This document shows positions 1 through 34,075 of a stretch of 34,075 bases of DNA, in pieces. Numbering within the stretch: position 1 is the first letter of the stretch; each line of letters opens with the position of its first letter. The position numbers and the translations under genes were made by a program. Source of the stretch: a virus; the IMG/VR virus record IMGVR_UViG_3300024518_000019, positions 1 to 34,075 of that record. One strand, given 5' to 3'. The notes under the pieces were generated by a model. It was not told the origin of the DNA and did no database searches. It was given only the letters and a program-made list of their open reading frames with translations.

Positions 1-75
1 TGTGAGAAAGAATATGTCTACTGTTGTTTTATGCACTATTACATCATTAATTCCTGGAAGCTGTTAGAAAGATAA
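1..75 (+). CDS. 3' part of junction-spanning zinc-finger mini-protein
   Basis: This is the left-end copy of the last 24 codons plus stop of the 36-residue protein that is complete at 33913-34023. It enters in frame with a TGT codon and ends at TAA 73-75. It is the same gene as that entry, not an additional one. Confidence 0.7.
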   Translation, partial: CEKEYVYCCFMHYYIINSWKLLER

Positions 76-127
76 TGACCAGAACCATACGAAGAAGGCA
101 CTCGAAACACCCAACAAGAGATGGCAA
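1..127. repeat. Left copy of 127-bp terminal direct repeat
   Basis: These 127 bases recur without a mismatch at 33949-34075. The repeat shows that the sequence closes into a circle or is terminally redundant. A length of exactly 127 equals a common assembler k-mer, so an assembly overlap of a circular or permuted genome is likelier than a biological terminal repeat. A reading frame (33913-34023) runs unbroken through the junction, which supports real circularity. Confidence 0.97.
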
Positions 128-173
128 TCATAACCCTGTATGTATAGATGAAAAGTGTGAGGACTGTGTTTAA
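75..173 (+). CDS. 32-aa basic protein with Cys cluster
   Basis: The ATG shares its first base with the preceding TAA (TAATG), which suggests translational coupling to the 36-residue zinc-finger gene. The N-terminal half is strongly basic (several Arg, Lys and His) and the C-terminus carries three cysteines (C-x4-C-x2-C). One more ligand, perhaps a His from the basic part, could complete a metal site. Nucleic-acid binding is plausible from the charge only. The gene is complete once the circle is closed; a second partial copy lies at 34023-34075. Function unknown. Confidence 0.5.
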   Translation: MTRTIRRRHSKHPTRDGNHNPVCIDEKCEDCV

Positions 174-192
174 ACATCTAAAGTATAACTGC

Positions 193-312
193 ATGGGATA
201 TAAGACTCATTGGTGGAGAGCCATGAGTATGAGTGTGGCACTATTCATTCATGCCTGGTTCCCTGATGTACTTACTACTTATGCAAGTAAGAAAATGAAT
301 GATGTTACATGA
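193..312 (+). CDS. 39-aa small hydrophobic protein
   Basis: ATG to TGA, 39 codons, with tryptophans near the N-terminus followed by a mostly apolar stretch (about residues 11-24) that could span or lie on a membrane. It sits in the run of very small genes between terminase and portal on the circle. No family recognised. Its reality rests on position and same-strand packing only. Confidence 0.4.
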   Translation: MGYKTHWWRAMSMSVALFIHAWFPDVLTTYASKKMNDVT

Positions 313-360
313 CCAAATCACATCATGTTTGTCCTATTTGCTTTGAGTTTAGAGGTAAAC

Positions 361-369
361 TATTTAAAA
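361..369 (+). promoter_or_regulatory. TATA box before 66-aa gene
   Basis: TATTTAAAA, with 21 nt between its end and the ATG at 391. This is the spacing at which an archaeal TATA box would place the transcript start on or next to the start codon (leaderless). Confidence 0.5.
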
Positions 370-390
370 GAGAAGGTTGGATAATAACAC

Positions 391-591
391 ATGAATAAAC
401 GACCACAAACCCATGAGGAGTTAATGGGATTATTTGTAGAGTCAATAGAGGGAATACTCAAGGATATTAAGATTAAGCAAAAGGAACTAAAAAAGGCTAA
501 AGATTTCTCAGATGTAACCAAATTACACTACACCACACGCCAGATTCAATCGTGGTTTAGGAGAGTTGGTGGCTTACCTATCCCTGAATAA
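391..591 (+). CDS. 66-aa helical basic protein, unknown
   Basis: A short protein predicted by eye to be largely alpha-helical. A lysine-rich central helix (about residues 24-37) is followed by a segment with RQIQSWFRR and a GG turn. Its own TATA-like box at 361 suggests it heads a transcript. It lies just upstream of the head genes. No recognised domain; a small DNA-binding or packaging accessory role is possible but unsupported. Confidence 0.6.
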   Translation: MNKRPQTHEELMGLFVESIEGILKDIKIKQKELKKAKDFSDVTKLHYTTRQIQSWFRRVGGLPIPE

Positions 592-606
592 TCGTCTATT
601 ATTTCT

Positions 607-615
607 CTTTATTAA
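607..615 (+). promoter_or_regulatory. TATA box of the head operon
   Basis: CTTTATTAA, embedded in TTTCTCTTTAT. The same TCTCTTTAT core recurs at 6688 and 7109. The TTG start at 637 lies 21 nt after its end. TCTCT on the left and AGAGA on the right form an imperfect inverted repeat flanking the box. Confidence 0.55.
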
Positions 616-636
616 TGAGAGAGAAAAAAATGTAAA

Positions 637-993
637 TTGGCTTATGGATTGTACTTAGTTATGGACCAACCCAAATGGTACCGTGACGATTTTAGTTCTG
701 AAAACAAACTAACAGGCACAATATACACTAACCAACAATACACTAAAAAGAAAAACCTAACAGGATATACACTCAAAATAAGATTATATAAAAATTATAG
801 ATGGGGTGATTATTTCGGAAAGACAGCAACAATTAGTTCTGCCACAGGTGGAACATTCGAGTATGCAGTTAATGAGAATGAAATGCCACCACCAAATATC
901 TACAATATTAAACTAGAATTGTCAAAGACAGGTGTCCAGGAATCGACACTTAACAGACAAGAGTTACTTATCCTTGAAGGACCATCATCTTGA
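637..993 (+). CDS. Ig-like/BppU-N-like structural protein
   Basis: 118 residues read from a TTG start, chosen because it sits 21 nt after a TATA box; ATG 661 is the fallback. The protein is all-beta in appearance, with alternating hydrophobic strands, a G-T-I-Y-T segment, an inner L-K-I-R-L strand and a closing L-L-I-L-E strand. This layout resembles the N-terminal beta-sandwich of baseplate upper proteins or other phage Ig-like domains. A second protein of this kind lies at 13754. It overlaps the portal start by 4 nt (TTGA), so it is co-translated with it. A capsid accessory or fibre-anchor role is inferred. Confidence 0.6.
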   Translation: MAYGLYLVMDQPKWYRDDFSSENKLTGTIYTNQQYTKKKNLTGYTLKIRLYKNYRWGDYFGKTATISSATGGTFEYAVNENEMPPPNIYNIKLELSKTGVQESTLNRQELLILEGPSS

Positions 994-2360
994 TAATACC
1001 TAAAACTAATGCAATAGGTGGTCCAGTTCATGAGGCTATCCCAATACTATCAGAAGCTAATAAGGTGCCACTAGCCAAGATTGTAAGAAGTGATTTCTCA
1101 AGAGAGCAGCCAGTACAGGTAACATTTGAGAGGTTACTAAAATATCACGACAGAACACCACAGATTCAGATAGCAGTATCATCTTATTCAGAATTAATTA
1201 CTGGCACAGAAATGACAGTAAATTCAGAGAATGAAGAAGCCAAGACATTAATTGAAGAATGGATTAGAAGCACAAACTTTTATGATAAATTTGAATCACT
1301 CGTTACAACCGTACTAATCACAGGTAATGGTATATTGGAAAAGTTAGATGAGAATGATACTCAAGATGTGTTAGAGGTAGACATGGCAACCATCATAGCC
1401 AAGAAAAGAGATATAGCAGGAGCATTAGAATATTATGAACATAGGACCCAGAACGGTCAGACAGATAAACTAGGTGAAGGTAAACTAGGTAAATTTATTG
1501 AATTCAACTTAACCAATTATTCCAGGCAACCCTGGGGTAAGTCATTATTCTATTCATTAGCCATACCAAGAACAGTAGGGAATCGTACAACTGCACCACT
1601 AATAGAAATCATGTGGGGTATTGAAGATGCTATGGGTGCAATCATACTAAACAATGCTTATCCTATCACAACTATCACCTATCCTGGTGCAAGTGATACA
1701 TATCTAGAGAAGGAAGCAACAAGATGGCAACGATACAAGCCAGGTGATAAGAGGGTACAGAAGATTAAACCAGAGATTGAATTCTTTGAGACATCAGGGA
1801 ATAGCAAGTACACAGATTACATCACCCATATAGAGAAAACATTTGAGTTGGGTACACAATTCCCACACGATATAATGACAGGTGATTTCACCAGCAGAGC
1901 TTCATCAGAGACAACAGATAATATTGTAATGAAAAGAGTCAGAGGTTATCAGAGATATTTAGCTAACAAATTAAAGAACGAACTATTTGATACCATACTA
2001 ATCCAGAACGGATTTGACCCAGATGAAGTAGACCTATTCATTGGATTCACTACACAAAATGTTGTAGAGTTAGAAGTTAATCAGATTAAGGATTTGGTAG
2101 ATTCAGGACTCATGACAAAGAGTGAAGGCAGGGAATGGTTCAGAACCAACACAGGTATGGAACTACCAGATGATGATGAGATACAGGCTAACCAGGATTT
2201 ACAATCAACTGTAGCTAAAAACGCAAAAGACATCAAAACAGAACACATCAACACCATGAACGAAATTGCCAACGTTAAAGCCAAGACAGTAAGGAAATGC
2301 AAGATGTGTAAGGAATCACAACACTCACTATGTACGAAGCGTGGCTGTCAATGCCAGTAG
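990..2360 (+). CDS. Portal protein
   Basis: 456 residues, typical portal length. It shows the usual layout: an N-terminal alpha/beta wing (a conserved-looking T-G-x-E segment near residue 70), a central part rich in short motifs such as NYSRQPWGKSLFY, a long stem/clip region and a helical C-terminal part with Q-N-G-F-x-P. A portal directly precedes decoration, protease and capsid genes, as expected. The start is TTG overlapping the upstream TGA (TTGA), with a GAAGG element upstream. Unusually, the last 20 residues carry six cysteines (C-x2-C-x7-C-x4-C-x-C plus an earlier Cys), a likely zinc knuckle, and this tail is overlapped by the next gene. The portal forms the DNA entry ring of the capsid. 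Confidence 0.85.
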   Translation: MIIPKTNAIGGPVHEAIPILSEANKVPLAKIVRSDFSREQPVQVTFERLLKYHDRTPQIQIAVSSYSELITGTEMTVNSENEEAKTLIEEWIRSTNFYDKFESLVTTVLITGNGILEKLDENDTQDVLEVDMATIIAKKRDIAGALEYYEHRTQNGQTDKLGEGKLGKFIEFNLTNYSRQPWGKSLFYSLAIPRTVGNRTTAPLIEIMWGIEDAMGAIILNNAYPITTITYPGASDTYLEKEATRWQRYKPGDKRVQKIKPEIEFFETSGNSKYTDYITHIEKTFELGTQFPHDIMTGDFTSRASSETTDNIVMKRVRGYQRYLANKLKNELFDTILIQNGFDPDEVDLFIGFTTQNVVELEVNQIKDLVDSGLMTKSEGREWFRTNTGMELPDDDEIQANQDLQSTVAKNAKDIKTEHINTMNEIANVKAKTVRKCKMCKESQHSLCTKRGCQCQ

Positions 2361-2581
2361 ACTTTGACGATTTGACCAAACGAATCCTAGACAACTTGGA
2401 CAACATCAATGACAAAGTTACGGACCTATGTGACAGAATGACAAAGGTAGAGGTCAATCTTGATAATCATTTTAATGAGATAGAGAGTAAACAAAATGCA
2501 AAGGATAAGAAATTCTACTTTGTAATTGCACTTATGGGAATAGGATTCACTTTATTTGAAATCATTAAGGAATTACTATGA
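2330..2581 (+). CDS. Coiled-coil plus C-terminal membrane segment (XhlA-like)
   Basis: 83 residues from ATG 2330, or 76 from ATG 2351, which would reduce the overlap with the portal gene from 31 to 10 nt. The N-terminal two thirds is a heptad-like acidic coiled coil (repeated L/V-x2-x3 spacing with Asn/Asp). It is followed by K-D-K-K and one membrane-spanning helix of about 18 residues near the C-terminus. This layout matches XhlA/haemolysin-type phage proteins associated with holins. A tail-less membrane anchor for assembly is the alternative. The next gene starts in an ATGA overlap with AAGGA upstream. Confidence 0.65.
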   Translation: MYEAWLSMPVDFDDLTKRILDNLDNINDKVTDLCDRMTKVEVNLDNHFNEIESKQNAKDKKFYFVIALMGIGFTLFEIIKELL

Positions 2582-2886
2582 CCCATTATGAATTAGTTGG
2601 AGAAACAACTGGAGTAAAGACACAAAATGAAGAATGGTTCACAACTGACCTTCAAGTGTATCTAAAGCCTAAACATTGTCATTTTAATATTTCAATCAAT
2701 AATAATTCATCAATAGAAATGACCTTTGATGGTGGCAGTAATTGGGTAGATTTTACAAAAAGTAATCAGTTAGATTTAGCTGATGAAATTCATATTATGT
2801 TAAAACCAGGAGATTTAATCAACATGAGAGCCACAGGTGGTTCTGGGACTACTGTTAATCATTGTGGAATATATGCCGAAGTATAG
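2578..2886 (+). CDS. Small beta-sandwich head protein (decoration-like)
   Basis: 102 residues with clear beta-strand alternation and glycine/asparagine turns (F-D-G-G-S-N-W-V, K-P-G-D). It resembles the small jelly-roll or Ig-like proteins that decorate capsids or sit on fibres. Its place between portal and protease is where head decoration or fibre genes are often found. It starts in an ATGA overlap with the coiled-coil gene. The precise role is inferred from context; a fibre-type protein is equally possible. Confidence 0.6.
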   Translation: MTHYELVGETTGVKTQNEEWFTTDLQVYLKPKHCHFNISINNNSSIEMTFDGGSNWVDFTKSNQLDLADEIHIMLKPGDLINMRATGGSGTTVNHCGIYAEV

Positions 2887-2989
2887 AGTAAGTAAGGTAT
2901 TTTGTAGTAATTGTGATTCAGCCCAGATGAAGATGATAGGGAATAACATAGCAGAATGTCAGGTGTGCAAGGCAGTTAAAAGCATTTAA
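2873..2989 (+). CDS. 38-aa zinc ribbon
   Basis: ATG overlaps the end of the decoration-like gene by 14 nt. The protein has two Cys pairs, C-S-N-C and C-Q-V-C, 15 residues apart, the plain zinc-ribbon plan, with a basic N-terminus and C-terminus. It belongs to the set of tiny Cys-pair proteins spread through this genome. A regulator, nucleic-acid binder or protein-interaction module is possible; the function cannot be told from sequence. Confidence 0.6.
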   Translation: MPKYRVSKVFCSNCDSAQMKMIGNNIAECQVCKAVKSI

Positions 2990-2992
2990 ATT
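2984..2992 (+). promoter_or_regulatory. Possible TATA box before structured RNA
   Basis: ATTTAAATT overlaps the stop of the zinc-ribbon gene. The first base of the GGGTGA hairpin (3017) lies 24 nt beyond its end, matching the spacing seen before the leaderless genes here. A second candidate, TTATATT at 3001-3007, would start transcription inside the first hairpin and is less likely. Confidence 0.35.
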
Positions 2993-3009
2993 GATGTTGG
3001 TTATATTGA

Positions 3010-3109
3010 TACTATCGGGTGAACCAGCCTCACCCAAGTAGTTTGACCAAGACGCATACCGTGAGGGTGCCAGGAGTTGAAAATCTCCTCATTGAGGTCA
3101 GCTATTTTT
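3010..3109 (+). ncRNA. Putative structured non-coding RNA
   Basis: A G+C-richer island in an AT-rich genome with no plausible frame. By eye it folds into four helices. GGGTGA 3017-3022 pairs with TCACCC 3030-3035, extended by ACTA/TAGT. TTGACC 3043-3048 pairs with GGTCAG 3096-3101, enclosing two hairpins: GCATACC-GTGA-GGGTGC at 3054-3070, with a GNRA-type loop, and AGGAG/CTCCT at 3072-3089. Two pairs are G-U only if the + strand is transcribed, and a U-rich end follows (3104-3109). It could be a free RNA such as a packaging RNA, antisense or decoy RNA, or a leader/terminator element. No match to a known family is claimed. Confidence 0.5.
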
Positions 3110-3142
3110 ACTCATTTAGTCAATTTTAGTCAAATAGATGGA

Positions 3143-3150
3143 TATATATT
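3143..3150 (+). promoter_or_regulatory. TATA box before 76-aa gene
   Basis: TATATATT, 22 nt before the ATG at 3173, with no Shine-Dalgarno element between. It fits a leaderless promoter for the 3173-3788 mini-operon. Confidence 0.6.
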
Positions 3151-3172
3151 GAAGTATATGTTATAATATAAC

Positions 3173-3403
3173 ATGAATACAACAAAACAAATCAAAAAAT
3201 ACATAGCCTTCTATCCTGCTTCCTCACAAGCAGACCAATATTGGACAGCAGATAGCATTAAAGAAATAACCAGAACAATCAGATATGATATGATGATTTC
3301 TGGCTCTATTAAGAAACGAAGGGAAGGTATGTATTCATTTGGAAGTATAGAAATATACAATACAATAATAATTCCAGATATTATCAAGGAGTTTGAGAAC
3401 TAA
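3173..3403 (+). CDS. 76-aa protein, unknown
   Basis: Starts at the ATG placed 22 nt after a TATA box. It has mixed alpha/beta character, with a Y-I-A-F-Y strand near the start, a helix around K-E-I-T-R-T-I-R, and a hydrophobic Y-N-T-I-I-I-P strand near the end. There are no cysteines, unlike its downstream neighbours. It is the first gene of a four-gene run of very small proteins. No family recognised. Confidence 0.65.
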   Translation: MNTTKQIKKYIAFYPASSQADQYWTADSIKEITRTIRYDMMISGSIKKRREGMYSFGSIEIYNTIIIPDIIKEFEN

Positions 3404-3558
3404 TGACCAGAATTAGTTTTACAAATGACGAGTTAAAAATGATAAAAGAAATGCTATCTTATACACCACAACCAATAGTATCAAGTATAAAATTTGATTT
3501 TGGATATGATAAACTTGAAAAATTAAAAGTCAAATTAGGAAAAATAGAAATTGACTAG
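3403..3558 (+). CDS. 51-aa protein, unknown
   Basis: ATG overlaps the upstream TAA (TAATG), with AAGGAG about 10 nt before it, so translation is probably by ribosome binding and coupling. The protein is helical at the N-terminus (F-T-N-D-E-L-K-M-I-K-E-M-L) and then forms a beta hairpin rich in Lys and Ile. It could be a small helix-loop regulator. Function unknown. Confidence 0.6.
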   Translation: MTRISFTNDELKMIKEMLSYTPQPIVSSIKFDFGYDKLEKLKVKLGKIEID

Positions 3559-3715
3559 ACAAATCCTAGTTCACTGTGACTGTAAGCATTTCTATATCTC
3601 AAACAAAGAATTATCCCAATGCTCTAAATGTGGCAAGAGAAATCACAACGAATCATCTGACCTACCTGACTGGATAAAATGGAATAAAGAACAAGGAAAA
3701 TATGTATTGCTCTAG
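3551..3715 (+). CDS. 54-aa zinc ribbon protein (TTG start)
   Basis: TTG overlaps the preceding TAG by 8 nt (TTGACTAG, the same junction as at 25209). There are cysteines at C-D-C-K-H near residue 9 and C-S-K-C-G near residue 24, a rubredoxin/zinc-ribbon-like metal site. The tail contains D-W-I-K-W-N-K, possibly a helix with aromatic face. The short Cys pairs and context suggest a real gene in this mini-protein cluster. Partner and target unknown. Confidence 0.55.
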   Translation: MTRQILVHCDCKHFYISNKELSQCSKCGKRNHNESSDLPDWIKWNKEQGKYVLL

Positions 3716-3788
3716 ATGTAAAAGAAAATACAATAATCCTTGGCAGGAATGTGATGAATGTATAAGTAAATTCTACCCTGAAACTTAA
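3702..3788 (+). CDS. 28-aa two-knuckle zinc peptide
   Basis: ATG, overlapping the upstream gene by 14 nt. It has C-S-R-C and C-D-E-C 14 residues apart with basic residues between, close to the smallest size that can form a zinc ribbon. It is followed by a 114-nt gap that contains TATA-like elements and no further gene. Confidence 0.5.
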   Translation: MYCSRCKRKYNNPWQECDECISKFYPET

Positions 3789-3873
3789 TACTCTTTATTT
3801 CTAATTACATAATATAATCACGTTCTAGTTCGTAGGCATAAAGAATGTAGATACATCATGTGCCTATTATTTC

Positions 3874-3880
3874 TTTTTAT
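3874..3880 (+). promoter_or_regulatory. TATA box of protease/KTSC unit
   Basis: TTTTTAT ends 22 nt before the TTG at 3903, which argues that translation begins at that TTG rather than at ATG 3858. A second TTTAT-like element lies near 3793. Confidence 0.5.
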
Positions 3881-3902
3881 CATTTTAAATAGAAAAGTAA
3901 CA

Positions 3903-4499
3903 TTGAAACTAGAAGCTTATACTAAAGTGAATGAAACAGCCAAAATATCTGGTGTGGCATTAATTCCAAGAATTAGTAGAAATAACAATCTATACACTAA
4001 AGCCGAACTGGAGAGATTTGACGGTGTAGAGGTTCCATTGAACTGGGAGCATAATCCAGGACAGGTAATTGGTACAGCAACATTTCACTATAACTCAAGC
4101 TTAGAGACAGTATATTATGAAGGCGAGATAACCAATGAAGGTGCCGCTAGTCTTGCAAAGAACAAGACATTATTTACAAGTATAGAGGCTAATCCAACTG
4201 ATTTAAGAGAGATATGTAATGGACCAGGAGATTGTTTCTCTATGCCCTATGGACTTCAACCTGTAGGTCTGGCACTCACAGAAACACCTGGTGTGCCAGA
4301 AACAACAGTAAATGTGATGGAGAAATATATCGAGGAATGTAGCCATCATGAGTTAGAACATGAGGCAGCAGAAAAAGCAGGTATAGAACATACAGACTTT
4401 ATCAATGATTTCTCTAATTTCAAACAGAAAATCTATGACCACTTGGGTGTAGAAGAATGTAATGACTGTGGTAAGTTACACGAAAAAAAAACGAAGTAG
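3903..4499 (+). CDS. Prohead (capsid maturation) protease
   Basis: 198 residues from TTG 3903. ATG 3858 would add a hydrophobic stretch upstream of the TATA-defined start and is rejected. The N-terminal 120 residues match the herpes-assemblin/HK97-type prohead protease plan. A beta-rich core holds the candidate catalytic His in W-E-H-N (His50, followed by P-G-Q-V-I-G) and the candidate Ser in F-T-S-I-E (about Ser93). The gene directly precedes the major capsid protein. The C-terminal part is helical, acidic and His-rich, perhaps scaffolding, ending in C-N-D-C-G and a lysine-rich tail encoded by a nine-A run. It would trim capsid protein N-termini and be lost on maturation. The stop lies three codons after a candidate -1 slip site. 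Confidence 0.8.
   Translation: MKLEAYTKVNETAKISGVALIPRISRNNNLYTKAELERFDGVEVPLNWEHNPGQVIGTATFHYNSSLETVYYEGEITNEGAASLAKNKTLFTSIEANPTDLREICNGPGDCFSMPYGLQPVGLALTETPGVPETTVNVMEKYIEECSHHELEHEAAEKAGIEHTDFINDFSNFKQKIYDHLGVEECNDCGKLHEKKTK
4483..4491 (+). promoter_or_regulatory. A9 slippery site, candidate -1 frameshift
   Basis: Nine adenines read in frame as GAA AAA AAA ACG. A shift by -1 on the two AAA codons keeps perfect pairing and moves translation into the frame open from 4475 to 4876, avoiding the TAG at 4497-4499. Ribosomal slippage, polymerase slippage or a one-base assembly error in the homopolymer would all look like this. Confidence 0.55.
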
Positions 4500-4876
4500 T
4501 AACGTTATCAGGACCACAAGCAAGAGCAGATATTAAAAAGAAAAAGAAAGTTGCACAGGTCCCAAGAGGCTTTGAGTTTGTAGAGACATTAGACGAGCAT
4601 TGGGAAGAAGTAGAGCATTATTTAATGGAAGATTCTACCAATAGTGGTCAAAAATCAGACACAGTAGGCAATCCAGAGTTCAAGTCATTTACACATTCAT
4701 CATCATTTATTGGTAATGTAATATGGGATAGAGAGTCAAGAGAAATGGAAATGCTGTTAAACGGTAACAAGTATCATTTCTGTAACGTATCAGAGAGGCT
4801 GTTTGATTCATTTGAGGGAGCAAGTAGTAAGGGTGCCTTCTTCAACAGAGAAATTAAAACACTCCATGATTGTTAG
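4490..4876 (+). CDS. KTSC-domain extension of protease (-1 frame)
   Basis: This frame has no ATG, GTG or TTG between its upstream stop (4472) and ATG 4625, yet it looks coding throughout: a basic K-K-K-K-K patch, then F-E-F-V-E-T-L-D-E-H-W-E-E-V. The part from about 4700 to 4855 matches the KTSC domain plan (S-S-F-I-G-N-V, L-L-N-G-N-K-Y-H-F, A-S-S-K-G-A-F-F-N-R-E-I). KTSC domains occur alone, on some lysyl-tRNA synthetases and in phage head proteins; RNA binding has been suggested. The likeliest expression is as a -1 frameshift product of the protease, 324 residues in all. A free 83-residue protein from ATG 4625 is the alternative. Confidence 0.65.
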   Translation, partial: NEVVTLSGPQARADIKKKKKVAQVPRGFEFVETLDEHWEEVEHYLMEDSTNSGQKSDTVGNPEFKSFTHSSSFIGNVIWDRESREMEMLLNGNKYHFCNVSERLFDSFEGASSKGAFFNREIKTLHDC

Positions 4877-4908
4877 TTCTTAGATAGACACTATTTAAAG
4901 AATTAGTT

Positions 4909-6345
4909 ATGCCTTGCGATTGTAAAAAATCAGAAAACGAAGAATGTCCAGAAGGACAAGCTTTCGACGTCTCACAAGGAAAATGTGTAGCTAAAGAATC
5001 TGCATTTGGAGACCCAAAAACTACTGACGCACAACCTGACGTAGCTTCATCTGGAGCTGATGTTGGTGGAAGCCAAGAAGTTGAGGGAACACAATGCCCA
5101 GAAGGACACAGCCTAAACGCTGACTCTGGTGTATGTGAACCAAATGGCTCTGATAAAACAGGTGATATTGGTAAAACAAATACATCTATTTCAACAGAGA
5201 ACAAGAGACTAGCCGCCATTGAACAATCCATTAAGGCTCTTTCAGAAAAGAAACCATCTGCACAAGTTGGCTTAGATGACGGTCATAAGACCTGGAATCA
5301 AGTAGCTGAACAGATGGCACCATCTTTGAGAAAATTCGGTAAGTTTGAGTTTGATATCTCCTTAGAATCTCTAAGAAGCATTAACACCAAACAAACCCGA
5401 GATAGACAAGGTGCAGTAACTGAATCTTTCAGAGACTCACCACTACAACTCAAAGAAGCTGTTTCTATTTCAGGAACTCACGCAACACAGGACCTAGACA
5501 CTGATGTTGCTATTGTACCTGGTGGAATTTCTTTCAAACCTGTATTCCAGTTTGCAAAGACTAAACGCATTGAAGCAGGTATGGATAGAGCAAGATTCTT
5601 CAAGACTTCTATCCCAGCTAATGGTTCACAAACCGTTGGAACAACCCCTTCAGAAGCAGTACAAACTTTCACTAGCGTTGAAGTTACTCCAAGCACTATC
5701 ACAGGTGTTTACTTAGTAGGTGACTTTGATGAAATTGAAAACTCACCTTTTGACTTGCTACAAGCAATAGTCGAAGGAAGTGCAGCCTCATACGAAGATT
5801 TTGTTGCAACTGATATGTTAGATACCATTTCAGCAGAGGGAACTTTAACTCCAGGACTCTGGATTAGAGGAGATACAGGTGCAACCATTACATCATCTGA
5901 TGTAGCCTCAATGGCACTAGATGAAACAGGTATTGCAGTTGGTAGAGAATATCTTGAAAATCAAGGATATCTTAGAGGTGGAATCAAACCGATTTGCTTC
6001 TTAGACCCACAACAATGGAGAGAACTTATCACCAGCAGTAACGTAACATCATTGGCAACCAGAAGTGCTCCTGACATTTGGCTTAAAGCTGAATTAGAGC
6101 AATTTATGGGAGTTCAATTAATTGTTACCAACGCTGTCGAGCATAAAAACAACACCACAAACAATGCAGTAAACGCCTATATGTGTGTCCCAAAACATTC
6201 ATACGGTATCGGCATTAAACGTGATGTAACTGTTAAAATGCACGAAGTTGGTGAAGATAACCAAGTGAGAGTAAACACAACATGGAGAACTAAAGCAGGT
6301 GTCATTGATTCTACATCTATTGTAAGAATCAGTACAACCGATTAA
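4909..6345 (+). CDS. Major capsid protein, HK97 fold
   Basis: 478 residues, directly after the prohead protease and before a strong terminator. An N-terminal region of about 105 residues is hydrophilic, carries two copies of C-P-E-G-x7-G-x-C plus C-D-C, and then a coiled-coil stretch (E-N-K-R-L-A-A-I-E). This fits the delta/scaffold domain that the protease removes. The remainder looks like an HK97-type capsid core: a spine helix region around D-L-L-Q-A-I-V-E, a later K-P-I-C-F-L-D-P-Q-Q-W-R segment typical of the A domain, and a beta-strand C-terminus with K-R-D-V-T-V-K-M. The N-terminal Cys repeats are the odd feature; they may bind zinc or make disulfides in the procapsid. Confidence 0.85.
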   Translation: MPCDCKKSENEECPEGQAFDVSQGKCVAKESAFGDPKTTDAQPDVASSGADVGGSQEVEGTQCPEGHSLNADSGVCEPNGSDKTGDIGKTNTSISTENKRLAAIEQSIKALSEKKPSAQVGLDDGHKTWNQVAEQMAPSLRKFGKFEFDISLESLRSINTKQTRDRQGAVTESFRDSPLQLKEAVSISGTHATQDLDTDVAIVPGGISFKPVFQFAKTKRIEAGMDRARFFKTSIPANGSQTVGTTPSEAVQTFTSVEVTPSTITGVYLVGDFDEIENSPFDLLQAIVEGSAASYEDFVATDMLDTISAEGTLTPGLWIRGDTGATITSSDVASMALDETGIAVGREYLENQGYLRGGIKPICFLDPQQWRELITSSNVTSLATRSAPDIWLKAELEQFMGVQLIVTNAVEHKNNTTNNAVNAYMCVPKHSYGIGIKRDVTVKMHEVGEDNQVRVNTTWRTKAGVIDSTSIVRISTTD

Positions 6346-6356
6346 GCTTAATTCTC

Positions 6357-6393
6357 TTTTTTTTTATTTTTTTATCTTTAGCTAACTTTTTTT
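6357..6393 (+). terminator. Oligo-T terminator after capsid gene
   Basis: T9, A, T7 and a further T7 within 37 nt, starting 11 nt after the capsid stop codon, with no strong hairpin. This is the classical archaeal transcription terminator form and suits a highly expressed structural gene. Confidence 0.7.
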
Positions 6394-6424
6394 AACCATT
6401 TAGTCAATAAAAACTGAGTTAAAA

Positions 6425-6430
6425 TTTATA
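6425..6430 (+). promoter_or_regulatory. TATA box before 71-aa gene
   Basis: TTTATA with 23 nt to ATG 6454; leaderless spacing, just after the capsid terminators. Confidence 0.65.
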
Positions 6431-6453
6431 TTATCATTCAACGTAATAGAATT

Positions 6454-6669
6454 ATGTCAAAAGACTATGGAATAGAGTATTGGGGAAAACTCGAAGAACG
6501 TGAGTTACTTTTCCTAATAGAAATTCTTGAGGAAAAAGTAAAATCTACACCTATCTGTGGTGGTGGTAAATTACTTAGAAAACTCAAAGAAAATTTCTAT
6601 GGTGCTGAATCTTATGAGGAAGCAACTCTAAAAAACAAATTCGTTGAATCTATAACCATTCAACATTAA
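6454..6669 (+). CDS. 71-aa protein, own promoter and terminator
   Basis: An isolated monocistronic gene bracketed by a TATA box and a T7 tract. The protein has a helical acidic N-terminal half (E-E-R-E-L-L-F-L-I-E-I-L-E-E-K), a C-G-G-G-K turn, and a basic helix. Its own transcription unit between the capsid and connector genes suggests expression level or timing different from its neighbours. No domain recognised; a small head accessory protein or a regulator is possible. Confidence 0.65.
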   Translation: MSKDYGIEYWGKLEERELLFLIEILEEKVKSTPICGGGKLLRKLKENFYGAESYEEATLKNKFVESITIQH

Positions 6670-6670
6670 T

Positions 6671-6684
6671 CTCTTTTTTTATTA
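6671..6684 (+). terminator. Oligo-T terminator
   Basis: CTC followed by T7 and an A/T-rich extension immediately after the TAA of the 71-aa gene, and just ahead of the next TATA box. Confidence 0.55.
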
Positions 6685-6689
6685 TTTCT

Positions 6690-6695
6690 CTTTAT
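6690..6695 (+). promoter_or_regulatory. TATA box before connector gene
   Basis: CTTTAT inside ATTTCTCTTTATT, nearly the same sequence as the box at 603-613. It ends 21 nt before ATG 6717. Confidence 0.6.
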
Positions 6696-6716
6696 TTTAG
6701 ACACAAATGAATAGTA

Positions 6717-7097
6717 ATGGCTAGTAATTTCTTCGGAATTAACAAGTGTAAGCAGTTACTCAACATAGATGTGACTGATACGGTAGATGATGAACTATTA
6801 AACTCATTTGGAGAGGTTTCCAACCAACATATCGATAATATCCTAAAACAGCATGATGAAAGAATACCATTAAAGGTCCCAAGTATTCTGGCAGACGTAC
6901 AAATGGCAGCTAACTACTATGTATGCTCATTATTCAGAGGTAAACGTGGAGACAATGAAACAGCCAAGTTTTGGAAAGAAATGTTCACAGATACCATTAA
7001 TGGAATTATAGAGGAGAGAAGTATTGAGGGATTATCCTATGATGTTCAACGATTCAACGATAGATATAGACAAGAAGATGTCTATAGGCTATGGTAA
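6717..7097 (+). CDS. Head-tail connector protein (gp6/gp15-like)
   Basis: 126 residues, mostly helical, following the capsid gene as HK97 gp6- or SPP1 gp15-type adaptors do. There is a short N-terminal K-C-K-Q-L-L-N helix, then a D-D-E-L-L-N-S-F helix, a central long hydrophobic helix (V-Q-M-A-A-N-Y-Y-V-C) and an amphipathic C-terminal helix. This matches the all-helical adaptor that docks under the portal. ATG 6717 is chosen from the TATA spacing. The assignment is by architecture and position. Confidence 0.65.
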   Translation: MASNFFGINKCKQLLNIDVTDTVDDELLNSFGEVSNQHIDNILKQHDERIPLKVPSILADVQMAANYYVCSLFRGKRGDNETAKFWKEMFTDTINGIIEERSIEGLSYDVQRFNDRYRQEDVYRLW

Positions 7098-7109
7098 ATA
7101 TTAATTCTC

Positions 7110-7115
7110 TTTATA
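7110..7115 (+). promoter_or_regulatory. TATA box of fibre operon
   Basis: TTTATA within TTCTCTTTATAC, 23 nt before ATG 7139. Third occurrence of the TCTCTTTAT core. Confidence 0.65.
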
Positions 7116-7129
7116 CTCAAATTGTGAGT
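7115..7129. promoter_or_regulatory. Inverted repeat overlapping initiator region
   Basis: ACTCA-AATTG-TGAGT: perfect 5-bp arms around a 5-bp spacer immediately downstream of the TATA box. A repeat of the same 5-5-5 geometry with an AATT(C/G) spacer lies in the matching position at 30408. A repressor binding there would block initiation; the regulator is unknown. Confidence 0.35.
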
Positions 7130-7138
7130 TAATACAGA

Positions 7139-7783
7139 ATGTTTCAATTACCAAACTCATGGAATCTAACTAATAGAATCAATGAAGCCAAAACAGAATC
7201 TTTTCAAACCTGGGCTGACAGTACAAGATACCTGTCAGAACAAGCAAGAGCAGACAACGTTATTAGGGTTTTATCATTCCCAGAAGTAAGCCCATCTGGA
7301 ACAATCGACATGATTAAAGAATTTGACTATACACACAATCTAGTAACCAATGATGGTGAGATTTTCTATGCAAAACAAGGAGCAGGAGAGACACCAGCAA
7401 CTAATGAAAACTTTGCAAGTGGTAGTTTTGATATGGGAACCACAGCATATACAGAAGCAGAAGGTGATACATATAACGAGTATGATGTATCAGGTGCTTC
7501 AAGCATATCAGGAAGTATTCAAACATTCACATCAGGTTATCCTAAAACTAATGATACAGGAGATACAGACAACACAGGAGACGCAACTGACGCAGTAAGT
7601 TACGCAGTTAATTACGCAGCCGCAGCCTGGAATGATACAGACGTAGAACAAGGCTGTATTCATAACAACTCTAGTCCAGTATCAGCAACAAAGCTATTAT
7701 CAGTCTTTTCATTTACTTCATTTGCTAAGACAAGCTCTGACACCTTAAAGGTATTCGTAAATCACGCTTTCGAAAACCAATGA
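7139..7783 (+). CDS. Beta-rich structural protein
   Basis: 214 residues, first gene of the adhesin block and read from ATG 23 nt after a TATA box. The N-terminal 35 residues are helical (possible attachment segment). The rest is beta-rich with many Thr, Ser, Gly and Asp, including V-T-N-D-G-E-I-F-Y and an Asp/Thr-rich loop of about 25 residues near the middle. This composition is common in virion surface or fibre proteins. It overlaps the next gene by ATGA. Exact role unknown; a neck or head fibre is a fair guess. Confidence 0.55.
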   Translation: MFQLPNSWNLTNRINEAKTESFQTWADSTRYLSEQARADNVIRVLSFPEVSPSGTIDMIKEFDYTHNLVTNDGEIFYAKQGAGETPATNENFASGSFDMGTTAYTEAEGDTYNEYDVSGASSISGSIQTFTSGYPKTNDTGDTDNTGDATDAVSYAVNYAAAAWNDTDVEQGCIHNNSSPVSATKLLSVFSFTSFAKTSSDTLKVFVNHAFENQ

Positions 7784-7908
7784 GCCTTAGAGCCATGTTT
7801 GAGATGTTAAATCGTCTTAATCATACACCTTCTAAATCTCATGGTGGCATAGACGCTAAAATTTTTCACGCTGAAAGAATCAATACCATATTAACGAGGG
7901 TTAACTAA
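7780..7908 (+). CDS. 42-aa protein, unknown
   Basis: Begins in ATGA with the previous stop and ends in TAATG with the next start, so it is coupled on both sides. Basic, with helix-forming ends and a middle S-H-G-G-I-D segment. Such short linker genes in fibre blocks may encode adaptors or chaperones, but nothing specific is seen. Confidence 0.6.
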   Translation: MSLRAMFEMLNRLNHTPSKSHGGIDAKIFHAERINTILTRVN

Positions 7909-8879
7909 TGGCTGATGTTAAGATTTCTGCTCTAGGTGCAATAGCCTCAGTAGCAGGAGAGGACCTTATAGCAATAGTTGACGACCCTGGTGTCACACCA
8001 GCTTCAAGAAAGGCAACAATGACACAAGTATTAGCCTTTATCAACGCTAATATCTCAGCATTAGCTAACATAGTAGAAGATACAACTCCAGACTTAGGTG
8101 GCACATTAACTGGCTCAGGCTTTGACCAAACAGGTATGGGAACCATATCCATGACCGAACAAGCCGCTGCCAATGCAGATGTAGCAGGAGATGGTCAGAT
8201 GTGGGTAAAAACAGCAACACCAAATCAATTATGGTTTACTGATGATGCAGGTACAGACTTTCAACTAGCCAGTCTAGCAGGAACAGAAACTTTAACTAAC
8301 AAAACATTAACTTCACCTACTTTAACAACCCCAGCACTTGGAACACCAGCAAGTGGAATATTAAGTGGCTGTACTGTAATTCCAATGGCTCAAGCCTCAG
8401 GTATTCTTCCTGACGCAAATATGCCAAATCTTACAGGAGATATAACAACAGTGGAAGGAGCAGTAGCCACAACAATAGGAGCAGATAAAGTATTACTATC
8501 AATGGTTGCACCAGCCGCAAAAACAGAAGCCTTAATCATGGCAGTATCAGATGAAACAACAGCACTTACAGCAGGAACATCAGCAGGTGTATTTCGTATG
8601 CCTTATGGATTTACACTTACAGCAGTACGAGCCTCAGTAACAACAGCAGGAACAGGTTCAGTAATCACAGTTGACATTAACGAATCAGCAACCACTATTC
8701 TATCAACCAAACTAACCATTGACGCCACCGAAAAGACAAGTACAACTGCCGCAACTGCCGCAGTAATATCTGATTCAGCACTAGCAGATGATTCTGAAAT
8801 TACCATAGACATTGATACAGTTGATTCAGGTGGAGTCGGAGCAGGACTTAAAATTTATCTTATAGGGTACCAAACTTAG
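7908..8879 (+). CDS. Tail or head fibre protein
   Basis: 323 residues. The N-terminus (K-I-S-A-L-G-A-I, then L-I-A-I-V-D-D-P) resembles virion-attachment segments of phage fibres. The middle contains the low-complexity phage fibre motif L-T-N-K-T-L-T-S-P-T-L-T-T-P and G-T-P-A-S-G. The last 110 residues form a beta-sandwich ending F-R-M-P-Y-G-F-T-L ... L-K-I-Y-L-I-G, a domain I know from many marine phage structural proteins. Thr/Ala rich. GAGG precedes its TAATG start. Probably trimeric and exposed. Confidence 0.7.
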   Translation: MADVKISALGAIASVAGEDLIAIVDDPGVTPASRKATMTQVLAFINANISALANIVEDTTPDLGGTLTGSGFDQTGMGTISMTEQAAANADVAGDGQMWVKTATPNQLWFTDDAGTDFQLASLAGTETLTNKTLTSPTLTTPALGTPASGILSGCTVIPMAQASGILPDANMPNLTGDITTVEGAVATTIGADKVLLSMVAPAAKTEALIMAVSDETTALTAGTSAGVFRMPYGFTLTAVRASVTTAGTGSVITVDINESATTILSTKLTIDATEKTSTTAATAAVISDSALADDSEITIDIDTVDSGGVGAGLKIYLIGYQT

Positions 8880-8888
8880 TGAAATAAA

Positions 8889-9968
8889 ATGCAAGGATTA
8901 AACAATCCAATAGGCATTAAATCAATAGAGCCTAATCAAAATCCATTCATTACTAATCCATATAGATTTGCCGCAGCAGGAGTAGGTGGATGGGTAGAAC
9001 TTGGAAGAACTACGTTAGGAAGTGCAACATCAACAATAGATGTTTCCTCATTATCAGATAAAAGATATTATATGATTTTAAATAATTATGCTGCTAACAT
9101 TGATAATCATATTAGATTTAATAATGATTCTGGAACTAATTATGCACAAAGACGTTCAGATGATGGTTCAGAATCTTCAAATGCAAGTCAAAACAAAATA
9201 TCTATAAATGCTAATGCAGGGGGAACAAATGCAAGATTTAGTGTAGGGTATGTAGCGAATCTAGCAACTAAAGAAAAATTATTTCAATCATGGACAATTA
9301 GACAACAAACAGCAGGGAGTGGCACAGCTCCTAGTAGAACAGAGGCAATAGGAAAACACGCCCAAACTTCTAATCCAATAGACCAAATGACAATAGTAAA
9401 TACAGGAGGAAATTTTCCAATAGGAGCAGAATTAGTAGTATTAGGTTGGGATCCAGCAGATACTCATACTAGTAATTTCTGGGAAGAATTAGATTCAGTA
9501 GATTTATCAGGTGGAGCTGCAACAACATTAACCACAAATACATTTACACCAAAAAAATATTTGTGGATTCAAGGATTCGCAGATAAATCAGTAGCAGTTA
9601 CACCAAGATTCAGGGTAGGAAATGCAGGCACAATAGACACAGGCACTAACTATGCAAGACGTAGAAGTGAGAACGGGGGAGCAGATGCAACATCAATAAA
9701 TGCAGATGGTATATATGTAGAGGGTGGTGTTCCTAATGGTTCTACATTTTTTAATTTCTTTATTGTAAACAATGCTTCTAATGAAAAATTAATGATATGG
9801 AATTATTGTTCAATAAATACAGTAGGAGCAGGCGGAGCACCTGATAGAGGTGAGGGTGTAGCAAAATGGACAGACACTACTAACCAGATAACAGACTTTC
9901 AGATATATAATGCAGGTGGAACTAATTTCGGCACTAACTCAATTCTCAAAGTGTATGGGAGTGATTAA
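8889..9968 (+). CDS. Fibre protein with duplicated jelly-roll-like domain
   Basis: 359 residues built from a short lead-in and two homologous halves (about residues 35-190 and 195-359). Each half has a W-x-E-L strand, an N-Y-A-(Q/R)-R-R-S-(D/E)-(D/N)-G motif, and a later G-x-G-x-A-P-x-R-x-E motif. A third copy is the separate gene at 10407. Gly/Asn/Thr-rich beta strands suggest a virion-surface adhesin. The HNH gene overlaps its 3' end by 14 nt. Receptor binding is inferred from composition and location. Confidence 0.65.
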   Translation: MQGLNNPIGIKSIEPNQNPFITNPYRFAAAGVGGWVELGRTTLGSATSTIDVSSLSDKRYYMILNNYAANIDNHIRFNNDSGTNYAQRRSDDGSESSNASQNKISINANAGGTNARFSVGYVANLATKEKLFQSWTIRQQTAGSGTAPSRTEAIGKHAQTSNPIDQMTIVNTGGNFPIGAELVVLGWDPADTHTSNFWEELDSVDLSGGAATTLTTNTFTPKKYLWIQGFADKSVAVTPRFRVGNAGTIDTGTNYARRRSENGGADATSINADGIYVEGGVPNGSTFFNFFIVNNASNEKLMIWNYCSINTVGAGGAPDRGEGVAKWTDTTNQITDFQIYNAGGTNFGTNSILKVYGSD

Positions 9969-10407
9969 GTTGACTACAGAATATCAGAAAAAATGGGTAA
10001 GAGAAAATAAAGATAAGGTCAGAAAATATGCTTTAGACTACTACTATAGAAAAGGATACTTACAAAATAAGGAAAAAATGAGAGGAAGAAAATCATATAT
10101 GAAACAGTATAGAAAAGATCACCCTGAGGTAGAACTTAAAAGTAAATTAAAAAGACTAACTAAATTAGGTTCAATATTCAATATGTCAGGATATGAGTTA
10201 AAACACGCTTTAATATCATGGTCAAAGACTATACGAAAGAGGGATAATAATAAATGTCAGGTATGTGGTAACAACGGTACACAATCACACCATATCTTAT
10301 ATCAAAAATATATTCCTCAATTAGCTCTTAATATGAATAATGGAATAACTCTATGTGATATGCATCATTACGAAGTACATGGACAAAAACTAGGAGTGAT
10401 AAACTAA
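9955..10407 (+). CDS. HNH endonuclease
   Basis: 150 residues from ATG 9955, or 145 from TTG 9970, which lies just after the upstream TAA. A basic helical N-terminal DNA-binding half precedes a complete HNH zinc module: C-Q-V-C at 101-104, H-H at 112-113, Asn around 128, C-D-M-H-H at 134-138 and H142. It sits between two copies of a fibre domain and ends in TAATG with the second. A freestanding homing-type or mobile nuclease is likely; a role in packaging is less likely given its distance from the terminase. Confidence 0.85.
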   Translation: MGVIKLTTEYQKKWVRENKDKVRKYALDYYYRKGYLQNKEKMRGRKSYMKQYRKDHPEVELKSKLKRLTKLGSIFNMSGYELKHALISWSKTIRKRDNNKCQVCGNNGTQSHHILYQKYIPQLALNMNNGITLCDMHHYEVHGQKLGVIN

Positions 10408-10895
10408 TGGCTTGGGCTAAGAACGGAACTCCTACAACATTAGGTTCAGCAGGGGATGATTTGGACATTACAGATTTAACAGCAAAGAAGTTTAATCAAT
10501 TTCTATTTCATGGATTAGTCACAGGGGCAGGAAGTGGTAGAGGTAATGAAACTTTCAATAATAATACAAATTCTGTATATGCTCAAAGATCATCAAACAA
10601 TGGAGCAGCAGACGCAACTTACACAAGTCAGGCTACATGGTTTCACGACAACCAAAATGACGATGAATTTAAAATAATTTATTTATGTTCTATTTCAGGA
10701 GAGGAAAAACTAGGTATTTATTTTCATGTGTATTATGGAGCAGCAGGTGCAGGCACAGCACCGATTAGAGAGGGATTTGTTGGCAAATTTGTTCCTAGTC
10801 CAGACGCAGATATTACAAGAATAGATATTAATAATGACGTAGCAAGTTTTGACTTTGATACATCATCTAATCTCTCAGCATTGGGAACTGATTAG
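10407..10895 (+). CDS. Fibre protein, third copy of jelly-roll-like domain
   Basis: 162 residues, one full copy of the domain duplicated in the protein at 8889. It shares the V-Y-A-Q-R-S-S-N-N-G motif and the later G-A-G-T-A-P-I-R-E motif. The sequence has diverged well beyond a recent duplication. The start is ATG in TAATG with GGAG upstream. It was probably once contiguous with the upstream gene or arose by duplication around the HNH insertion. Likely surface exposed. Confidence 0.65.
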   Translation: MAWAKNGTPTTLGSAGDDLDITDLTAKKFNQFLFHGLVTGAGSGRGNETFNNNTNSVYAQRSSNNGAADATYTSQATWFHDNQNDDEFKIIYLCSISGEEKLGIYFHVYYGAAGAGTAPIREGFVGKFVPSPDADITRIDINNDVASFDFDTSSNLSALGTD

Positions 10896-10897
10896 TC

Positions 10898-11140
10898 ATG
10901 CAATCATACTATGAGGGAATAAATCAGGGGGATCATTACCTATGTGACAGATGTGAGGTAGCCAAGTTAAGGGCAGACGAGTTCAATGGTAATGTAAGAG
11001 ACATTGTTGATTCACAAGATAAAATGCGTTACTGTGATGAATGTAGAAATTGGATTAATCTTCAACATTATACAGATAAACAAGGAAATAAACATACTTT
11101 AAGAAGTGAGAGAATTATAGGTGTGGATATTTTCCCATGA
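10898..11140 (+). CDS. 80-aa zinc-ribbon protein with KHTLRSER tail
   Basis: Two Cys pairs (C-D-R-C near residue 16 and C-D-E-C near 46) form a zinc ribbon with acidic and aromatic surroundings. The C-terminus contains K-H-T-L-R-S-E-R-I-I, which also closes the neighbouring glycosyltransferase. It lies between a fibre gene and the glycosyltransferase and overlaps the latter by ATGA, so a shared pathway is likely. Function unknown; an accessory to surface modification or fibre assembly is an inference. Confidence 0.6.
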   Translation: MQSYYEGINQGDHYLCDRCEVAKLRADEFNGNVRDIVDSQDKMRYCDECRNWINLQHYTDKQGNKHTLRSERIIGVDIFP

Positions 11141-12015
11141 ATAAAAGATTAAAGACAATAGATGAGAAACTCAAAGATGAAGTATTACATTCACAAGGCA
11201 ATTATAATTTAGAAATTGTTAAAGAAAAATTCATAGTGCCAAAAGATTCAATGCAAATTATAATCTCTCATTGTATATACAATGAGGAGCAATTCTTTGA
11301 GGAAGTTCTATATGATGATTTAAAAATTAATGATTTAGATATAATTCATATCCTAGATGGAGCATGGAAGAATTATGATGGTGGGTATCAATCAAATGAC
11401 AACACTATAGAGATAATTAATAATTTCAGGGATAGAGCAGAGAAGATAGGAGTTAAGGTAATCTATGAAAAACACCCAGAAAATAAAATATGGGAATCAG
11501 AACCAATAAAGAGAAACTATCAAATTAAACGAATTAAAGAGTTATTTGGTGATAAACCATATTATAATATTGTAAAAGATGGTGATGAAATATTTCATCA
11601 TTTATCAGGTAGACAGAATTCTTGGTTAAAGAAAGATTTAGTAGAGTGGATAAAATATGAACAAAATATAGGTCTAATTAATTGTAATGCTCATTATTCT
11701 GATATTTCATTACTCACTCCAAGAATGTTTCCATCAACTAGAGATTTACATTATTACACAGGTAAAAGTATGATTATTCATAATGAGAATCATAATGTTA
11801 TATCTGACTATAACCCAGATGTAAGAAATTCTGGAGACCCTAAACTATGCTTTGTATATCAAAGTATGATGTTGATTAATAAATTTACTATACGAAATAA
11901 ACAGAGACAGATGGATAAAATACCCTTTGTAAAATATATTGAATCACAAAAAGGTAATGAACCATGTGCTCATAAACATACACTTCGCTCTGAAAGACTA
12001 ATTGAACACACTTGA
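11137..12015 (+). CDS. GT-A-type glycosyltransferase
   Basis: 292 residues. The N-terminal half has GT2-like landmarks: I-S-H-C-I-Y-N-E-E at 43-51, L-D-G-A-W at 73-77, K-R-N-Y-Q at 125-129, and K-D-G-D-E at 147-151 as the DXD-type metal/nucleotide-sugar site. The C-terminal half, rich in Asn, His and aromatic residues, would bind the acceptor. It ends with K-H-T-L-R-S-E-R-L-I, shared with the preceding zinc-ribbon protein. Lying among fibre genes, it may glycosylate virion proteins or host surface. Substrate unknown. Confidence 0.7.
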   Translation: MNKRLKTIDEKLKDEVLHSQGNYNLEIVKEKFIVPKDSMQIIISHCIYNEEQFFEEVLYDDLKINDLDIIHILDGAWKNYDGGYQSNDNTIEIINNFRDRAEKIGVKVIYEKHPENKIWESEPIKRNYQIKRIKELFGDKPYYNIVKDGDEIFHHLSGRQNSWLKKDLVEWIKYEQNIGLINCNAHYSDISLLTPRMFPSTRDLHYYTGKSMIIHNENHNVISDYNPDVRNSGDPKLCFVYQSMMLINKFTIRNKQRQMDKIPFVKYIESQKGNEPCAHKHTLRSERLIEHT

Positions 12016-13754
12016 GCTTTCAGTTTCTCCTGGAAGATGGCTCAGGGAATTATATATTAGAAGATAGTTCAGGTGGATATAGACAGGATATACCAACTAA
12101 GGTAGTTAATGATACCGTACAGATAACAGAATCTAAAGTCCCAGAGTTTGACCTATATCTAATTGAAGATGGAACAGGTGCCATAAAATTAGAGAGTGGC
12201 TTAGGATATTACGAACAAGATGTGCCTATCTATCATAGTGCAGATACAGTAGATTTATCTGAAACTGTCAATCGTGTAAGAGCATTAAAGGTAGAGATTA
12301 ATGACATAGTTGGACTAACTGAATCTAAGAATAGACTAAGAAGTCAGATAAGAAACCTTGCTGATACAGTTGGTATTACAGAGTCATTTAATAGACTTCG
12401 AAGTCAAATAAGGAATCTATCTGATACTGTTGGCTTAACTGAATCTGATAATCATAATATTGGACTATCACGAACTGCTAACGATACAGTTGGTATTACT
12501 GATACATTCAACAGGTTAAGGACCCAGGTTAGAAATGTATTAGATATAGTTGGAATAATTGGAACATCTAATAGAGATAGAACATTCTCAAAAACCGTTA
12601 ACACAGATACCATTGGCATATCAGATGTTACTAATAATACATCATCAGAGTTTGAATTCCTACTGGAAGATGGCTCAGGTAACTTATACCTAGAAGATGG
12701 AAGTGGAAACTATCTCCAAGACCTTCTACAAATAACAATCAATGAGACAGTTGGAGTTACAGAGAGTAAAGAGAGAGTAGGACAGCTATTCAAGAATATC
12801 GCTGACACAGTAGGAATTACGGAAGCCTCAGAGAAAATATATGTGTTAATCTATGTCATAAAGAATGTTGTAGATACTATCGGTATCACAGAAGCCTCAG
12901 AGAGAATCACACAGTTATTCAAGAATATTACATCAACAGTAGGAATAACAGAAGCAAGTGAGAAACTAAACATAATAATTAAAAACATATCAGATACAAT
13001 AGGACTAACCACGCTTGAGAATTATGCAACAGGATTCTTCAAAGTAGCAACACAGTTTATTGTAGCAGTAGAATCAACCATAAACAAACTACTTACAGAT
13101 GTCAATGTATATGCACTTGAAGATGGAACTGGCAGTTATCTCAATGAAGATGGATTAGGATTCTACCAGATAGACCAATTATTAATAGTAAAAATACAAA
13201 ATGCAATAGTAGACATAACAGAAGCTTCTCAGAAATACTTGGGACCTGTCAAGAATGTAGTAGATACTGTCCTACTTGTAGAGTCATTTAACAGATTACG
13301 AGCTCAGATTAGAAACTTTGCAGACACAGTAGGAATCACAGAGAGTAGTAATAGGTTAGGCTCACTCATCAGAAACTTTACAAGAACAGTTGGTATAACA
13401 GAATCTAATAACAGAGTATTTACCCTATTGAGAAATCTAACATCTACAGTTGGCATAACATCTGTAAACAATAAGATTAGAGGATTCAGTAAAGTAATAA
13501 ATGATACCATTCAACTTACAGACTCACTAAATATTGTTACTGGAATAGTCAAAGAGGCACTTGACACACTTGGAATCACAGAACTAATCAACAAGATTAG
13601 AGTGGTATTTACAGCAAATAATGTAGGTGTATTCACTTCAACTACTAACAAGAACGTCAATGATATGTTATCAATATCCTCAATAGATGTAGATAATCTA
13701 ATTGTTATTGATTCTCTTAATTCTGGGATTTTAAAAATAATAGATGATGATTAA
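12012..13754 (+). CDS. Repeat-built fibre (about 20 T-V-G-I-T-E repeats)
   Basis: 580 residues from TTG in a TTGA overlap. Two repeat families alternate. About 20 copies of a roughly 20-residue unit with core D-T-V-G-I-T-E-S and a tail such as N-R-L-R-S-Q-I-R-N run nearly end to end. Four copies of L-E-D-G-(S/T)-G repeats with a following Y-x-Q-D lie near residues 5, 47, 217 and 373. The LEDGSG motif is frequent in phage fibre or tail proteins. The protein is probably a long repetitive, perhaps solenoid or trimeric, fibre. Copy number is likely to vary between relatives, and short-read assembly may have altered it. Confidence 0.75.
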   Translation: MSFQFLLEDGSGNYILEDSSGGYRQDIPTKVVNDTVQITESKVPEFDLYLIEDGTGAIKLESGLGYYEQDVPIYHSADTVDLSETVNRVRALKVEINDIVGLTESKNRLRSQIRNLADTVGITESFNRLRSQIRNLSDTVGLTESDNHNIGLSRTANDTVGITDTFNRLRTQVRNVLDIVGIIGTSNRDRTFSKTVNTDTIGISDVTNNTSSEFEFLLEDGSGNLYLEDGSGNYLQDLLQITINETVGVTESKERVGQLFKNIADTVGITEASEKIYVLIYVIKNVVDTIGITEASERITQLFKNITSTVGITEASEKLNIIIKNISDTIGLTTLENYATGFFKVATQFIVAVESTINKLLTDVNVYALEDGTGSYLNEDGLGFYQIDQLLIVKIQNAIVDITEASQKYLGPVKNVVDTVLLVESFNRLRAQIRNFADTVGITESSNRLGSLIRNFTRTVGITESNNRVFTLLRNLTSTVGITSVNNKIRGFSKVINDTIQLTDSLNIVTGIVKEALDTLGITELINKIRVVFTANNVGVFTSTTNKNVNDMLSISSIDVDNLIVIDSLNSGILKIIDDD

Positions 13755-14098
13755 TGGCTAATGGAACAGTAATTACAATATCAAGTGAAGATGTAGGGAC
13801 TATAATAAAAGGCACAGCCAAGACAAGAACAAACGGAACAGACACAGTTATAGACATTAATGACCTATCTAGCATTACTATCTACCTAAGGGACCCAGAT
13901 GGAGTAGTAACAACTCATACAGCAACAGCAACTAATGTAGATGGTGGCACAGATGGAATCTGGTCATTCACAACTGCCTCTGCAATATTTAGTGAAAACC
14001 CTGGAATATGGAAGATACAGGCAAAGTATGCTTACGGTGGTGGAAATATTTTCTACAGCCAAATCAAGAACATCACTATCGGTGAAGCACTTCTTTGA
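13754..14098 (+). CDS. Ig-like/BppU-N-like tail protein
   Basis: 114 residues, all-beta, TAATG coupled to the fibre gene. It has strands I-K-G-T-A-K-T, a central S-S-I-T-I-Y-L-R-D-P-D-G hairpin and a closing W-K-I-Q-A-K-Y. The D-P-D-G turn and the W-x-I-x-A strand are typical of BppU N-terminal and related phage Ig-like domains. A similar small protein lies at 637. It may join fibre to virion. Confidence 0.6.
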   Translation: MANGTVITISSEDVGTIIKGTAKTRTNGTDTVIDINDLSSITIYLRDPDGVVTTHTATATNVDGGTDGIWSFTTASAIFSENPGIWKIQAKYAYGGGNIFYSQIKNITIGEALL

Positions 14099-14598
14099 CC
14101 AGCATAGATTTCTTTGGGATAAAACAGAGAATAGTGGAGATACTAAAAGATGATACAACTAATCTATGGGATAGCACTCCTAGTGATAAGACCAAATTTA
14201 GAAAGATTGAAGCTGGTTCTCCTACGAGTAAAGGGATAAATCAACCACCACTTCCACGACTCTGGGTGACATCAGATGACCTAGTGGCTAACATATCTGA
14301 TATTGCAATAGTATCTAATAATGTAGCACAAGGACATGAGTATGATTTCAGAGTTAAAATAATGTTTGTAGTGGAAGCAAAAGATGGACCAAAGACAGAA
14401 GAAGATATTGATGACTTTACTAAAAATATAATCAATCAACTAGAGACCAACTATGACCTAAGAACTCCTGGTGGAGCAGAATCCACAAGACTAGCAGAAT
14501 CATCTAGTGTAATACAGATAATGGACCTACCAGCCATGTTTAAGGGTGATACGGTAAAGGGTAGAATAATACGCTTCAAAGTTGTTGTGAGAGTTTAA
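14095..14598 (+). CDS. Tail terminator / neck protein candidate
   Basis: 167 residues from TTG in TTGA. An N-terminal helix (I-K-Q-R-I-V-E-I-L-K-D-D) is followed by an alpha/beta fold with the strand Y-D-F-R-V-K-I-M-F-V-V, a helix after E-E-D-I-D-D-F, and a last strand R-I-I-R-F-K-V-V-V-R. This is the layout of lambda gpU/HK97 gp10-like tail terminator proteins, and the major tail protein follows immediately. Neck adaptor is the alternative. Confidence 0.65.
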   Translation: MTSIDFFGIKQRIVEILKDDTTNLWDSTPSDKTKFRKIEAGSPTSKGINQPPLPRLWVTSDDLVANISDIAIVSNNVAQGHEYDFRVKIMFVVEAKDGPKTEEDIDDFTKNIINQLETNYDLRTPGGAESTRLAESSSVIQIMDLPAMFKGDTVKGRIIRFKVVVRV

Positions 14599-14602
14599 TT
14601 AC

Positions 14603-14611
14603 TTCTATTAT
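14603..14611 (+). promoter_or_regulatory. TATA-like box of tail tube gene
   Basis: TTCTATTAT, 24 nt before ATG 14636, in a 37-nt intergenic space. A separate promoter here would allow high tube expression. Confidence 0.5.
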
Positions 14612-14635
14612 CACAATAATTAAGATAATCACTAT

Positions 14636-15058
14636 ATGGCTAATCTTGGTGAAATTACTGAAATAGTAAATGCCTCTGAACTCACATTAGAAGTAGGTGC
14701 TGATAATTATATTCTTCTAACTAATCTTAATCTTCATATCGGTAGACCAGAGGACAGAGTAGCAACTACAGATGGTGGTGCTTTATTCTCATACGGAAAA
14801 GGTGATAATTGGTTTACTGCCACATTATTAGTATCTACACCTGAATTATCATCATTAAACACATTAGGACAAATTGATACAGATGGAGATATGACAAGCA
14901 CATCTTGGAAGATAGTAGCAAAAGATGTATCAGGTGCAACTAAAACTTTTGCCGCCACAGGTATTCTAAGAGAGTATGATGTGTCTAAACCAAATGAAGG
15001 TAAAGTAAGTATTGATATTTTTGTACGTATTACAGGTGACACTATTTCTATAAGTTAG
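14636..15058 (+). CDS. Major tail (tube) protein
   Basis: 140 residues, beta-rich with one short helix, the size and layout of siphovirus tube proteins. It opens M-A-N-L-G-E-I-T, has a central helix-like P-E-L-S-S-L-N-T-L, and closes with alternating strands (K-V-S-I-D-I-F-V-R-I). It sits between the terminator candidate and the putative tape measure, as in siphoviruses, and has its own promoter. No sheath-like gene is present, arguing for a non-contractile tail. Confidence 0.7.
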   Translation: MANLGEITEIVNASELTLEVGADNYILLTNLNLHIGRPEDRVATTDGGALFSYGKGDNWFTATLLVSTPELSSLNTLGQIDTDGDMTSTSWKIVAKDVSGATKTFAATGILREYDVSKPNEGKVSIDIFVRITGDTISIS

Positions 15059-15068
15059 GTGTGATTAA

Positions 15069-15815
15069 TTGGCTCGAATAAGTGAATTAATTAACCAAAT
15101 GATTCAGAGAATGTTAGAATCTTCTGAATGGACATCAGCTAATCCTACACATACAAATACTTTCATTCAAGCTAATGCAGTTGATAACCCAGATTTTGAG
15201 ATAGAGATTAAACAGTTAGTATCAGATTCTAAACCAACACAACCATCAGATAATAAAAATGACTTAGCCAAACAAGTTCAAGAAAAGAAAGATATAAAAT
15301 CATTCTCAAAGAAAATAGACGAATTTGATAAAGGTCAAGTAGGTGAGTTACAAAGAATGACAACAGCACAATTTGGTAATGTTAGAGCATTAGCAACTAA
15401 TCCTGTTCAATTCTTTATGAATAGTATGTTAAGAAAATTAGCAAAGGGTGCAGGTATAGCAGGGTTTGCTCTTATCATGTTTGAGGTGGTTAAGTTTATT
15501 ATAAATGAACTCATGAAACCAGGTAGATTGTTAGATAGAAGATTCAAACGAGATATTGAAAGAGAGATTTTTGCATTTCGTTCCAGAGAAGAAAAACAGA
15601 AATTAAGACAAGGATTTACAAATATTATAGTAACAACAATAGGTGGACTAAGAGGTGGAAGTGGACAGATAGTATCATCTAGAGGATTAGTGGCAACAGG
15701 TGGAATTGATAGAGTAATCAATAATTCATTCATGCAACCTGGAACAGCAGATATAAGCACAGGTCAAGACATAAAAATAAGAACAGGTAAACCATCGAGG
15801 GTATTCAATGGCTAA
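15069..15815 (+). CDS. Short tape measure protein candidate
   Basis: 248 residues from TTG. Helical N-terminal half with a polar middle, then one strongly hydrophobic helix (A-G-I-A-G-F-A-L-I-M-F-E-V-V, about residues 136-156), a basic helix, and a Gly/Ser-rich C-terminus. Position between tube and distal tail proteins and the hydrophobic helix fit a tape measure. At about 1.5 angstrom per residue it would give a tail near 37 nm or less, very short for a siphovirus. No chaperone pair with a frameshift precedes it. A membrane-penetration or internal tail protein is the other reading. Confidence 0.55.
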   Translation: MARISELINQMIQRMLESSEWTSANPTHTNTFIQANAVDNPDFEIEIKQLVSDSKPTQPSDNKNDLAKQVQEKKDIKSFSKKIDEFDKGQVGELQRMTTAQFGNVRALATNPVQFFMNSMLRKLAKGAGIAGFALIMFEVVKFIINELMKPGRLLDRRFKRDIEREIFAFRSREEKQKLRQGFTNIIVTTIGGLRGGSGQIVSSRGLVATGGIDRVINNSFMQPGTADISTGQDIKIRTGKPSRVFNG

Positions 15816-16320
15816 CGAAAATATTGCAATTTGGCAAGTCCAAACAAGTGCCGCTAACGGAACTGAAGCAACAGCTACAACAACTAATACACAACTGTTA
15901 AACCCTGATTCAAGAAACCCATCTGATGGTGGATATACAGATGATATTCAAGTAGACTTTAGACGAGCTGTGCCAGAGAATCCAGCAGTTGACGCAGATA
16001 ATAATGAACTTCAAGATATGGGTGTTGATGGATTAGACATAACAATTCATGGTGTATCAGGAGATACAGATAATGATACAACATCTAATTTAGTAAATAA
16101 ACTTAGTAAATGGCTTCAAGAAGGTAACACCACTACAGGATTCACTAAAGGTAGATATGGGTTAAGATTAGACAATGCACCACAATGGAATGTAGTGCCA
16201 ACATCAACTTATGGATATCACCTTAGAAGTGCAAACTTTAGATATATTGGTGAGAAAAAGGACCTTGTAGAATTTACAATAACATTAGCATTGGGTGGTG
16301 ACATAAATAATGCCATCTAA
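15808..16320 (+). CDS. Distal tail / tube-like protein
   Basis: 170 residues, start ATG with GAGG upstream and an 8-nt overlap. Beta-rich with a central segment L-D-I-T-I-H-G-V-S-G and later G-Y-H-L-R-S-A-N-F-R-Y, closing L-V-E-F-T-I-T-L. The fold looks like a tube domain or the N-terminal ring domain of Dit. It directly precedes the large hub protein, where Dit normally lies. Overlaps that gene by 11 nt. Confidence 0.6.
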   Translation: MANENIAIWQVQTSAANGTEATATTTNTQLLNPDSRNPSDGGYTDDIQVDFRRAVPENPAVDADNNELQDMGVDGLDITIHGVSGDTDNDTTSNLVNKLSKWLQEGNTTTGFTKGRYGLRLDNAPQWNVVPTSTYGYHLRSANFRYIGEKKDLVEFTITLALGGDINNAI

Positions 16321-19045
16321 TTATAGTTCACTTACTGTCACATGGTTTGATGAAGATGGTGCAGGGGGTGCATATAATACAAGTGCAGAAATCACTCCAG
16401 ATATAACATCATTACCATTATTCACAGATACAGGAACAGGTGAAGTAAATGAGGCTATGATAGTTCTTAGAGCTCTTGATGGTAGATATATCACAACAGG
16501 TAATGTAATAGAAAAAAGAGATAGAATCCAAATAGAGTGTACTGACATTGGTGGTAATGCTTATGACAGATTTTTTGAAATAGTCAATATTATACCATCA
16601 CAGGACAAATCGAATGGTGGAACCCTACTAAGTATTGAATGTCTTGGTATTGAGTATCATACTCAACATATCCATTTTACTAAACCATATTATTTTGAAG
16701 ATGGTTTTGCAGTAGCTAAAGATATAGGAGATATTTATGGAGAAAATAAAGGTAGTGAGCAACCAACATTATTAGACGCTGGAACATCATGGACAGGTTC
16801 ATTAGGAAATGACTTACCAGATTTTACATATAATAATTATGATTATGGATTAAATGAAGATACCATATACAATAGATGGCTTGATTTGATAGATAAATTT
16901 GGTGCGTCAGTATCAGCAGGTGGGTCACTTACATTCTATGAGTTGTCTTTTATCGCAGACGCAATTAACACAATCAAATTTAGACTAAGACAATCAGGTG
17001 ACAACACTCCAACAGTAACTATCAAAAATGCCAAAGTAACAAACCCTAAAACAGTTGGAACCCAAGAGGGTCAAATTGGTATGGAGACTGGAACCAATCT
17101 ATTGTCATGGGGTAGTGCTGACCACGGTTCACTTCCTATTGAATTTTCAAAATATGATTCACAGATATTACAGTTTGGATTTAGACCAGAATATGACAGT
17201 ACAATATCATATCCAATAGACGCTAAAGTTAAAGTGACCCAGACAAACGGTAGAGGTAAACATTATAAATCATTAGTTAATAATAACACACAAACACCAG
17301 GCAATCCATCATTCTGGCAACAGATAGACATGGCTTCTGAATTTGGTAATACTATACAATACTCACCCTGGACAGATGATAAATCTGGATTATGGCAAAA
17401 CATGGGAAGTGACCCAGATAATAATAATGCAGGTCAAATGATGTGGGACCATAATCTTGTAATATGGGATGAGAATTTTTTCAGAACTTGGGCAGATGTA
17501 AGAGCGACATCAAATGCTAATTTAGATACATTCGCAGATAGTGGAGCTGGTAATGAAGGTTATTCTTATGACTTAACTAGAGATGGATTTCCAAGAGGAT
17601 TCAGAGTATTAGTTAATGGAACAGGTTCAGGGGATTTGGCAGGATTTGATAATCAAGTTGTAGAGTGGAATGGTTCAGCATGGGTTACTAAATATTCATT
17701 TGATAGTAATAACGACCAAGTTCAAGTAGCAATTATAGATGAGAGTAAACTGTATGAAGGTAATAATTTTGGAACTACACCAACATGGACAGACATATCA
17801 AGTACAATGTTTGCCAACGATTGTTTTCACCCATTTAATTCTGTAACCAATGTAGCAGGTGTAGACCTAATAAATGGAACACCAAGAAGTGCAATAACAG
17901 ATTCTACCACTTATCCAGATATAACAAAAGCAGGTGGAGTATTTTCAAAGAATGTTGATTCAGCACTTAAATTTAATTACACATGGGGAAGTATAGTAGA
18001 CACAGTAGCTAGTCATTCAACTCCAACAGGTAGCTTTTACAAGCGTGGAGCCTGGGCTTGTTTTAGAGTACCATTCCCAAACAATACCTATAATGCAACT
18101 ACAGAAGGAGTTGGTGGAATTTATGGTGGTGGCTCTACTGCTAGAAGTACACCCTCAACAACTACAGAACCAGCAACAATAGATATTCAGAATTCACACT
18201 TAACACACGATGGTAAGAGAGGATTCAATCAAGGTGCTAGTTCAGAGGATTTAGGGCAGATTAACTCAATAGCATTTATGACAAAACTTGTTAAGAATAG
18301 TGGACCTGATTTAGACGCTAATCATGCCATGAGATGTTTCATGATAGACACATCTGACAACGTGGTATATTCAGATTTTGAAATAGAGTTCAGTAATCAT
18401 TGGCAAGACATTAGATTACCAATATCATCATTCAGAGTGTATAGAGGCAGACGACCAGCAGATGGATTAGAGAGAGCCTTCACATTAATACCACCAAAGG
18501 ACCTAGAAGTGATTAATATCTTTGAATGGAGAAATGTTAAATTTGTAGGACTAGAATGGCTTACACCCTATGACAGATTTGGTAGATATAATCCAACAGC
18601 CAGTATATTAGATGATGAGAATGTAACAGTAACATTTGAGACTTTATTAGGTGGAGATGTAGATTTATATCTAGACGCCTTTAGATTTGTTAAACCATTA
18701 CTAGCAACAAGTGGACAAGATACAACTATCAATCTAGAACCAACATTTGTTCAAAGACCAGACATTACAGTATATGACCAATTACTCAATGATGTTAAAT
18801 CTCAATTAGAAATAGAGAAATTCCAGCATAAAGAGTTTAACTTGGAGACATCTGGAGATGATGTGTTCGATGTTGACTTTGGCGATTCTTTCATATTTGA
18901 GAATAGTAATCTAGTTAATGACTCAGATAGTGGTGCAAACACAATTAAACTTGTAGCCAAAAGAATAGAGTACAGTATTACAAAACCACCAACTGGATTA
19001 GGTGGACTTAAAAGAAGAATTAAAGGAGTGAAAATCTTCACATAG
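16310..19045 (+). CDS. Tail hub / tail-associated adhesin
   Basis: 911 residues. About the first 280 residues have a gp27/Tal-like hub character: I-E-K-R-D-R-I-Q-I-E-C-T-D, then L-L-S-I-E-C-L-G-I-E-Y, and a helix W-L-D-L-I-D-K-F-G-A. The middle is a long Gly/Asn/Thr-rich beta region. Around residues 640-800 there is a carbohydrate-binding-like sandwich (W-Q-D-I-R-L-P-I-S-S-F, closing with D-L-Y-L-D-A-F-R-F-V). The end returns to a hub-like domain (K-L-V-A-K-R-I-E-Y-S). It would form the tail tip and bind host surface sugars; the binding role is inferred. Confidence 0.65.
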   Translation: MPSNYSSLTVTWFDEDGAGGAYNTSAEITPDITSLPLFTDTGTGEVNEAMIVLRALDGRYITTGNVIEKRDRIQIECTDIGGNAYDRFFEIVNIIPSQDKSNGGTLLSIECLGIEYHTQHIHFTKPYYFEDGFAVAKDIGDIYGENKGSEQPTLLDAGTSWTGSLGNDLPDFTYNNYDYGLNEDTIYNRWLDLIDKFGASVSAGGSLTFYELSFIADAINTIKFRLRQSGDNTPTVTIKNAKVTNPKTVGTQEGQIGMETGTNLLSWGSADHGSLPIEFSKYDSQILQFGFRPEYDSTISYPIDAKVKVTQTNGRGKHYKSLVNNNTQTPGNPSFWQQIDMASEFGNTIQYSPWTDDKSGLWQNMGSDPDNNNAGQMMWDHNLVIWDENFFRTWADVRATSNANLDTFADSGAGNEGYSYDLTRDGFPRGFRVLVNGTGSGDLAGFDNQVVEWNGSAWVTKYSFDSNNDQVQVAIIDESKLYEGNNFGTTPTWTDISSTMFANDCFHPFNSVTNVAGVDLINGTPRSAITDSTTYPDITKAGGVFSKNVDSALKFNYTWGSIVDTVASHSTPTGSFYKRGAWACFRVPFPNNTYNATTEGVGGIYGGGSTARSTPSTTTEPATIDIQNSHLTHDGKRGFNQGASSEDLGQINSIAFMTKLVKNSGPDLDANHAMRCFMIDTSDNVVYSDFEIEFSNHWQDIRLPISSFRVYRGRRPADGLERAFTLIPPKDLEVINIFEWRNVKFVGLEWLTPYDRFGRYNPTASILDDENVTVTFETLLGGDVDLYLDAFRFVKPLLATSGQDTTINLEPTFVQRPDITVYDQLLNDVKSQLEIEKFQHKEFNLETSGDDVFDVDFGDSFIFENSNLVNDSDSGANTIKLVAKRIEYSITKPPTGLGGLKRRIKGVKIFT

Positions 19046-19047
19046 AT

Positions 19048-20043
19048 ATGGGTAAGCCAAGAAGTGTTTTCAATAGTGCAGTAGATACCAATAGAAAAAT
19101 TGCTAAAAACTTTGGTCAGTTTAGACAAAATATTACAGGTATGTCCTCAACCTTTAGAGGTATGCCAGCTAATCCACCAAAGGTATCAAGTGGAGAAACA
19201 AACAAAGTGGGTGGAGACACAGAGAAAACAAAAGTACAATATTTAGAAAGTCTCAGGATAGATAAAGATACCAGGATTGATTTCTCAACAGTAGGTGGTG
19301 GAGCTGGAATATCTAATGTTGTAGACTCTACACAATTCACAGAATTTAAAACAGGTGCAACACAACATATTACAATAGGTCCTAGTACAATAGATTTTAA
19401 ATCTAATGTTCTGGCAACAGGTATTGATTTTGGGTCCCTAACAAATAGAGTTGGAGATATTTTTTGTAATGATGTAAATATTGCAAATGATTTAACAGTT
19501 GATGATGATGTTGTTTTAGGTAGTTCAACAACTGCTGACACAATACAAATTAATGGATTATTCACAGCACAATTAAACATCAATGGTCAGAATATGTTTT
19601 TTGATGTTGATAGAGACAGTAAGATATATTCAGGTTCAGATGATTCTATAAAAATTAATACAGGTGGAATACTTAGAATGGAAGTAAATAATTTAGGTGT
19701 TGGTATAGATAGTGATTTACAAGTAACAGGTGAATTTGAATTAACATCATCAGGTCTACCAACTACAACATTAACATCTATAACATCATTAATAGGTAAT
19801 ATGCACTATAACGCAACAACAGGTAATTCTCATTATTTTAAAATAAATGGCACAACAGAGGTAGAGATTGACGCAGATGGATTAGATATTAGAAATGGTT
19901 GGTTAGAGTTAGAAGAAAGAACTGCACCAACAGGATTATCAAATCACGCTAGAATTTATTCCAAAGATAACGGTAGTGGTAAAACTCAACTTGTTGTAAT
20001 ATTTGGAAGTGGAGTAGAACAAGTAATAGCAACAGAACCATAA
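19048..20043 (+). CDS. Tail fibre protein
   Basis: 331 residues. A basic helical N-terminus (about 30 residues) is followed by a repetitive beta region with alternating D-x-(V/I) strands (D-L-T-V-D-D-D-V-V-L-G), a layout like trimeric beta-helix fibres. The C-terminus, with L-E-L-E-E-R-T-A-P, then Y-S-K-D-N-G-S-G-K-T-Q-L and Q-V-I-A-T-E-P, matches a closing motif I know from many tailed-phage fibres. It is the last gene of the structural block. Confidence 0.75.
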   Translation: MGKPRSVFNSAVDTNRKIAKNFGQFRQNITGMSSTFRGMPANPPKVSSGETNKVGGDTEKTKVQYLESLRIDKDTRIDFSTVGGGAGISNVVDSTQFTEFKTGATQHITIGPSTIDFKSNVLATGIDFGSLTNRVGDIFCNDVNIANDLTVDDDVVLGSSTTADTIQINGLFTAQLNINGQNMFFDVDRDSKIYSGSDDSIKINTGGILRMEVNNLGVGIDSDLQVTGEFELTSSGLPTTTLTSITSLIGNMHYNATTGNSHYFKINGTTEVEIDADGLDIRNGWLELEERTAPTGLSNHARIYSKDNGSGKTQLVVIFGSGVEQVIATEP

Positions 20044-20045
20044 AT

Positions 20046-20054
20046 CTTTAAATA
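20046..20054 (+). promoter_or_regulatory. TATA box at start of replication-side block
   Basis: CTTTAAATA, 20 nt before ATG 20075, right after the last structural stop codon. Confidence 0.5.
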
Positions 20055-20074
20055 ATTACACAATAAATAAAATC

Positions 20075-20176
20075 ATGCCAACCATAGTTGATTTAGTAGA
20101 TTATATCATAGCATTAAAACAAGAGATACAGAAGAAGGACCAAATAATAGAACAATTAAATAAAGCTAAAAAATAG
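20075..20176 (+). CDS. 33-aa coiled-coil peptide
   Basis: ATG 20 nt after a TATA box. A hydrophobic N-terminal third (I-V-D-L-V-D-Y-I-I-A-L) leads into a heptad-like helix with K-Q-E-I-Q-K-K-D-Q-I-I-E-Q-L. It could be a dimerising regulator or antirepressor-like peptide. First gene after the structural block. Confidence 0.5.
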   Translation: MPTIVDLVDYIIALKQEIQKKDQIIEQLNKAKK

Positions 20177-20184
20177 AATCACTA

Positions 20185-20499
20185 TTGAGTAGTATATTTA
20201 TCATAAAATGTATAGGGTGTAAGGTGAAATTTGACCAGGGTGACTCACAGAGAAGAAAGTGTGATGAATGTGTCAGGATATTTTATAATAAATCAAGGTC
20301 AAAATGGAATAAGAAAAGAGATATTGCAAGACGAAAAGTATTAACTAAACAAGATTACTATACAAAATGCTATAACTGTAAGAGTGAATTTAAAACTACA
20401 TATTCACTAAAAAAATATTGTTCATATTCTTGTAGAATAGAATACTGGAAGCAAACTCATAATATAAATAAGGTTCAGGGGTATCGATTCCATGAGTGA
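20185..20499 (+). CDS. Double zinc-finger protein, paralogue A
   Basis: 104 residues from TTG. Finger 1 is C-I-G-C with a following C-D-E-C. Finger 2 is C-Y-N-C-K-S-E-F and then K-K-Y-C-S-Y-S-C, a treble-clef plan (FCS/TRASH-like) with F between the pairs. A very basic helix (residues about 34-52) separates them, which suggests nucleic-acid binding. The next gene is a paralogue with the same arrangement. The two overlap by 8 nt. Confidence 0.7.
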   Translation: MSSIFIIKCIGCKVKFDQGDSQRRKCDECVRIFYNKSRSKWNKKRDIARRKVLTKQDYYTKCYNCKSEFKTTYSLKKYCSYSCRIEYWKQTHNINKVQGYRFHE

Positions 20500-20962
20500 G
20501 ATGATATACATGATTAAATGTATAAAGTGTAAAGGTGACTTTAATCAGGGTGATACAAATAAAAGATTCTGTGATGGTTGCAGATTCAATAGTGATGTAG
20601 CAAGACGAAAAAGAAACAGTGAAAAACAAGCGTTAAAACTTAAACAAGCAAAAGAAGCAAGTAACAAAAGAGTTAAACATATTTGTCCTGTATGTAAATC
20701 ATCATTCACATCTAAATATAAAATTAAAAAATACTGTAATCCAAGATGTGCATACAAAAGAAAAGATATACCTAACCAAATTAATAATACTAAAAATAGT
20801 GTAGTAAAACTTGAAGGTAAAATAATAGCAATCAATGAATTATACGAGGAAAAAATGATTAAACTGCAAAATCAATTAGACTACATTAATGGTGATTTAG
20901 AGAAACAACGAGTGAAATATATTAATAGATTAGACTTTTTGAAAAGTATAGTAAAGAATTAA
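20492..20962 (+). CDS. Double zinc-finger protein, paralogue B, coiled-coil tail
   Basis: 156 residues. It repeats paralogue A's order: I-K-C-I-K-C ... F-N-Q-G-D ... C-D-G-C, a Lys/Arg-rich helix, then C-P-V-C-K-S-S-F and K-K-Y-C-N-P-R-C. It adds a C-terminal coiled coil of about 60 residues (V-K-L-E-G-K-I-I-A-I to the end), which should dimerise it. A DNA- or RNA-binding regulator is the best guess. ATG start overlapping the upstream gene. Confidence 0.7.
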   Translation: MSEMIYMIKCIKCKGDFNQGDTNKRFCDGCRFNSDVARRKRNSEKQALKLKQAKEASNKRVKHICPVCKSSFTSKYKIKKYCNPRCAYKRKDIPNQINNTKNSVVKLEGKIIAINELYEEKMIKLQNQLDYINGDLEKQRVKYINRLDFLKSIVKN

Positions 20963-20965
20963 ATA
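20959..20965 (+). promoter_or_regulatory. TATA box before 142-aa gene
   Basis: TTAAATA overlaps the stop of paralogue B and lies 22 nt before ATG 20988. Confidence 0.45.
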
Positions 20966-20987
20966 AAGCTATAATATTCATCTTGAT

Positions 20988-21416
20988 ATGCCTAGAAATC
21001 CAAACAAAGAAAAAGGTGCTTCGGGACCTTGTTTCAAATGTGGAAATACAATGATTTGTAATGAGAAAGAATACGGTGGAGTAGTATCATTACAATGGCA
21101 AGACAATAATGGAAAAGCACACTACACCAGAGATGGTAACTGTGCAGGTAGTTCACCAACAATAAACAATATGCCATCAGTAGCACAACAAGTTACAACG
21201 CATAAAGTGAATTGGGAAGAAGTGGGAGAGATTACAGATGATGAAGGAGTCCTATTAGGTGGTCTTAAAAGAATGAGATTACTCTCATACAAAGACGCCA
21301 AAGAAGTTCACCCAGATTTAGATGAAAACTCTAATACATTCGGAACTATTGTCAATGCAGGTATTACACACTTGATAAATTTAGCACAAGTCAAGGCAAC
21401 AAAGGATTGTTCATAA
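20988..21416 (+). CDS. 142-aa protein with N-terminal Cys motif
   Basis: N-terminal C-F-K-C-G-N-T-M-I-C (three cysteines), with a further Cys in D-G-N-C-A-G near residue 55 that could complete a zinc site. The C-terminal half is mixed alpha/beta with an acidic stretch (E-V-G-E-I-T-D-D-E) and a helix ending A-G-I-T-H-L-I-N-L-A. A promoter lies directly upstream. No family recognised; it could be a single-strand DNA or RNA binding factor. Confidence 0.6.
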   Translation: MPRNPNKEKGASGPCFKCGNTMICNEKEYGGVVSLQWQDNNGKAHYTRDGNCAGSSPTINNMPSVAQQVTTHKVNWEEVGEITDDEGVLLGGLKRMRLLSYKDAKEVHPDLDENSNTFGTIVNAGITHLINLAQVKATKDCS

Positions 21417-21417
21417 G

Positions 21418-21654
21418 TTGTCTGACTTAATTTTTTCTAATATAGACTATTATAAGAATGAACATTTTATTAATCTAATGAGAAATTGGAATAGATACAT
21501 ACAATCAGATGAAAAAGATGAAGATGTACTAGCAGAGTGGGAAGAAATAATTATGAAAGACTTTAGAGTGGCAGCTAAAGAATGGTTATTCTCAGTTGAT
21601 GATGATGCAATACCAAATTATGAATCAAGTGCCTGGAGATTAGGGTGTGAGTAA
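21418..21654 (+). CDS. 78-aa acidic protein, unknown
   Basis: TTG start right after the upstream TAA. Acidic and aromatic (I-D-Y-Y, W-N-R-Y, A-E-W-E-E-I, E-W-L-F), largely helical. Such acidic small virus proteins can mimic DNA or sequester host factors, but no specific signature is visible. Overlaps the next gene by 8 nt. Confidence 0.6.
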   Translation: MSDLIFSNIDYYKNEHFINLMRNWNRYIQSDEKDEDVLAEWEEIIMKDFRVAAKEWLFSVDDDAIPNYESSAWRLGCE

Positions 21655-21964
21655 TAGATTATTAGATATGGTTCATGTGAATAAGGACCTAAACGAACAA
21701 ATCATGATGGTTAGAATGAATTTCTGGGTTGAAGAACATCTAACTATACACCCTGATGTAACATTAGAGTATGAAGATATAATTTCTTTTGCTATGGCTT
21801 ATACTAATGATGAGAAATTATCAATACATTATGCTGACGCATTTGAGGATTATTATTTAGCACAATTTAATATCTGTGCCAACTGTAACAAGTTATGTGT
21901 AGATGAGGATATTTGTAAATGTGTAAATACTGGAAAATGCACTGGCATTTGTAAACATGAATGA
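21647..21964 (+). CDS. 105-aa protein with Cys-rich tail
   Basis: GTG start in the overlap with the previous gene. A helical acidic N-terminal three quarters is followed by a dense tail with seven cysteines and one His (C-A-N-C, L-C, I-C-K-C, K-C, I-C-K-H) in about 28 residues, enough for a binuclear or two-knuckle zinc site. Overlaps the next gene by 8 nt. Function unknown. Confidence 0.6.
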   Translation: MSNRLLDMVHVNKDLNEQIMMVRMNFWVEEHLTIHPDVTLEYEDIISFAMAYTNDEKLSIHYADAFEDYYLAQFNICANCNKLCVDEDICKCVNTGKCTGICKHE

Positions 21965-22343
21965 TGAAGCAACCAATATCATGCAAGAACTTGCAATCAG
22001 ATTCTTTGATAACAGATGTTTTGTAACCCATGAGAAATTCAAACTTAGAGGATTTGTCATTCATCACCTATGGTACATTGAGAATGATGTGATTAGAGCC
22101 AACTATCCAAAAGGAGAGAAAGGCAGACAACTATACCTAAAGGCATTAAAGCCTATGGTAGAGAAGAACCCAGAAAGGTTCATGTTAATCAAGAATGGCA
22201 TTCATACTAGACTAGACCATATCAGAACAGGGTTAACTAGAATGAAAAGAGAAAACTTTGAGAGATTAGTGTTAGCAGTTAGAATGACTATCAAAACTAA
22301 AAGAAAGATTAATAAAACGAAACGAAAGAAAAAAAGAACATGA
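21957..22343 (+). CDS. HNH-like putative nuclease, zinc ligands missing
   Basis: 128 residues. It has N-R-C-F-V-T-H near the start, V-I-H-H-L-W-Y (two adjacent His as in HNH), N-P-E-R-F-M-L-I and then G-I-H-T-R-L-D-H. This follows the HNH order His-His, Asn, His but lacks the Cys pairs of the canonical module. The C-terminus is very basic (K-T-K-R-K-I-N-K-T-K-R), so DNA binding is likely. HNH-derived nuclease or nicking protein is the best reading, at modest confidence. Confidence 0.5.
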   Translation: MNDEATNIMQELAIRFFDNRCFVTHEKFKLRGFVIHHLWYIENDVIRANYPKGEKGRQLYLKALKPMVEKNPERFMLIKNGIHTRLDHIRTGLTRMKRENFERLVLAVRMTIKTKRKINKTKRKKKRT

Positions 22344-22528
22344 AATTAAGAGAAGGATTCTATACAAGTTATAAGACCCATAATTTTTGTACCCATTGTG
22401 ATGATGGTCATAAATCAGGGTGGATGTTAAAGAAAGATTGTCCTGGAATATATTGCCCTAACTGTTCCAGAAGGGTTAGAACAAAGGCAAAATATCATAG
22501 AACAGTATATGAAGGTGGTAGATACTAA
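22340..22528 (+). CDS. 62-aa zinc ribbon
   Basis: ATGA overlap. Cys pairs C-T-H-C and C-P-N-C with an additional single Cys between, plus basic R-R-V-R-T-K-A-K after the second pair. That second pair followed by R/K-rich sequence is also seen in the next gene. Likely a nucleic-acid-binding ribbon. Confidence 0.65.
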   Translation: MKLREGFYTSYKTHNFCTHCDDGHKSGWMLKKDCPGIYCPNCSRRVRTKAKYHRTVYEGGRY

Positions 22529-22761
22529 TGGGTGGGTATATTTGTAAAAGTAGATGTCATTTATCAGGATTCAAAGAAGAATATACAACAACAAAGGTGC
22601 ATAGAAATGCCTTTAGAAATGGATTCTTTAGGTGCAGAACCTGTGATTATTATATCAAATATGATGGTGTTCACTGTCCATGTTGTGGAGTAAGATTAGC
22701 AAGAGGTGCTAGAAATGCAAGGTCAAAAAGATTACTAAAAGCAGGAGTGGTTAGATATTGA
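22528..22761 (+). CDS. 77-aa zinc ribbon with CPCCG motif
   Basis: TAATG coupled. Cysteines at C-K-S-R-C, C-R-T-C and C-P-C-C-G-V-R-L, followed by a very basic tail (A-R-G-A-R-N-A-R-S-K-R). From memory, small proteins with C-P-C-C-G-x-(R/K)-L-R followed by basic residues are common in Nitrososphaeria (Thaumarchaeota), which makes this a host clue. It is probably a DNA- or RNA-binding mini-protein. Confidence 0.7.
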   Translation: MGGYICKSRCHLSGFKEEYTTTKVHRNAFRNGFFRCRTCDYYIKYDGVHCPCCGVRLARGARNARSKRLLKAGVVRY

Positions 22762-22901
22762 CAATTATTGACAATATAATCAAAGAAAGAGAGGAGAAGA
22801 TTATTAATATACAGAAACAGATTATATCTCTAGATGAGGAATTATTCAATATGTATAAAGAATTAGAATACTTTGAAGAAAAAAGGAGAAGTGACCAGTA
22901 A
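22758..22901 (+). CDS. 47-aa coiled-coil protein before MCM
   Basis: TTG in a TTGA overlap with the zinc-ribbon stop. Nearly all helix-forming with heptad spacing of Ile/Leu (I-I-N-I-Q-K-Q-I-I-S-L-D-E-E-L-F). It overlaps the helicase start. A helicase accessory or a translation-coupling leader peptide is possible. Confidence 0.5.
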   Translation: MTIIDNIIKEREEKIINIQKQIISLDEELFNMYKELEYFEEKRRSDQ

Positions 22902-25041
22902 GCTTATAAGCTTACTTACAGGTATGAGTGATACAATTTCATTTAGATATAGTGGCAATATGGACCAATATAACAAGTTCAAATCTAGTAAGATATCAGA
23001 AGGTAAAACAATGGAAGAAACCTTTAGCAGTTTTATTGACCAAGAATTACTATTTATCAATCATAATGAAGCTGATAATAATAAGACAGCCTCAAGACAT
23101 GAAGATGAATTAAAAGAAAATCTAATGAATACTGACCTATCCAAAGTGATAATGCAAGGCTCATATCATGTTGATATAGATAGTATTGACTTTATTCAGG
23201 CTGCTTCACATGACCTAGACAGAAGGGTATCAGGTGCAGTACACACAGCTATAGCCAGTTATTGGATTAAAAGGTGGGCAACCATAAAAGTGAATAATAT
23301 GTCAGAGGGTATGTTACAAGACAGAATAGATAATATCGCACCTGGAGCAGAGGAATCTAAACATACAATAATTAAACAAGAGATAACAAAAATCAATCTA
23401 GTCCCTGAAAAATTAGAGACTTTCTATAAAGCAGTTGATAGGGTTAAGGTTACATTCACCTGTAACATTCCAATAATAACTCTATCAGACCTAAGAGAGA
23501 AAGATTTAGGTAAGGTAATTCAATTCGATTGTATCATAATAGGACCTACACCAAAGAAGTTAGATATAGAAACAGGTAAATATATTCAACACGTACTAAT
23601 TCAAGAGATAGAATCAAAGGCTAGAAATAACAATCCTGTAATGATTAAAGCAATCCTTCACGGTGATGATACTAATAATATTGCAAGTGGAATGAGTAAA
23701 CGATTCATTGGAGTATATACGACACAAGAACCAAAGAATGGTGCAAAGGTAGAAGCAGAGAAAGTTCTAGTAATAAATACAATGTTTATCCAAGACCTAG
23801 AGGAAAAAGCAGAGATAACACTAACACCACATGAACTAGCAGTAGCAAAAGAGATGGCAGAAGTAGATACAGATAACTATATCACTAAACTAATTGATTC
23901 ATTCTGTCCAAAGATATACGGTAGAGAGTTAGAAAAGAAAGCACTATATCTATCACTCCTCGGTGGTTCAGACTTTGAAGGGTATAGGAGAGAATCCCAT
24001 TTAATGCTAGTAGGTGAAGCTGACACAGGTAAATCAGAACTTGTTAAATTTGCTAATACTATAACACAGAAAAGCAGTATAGTTGATGGGAGTAATGCAA
24101 CAGGTGTAGGCTTAATGTTTGCATTAGATGATTATGATGGCATGAAGATACTCAGACAAGGTGCCATGATATTAAATTCAGGTGGACACATGATAGTAGA
24201 CGAGTATGATAAAATGCCTAAACAAGAACAGAAGAAACTCAACCAAGCTATGGAACAACAGAGAGCAACATACAACAAGGGTGGACACATGGGTAATGCA
24301 GAATGTAAGACAGCAATTATTGCTAGCTGCAACCCAGAGAATGAAAGATGGAATGAGGGAAAAACAATCATAGACAATCTACCCTTTGACGCTAGTACCA
24401 TATCCAGATTTGACCTACTAATCAGATTAAAACATGAAACACTAGAGAATCAAATCAGAGCCAAGATGTTACATATTACCAAAAGTAAAAGAGGTGAGGT
24501 AGAACAAGCTGCCAAACCAGAATGGATTAAAGGATTGTTAAACTATCTAAGATTGTTAAAGCCAGTATTCACACCTGAAGCAGAGGAGTTACTAATTAAC
24601 AAATATGTAGAATTCACCATGATAGAACAGGAAGATGGTTCACTACCTATACAGACCAGACAGATGGAAGGAATACAAAGACTCTGTGAAGCATGGGCTA
24701 AATTACATTTCAAGACAAAAATAACTACAGAGATTGTAGAAGATGTAATTACATTTTATCAGGAATGTCTAGCCACTATTGGAATGAAAGTTGATAAGGG
24801 TATAACACAGATGGACCTACGAGGTCATTCCACAAACAAGGAGGTATATTTTGAAGATTGTTTCAGGGAACTGGCAAAAGACAATGATGATGGCTTTGTA
24901 TATACCCATGACCTAGCAAGTGAGTTATCAAAAAATCATAAACTATTTTATAGTGATGATACAATCTTAAGATACGTTGAGGCAAGAAAGACTAAAGGCT
25001 GGTTGTATGAGCCAAAAGTGGGAGTGCTAAAGAAACAATGA
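22891..25041 (+). CDS. mcm: MCM replicative helicase
   Basis: 716 residues from GTG 22891, preceded by AAAGGAG; TTG 22873 and ATG 22924 are alternatives. The AAA+ motor is complete: Walker A G-E-A-D-T-G-K-S near 375, Walker B I-V-D-E-Y-D-K-M near 435, sensor 1 C-N-P-E-N near 480, and the arginine finger S-R-F-D near 505. The N-terminal half holds an OB-fold-like segment (D-L-G-K-V-I-Q-F-D-C) but no four-Cys zinc ribbon, which most archaeal MCMs have. The C-terminus looks like a winged helix. It would unwind virus DNA 3' to 5' as a hexamer. No polymerase or primase is encoded, so the host replisome must supply them. Confidence 0.9.
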   Translation: MTSKLISLLTGMSDTISFRYSGNMDQYNKFKSSKISEGKTMEETFSSFIDQELLFINHNEADNNKTASRHEDELKENLMNTDLSKVIMQGSYHVDIDSIDFIQAASHDLDRRVSGAVHTAIASYWIKRWATIKVNNMSEGMLQDRIDNIAPGAEESKHTIIKQEITKINLVPEKLETFYKAVDRVKVTFTCNIPIITLSDLREKDLGKVIQFDCIIIGPTPKKLDIETGKYIQHVLIQEIESKARNNNPVMIKAILHGDDTNNIASGMSKRFIGVYTTQEPKNGAKVEAEKVLVINTMFIQDLEEKAEITLTPHELAVAKEMAEVDTDNYITKLIDSFCPKIYGRELEKKALYLSLLGGSDFEGYRRESHLMLVGEADTGKSELVKFANTITQKSSIVDGSNATGVGLMFALDDYDGMKILRQGAMILNSGGHMIVDEYDKMPKQEQKKLNQAMEQQRATYNKGGHMGNAECKTAIIASCNPENERWNEGKTIIDNLPFDASTISRFDLLIRLKHETLENQIRAKMLHITKSKRGEVEQAAKPEWIKGLLNYLRLLKPVFTPEAEELLINKYVEFTMIEQEDGSLPIQTRQMEGIQRLCEAWAKLHFKTKITTEIVEDVITFYQECLATIGMKVDKGITQMDLRGHSTNKEVYFEDCFRELAKDNDDGFVYTHDLASELSKNHKLFYSDDTILRYVEARKTKGWLYEPKVGVLKKQ

Positions 25042-25124
25042 CTAAACGATTAATCTGTCCAAAGTGTGGATTCGATAATCATTTTGGTAATATGAAATGT
25101 AAAGAATGTGAGATTGAATTATGA
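25038..25124 (+). CDS. 28-aa zinc ribbon peptide
   Basis: ATGA overlap with the helicase stop. C-P-K-C-G-F and C-K-E-C, 11 residues apart, in a 28-residue protein: a minimal zinc ribbon. The helicase lacks its usual zinc domain; whether this peptide compensates is speculation. Confidence 0.6.
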   Translation: MTKRLICPKCGFDNHFGNMKCKECEIEL

Positions 25125-25216
25125 GAAACAGAGTAATATGTAAAGTATGTAAGGTAGAACTAGAAACCAGACACAGTAGAAGTATAAAATTATGTGAGGA
25201 CCACGAACTTGACTAG
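25121..25216 (+). CDS. 31-aa C2-CH zinc peptide
   Basis: ATGA overlap with the preceding mini-ribbon. C-K-V-C near the start and C-E-D-H near the end, 14 residues between, a C-C-C-H ligand set. Basic middle. Overlaps the nuclease start by 8 nt with TTGACTAG, the same junction as at 3551. Confidence 0.55.
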   Translation: MRNRVICKVCKVELETRHSRSIKLCEDHELD

Positions 25217-25670
25217 AGGAAACAAGTCAGTAATGAATAAGAAAATAGACCATTCTATTTCAGGGAAGAACAAAGAGGACCTGATACACAACACCCTAAG
25301 AAAATCAGGATTCAGAGTACATAGAGAGGTCAACGTTAAGAGTGGTCTGTTTCATCAGAAATATGGTGAGAGAAATATAGATGTTAAATTTGAGTACGGT
25401 AAGATGGAGAGATATCTAGAGTCAGATGGTAAGGTTCATGGCTCACTTGAAATGCCAACAGAAAAGACGTTAAAAAGAAATGCAGACTTTGAGAGAATTA
25501 AATTAAATTACATACTAATCAATCACGAATCAATTAAGGACCTAAGAAAGATAATGGAGTTAAAGAATATAACAGTAGATGAACTGACAGAATTCCTAGT
25601 AACATATAGAGCCTGGGAAGAATACAGCAAACACCTAGCCAAGTTAGAATCAGGTGAATTCTTCGTATGA
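25209..25670 (+). CDS. PD-(D/E)XK/Vsr-like nuclease candidate
   Basis: 153 residues from TTG 25209 (GTG 25194 and ATG 25233 possible). It follows the DUF559/Vsr-like plan: helix N-K-E-D-L-I-H-N-T-L, then strand R-N-I-D-V-K-F, then R-Y-L-E-S-D-G-K-V-H-G, then T-L-K-R-N-A-D-F-E-R-I and strand Y-I-L-I-N-H. The pattern D ... E-x-D-G-x-x-H-G ... T-x-K-R-(N/D) is typical for this endonuclease group. Being next to MCM, it may act as a Holliday-junction, flap or repair nuclease. Exact substrate not deducible. Confidence 0.6.
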   Translation: MTRGNKSVMNKKIDHSISGKNKEDLIHNTLRKSGFRVHREVNVKSGLFHQKYGERNIDVKFEYGKMERYLESDGKVHGSLEMPTEKTLKRNADFERIKLNYILINHESIKDLRKIMELKNITVDELTEFLVTYRAWEEYSKHLAKLESGEFFV

Positions 25671-25948
25671 AACTAACTAAGGATAGATTCACCAACTGGG
25701 AAGATATAGATGAGGATTATGACATTCTATTAGATGATGAATTAATCATAAGTATAAAACCAGAAGAAAGGAGTAGGGATATAGCAGATTATATCTTAGG
25801 TATGCAACGTAAAATTAAAACTATAGAAAAATATGTCAATGATGATAGGGAATGGAGAACTGGAACGAAACAAGTTGATACACAATTAAAATGTAACCAA
25901 TATGCCATTAAACTTAGATTAAATGGTGAAATAGGAGATGAATCATGA
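25667..25948 (+). CDS. 93-aa acidic protein, unknown
   Basis: ATGA overlap with AGGTGA upstream. Strongly acidic first 35 residues (W-E-D-I-D-E-D-Y-D-I-L-L-D-D-E), then a helical, more basic second half. The acidic N-terminus could mimic DNA. One Cys only. No family recognised. Confidence 0.6.
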   Translation: MKLTKDRFTNWEDIDEDYDILLDDELIISIKPEERSRDIADYILGMQRKIKTIEKYVNDDREWRTGTKQVDTQLKCNQYAIKLRLNGEIGDES

Positions 25949-26088
25949 GTGAACGACAAATGATGATGGTATATCATAATAAAGATAATGGTTACACAAT
26001 GGTGTTAAATTATGATGATGATGTTATAACACTTTCAGAAAGATTTCAATATGTTCTGGGTGAATACTTGACGGAGAGTGTATTATGA
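25945..26088 (+). CDS. 47-aa protein, unknown
   Basis: ATGA overlap with GGAG upstream. Small alpha/beta protein: M-M-M-V-Y-H-N strand, M-V-L-N-Y-D-D-D hairpin, then a helix. Present within a run of coupled mini-genes; no recognisable domain. Confidence 0.55.
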   Translation: MSERQMMMVYHNKDNGYTMVLNYDDDVITLSERFQYVLGEYLTESVL

Positions 26089-26198
26089 AACTAACAGGCA
26101 CACCAAGAAAACACCCATATTGTTTAATCTGTAAAGAATCATACATGGATTTCTGTATGCTACATCATGACATTAAAGGGAGTTATGAGATGAGATGA
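26085..26198 (+). CDS. 37-aa C-x2-C-x7-C-x2-H finger
   Basis: ATGA overlap. Ligand pattern C-L-I-C-K-E-S ... C-M-L-H, with the same spacing as in the junction gene at 33913 (C-K-I-C ... C-F-M-H). The short distance suggests a compact zinc knuckle. Coupled to the next mini-gene. Confidence 0.6.
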   Translation: MKLTGTPRKHPYCLICKESYMDFCMLHHDIKGSYEMR

Positions 26199-26296
26199 AA
26201 GGATTATGTCATGTCTGTTTTTCGTCAAATAGAATAGTTACTTTAGTTGATGGTTCAGCAGTTTGTAGTGATTGTATTCCAAAAAAATCATCATAG
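26195..26296 (+). CDS. 33-aa zinc ribbon
   Basis: ATGA overlap with the previous stop. C-H-V-C and C-S-D-C, 16 residues apart, with an intervening beta hairpin (R-I-V-T-L-V-D-G-S). It overlaps the phosphoesterase start by 25 nt. Confidence 0.55.
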   Translation: MKGLCHVCFSSNRIVTLVDGSAVCSDCIPKKSS

Positions 26297-27084
26297 AGCT
26301 GGATAAAAAAGACACTATAGTACATTGGGAAAACCTGTCAGACATTCACATTGGTAATACAAATTTTCATGAGGAATTATTTACACGCAGACTCAAAGAT
26401 ATTCTAGACGACCCATACAGATTCACTTCATTTGGTGGAGACCAGCTTGATTTGATACTCCCTGGAGACCCACGATTCAAAGACGAGGCAGTTGGATTAA
26501 GAACACTAGCAGAACAGCAAGACGAGTTAGATGAAAGATGTGCCGAGTTATATGAGGAACAGGACTACTATACAGAGAACTATGGTATGGAAAAGATATG
26601 GTATTGTCAGTGGGGTAATCACGAATACAAGAGTAGAGTAGTCACAGAAGGTGACATGAAAAGATATTGCAAGTATAACAACATGACATTCTTAGGCAGT
26701 AAAGCATTTCTTAGATTAGATATAAGGTATAAAGATAAGAGTATGATGAAGAAAACCTTGTTTGTTAATCATGGAGCTGGTGGTGGTGGAACGTTGAAAG
26801 CACTAGAGAATCTTACTGTAAACTGTGAAGCAGATGTGTATCAGATGGGTCACCTTCACGACCCAATGGCAATAAAGCGTGATACTTTTTTCTATAATGA
26901 TAAGATAAACTCATGGGACACTAAGGAACAAATCATGGTTAACTCAGGTTGTTTCACATCAGCTATCAAAAATAATACGGACCAATGGATGGAACAGAAA
27001 GGTAACAAACTAATGACTAGTAAACCTGGCACCATGACAATATCATTTGACGCATACAAAGGTAAAGTGAATGAACATGGTTAG
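26272..27084 (+). CDS. Calcineurin-like metallophosphoesterase
   Basis: 270 residues from TTG. All signature blocks are present in order: D-I-H-I-G at 24-28, G-G-D-Q-L-D at 55-60, G-N-H-E at 115-118, V-N-H-G at 165-168 and G-H-L-H at 193-196. Family members hydrolyse phosphate mono- or diesters with two metal ions. In virus genomes they may repair DNA ends, cleave nucleotides or degrade nucleotide signals. Location in the replication half favours nucleic acid or nucleotide substrates. The exact activity is not predictable. Confidence 0.8.
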   Translation: MYSKKIIIELDKKDTIVHWENLSDIHIGNTNFHEELFTRRLKDILDDPYRFTSFGGDQLDLILPGDPRFKDEAVGLRTLAEQQDELDERCAELYEEQDYYTENYGMEKIWYCQWGNHEYKSRVVTEGDMKRYCKYNNMTFLGSKAFLRLDIRYKDKSMMKKTLFVNHGAGGGGTLKALENLTVNCEADVYQMGHLHDPMAIKRDTFFYNDKINSWDTKEQIMVNSGCFTSAIKNNTDQWMEQKGNKLMTSKPGTMTISFDAYKGKVNEHG

Positions 27085-27268
27085 AATTGACCATGATGTT
27101 GGAATATATGAGGAACACTATGCAAGAATATTAAAGTGGTATAATCTAGCCTTCAAGGATAGACACCCAAGTAATGAAGATGAAAGAACATTCAATCTTT
27201 TTAGAGTAATTTATGACGATATAGTAAGAGAGAATCAAGAGGAGTATGAAGAAAATGAAAGAGAATAA
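27071..27268 (+). CDS. 65-aa acidic helical protein
   Basis: ATG 27071 or 27077, overlapping the phosphoesterase end. Aromatic and acidic (Y-E-E-H-Y-A-R-I-L-K-W-Y), with a Glu-rich C-terminus (E-E-Y-E-E-N-E-R-E). Helical throughout. Function unknown. Confidence 0.55.
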   Translation: MNMVRIDHDVGIYEEHYARILKWYNLAFKDRHPSNEDERTFNLFRVIYDDIVRENQEEYEENERE

Positions 27269-27380
27269 TCACTATGTTAAAATGTTCACATTAGAGACTA
27301 TTACCTTATTACTACTTGATGAGGTCAATAAAGAACAAGCGTTGCAGGGGGTCTTGTTCATGGTTGGACCCGATAATTGA
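27255..27380 (+). CDS. 41-aa small helical protein
   Basis: ATG overlapping the preceding gene by 14 nt. Contains a leucine-rich helix (E-T-I-T-L-L-L-L-D-E-V) and E-Q-A-L-Q-G-V-L-F-M. Its second half is overlapped in another frame by the gene at 27319. Only one of the two may be real. Confidence 0.35.
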   Translation: MKENNHYVKMFTLETITLLLLDEVNKEQALQGVLFMVGPDN

Positions 27381-27447
27381 CCCTAAACCAAAGGCAGAGC
27401 CACCAGAATGGTGGGATAATTCTGACCAAATAGACGAAGAAGATTGA
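27319..27447 (+). CDS. 42-aa acidic C-terminal protein
   Basis: ATG, in a different frame overlapping the previous reading by 62 nt. It starts basic with C-R-G-S-C, then a proline-rich E-P-P-E-W-W-D-N and an acidic end (Q-I-D-E-E-D). The biased, compact sequence after 27380 looks coding, so this frame is favoured over the preceding one. Confidence 0.4.
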   Translation: MRSIKNKRCRGSCSWLDPIIDPKPKAEPPEWWDNSDQIDEED

Positions 27448-27457
27448 CCTTATTGAT

Positions 27458-27464
27458 TTATATT
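27458..27464 (+). promoter_or_regulatory. TATA box before 27-aa gene
   Basis: TTTATAT-type box about 23 nt before ATG 27487. It shows transcription restarting inside the mini-gene region. Confidence 0.5.
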
Positions 27465-27486
27465 GAAGATTAATCTCTATTTAGAT

Positions 27487-27570
27487 ATGAATTACGAACA
27501 AATAATGATGTTGGCAGAAGCCCATATCAGAATAGTAGATAGAAGAATGGAGATTGAAGATGGTAGTTAG
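27487..27570 (+). CDS. 27-aa peptide
   Basis: ATG at leaderless distance from a TATA box. Helical (Q-I-M-M-L-A-E-A-H-I-R-I-V). It may be a leader peptide coupling translation to the next gene, which it overlaps by 11 nt. Confidence 0.4.
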   Translation: MNYEQIMMLAEAHIRIVDRRMEIEDGS

Positions 27571-27790
27571 AATGAACAACCCAAAAGAGAATGATTATGA
27601 CATATTCTGTGATAATTGTGGGAGTGAAGAAATATGCGACCATGAATATGGCATGACTAAATCACTTGAATCAATAGACTATTGCACAGAATGTTGTAGT
27701 AGATGTGAAAGAGAAGCTTACATTTCCAAACAAGGTATAGAGAATACACAAGGCTTAATTGAAAAGGATTTGTTATTAGAATGGACTTGA
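27560..27790 (+). CDS. 76-aa Cys-rich zinc protein
   Basis: ATG 27560 (TTG 27554 or ATG 27572 possible). Cysteines in C-D-N-C-G near residue 17, then I-C, then C-T-E-C-C-S-R-C within nine residues. Seven Cys and a His suggest one or two zinc sites. Acidic overall, so protein binding may be likelier than DNA binding. Overlaps the next gene by 10 nt. Confidence 0.6.
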   Translation: MVVRMNNPKENDYDIFCDNCGSEEICDHEYGMTKSLESIDYCTECCSRCEREAYISKQGIENTQGLIEKDLLLEWT

Positions 27791-27879
27791 ATTATTTGAT
27801 TGACTCATATCTCAAAGCCAGATATGAAGAAGATACAGAACCAGAAGAAATTGAAGGAGAGATTGATTATGACAGATGA
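27781..27879 (+). CDS. 32-aa acidic peptide
   Basis: ATG inside the end of the preceding gene. Begins with a helix (D-L-N-Y-L-I-D-S-Y-L) and becomes highly acidic (E-E-D-T-E-P-E-E-I-E-G-E). Overlaps the next start by 11 nt. Short, but amino-acid use is coherent. Confidence 0.45.
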   Translation: MDLNYLIDSYLKARYEEDTEPEEIEGEIDYDR

Positions 27880-28129
27880 AAATCCATTCACACAACATAA
27901 AGAAGTAGTAACAAGACTACGAGAGCCACTCAAAATAAAAGCAATACCTTACGCCACAACCAAAGTGAGAGGACACCAAATACAGTTAGAGATGAACATA
28001 TCCTGGGACCAGATAGACCAAATGACAGGTAAGGATTCAGTTATCATAGACATGATTAAAAACATGAAAGAATTAATCAAAGGACCTATGGAATCAGAGT
28101 ATCTTGGGTTGATTAAAACTGAAATCTAA
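27869..28129 (+). CDS. 86-aa protein, unknown
   Basis: ATG 27869 is chosen from the gene overlap; an upstream TTG at 27800 would add an unlikely basic extension. Alpha/beta: a basic P-L-K-I-K-A-I-P-Y strand, V-R-G-H-Q-I-Q-L-E-M strand, then an amphipathic helix (I-I-D-M-I-K-N-M-K-E-L). Last gene of the + strand replication-side run, converging with the single minus-strand gene with a 4-nt tail overlap. Confidence 0.6.
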   Translation: MTDENPFTQHKEVVTRLREPLKIKAIPYATTKVRGHQIQLEMNISWDQIDQMTGKDSVIIDMIKNMKELIKGPMESEYLGLIKTEI

Positions 28130-28248
28130 GAACTATCTGATTTAGCACCACAGCAAACACATTTGTATCTTCCAACTTGCAATTCTATCATAGATTCTTT
28201 GCAAATCTCACATCTTTCTTTGCTATGTGTTGTGAATATTTGTGACAT
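28126..28248 (-). CDS. 40-aa zinc ribbon, sole minus-strand gene
   Basis: Reading the minus strand from ATG (28248-28246) to TAG (28128-28126) gives a ribbon with C-E-I-C-K-E-S and C-V-C-C-G, 13 residues between the pairs. C-x2-C-K-E-S also occurs in the portal tail and in the 26085 protein. TTAAATA and TTATAAATA elements lie upstream on this strand. Divergent orientation next to a putative HTH gene suggests a regulator. Confidence 0.6.
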   Translation of the reverse strand: MSQIFTTHSKERCEICKESMIELQVGRYKCVCCGAKSDSS

Positions 28249-28297
28249 TACTCACTTTATTTATAAGCTGTTATGGTATTTAACATTTACTAGATAA
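28249..28297. promoter_or_regulatory. Divergent intergenic control region
   Basis: A 79-nt gap (28249-28327) separates the only minus-strand gene from the HTH-like gene. Besides the + strand TATA box at 28298 it holds TTATAAATA and TTAAATA elements that read as TATA boxes on the minus strand. Competing or mutually controlled divergent transcription is likely. Confidence 0.4.
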
Positions 28298-28305
28298 CTT
28301 TATTA
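28298..28305 (+). promoter_or_regulatory. TATA box before HTH-like gene
   Basis: CTTTATTA ends 22 nt before GTG 28328, which supports that codon as the start rather than TTG 28316. Confidence 0.5.
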
Positions 28306-28327
28306 CTTCCTGTTTTTGTTATTTGTT

Positions 28328-29287
28328 GTGTCAGACGTTGATTTTCTATTAACACAATGGAGAACAACATTAATGGAATTTAAAAATGATTATGACAAGT
28401 GGGAAAAATATACGCTTGGTGATTATGTTGCAAAATGTGGTGAGATAATTAGGAATCAAATTGAGAATAATATGCTTGATATGAAAGTGTCAGGAATTAG
28501 TTCTTATCTATATTCACAACTAGATAAAGAAGGAATAGTAATTAGTGCTAGAACTATACAAAGAAATCTTCCAGACATTTACAAACAGAACTACTTAAAA
28601 AGCGACACCCTGTCGCAATTAGAAGAAGATGATTGGCAACCTATTGAGACTAATGACCCATCTTTAACCATAGAAAAGAATCAATTTAATGATATTAAAA
28701 TTAATGGTGTAGAACAGAGAGCCAAAGAAGTAAAGAAGAAACAGGAGACTCAGGCAGAGGAATCATTCAGACTAGAGCCAAAGGACACCAGGCAATTCAC
28801 ATATTTAACAGCCATGAGTAAATTAGCAAACAAATTTCACCTAACACTAGAGACACTCAAGAATAGATACAATGAATCAGATGAAATTCAAGGTATAATA
28901 GATAAAGAGTTAGGAGATGTTGAAGGTAAGCTGGAACAGTACGCTAAGGACTGGGCTAGTATAGAGAATAGTAAGGGTATGATTGATTTAAGGAGAGATT
29001 TTGGTGAATATGAAAAAGTTGTAGCCTGTTTCAATATTGAAGTAGGTGAAACTATTGCCAGAGTGGCACAACTCATGGACTATTCAGAGAAATATGGTAG
29101 TATAGGCATATTAAGAGAGCCAAAAGTAAGAGAATTCTTTGAAAAAGAGAGTACATATCCACTATATCTAAGAAGCTGTCCAAAATGTCTCACAGATATA
29201 GCACAAATCATGAACCATAATATCAATTTATACAGGGAATGTAAGGACCTAACTATAAACATACCAAGAATCAAGTACAATCAATAG
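28328..29287 (+). CDS. 319-aa putative HTH/replication or regulatory protein
   Basis: GTG start by TATA spacing. The N-terminal 85 residues look like a helix-turn-helix region (I-S-S-Y-L-Y-S-Q-L, then I-S-A-R-T-I-Q-R-N-L). A polar linker rich in Lys/Glu follows. The C-terminal half is helical with R-Q-F-T-Y-L-T-A-M-S-K-L and ends with C-P-K-C and a later Cys. It could be an initiator, a transcription regulator or a packaging factor. It stands at the point where transcription diverges. No family recognised. Confidence 0.6.
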   Translation: MSDVDFLLTQWRTTLMEFKNDYDKWEKYTLGDYVAKCGEIIRNQIENNMLDMKVSGISSYLYSQLDKEGIVISARTIQRNLPDIYKQNYLKSDTLSQLEEDDWQPIETNDPSLTIEKNQFNDIKINGVEQRAKEVKKKQETQAEESFRLEPKDTRQFTYLTAMSKLANKFHLTLETLKNRYNESDEIQGIIDKELGDVEGKLEQYAKDWASIENSKGMIDLRRDFGEYEKVVACFNIEVGETIARVAQLMDYSEKYGSIGILREPKVREFFEKESTYPLYLRSCPKCLTDIAQIMNHNINLYRECKDLTINIPRIKYNQ

Positions 29288-29294
29288 TTATATA
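29288..29294 (+). promoter_or_regulatory. TATA box before two-TM protein
   Basis: TTATATA, beginning right after the upstream stop and 22 nt before ATG 29317. Confidence 0.6.
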
Positions 29295-29316
29295 GTAGCA
29301 TTTTCACAAATGAATT

Positions 29317-29493
29317 ATGTCTGACGGAAATCTTAGATACTATGGTCTTGGACTCTATGCAGGTCTTGTAGCATTATGGACAGGTTTAGATAAAGTAGCC
29401 CTAGATGACAGTATTGCTATTGCCCTTTTGGCACCTATAGCCGCTGTTATTGGTGCTGATTATTTCAAGCACAAAAACGATAATAAAGCCTAA
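29317..29493 (+). CDS. 58-aa two-TM protein, holin candidate
   Basis: Two apolar segments (Y-G-L-G-L-Y-A-G-L-V-A-L-W, about 9-21, and I-A-I-A-L-L-A-P-I-A-A-V-I-G, about 33-47) are separated by a short charged turn (L-D-K-V-A-L-D-D). The tail is charged (F-K-H-K-N-D-N-K). This is class II holin size and topology. Own promoter and a T-rich end. Its neighbour is a matrixin protease, so the pair may form a cell-exit cassette. Confidence 0.6.
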   Translation: MSDGNLRYYGLGLYAGLVALWTGLDKVALDDSIAIALLAPIAAVIGADYFKHKNDNKA

Positions 29494-29499
29494 TCAATC

Positions 29500-29525
29500 T
29501 TTTTAGGTTCACTTTTTTATTTTTT
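29500..29525 (+). terminator. T-rich terminator
   Basis: T5, then T6 and T6 separated by single other bases, immediately after the holin-like stop. It may be leaky, since the protease gene begins 5 nt beyond. Confidence 0.5.
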
Positions 29526-29529
29526 ATTG

Positions 29530-30225
29530 ATGAAACCCATCTGTATTGCATACTCTAGCATATTGAAACAGGTGGAATTTCTTGAGCAAGAAGAATGGCA
29601 ACACAAATGGACCAAAGACACACTATGGTATGACGTGGTATGGCATGATTCATTAAAATTAATTACAAAGAAGGAGTTAAGACGAGCAGTAAATTTATCC
29701 ATGACAACTTGGGATTTAGAAGTGCCAGTGAAATATAGACCTGTATGGATGAGTAAGGAATATCATGAACCAGACATAGTGATACAATTCAAACGTAGAG
29801 AGAATGATGATTATCTAAAAGAAAGACCAAGTGTACTAGCATACGCATATCTACCTGGACAAGGAAGTTATTCAGGTAAGGTAGTATTCTGTGCAGATTA
29901 CATCTGGGACCTAAAAGGTAAGGGTATAAGAGGAGATAAAGCAATAGAAAAAGGTCTAGTTGAGAACGCCAGTCCAGACAACATATTGAAAACTTACAAC
30001 ATTCACCATGTACTTATCCATGAGTTAGGTCATACGTTAGGACTCAGACATGACACAGATGGAAATAGTGTTGATGTGATGGACCCATATTACAAGGGAA
30101 CAACCTTAGACCTATCAGAGAGGGACATATACAGAATCAGATTGAAATATGGAGTAAGAGTATTCAAACATTGGAATCATTATAGTATACTAAAGAGGTG
30201 GCTAAAACGCAGGATAAGACGTTAA
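29530..30225 (+). CDS. Matrixin-type zinc metalloprotease
   Basis: 231 residues from ATG 29530 (TTG 29527 also in frame). It contains H-E-L-G-H-T-L-G-L-R-H at about 164-174, the full H-E-x2-H-x2-G-x2-H zinc site, and the Met-turn V-M-D-P at about 183-186. An upstream L-A-Y-A-Y-L-P-G-Q-G segment is typical of the matrixin (M10A) strand before the structural metal site. No signal peptide or pro-domain is obvious. Archaea lack peptidoglycan, and many have protein S-layers, so an S-layer-cutting role in release or entry is a reasonable inference. Confidence 0.85.
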   Translation: MKPICIAYSSILKQVEFLEQEEWQHKWTKDTLWYDVVWHDSLKLITKKELRRAVNLSMTTWDLEVPVKYRPVWMSKEYHEPDIVIQFKRRENDDYLKERPSVLAYAYLPGQGSYSGKVVFCADYIWDLKGKGIRGDKAIEKGLVENASPDNILKTYNIHHVLIHELGHTLGLRHDTDGNSVDVMDPYYKGTTLDLSERDIYRIRLKYGVRVFKHWNHYSILKRWLKRRIRR

Positions 30226-30395
30226 GAACATTCACAGAAGATGAGGTATGGAAGTTAGTAACTAAAGCTATCACTAGAACACTATATGACGCTATAGCAA
30301 GTCATGAGGCACATGGTGAGCAGGTAATAGAGGTGGGTTGGTTGAGAGATTATGCTGACATGATAGCAGTATCATTCCCACGAATACAAGATTAA
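30198..30395 (+). CDS. 65-aa protein, unknown
   Basis: GTG start, overlapping the protease end by 28 nt. Helical N-terminus with F-T-E-D-E-V-W-K-L-V, a middle His/Glu section (A-S-H-E-A-H-G-E-Q), and a W-L-R-D-Y-A end. Coupled to the protease, perhaps an inhibitor or chaperone for it, but there is no sequence signature. Confidence 0.5.
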   Translation: MAKTQDKTLRTFTEDEVWKLVTKAITRTLYDAIASHEAHGEQVIEVGWLRDYADMIAVSFPRIQD

Positions 30396-30402
30396 TTTAT
30401 AT
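30396..30402 (+). promoter_or_regulatory. TATA box before secreted protein
   Basis: TTTATAT, 24 nt before ATG 30427. Clear leaderless spacing. Confidence 0.65.
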
Positions 30403-30407
30403 TGTAG

Positions 30408-30422
30408 TGAGAAATTCTCTCA
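30408..30422. promoter_or_regulatory. Inverted repeat at secreted-protein promoter
   Basis: TGAGA-AATTC-TCTCA (5-5-5), which also contains the tighter palindrome GAGAAATTCTC. It lies between TATA box and start codon, at the place where the 7115 repeat lies in its promoter. Candidate operator for a viral or host repressor. Confidence 0.4.
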
Positions 30423-30426
30423 TTCA

Positions 30427-31383
30427 ATGACAAAAACAATCATAGCAATTTTAGCTGCCTTATTTATAACAGGTGCTGGAATTGCATACGCAGAAGAATC
30501 GACAATACAGGTTCCATTTGATTATCATGGACTTTCATGTTGGTTAGAATCTGAAACCACCTATCAATGCACATGGCAGGGAGAAATCGAGCCAATGACC
30601 ATTGAAGAATTGGAATCATTCAAAGATTCTATCAGTACAGAAGTCTATGAGGAAGAATTAGCCAGGCTAACTGCTCCAATAGTAGTGGAAGTTACTCCAG
30701 AACTAACTAAAGATGAAAAGACAATACTAAAACTTGAATCAAAGTTAGTAAAGGGAACAATGATAACACAAGACGCAGTATTATTACAGATGTTAAGAAC
30801 TCTTGACGAGTGCCAACAGGGATTAGGTAATTCCTCAGCAATACAAGAGGAGAGAACCTTTGTAATATCTGAATGGAATCATTGGGAAGTCACAAATGTT
30901 CAGGTAGTAGGACAGTTAGGTGAACTTGTAATGGCAATAGAGGAGTGTAAAGCACAGCATACACTTGAAAACCAAACCTTAACTGTTATGTACAAACACT
31001 TTGAAGATGCAAACAGAGCAGGTAATTTTAACCACTTGGAAGCATTGGAAGGTGTAAGTGCCATACCATACTCACAGTACACAAAGTCTGACAGAACAGT
31101 AGACATTGGTGTAATATGTAATAGTCACGCATACCCACAACAATACAAAACACTCATGGGTTGTGAACCAATAAAGTATGATGGATTTACATATCCAGAG
31201 GGTAACGGTTTAATCAGTTACTACTCACCAATACTAGAGGAGTACACATTCTTCATGCAAGACTATGGCAACAAAATAGCTACACCACATGACAAACAAG
31301 TACAAGCTAATATTGCAGAACCAATAGCAAGAGAACTGATAAAGAGCAACCTATTCTATCAAAACAAAATCAACAGGGAATAA
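30427..31383 (+). CDS. Secreted Cys-containing protein
   Basis: 318 residues. A textbook signal peptide (T-K-T-I-I-A-I-L-A-A-L-F-I, then A-Y-A before E-E-S, cleavage near residue 22) sends the protein out of the cell. The mature part starts I-Q-V-P-F-D-Y-H-G-L with Cys pairs (S-C-W, Q-C-T-W), has a long helical middle, and a C-terminal part with V-I-C-N-S-H-A-Y and M-G-C-E-P. From memory the N-terminus resembles secreted proteins of Nitrosopumilus-type archaea, hinting at a host-derived gene. It could coat the host surface, block superinfection or join the virion. Confidence 0.65.
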   Translation: MTKTIIAILAALFITGAGIAYAEESTIQVPFDYHGLSCWLESETTYQCTWQGEIEPMTIEELESFKDSISTEVYEEELARLTAPIVVEVTPELTKDEKTILKLESKLVKGTMITQDAVLLQMLRTLDECQQGLGNSSAIQEERTFVISEWNHWEVTNVQVVGQLGELVMAIEECKAQHTLENQTLTVMYKHFEDANRAGNFNHLEALEGVSAIPYSQYTKSDRTVDIGVICNSHAYPQQYKTLMGCEPIKYDGFTYPEGNGLISYYSPILEEYTFFMQDYGNKIATPHDKQVQANIAEPIARELIKSNLFYQNKINRE

Positions 31384-31387
31384 TCCC

Positions 31388-31401
31388 TTTTTTTCTTTTT
31401 T
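31388..31401 (+). terminator. Oligo-T terminator
   Basis: T7, C, T6 directly after the stop codon of the secreted protein. Confidence 0.65.
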
Positions 31402-31439
31402 CTAGTAACACTTATCAATATTATTATAATAAAAGAGTC

Positions 31440-31592
31440 ATGATAGAGTGCAGTTTATGTGGTATGCAGTTTAATGAGAAGTATAATGCACTATTAGGTG
31501 TAGTAAAAAGAACTCATGAAAGATTTCATATCAGATGTGCATTTCAGAGTAGGCATAAAGTTGATGGTGTAGTAGAATGGATAAAAACATAA
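31440..31592 (+). CDS. 50-aa zinc-finger protein
   Basis: C-S-L-C-G-M-Q-F near the start and then R-T-H-E-R-F-H-I-R-C: a C-x2-C ... H-x4-H-x2-C ligand set, close to the C2H2 plan with an aromatic between. Basic, with a short W-I-K-T end. A TATA-like A/T run precedes it. Likely nucleic-acid binding. Confidence 0.6.
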   Translation: MIECSLCGMQFNEKYNALLGVVKRTHERFHIRCAFQSRHKVDGVVEWIKT

Positions 31593-31596
31593 ATAG
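31589..31596 (+). promoter_or_regulatory. TATA-like element
   Basis: CATAAATA, 20 nt before ATG 31617. Confidence 0.35.
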
Positions 31597-31616
31597 TTGG
31601 TTCTGAGTGGTAATGT

Positions 31617-31736
31617 ATGGTAACAACCGATAAAGCATATTTTGACTTATGTGATGGTGTCTATAACACTTGGAAATCATCAACACAGGCATACATTGAA
31701 ACAGTTAGACCCTTTTGGGAATCCCTACGCAAGTAG
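31617..31736 (+). CDS. 39-aa protein
   Basis: ATG chosen from TATA spacing. Aromatic, helical (Y-F-D-L-C-D-G-V-Y-N-T-W and Y-I-E-T-V-R-P-F-W-E-S-L). The stem of the following terminator is formed by its last codons. Function unknown. Confidence 0.5.
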   Translation: MVTTDKAYFDLCDGVYNTWKSSTQAYIETVRPFWESLRK

Positions 31737-31745
31737 GATTTTTTT
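31720..31745 (+). terminator. Hairpin terminator with GCAA loop
   Basis: AATCC-C-TAC pairs with GTAGGATT around a GCAA tetraloop with one bulged C, followed by T7. It looks like a bacterial intrinsic terminator, or a stabilising 3' hairpin, and its stem lies inside the 3' end of the 39-aa gene. Confidence 0.65.
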
Positions 31746-31780
31746 ATTAATTACTTATTACTCATGATTACGAATGAAAA

Positions 31781-32041
31781 TTGAGAAATATGGTAAAGAA
31801 TCATTGGACTAATTTGAATAATGATGGAAGAAGATTAGAGAGAATCATTAAACTATGTGAGACCAACATAGTAAAAGAAATGAATGATAACAATCATGTT
31901 ATGGTATTATCATATATAGACAGATTGATTAAGGCAACTCATCAAAAGTCTAATGTAGTCGATTTGGTATTGGGAATATCTCATTTAAGAAAAGTAGCAG
32001 AGAAAAAACTCGAACAGCCAAAGGTGTATCTTGGCAACTGA
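31781..32041 (+). CDS. Small terminase subunit candidate
   Basis: 86 residues from TTG, about 20 nt after a TTATTA element (ATG 31790 alternative). Helical, with an N-terminal basic segment and a long middle helix (V-L-S-Y-I-D-R-L-I-K-A). Position directly upstream of TerL, with an 11-nt overlap, and size fit TerS, although no clear helix-turn-helix is visible. Confidence 0.5.
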   Translation: MRNMVKNHWTNLNNDGRRLERIIKLCETNIVKEMNDNNHVMVLSYIDRLIKATHQKSNVVDLVLGISHLRKVAEKKLEQPKVYLGN

Positions 32042-33464
32042 GGAGATAGCATTTCATGACAATGTAAGAAAATTAAGACATCTCCTACCAGCAGAAGAAG
32101 ATGATATATCTATTAATTTCCCACAGTATAGAGGGTTATCATTTAAAGAGTTCTGGGAAGCACTACCAAACAAATTAGAATACTTTGACTATGAGGAAGA
32201 ACTGACAGATATTCTGGCTAATAATAAGAAACTATGGATTAAGAAGGCAACAGGCTTAGGCATTACCGAGTGGACCATTAGATGGATAGCCTGGAACTGT
32301 CTCAAAGATGATAAGTGGAGAGATACACAGGTAGATGTATCAGCAGTAATCATCACAGGTGCCAACCAAGACTTAACAAATAAGGTAGTTGGTAGAATGA
32401 AATCATTATTTAATTCAGAATTTAAGACCAAAGAATCAGTAGTGATATTAAACGGTTGCAGAGTAGAGGCATTTCCTACTAACCACTTGAGTCCTGCAAG
32501 AGGGTTGAATCCAAAGGTAGTCATGTTAGATGAAGCCGATTTCTTCCCAAACAGGTATCAAGATGAAGCTAGGACCGTAGCAGAGAGATACATTCCAAAG
32601 ACTAACCCACATATATTGTTAATCAGTACACCTAATCTTCCTGGTGGACTCTTTGAGAGAATGGAAGATGAGACAGATAATGGCTATGTAATGAAGCAAA
32701 TGGATTATACCATAGGAGTAAACAAAGTATTCAGACCAGAGGATATAGAGACAGCAAAGAAATCACCATCATTTGAAAGAGAATACAACTTAAAGTATGG
32801 TTTTGGCACAGGAGATGTGTTTGAGAACCTTGAAAATATCATCACAGAATATGACCTACAAGTTATCGGTGGCAGAGGTGGCTGTTATGGAGACCCAGCA
32901 TTTGGCTCATCAAACTTTGGTGTACTAGGTGGAGAGATAAGAGATGGACTCCTCTACATTACCGAAGCCAATGAATACCCAAGACCAAGTCCATCTGCTA
33001 TGCTTGATGTTATGGAGGATATGGCACACAGATACAACGATAACTGCAAAATCGACTCGGCTCACCCAGGATTTATTAGAGACCTTGAAACGAGAGGAAT
33101 ACCAGCTCTACCGATTAACTTTGGATTACAAATTAGGGACCACGAATCTGCGAACATTCAAAGCCTAAGAAGCAAGATGGCTATCAATGCCGCCCAGATG
33201 GTAAAGAATGGTAAGGTAAGGATTCACCCTAGTCATACAAAACTAATCTCACAGTTAAGAGCCGCACAATTTGACATCAAAGGTGGCATAGATAAATCAG
33301 AACTCAACTTTGATATTGGAGACTGCTTCATCATGTGTTGCTGGGACCTAAAGGAGTTTGACTATGGACACTATGATGTAATGAATAACAAGCTGGTATA
33401 TGGAGACGATACAGAAAAACATAAATCAAAGAGTGTAGTTATGAATACTGAATCCTATGAATGA
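32031..33464 (+). CDS. terL: Large terminase subunit
   Basis: 477 residues from TTG. ATPase: K-K-A-T-G-L-G-I-T at 71-79 is a deviant Walker A with the lysine at the start, as in lambda gpA; Walker B V-V-M-L-D-E-A-D at 163-170; coupling motif L-I-S-T-P. Nuclease: an RNase H-like domain with G-D-P-A-F-G (Asp near 288), I-D-S-A-H (Asp near 342) and F-D-I-G-D (Asp near 430). It cuts and pumps virus DNA through the portal. The terminal repeat could reflect headful packaging or a circular replicative form. Confidence 0.9.
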   Translation: MATEEIAFHDNVRKLRHLLPAEEDDISINFPQYRGLSFKEFWEALPNKLEYFDYEEELTDILANNKKLWIKKATGLGITEWTIRWIAWNCLKDDKWRDTQVDVSAVIITGANQDLTNKVVGRMKSLFNSEFKTKESVVILNGCRVEAFPTNHLSPARGLNPKVVMLDEADFFPNRYQDEARTVAERYIPKTNPHILLISTPNLPGGLFERMEDETDNGYVMKQMDYTIGVNKVFRPEDIETAKKSPSFEREYNLKYGFGTGDVFENLENIITEYDLQVIGGRGGCYGDPAFGSSNFGVLGGEIRDGLLYITEANEYPRPSPSAMLDVMEDMAHRYNDNCKIDSAHPGFIRDLETRGIPALPINFGLQIRDHESANIQSLRSKMAINAAQMVKNGKVRIHPSHTKLISQLRAAQFDIKGGIDKSELNFDIGDCFIMCCWDLKEFDYGHYDVMNNKLVYGDDTEKHKSKSVVMNTESYE

Positions 33465-33720
33465 TGAAGATAGAGTGCAACAGTTTATCATTAAAGCAAC
33501 AGGCAAGACAATAGGAAGAAATAGTAAGATGTCATTATCCATATTATTTGCAAATACTTATTCAGAGTATGTTAAAGCTATAAACGATATTAACAATGGT
33601 TACACATTATACAAGGAACTAGAGGACAAGATTGATAGGATTAAACTCATAATAAAAGACCTGGATAACATACCAACTTCTGTAATCAATGAGATAATAG
33701 ATGAGAATACAGAAGGATAA
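33457..33720 (+). CDS. 87-aa helical protein, unknown
   Basis: ATG overlapping the TerL stop by 8 nt. All-helical appearance with a long heptad-like C-terminal helix (L-E-D-K-I-D-R-I-K-L-I-I-K-D-L). It could be a packaging accessory or internal head protein. Overlaps the next gene by 20 nt. Confidence 0.6.
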   Translation: MNDEDRVQQFIIKATGKTIGRNSKMSLSILFANTYSEYVKAINDINNGYTLYKELEDKIDRIKLIIKDLDNIPTSVINEIIDENTEG

Positions 33721-33916
33721 AGTAGCACATTTCATAATAGGATTCTCTCTATCAATGCTTGGTATCTTTTGGCTGCCACTTGTATTATTAGGATTTATCT
33801 TTGGATTTGGTAAAGAGTTTTATGACTTGTCAGGTAGAGGAACACCAGAGGTTAATGATGTGATAGCAACTCTAATAGGTGCTGTGATAGCTATGGGTAT
33901 TGTGGTGTTGGTATGA
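33701..33916 (+). CDS. 71-aa membrane protein, holin/VanZ-like
   Basis: Begins M-R-I-Q-K-D-K-V-A-H-F-I-I-G-F. There are two or three apolar segments (about 9-20, 22-37 and 53-71) with a loop F-G-K-E-F-Y-D and G-R-G-T-P-E-V-N-D. The D-K-x-x-H-F at the start and K-E-x-Y-D in the loop belong to a widespread small phage/bacterial membrane family of unknown role, sometimes annotated as holin or VanZ-like. ATGA overlap with the next gene. Confidence 0.6.
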   Translation: MRIQKDKVAHFIIGFSLSMLGIFWLPLVLLGFIFGFGKEFYDLSGRGTPEVNDVIATLIGAVIAMGIVVLV

Positions 33917-34023
33917 AGGATAGAGGACCATTGATATTTTGTAAGATATGTGAGAAAGAATATGTCTACTGTTGTTTTATGCACTATTACATCATTAATT
34001 CCTGGAAGCTGTTAGAAAGATAA
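33913..34023 (+). CDS. 36-aa C-x2-C-x7-C-x2-H finger spanning the junction
   Basis: ATGA overlap with the membrane-protein gene. C-K-I-C ... C-F-M-H has the same ligand spacing as the 26085 protein (C-L-I-C ... C-M-L-H). Its frame continues through the repeat that closes the circle, so the same codons appear at 1-75. A compact zinc knuckle; function unknown. Confidence 0.6.
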   Translation: MKDRGPLIFCKICEKEYVYCCFMHYYIINSWKLLER

Positions 34024-34075
34024 TGACCAGAACCATACGAAGAAGGCACTCGAAACACCCAACAAGAGATGGCAA
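33949..34075. repeat. Right copy of 127-bp terminal direct repeat
   Basis: Identical to 1-127. When either copy is removed, the unit genome is 33,948 bp. Confidence 0.97.
34023..34075 (+). CDS. 5' part of the 32-aa Cys-cluster gene (second copy)
   Basis: Same start as the gene at 75-173, cut by the window end. It is not a separate gene once the circle is closed. Confidence 0.5.
   Translation, partial: MTRTIRRRHSKHPTRDG

Follow-up and report, generated by a model that had tools for sequence, protein, structure and literature searches.

A small membrane protein and a leaderless matrixin as a candidate exit cassette of a probable Nitrososphaeria tailed virus

The locus and its probable host

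How does a tailed virus leave an archaeal cell that is enclosed by a protein S-layer? Holins and S-layer proteases were proposed for archaeal viruses in a 2015 review, according to which neither an enzyme that degrades the S-layer nor, in isolated archaeal viruses, a gene for a holin was then known (PMC4456609). The question is raised anew by two adjacent genes in a virus record, which an earlier note had read from the DNA letters alone as a possible exit or entry cassette. Throughout, the window denotes the whole stretch of DNA that was analysed, with a length of 34,075 bp and a GC content of 34.9%. The two genes would provide a concrete candidate for the exit of tailed viruses from S-layer archaea, conserved in a marine lineage, by which the 2015 idea becomes directly testable. 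Nitrososphaeria are among the commonest archaea in the sea, and such viruses would bear on the mortality of the main marine ammonia oxidisers.

A direct terminal repeat of 127 bp was found, so that the window is probably a complete genome. TerL (32031-33464) shares 45.5% identity over 81% with the Nitrososphaera provirus Pro-Nvie1, its sole match among 50,697 phage records, and the closest counterparts of the MCM helicase are found in archaeal tailed viruses. A matrixin of the window family, about 43% identical to the window protein, is encoded on a contig of a Nitrosopumilus MAG (JAOTZM010000019.1; L016), and a scan of 400 genomes of the Nitrosopumilus order yielded further close members in G173, G185, G107 and G337, with virus-like neighbours in the first three. 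The TerL match and the Nitrosopumilus copy bear out the earlier assignment to an archaeal tailed virus, here of Nitrososphaeria, the host probably belonging to the Nitrosopumilaceae. Nitrosopumilus cells are covered by a protein S-layer. In 23 ORFs of the window that were searched against Pfam, PHROGs and/or NCBIfam, no peptidoglycan hydrolase was detected; to this extent the earlier statement that the genome holds none anywhere stands. As a side observation on the cellular contig, the region L016:3256-4886 shows the family matrixin 120 bp behind an ESCRT-III gene of the Snf7/CdvB type (E=1.2e-14 for Pfam Snf7); this matrixin carries a C-terminal extension, and host genes lie around. The features of the locus are:

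29288..29295, plus strand: TATA-like box TTATATAG, candidate promoter of a leaderless transcript, 22-29 bp before the ATG of the membrane-protein gene
29317..29493, plus strand: holin-like membrane protein of 58 aa with an ATG start
29494..29529, plus strand: intergenic T-rich tract of 36 bp (CTTTTTAGG...CTTTTTTATTTTTTATT), possible archaeal terminator or attenuator
29530..30225, plus strand: leaderless matrixin (M10-type zinc metalloprotease) of 231 aa, proposed lysin
29542..29544, plus strand: codon of Cys5, candidate cysteine-switch-like zinc ligand
30019..30051, plus strand: zinc-binding motif HELGHTLGLRH (His164, Glu165, His168, His174)
30079..30081, plus strand: Met184, methionine of the Met-turn
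30172..30222, plus strand: basic C-terminal helix (predicted for residues 215-230), about residues 215-231, containing KRWLKRRIRR

The matrixin and the small membrane protein

The ORF call of the protease begins at a TTG (29527), while the ATG at 29530, which is backed by the aligned relatives, gives the protein of 231 aa. Residues 27-209, in the numbering of the ORF call, match Pfam Peptidase_M10 (PF00413) with E=7.4e-22 and 78.4 bits against a cut-off of 24. As the earlier note had read, a 58-aa ORF stands directly before a protease with a complete zinc site and Met-turn: both ORFs, HELGHTLGLRH and Met184 are present, and the pattern HExGHxxGLxH as well as the Met-turn methionine are invariant in 27/27 homologues. 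MMP-20, MMP-7 and karilysin are the best solved relatives among sequence matches in the PDB. A template-free AF2 model based on 18 homologues (pLDDT 78.7, pTM 0.79) adopts the MMP catalytic-domain fold, and its best Foldseek match is the catalytic domain of karilysin (2xs3; E=2.5e-11, TMt 0.83), whereas viral structure matches are mostly MMPs of insect DNA viruses, together with one M10 protein of an uncultured Caudovirales. The gene is under purifying selection with dN/dS of 0.07-0.14, values for both genes of the pair being mostly 0.07-0.15. A tblastn search with two family members against the 50,697 phage records gave no match, and a high-GC matrixin match lacking the N-terminal features of the family (L086) was set aside.

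With karilysin of Tannerella forsythia and other matrixins the window protein shares the HExxHxxGxxH motif, the Met-turn, the predicted fold and a short N-terminal extension. It differs from them in several respects, since no signal peptide was seen by inspection in any of the 27 aligned N-termini, the prodomain motif PRCGVPD is absent, and positions occupied by the structural-zinc histidines of MMPs are not histidine in the window protein (LAHAF is LAYAY, and DAHFD is VVFCAD). Further differences are a lone invariant cysteine near the start and the basic C-terminal helix; net charge over the last 25 residues is +9 in the window, and the remaining members on viral contigs range from +3 to +9. 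Cys5 is the only invariant cysteine of the 27-member family, retained in all members down to 26% identity, which makes a conserved disulphide within the matrixin unlikely. It is located 21 residues before Lys26, the start of the catalytic domain, and 22 before Trp27. In secreted MMPs the switch cysteine precedes the corresponding Lys-Trp by about 16-17 residues. The invariance of Cys5 and its spacing to Lys26 make a minimal, cysteine-switch-like latency a good hypothesis. Seven related loci (L069, L071, L072, L076, L078, L079 and L085) additionally code for a matrixin-like protein of 266-310 aa with a hydrophobic segment at its N-terminus and the motif HEFGHxxGLGH, close to the leaderless one and often on the opposite strand, so that these viruses carry two metalloproteases. 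The presence of this signal-peptide-bearing form suggests that such viruses can use the secretion route when needed.

An enzyme without a signal peptide could also act within the cytoplasm, either in capsid maturation or by destroying a host or defence protein, and the cellular family member does lie beside a Snf7/CdvB-like gene in the Nitrosopumilus MAG. However, matrixins typically act extracellularly, and a role as prohead protease is disfavoured by a separate, albeit weak, candidate (3858-4499; PHROG head maturation protease, E=0.012) in front of the ORF at 4909-6345, which is taken for the major capsid protein. Since an intracellular function would also leave the link to membrane proteins unexplained, we regard it as improbable.

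The 58-aa protein has a short N-terminus, a putative hydrophobic hairpin with an acidic loop (DKVALDD) and a basic C-terminus (KHKNDNKA). Using a simple hydropathy rule for membrane segments, residues of about 27-45 lie above the threshold, while the first segment (about 8-24) is weaker and borderline; in the homologue of L015 both segments pass. The two-TM topology proposed earlier, as in a class II holin, is a possible one for the window protein, given its borderline first segment. Homologues of 54-61 aa are encoded directly upstream of the matrixin in relatives, and dN/dS of 0.07-0.26 indicates purifying selection. No family match, holin families included, was obtained in Pfam, PHROGs or NCBIfam; the likeness to holins lies in the short length, at least one TM segment and the position beside a lysin-like gene.

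Candidate expression signals flank the membrane-protein gene on both sides. The TATA-like box is similarly placed in most relatives, and in the window such a box precedes only 4 of the 48 genes that encode 60 aa or more. Of 16 loci compared, most have a similar T-tract ahead of the matrixin start; L069 and L078 lack it. These two putative elements suggest that expression levels may differ between the two genes.

Conservation of the pair and exchange of its partners

The last scan of viral sequences was baited with TerL and not with the protease, so that loci were not preselected for the protease. It returned 34 loci, 20 of which extend far enough upstream, and a matrixin is present in 20/20; as several contigs are near-identical or already known, these represent roughly 11 lineages. 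The genes between the matrixin and TerL vary freely among the relatives, and on that side retention of the matrixin is therefore not mere block synteny. Directly upstream of the matrixin, a short ORF of 53-58 aa was found in all 16 TerL-related loci that cover the region. Fifteen are recognisable homologues of the 58-aa protein; the copy in L113 is truncated by the contig end, and the upstream ORF of L108 encodes a different hydrophobic protein of 53 aa that stays below the hydropathy threshold for a TM segment. A holin-like gene is displaced from the matrixin by 1-3 genes in L014, L055 and L088, and no TM gene lies upstream of the matrixin in L060 or in the cellular copy (L016). Pro-Nvie1 encodes a pair of TM proteins (an XhlA-like protein and a 2-TM protein), though no HExxH protease, indicating that not every thaumarchaeal tailed element uses a matrixin.

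Both partners have been exchanged. In L111 and L113, TerL (72 and 65%) and the membrane protein (65 and 68%) are close to those of the window, yet identity to the window matrixin drops to 31%; their matrixin falls into another subfamily (support 100/100), together with two copies in genome G337. Conversely, L009, L013, L069 and L071-L085 have a matrixin that is 48-53% identical to that of the window, located behind a protein of about 87 aa with 2-3 TM segments. Homology between this protein and the 58-aa protein was rejected (hhalign probability of 3.8%); three of eight members of the ~87-aa family match the LydA holin family (PF16083) with E=0.0074, below the Pfam cut-off. In L059 and L061 the matrixin gene is preceded, at distances of 36 and 48 bp, by genes for yet other TM proteins. 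Judged by these comparisons, the pair persists through exchange of either partner. The upstream hydrophobic ORF in 16/16 loci and the partner swaps support the earlier proposal that a holin-like protein and the matrixin form a pair, tying the two together as a module.

Within the clade of the window, the block consisting of the gene at 28316-29287, the TM gene and the matrixin gene is conserved, which could suggest that the pairing is a by-product of gene order devoid of any functional link. This explanation is hardly credible, because the order of TM gene and matrixin recurs in other viruses at another genomic position and with an unrelated TM protein (L009, L013, L069-L085), and because small TM genes are otherwise rare, amounting to 3/57 genes in the window and to 3/60, 11/80 and 6/56 in three relatives. 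The swaps bear equally on whether the small protein is a membrane anchor, an adaptor or an inhibitor of the protease, the pair then remodelling the surface of a living host (superinfection exclusion or cell-surface change). The 58-aa family does lack a holin-family match, and a TATA-like box of its own together with the T-tract before the protease gene would allow separate expression. On the other hand, replacement by an unrelated, weakly LydA-like protein fits a generic holin better than a specific anchor, and the surface would be out of reach for a leaderless enzyme in the absence of a hole, which renders such a role quite unlikely.

Release or entry, and comparison with known systems

Since the matrixin has no signal peptide, it would need a hole in the membrane to reach the cell surface, which fits the membrane protein encoded upstream. 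We therefore consider it reasonably probable that the pair is an exit cassette of the holin-lysin style, with the matrixin replacing the peptidoglycan hydrolase and the S-layer as presumed target. The matrixin would build up in the cytoplasm, kept latent by Cys5 bound to the zinc of the active site, as a cysteine switch of minimal form. At a late stage of infection the membrane protein would assemble into holes, through which the matrixin could exit, to be activated once the Cys5 segment is displaced or cut. The freed enzyme would then burst the cell by cleaving the S-layer or the stalks that carry it, and the basic C-terminal helix may aid binding to the membrane or envelope.

The absence of a signal peptide would likewise be expected for a virion- or tail-associated protease that cuts the S-layer locally during genome delivery, with the membrane protein as a mere neighbour, and the matrixin gene indeed adjoins tail-fibre-like genes in L009, L014 and L054. 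By contrast, no fusion of a matrixin with a tail protein was seen in the 27 members examined, and in the window clade the tail genes are remote from the matrixin, which has replication-side genes on one side and the terminase on the other. When either partner is swapped, what stays with the matrixin is a membrane protein and not a tail protein. A function in entry is accordingly unlikely. Exit is favoured by three traits of the enzyme, namely its lack of a leader, its stand-alone form and its firm pairing with a membrane protein. Of the exit-or-entry cassette proposed by the earlier note, the linkage of the genes as a module is upheld, while the tail-fibre-like neighbours in some relatives keep entry as a rival to release.

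The arrangement resembles the holin-endolysin cassettes of phages (class II holin and leaderless endolysin, or XhlA-XhlB layouts), in which a small membrane protein also directly precedes a leaderless stand-alone hydrolase and one holin family can take the place of another, unrelated one. It differs in its hydrolase, a matrixin zinc metalloprotease, which presumably attacks a protein S-layer instead of peptidoglycan. By analogy, the pair is filed as a holin-lysin in its presumed manner of working, and not as a member of the peptidoglycan-endolysin families. With PeiP and PeiW of Methanothermobacter viruses it would share the use of a peptidase as lysin by an archaeal tailed virus, but these pseudomurein endoisopeptidases are cysteine peptidases with a different target, pseudomurein, and a fold unrelated to that of matrixins. 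For the viruses encoding PeiP and PeiW no holin is known (PMC4456609). The virus-associated pyramids of Sulfolobales viruses likewise provide an exit for archaeal viruses through the S-layer; however, they consist of a single self-assembling membrane protein (PVAP) without a protease, and exclude the S-layer instead of cutting it (PMC4456609). The insect DNA-virus MMPs (granuloviruses, ascoviruses and entomopoxviruses) are viral matrixins as well and the best structural matches among viral proteins, but they have eukaryotic hosts, another gene setting and an identity of 13-24%.

More tentatively, and with slightly less than an even chance, Nitrososphaeria tailed viruses may lyse their hosts by a holin and a cytoplasmic matrixin zymogen kept inactive by a single N-terminal cysteine, the S-layer being destroyed on release of the enzyme. 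If true, this would constitute a proteolytic counterpart of phage endolysins, and the first gene set for S-layer archaea beyond the pyramid mechanism. Of 129 archaeal dsDNA viruses in a 2025 survey, no more than 10.9% had lytic proteins detected; in the passages covered here, Pei and PVAP are listed for viruses of archaea and no matrixin lysin appears (PMC12596118). Searches of the open-access literature for matrixins and archaeal viruses, and for S-layers or metalloproteases and Nitrosopumilus viruses, found no earlier description of the pair, although priority is not certain.

Several other genes of the window were noted. One of them encodes a possible accessory protein, whose role is uncertain:

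2330..2581, plus strand: coiled-coil protein of 83 aa with a C-terminal TM segment, XhlA-like in layout only

Its membership in the XhlA family was rejected (Pfam XhlA, E=0.07, under the cut-off), and in L009, L013 and L069 its counterparts precede the holin-like gene. After TerL, a 2-TM protein of 71 aa (33701-33916) is VanZ-like (Pfam VanZ, E=2.8e-6, just under the cut-off; weakly YfiM-like), and since in L093 and L121 its homologues follow closely behind the matrixin, it is an alternative candidate for the holin. The gene at 30427-31383 encodes a protein of 318 aa that has a hydrophobic, signal-like segment at its N-terminus and matches no family in Pfam, PHROGs or NCBIfam; it is present in L002-L005 and missing from L006 and L104-L108, and thus not a core part of the cassette. 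The N-terminus of the putative major capsid protein has a weak match to chitin-binding peritrophin-A (E=3.4e-4, under the cut-off), and a protein of 580 aa (12012-13754) contains many repeats of the TVGITESxNRLR type, interspersed with repeated LLEDGSGNYxLEDGSG blocks.
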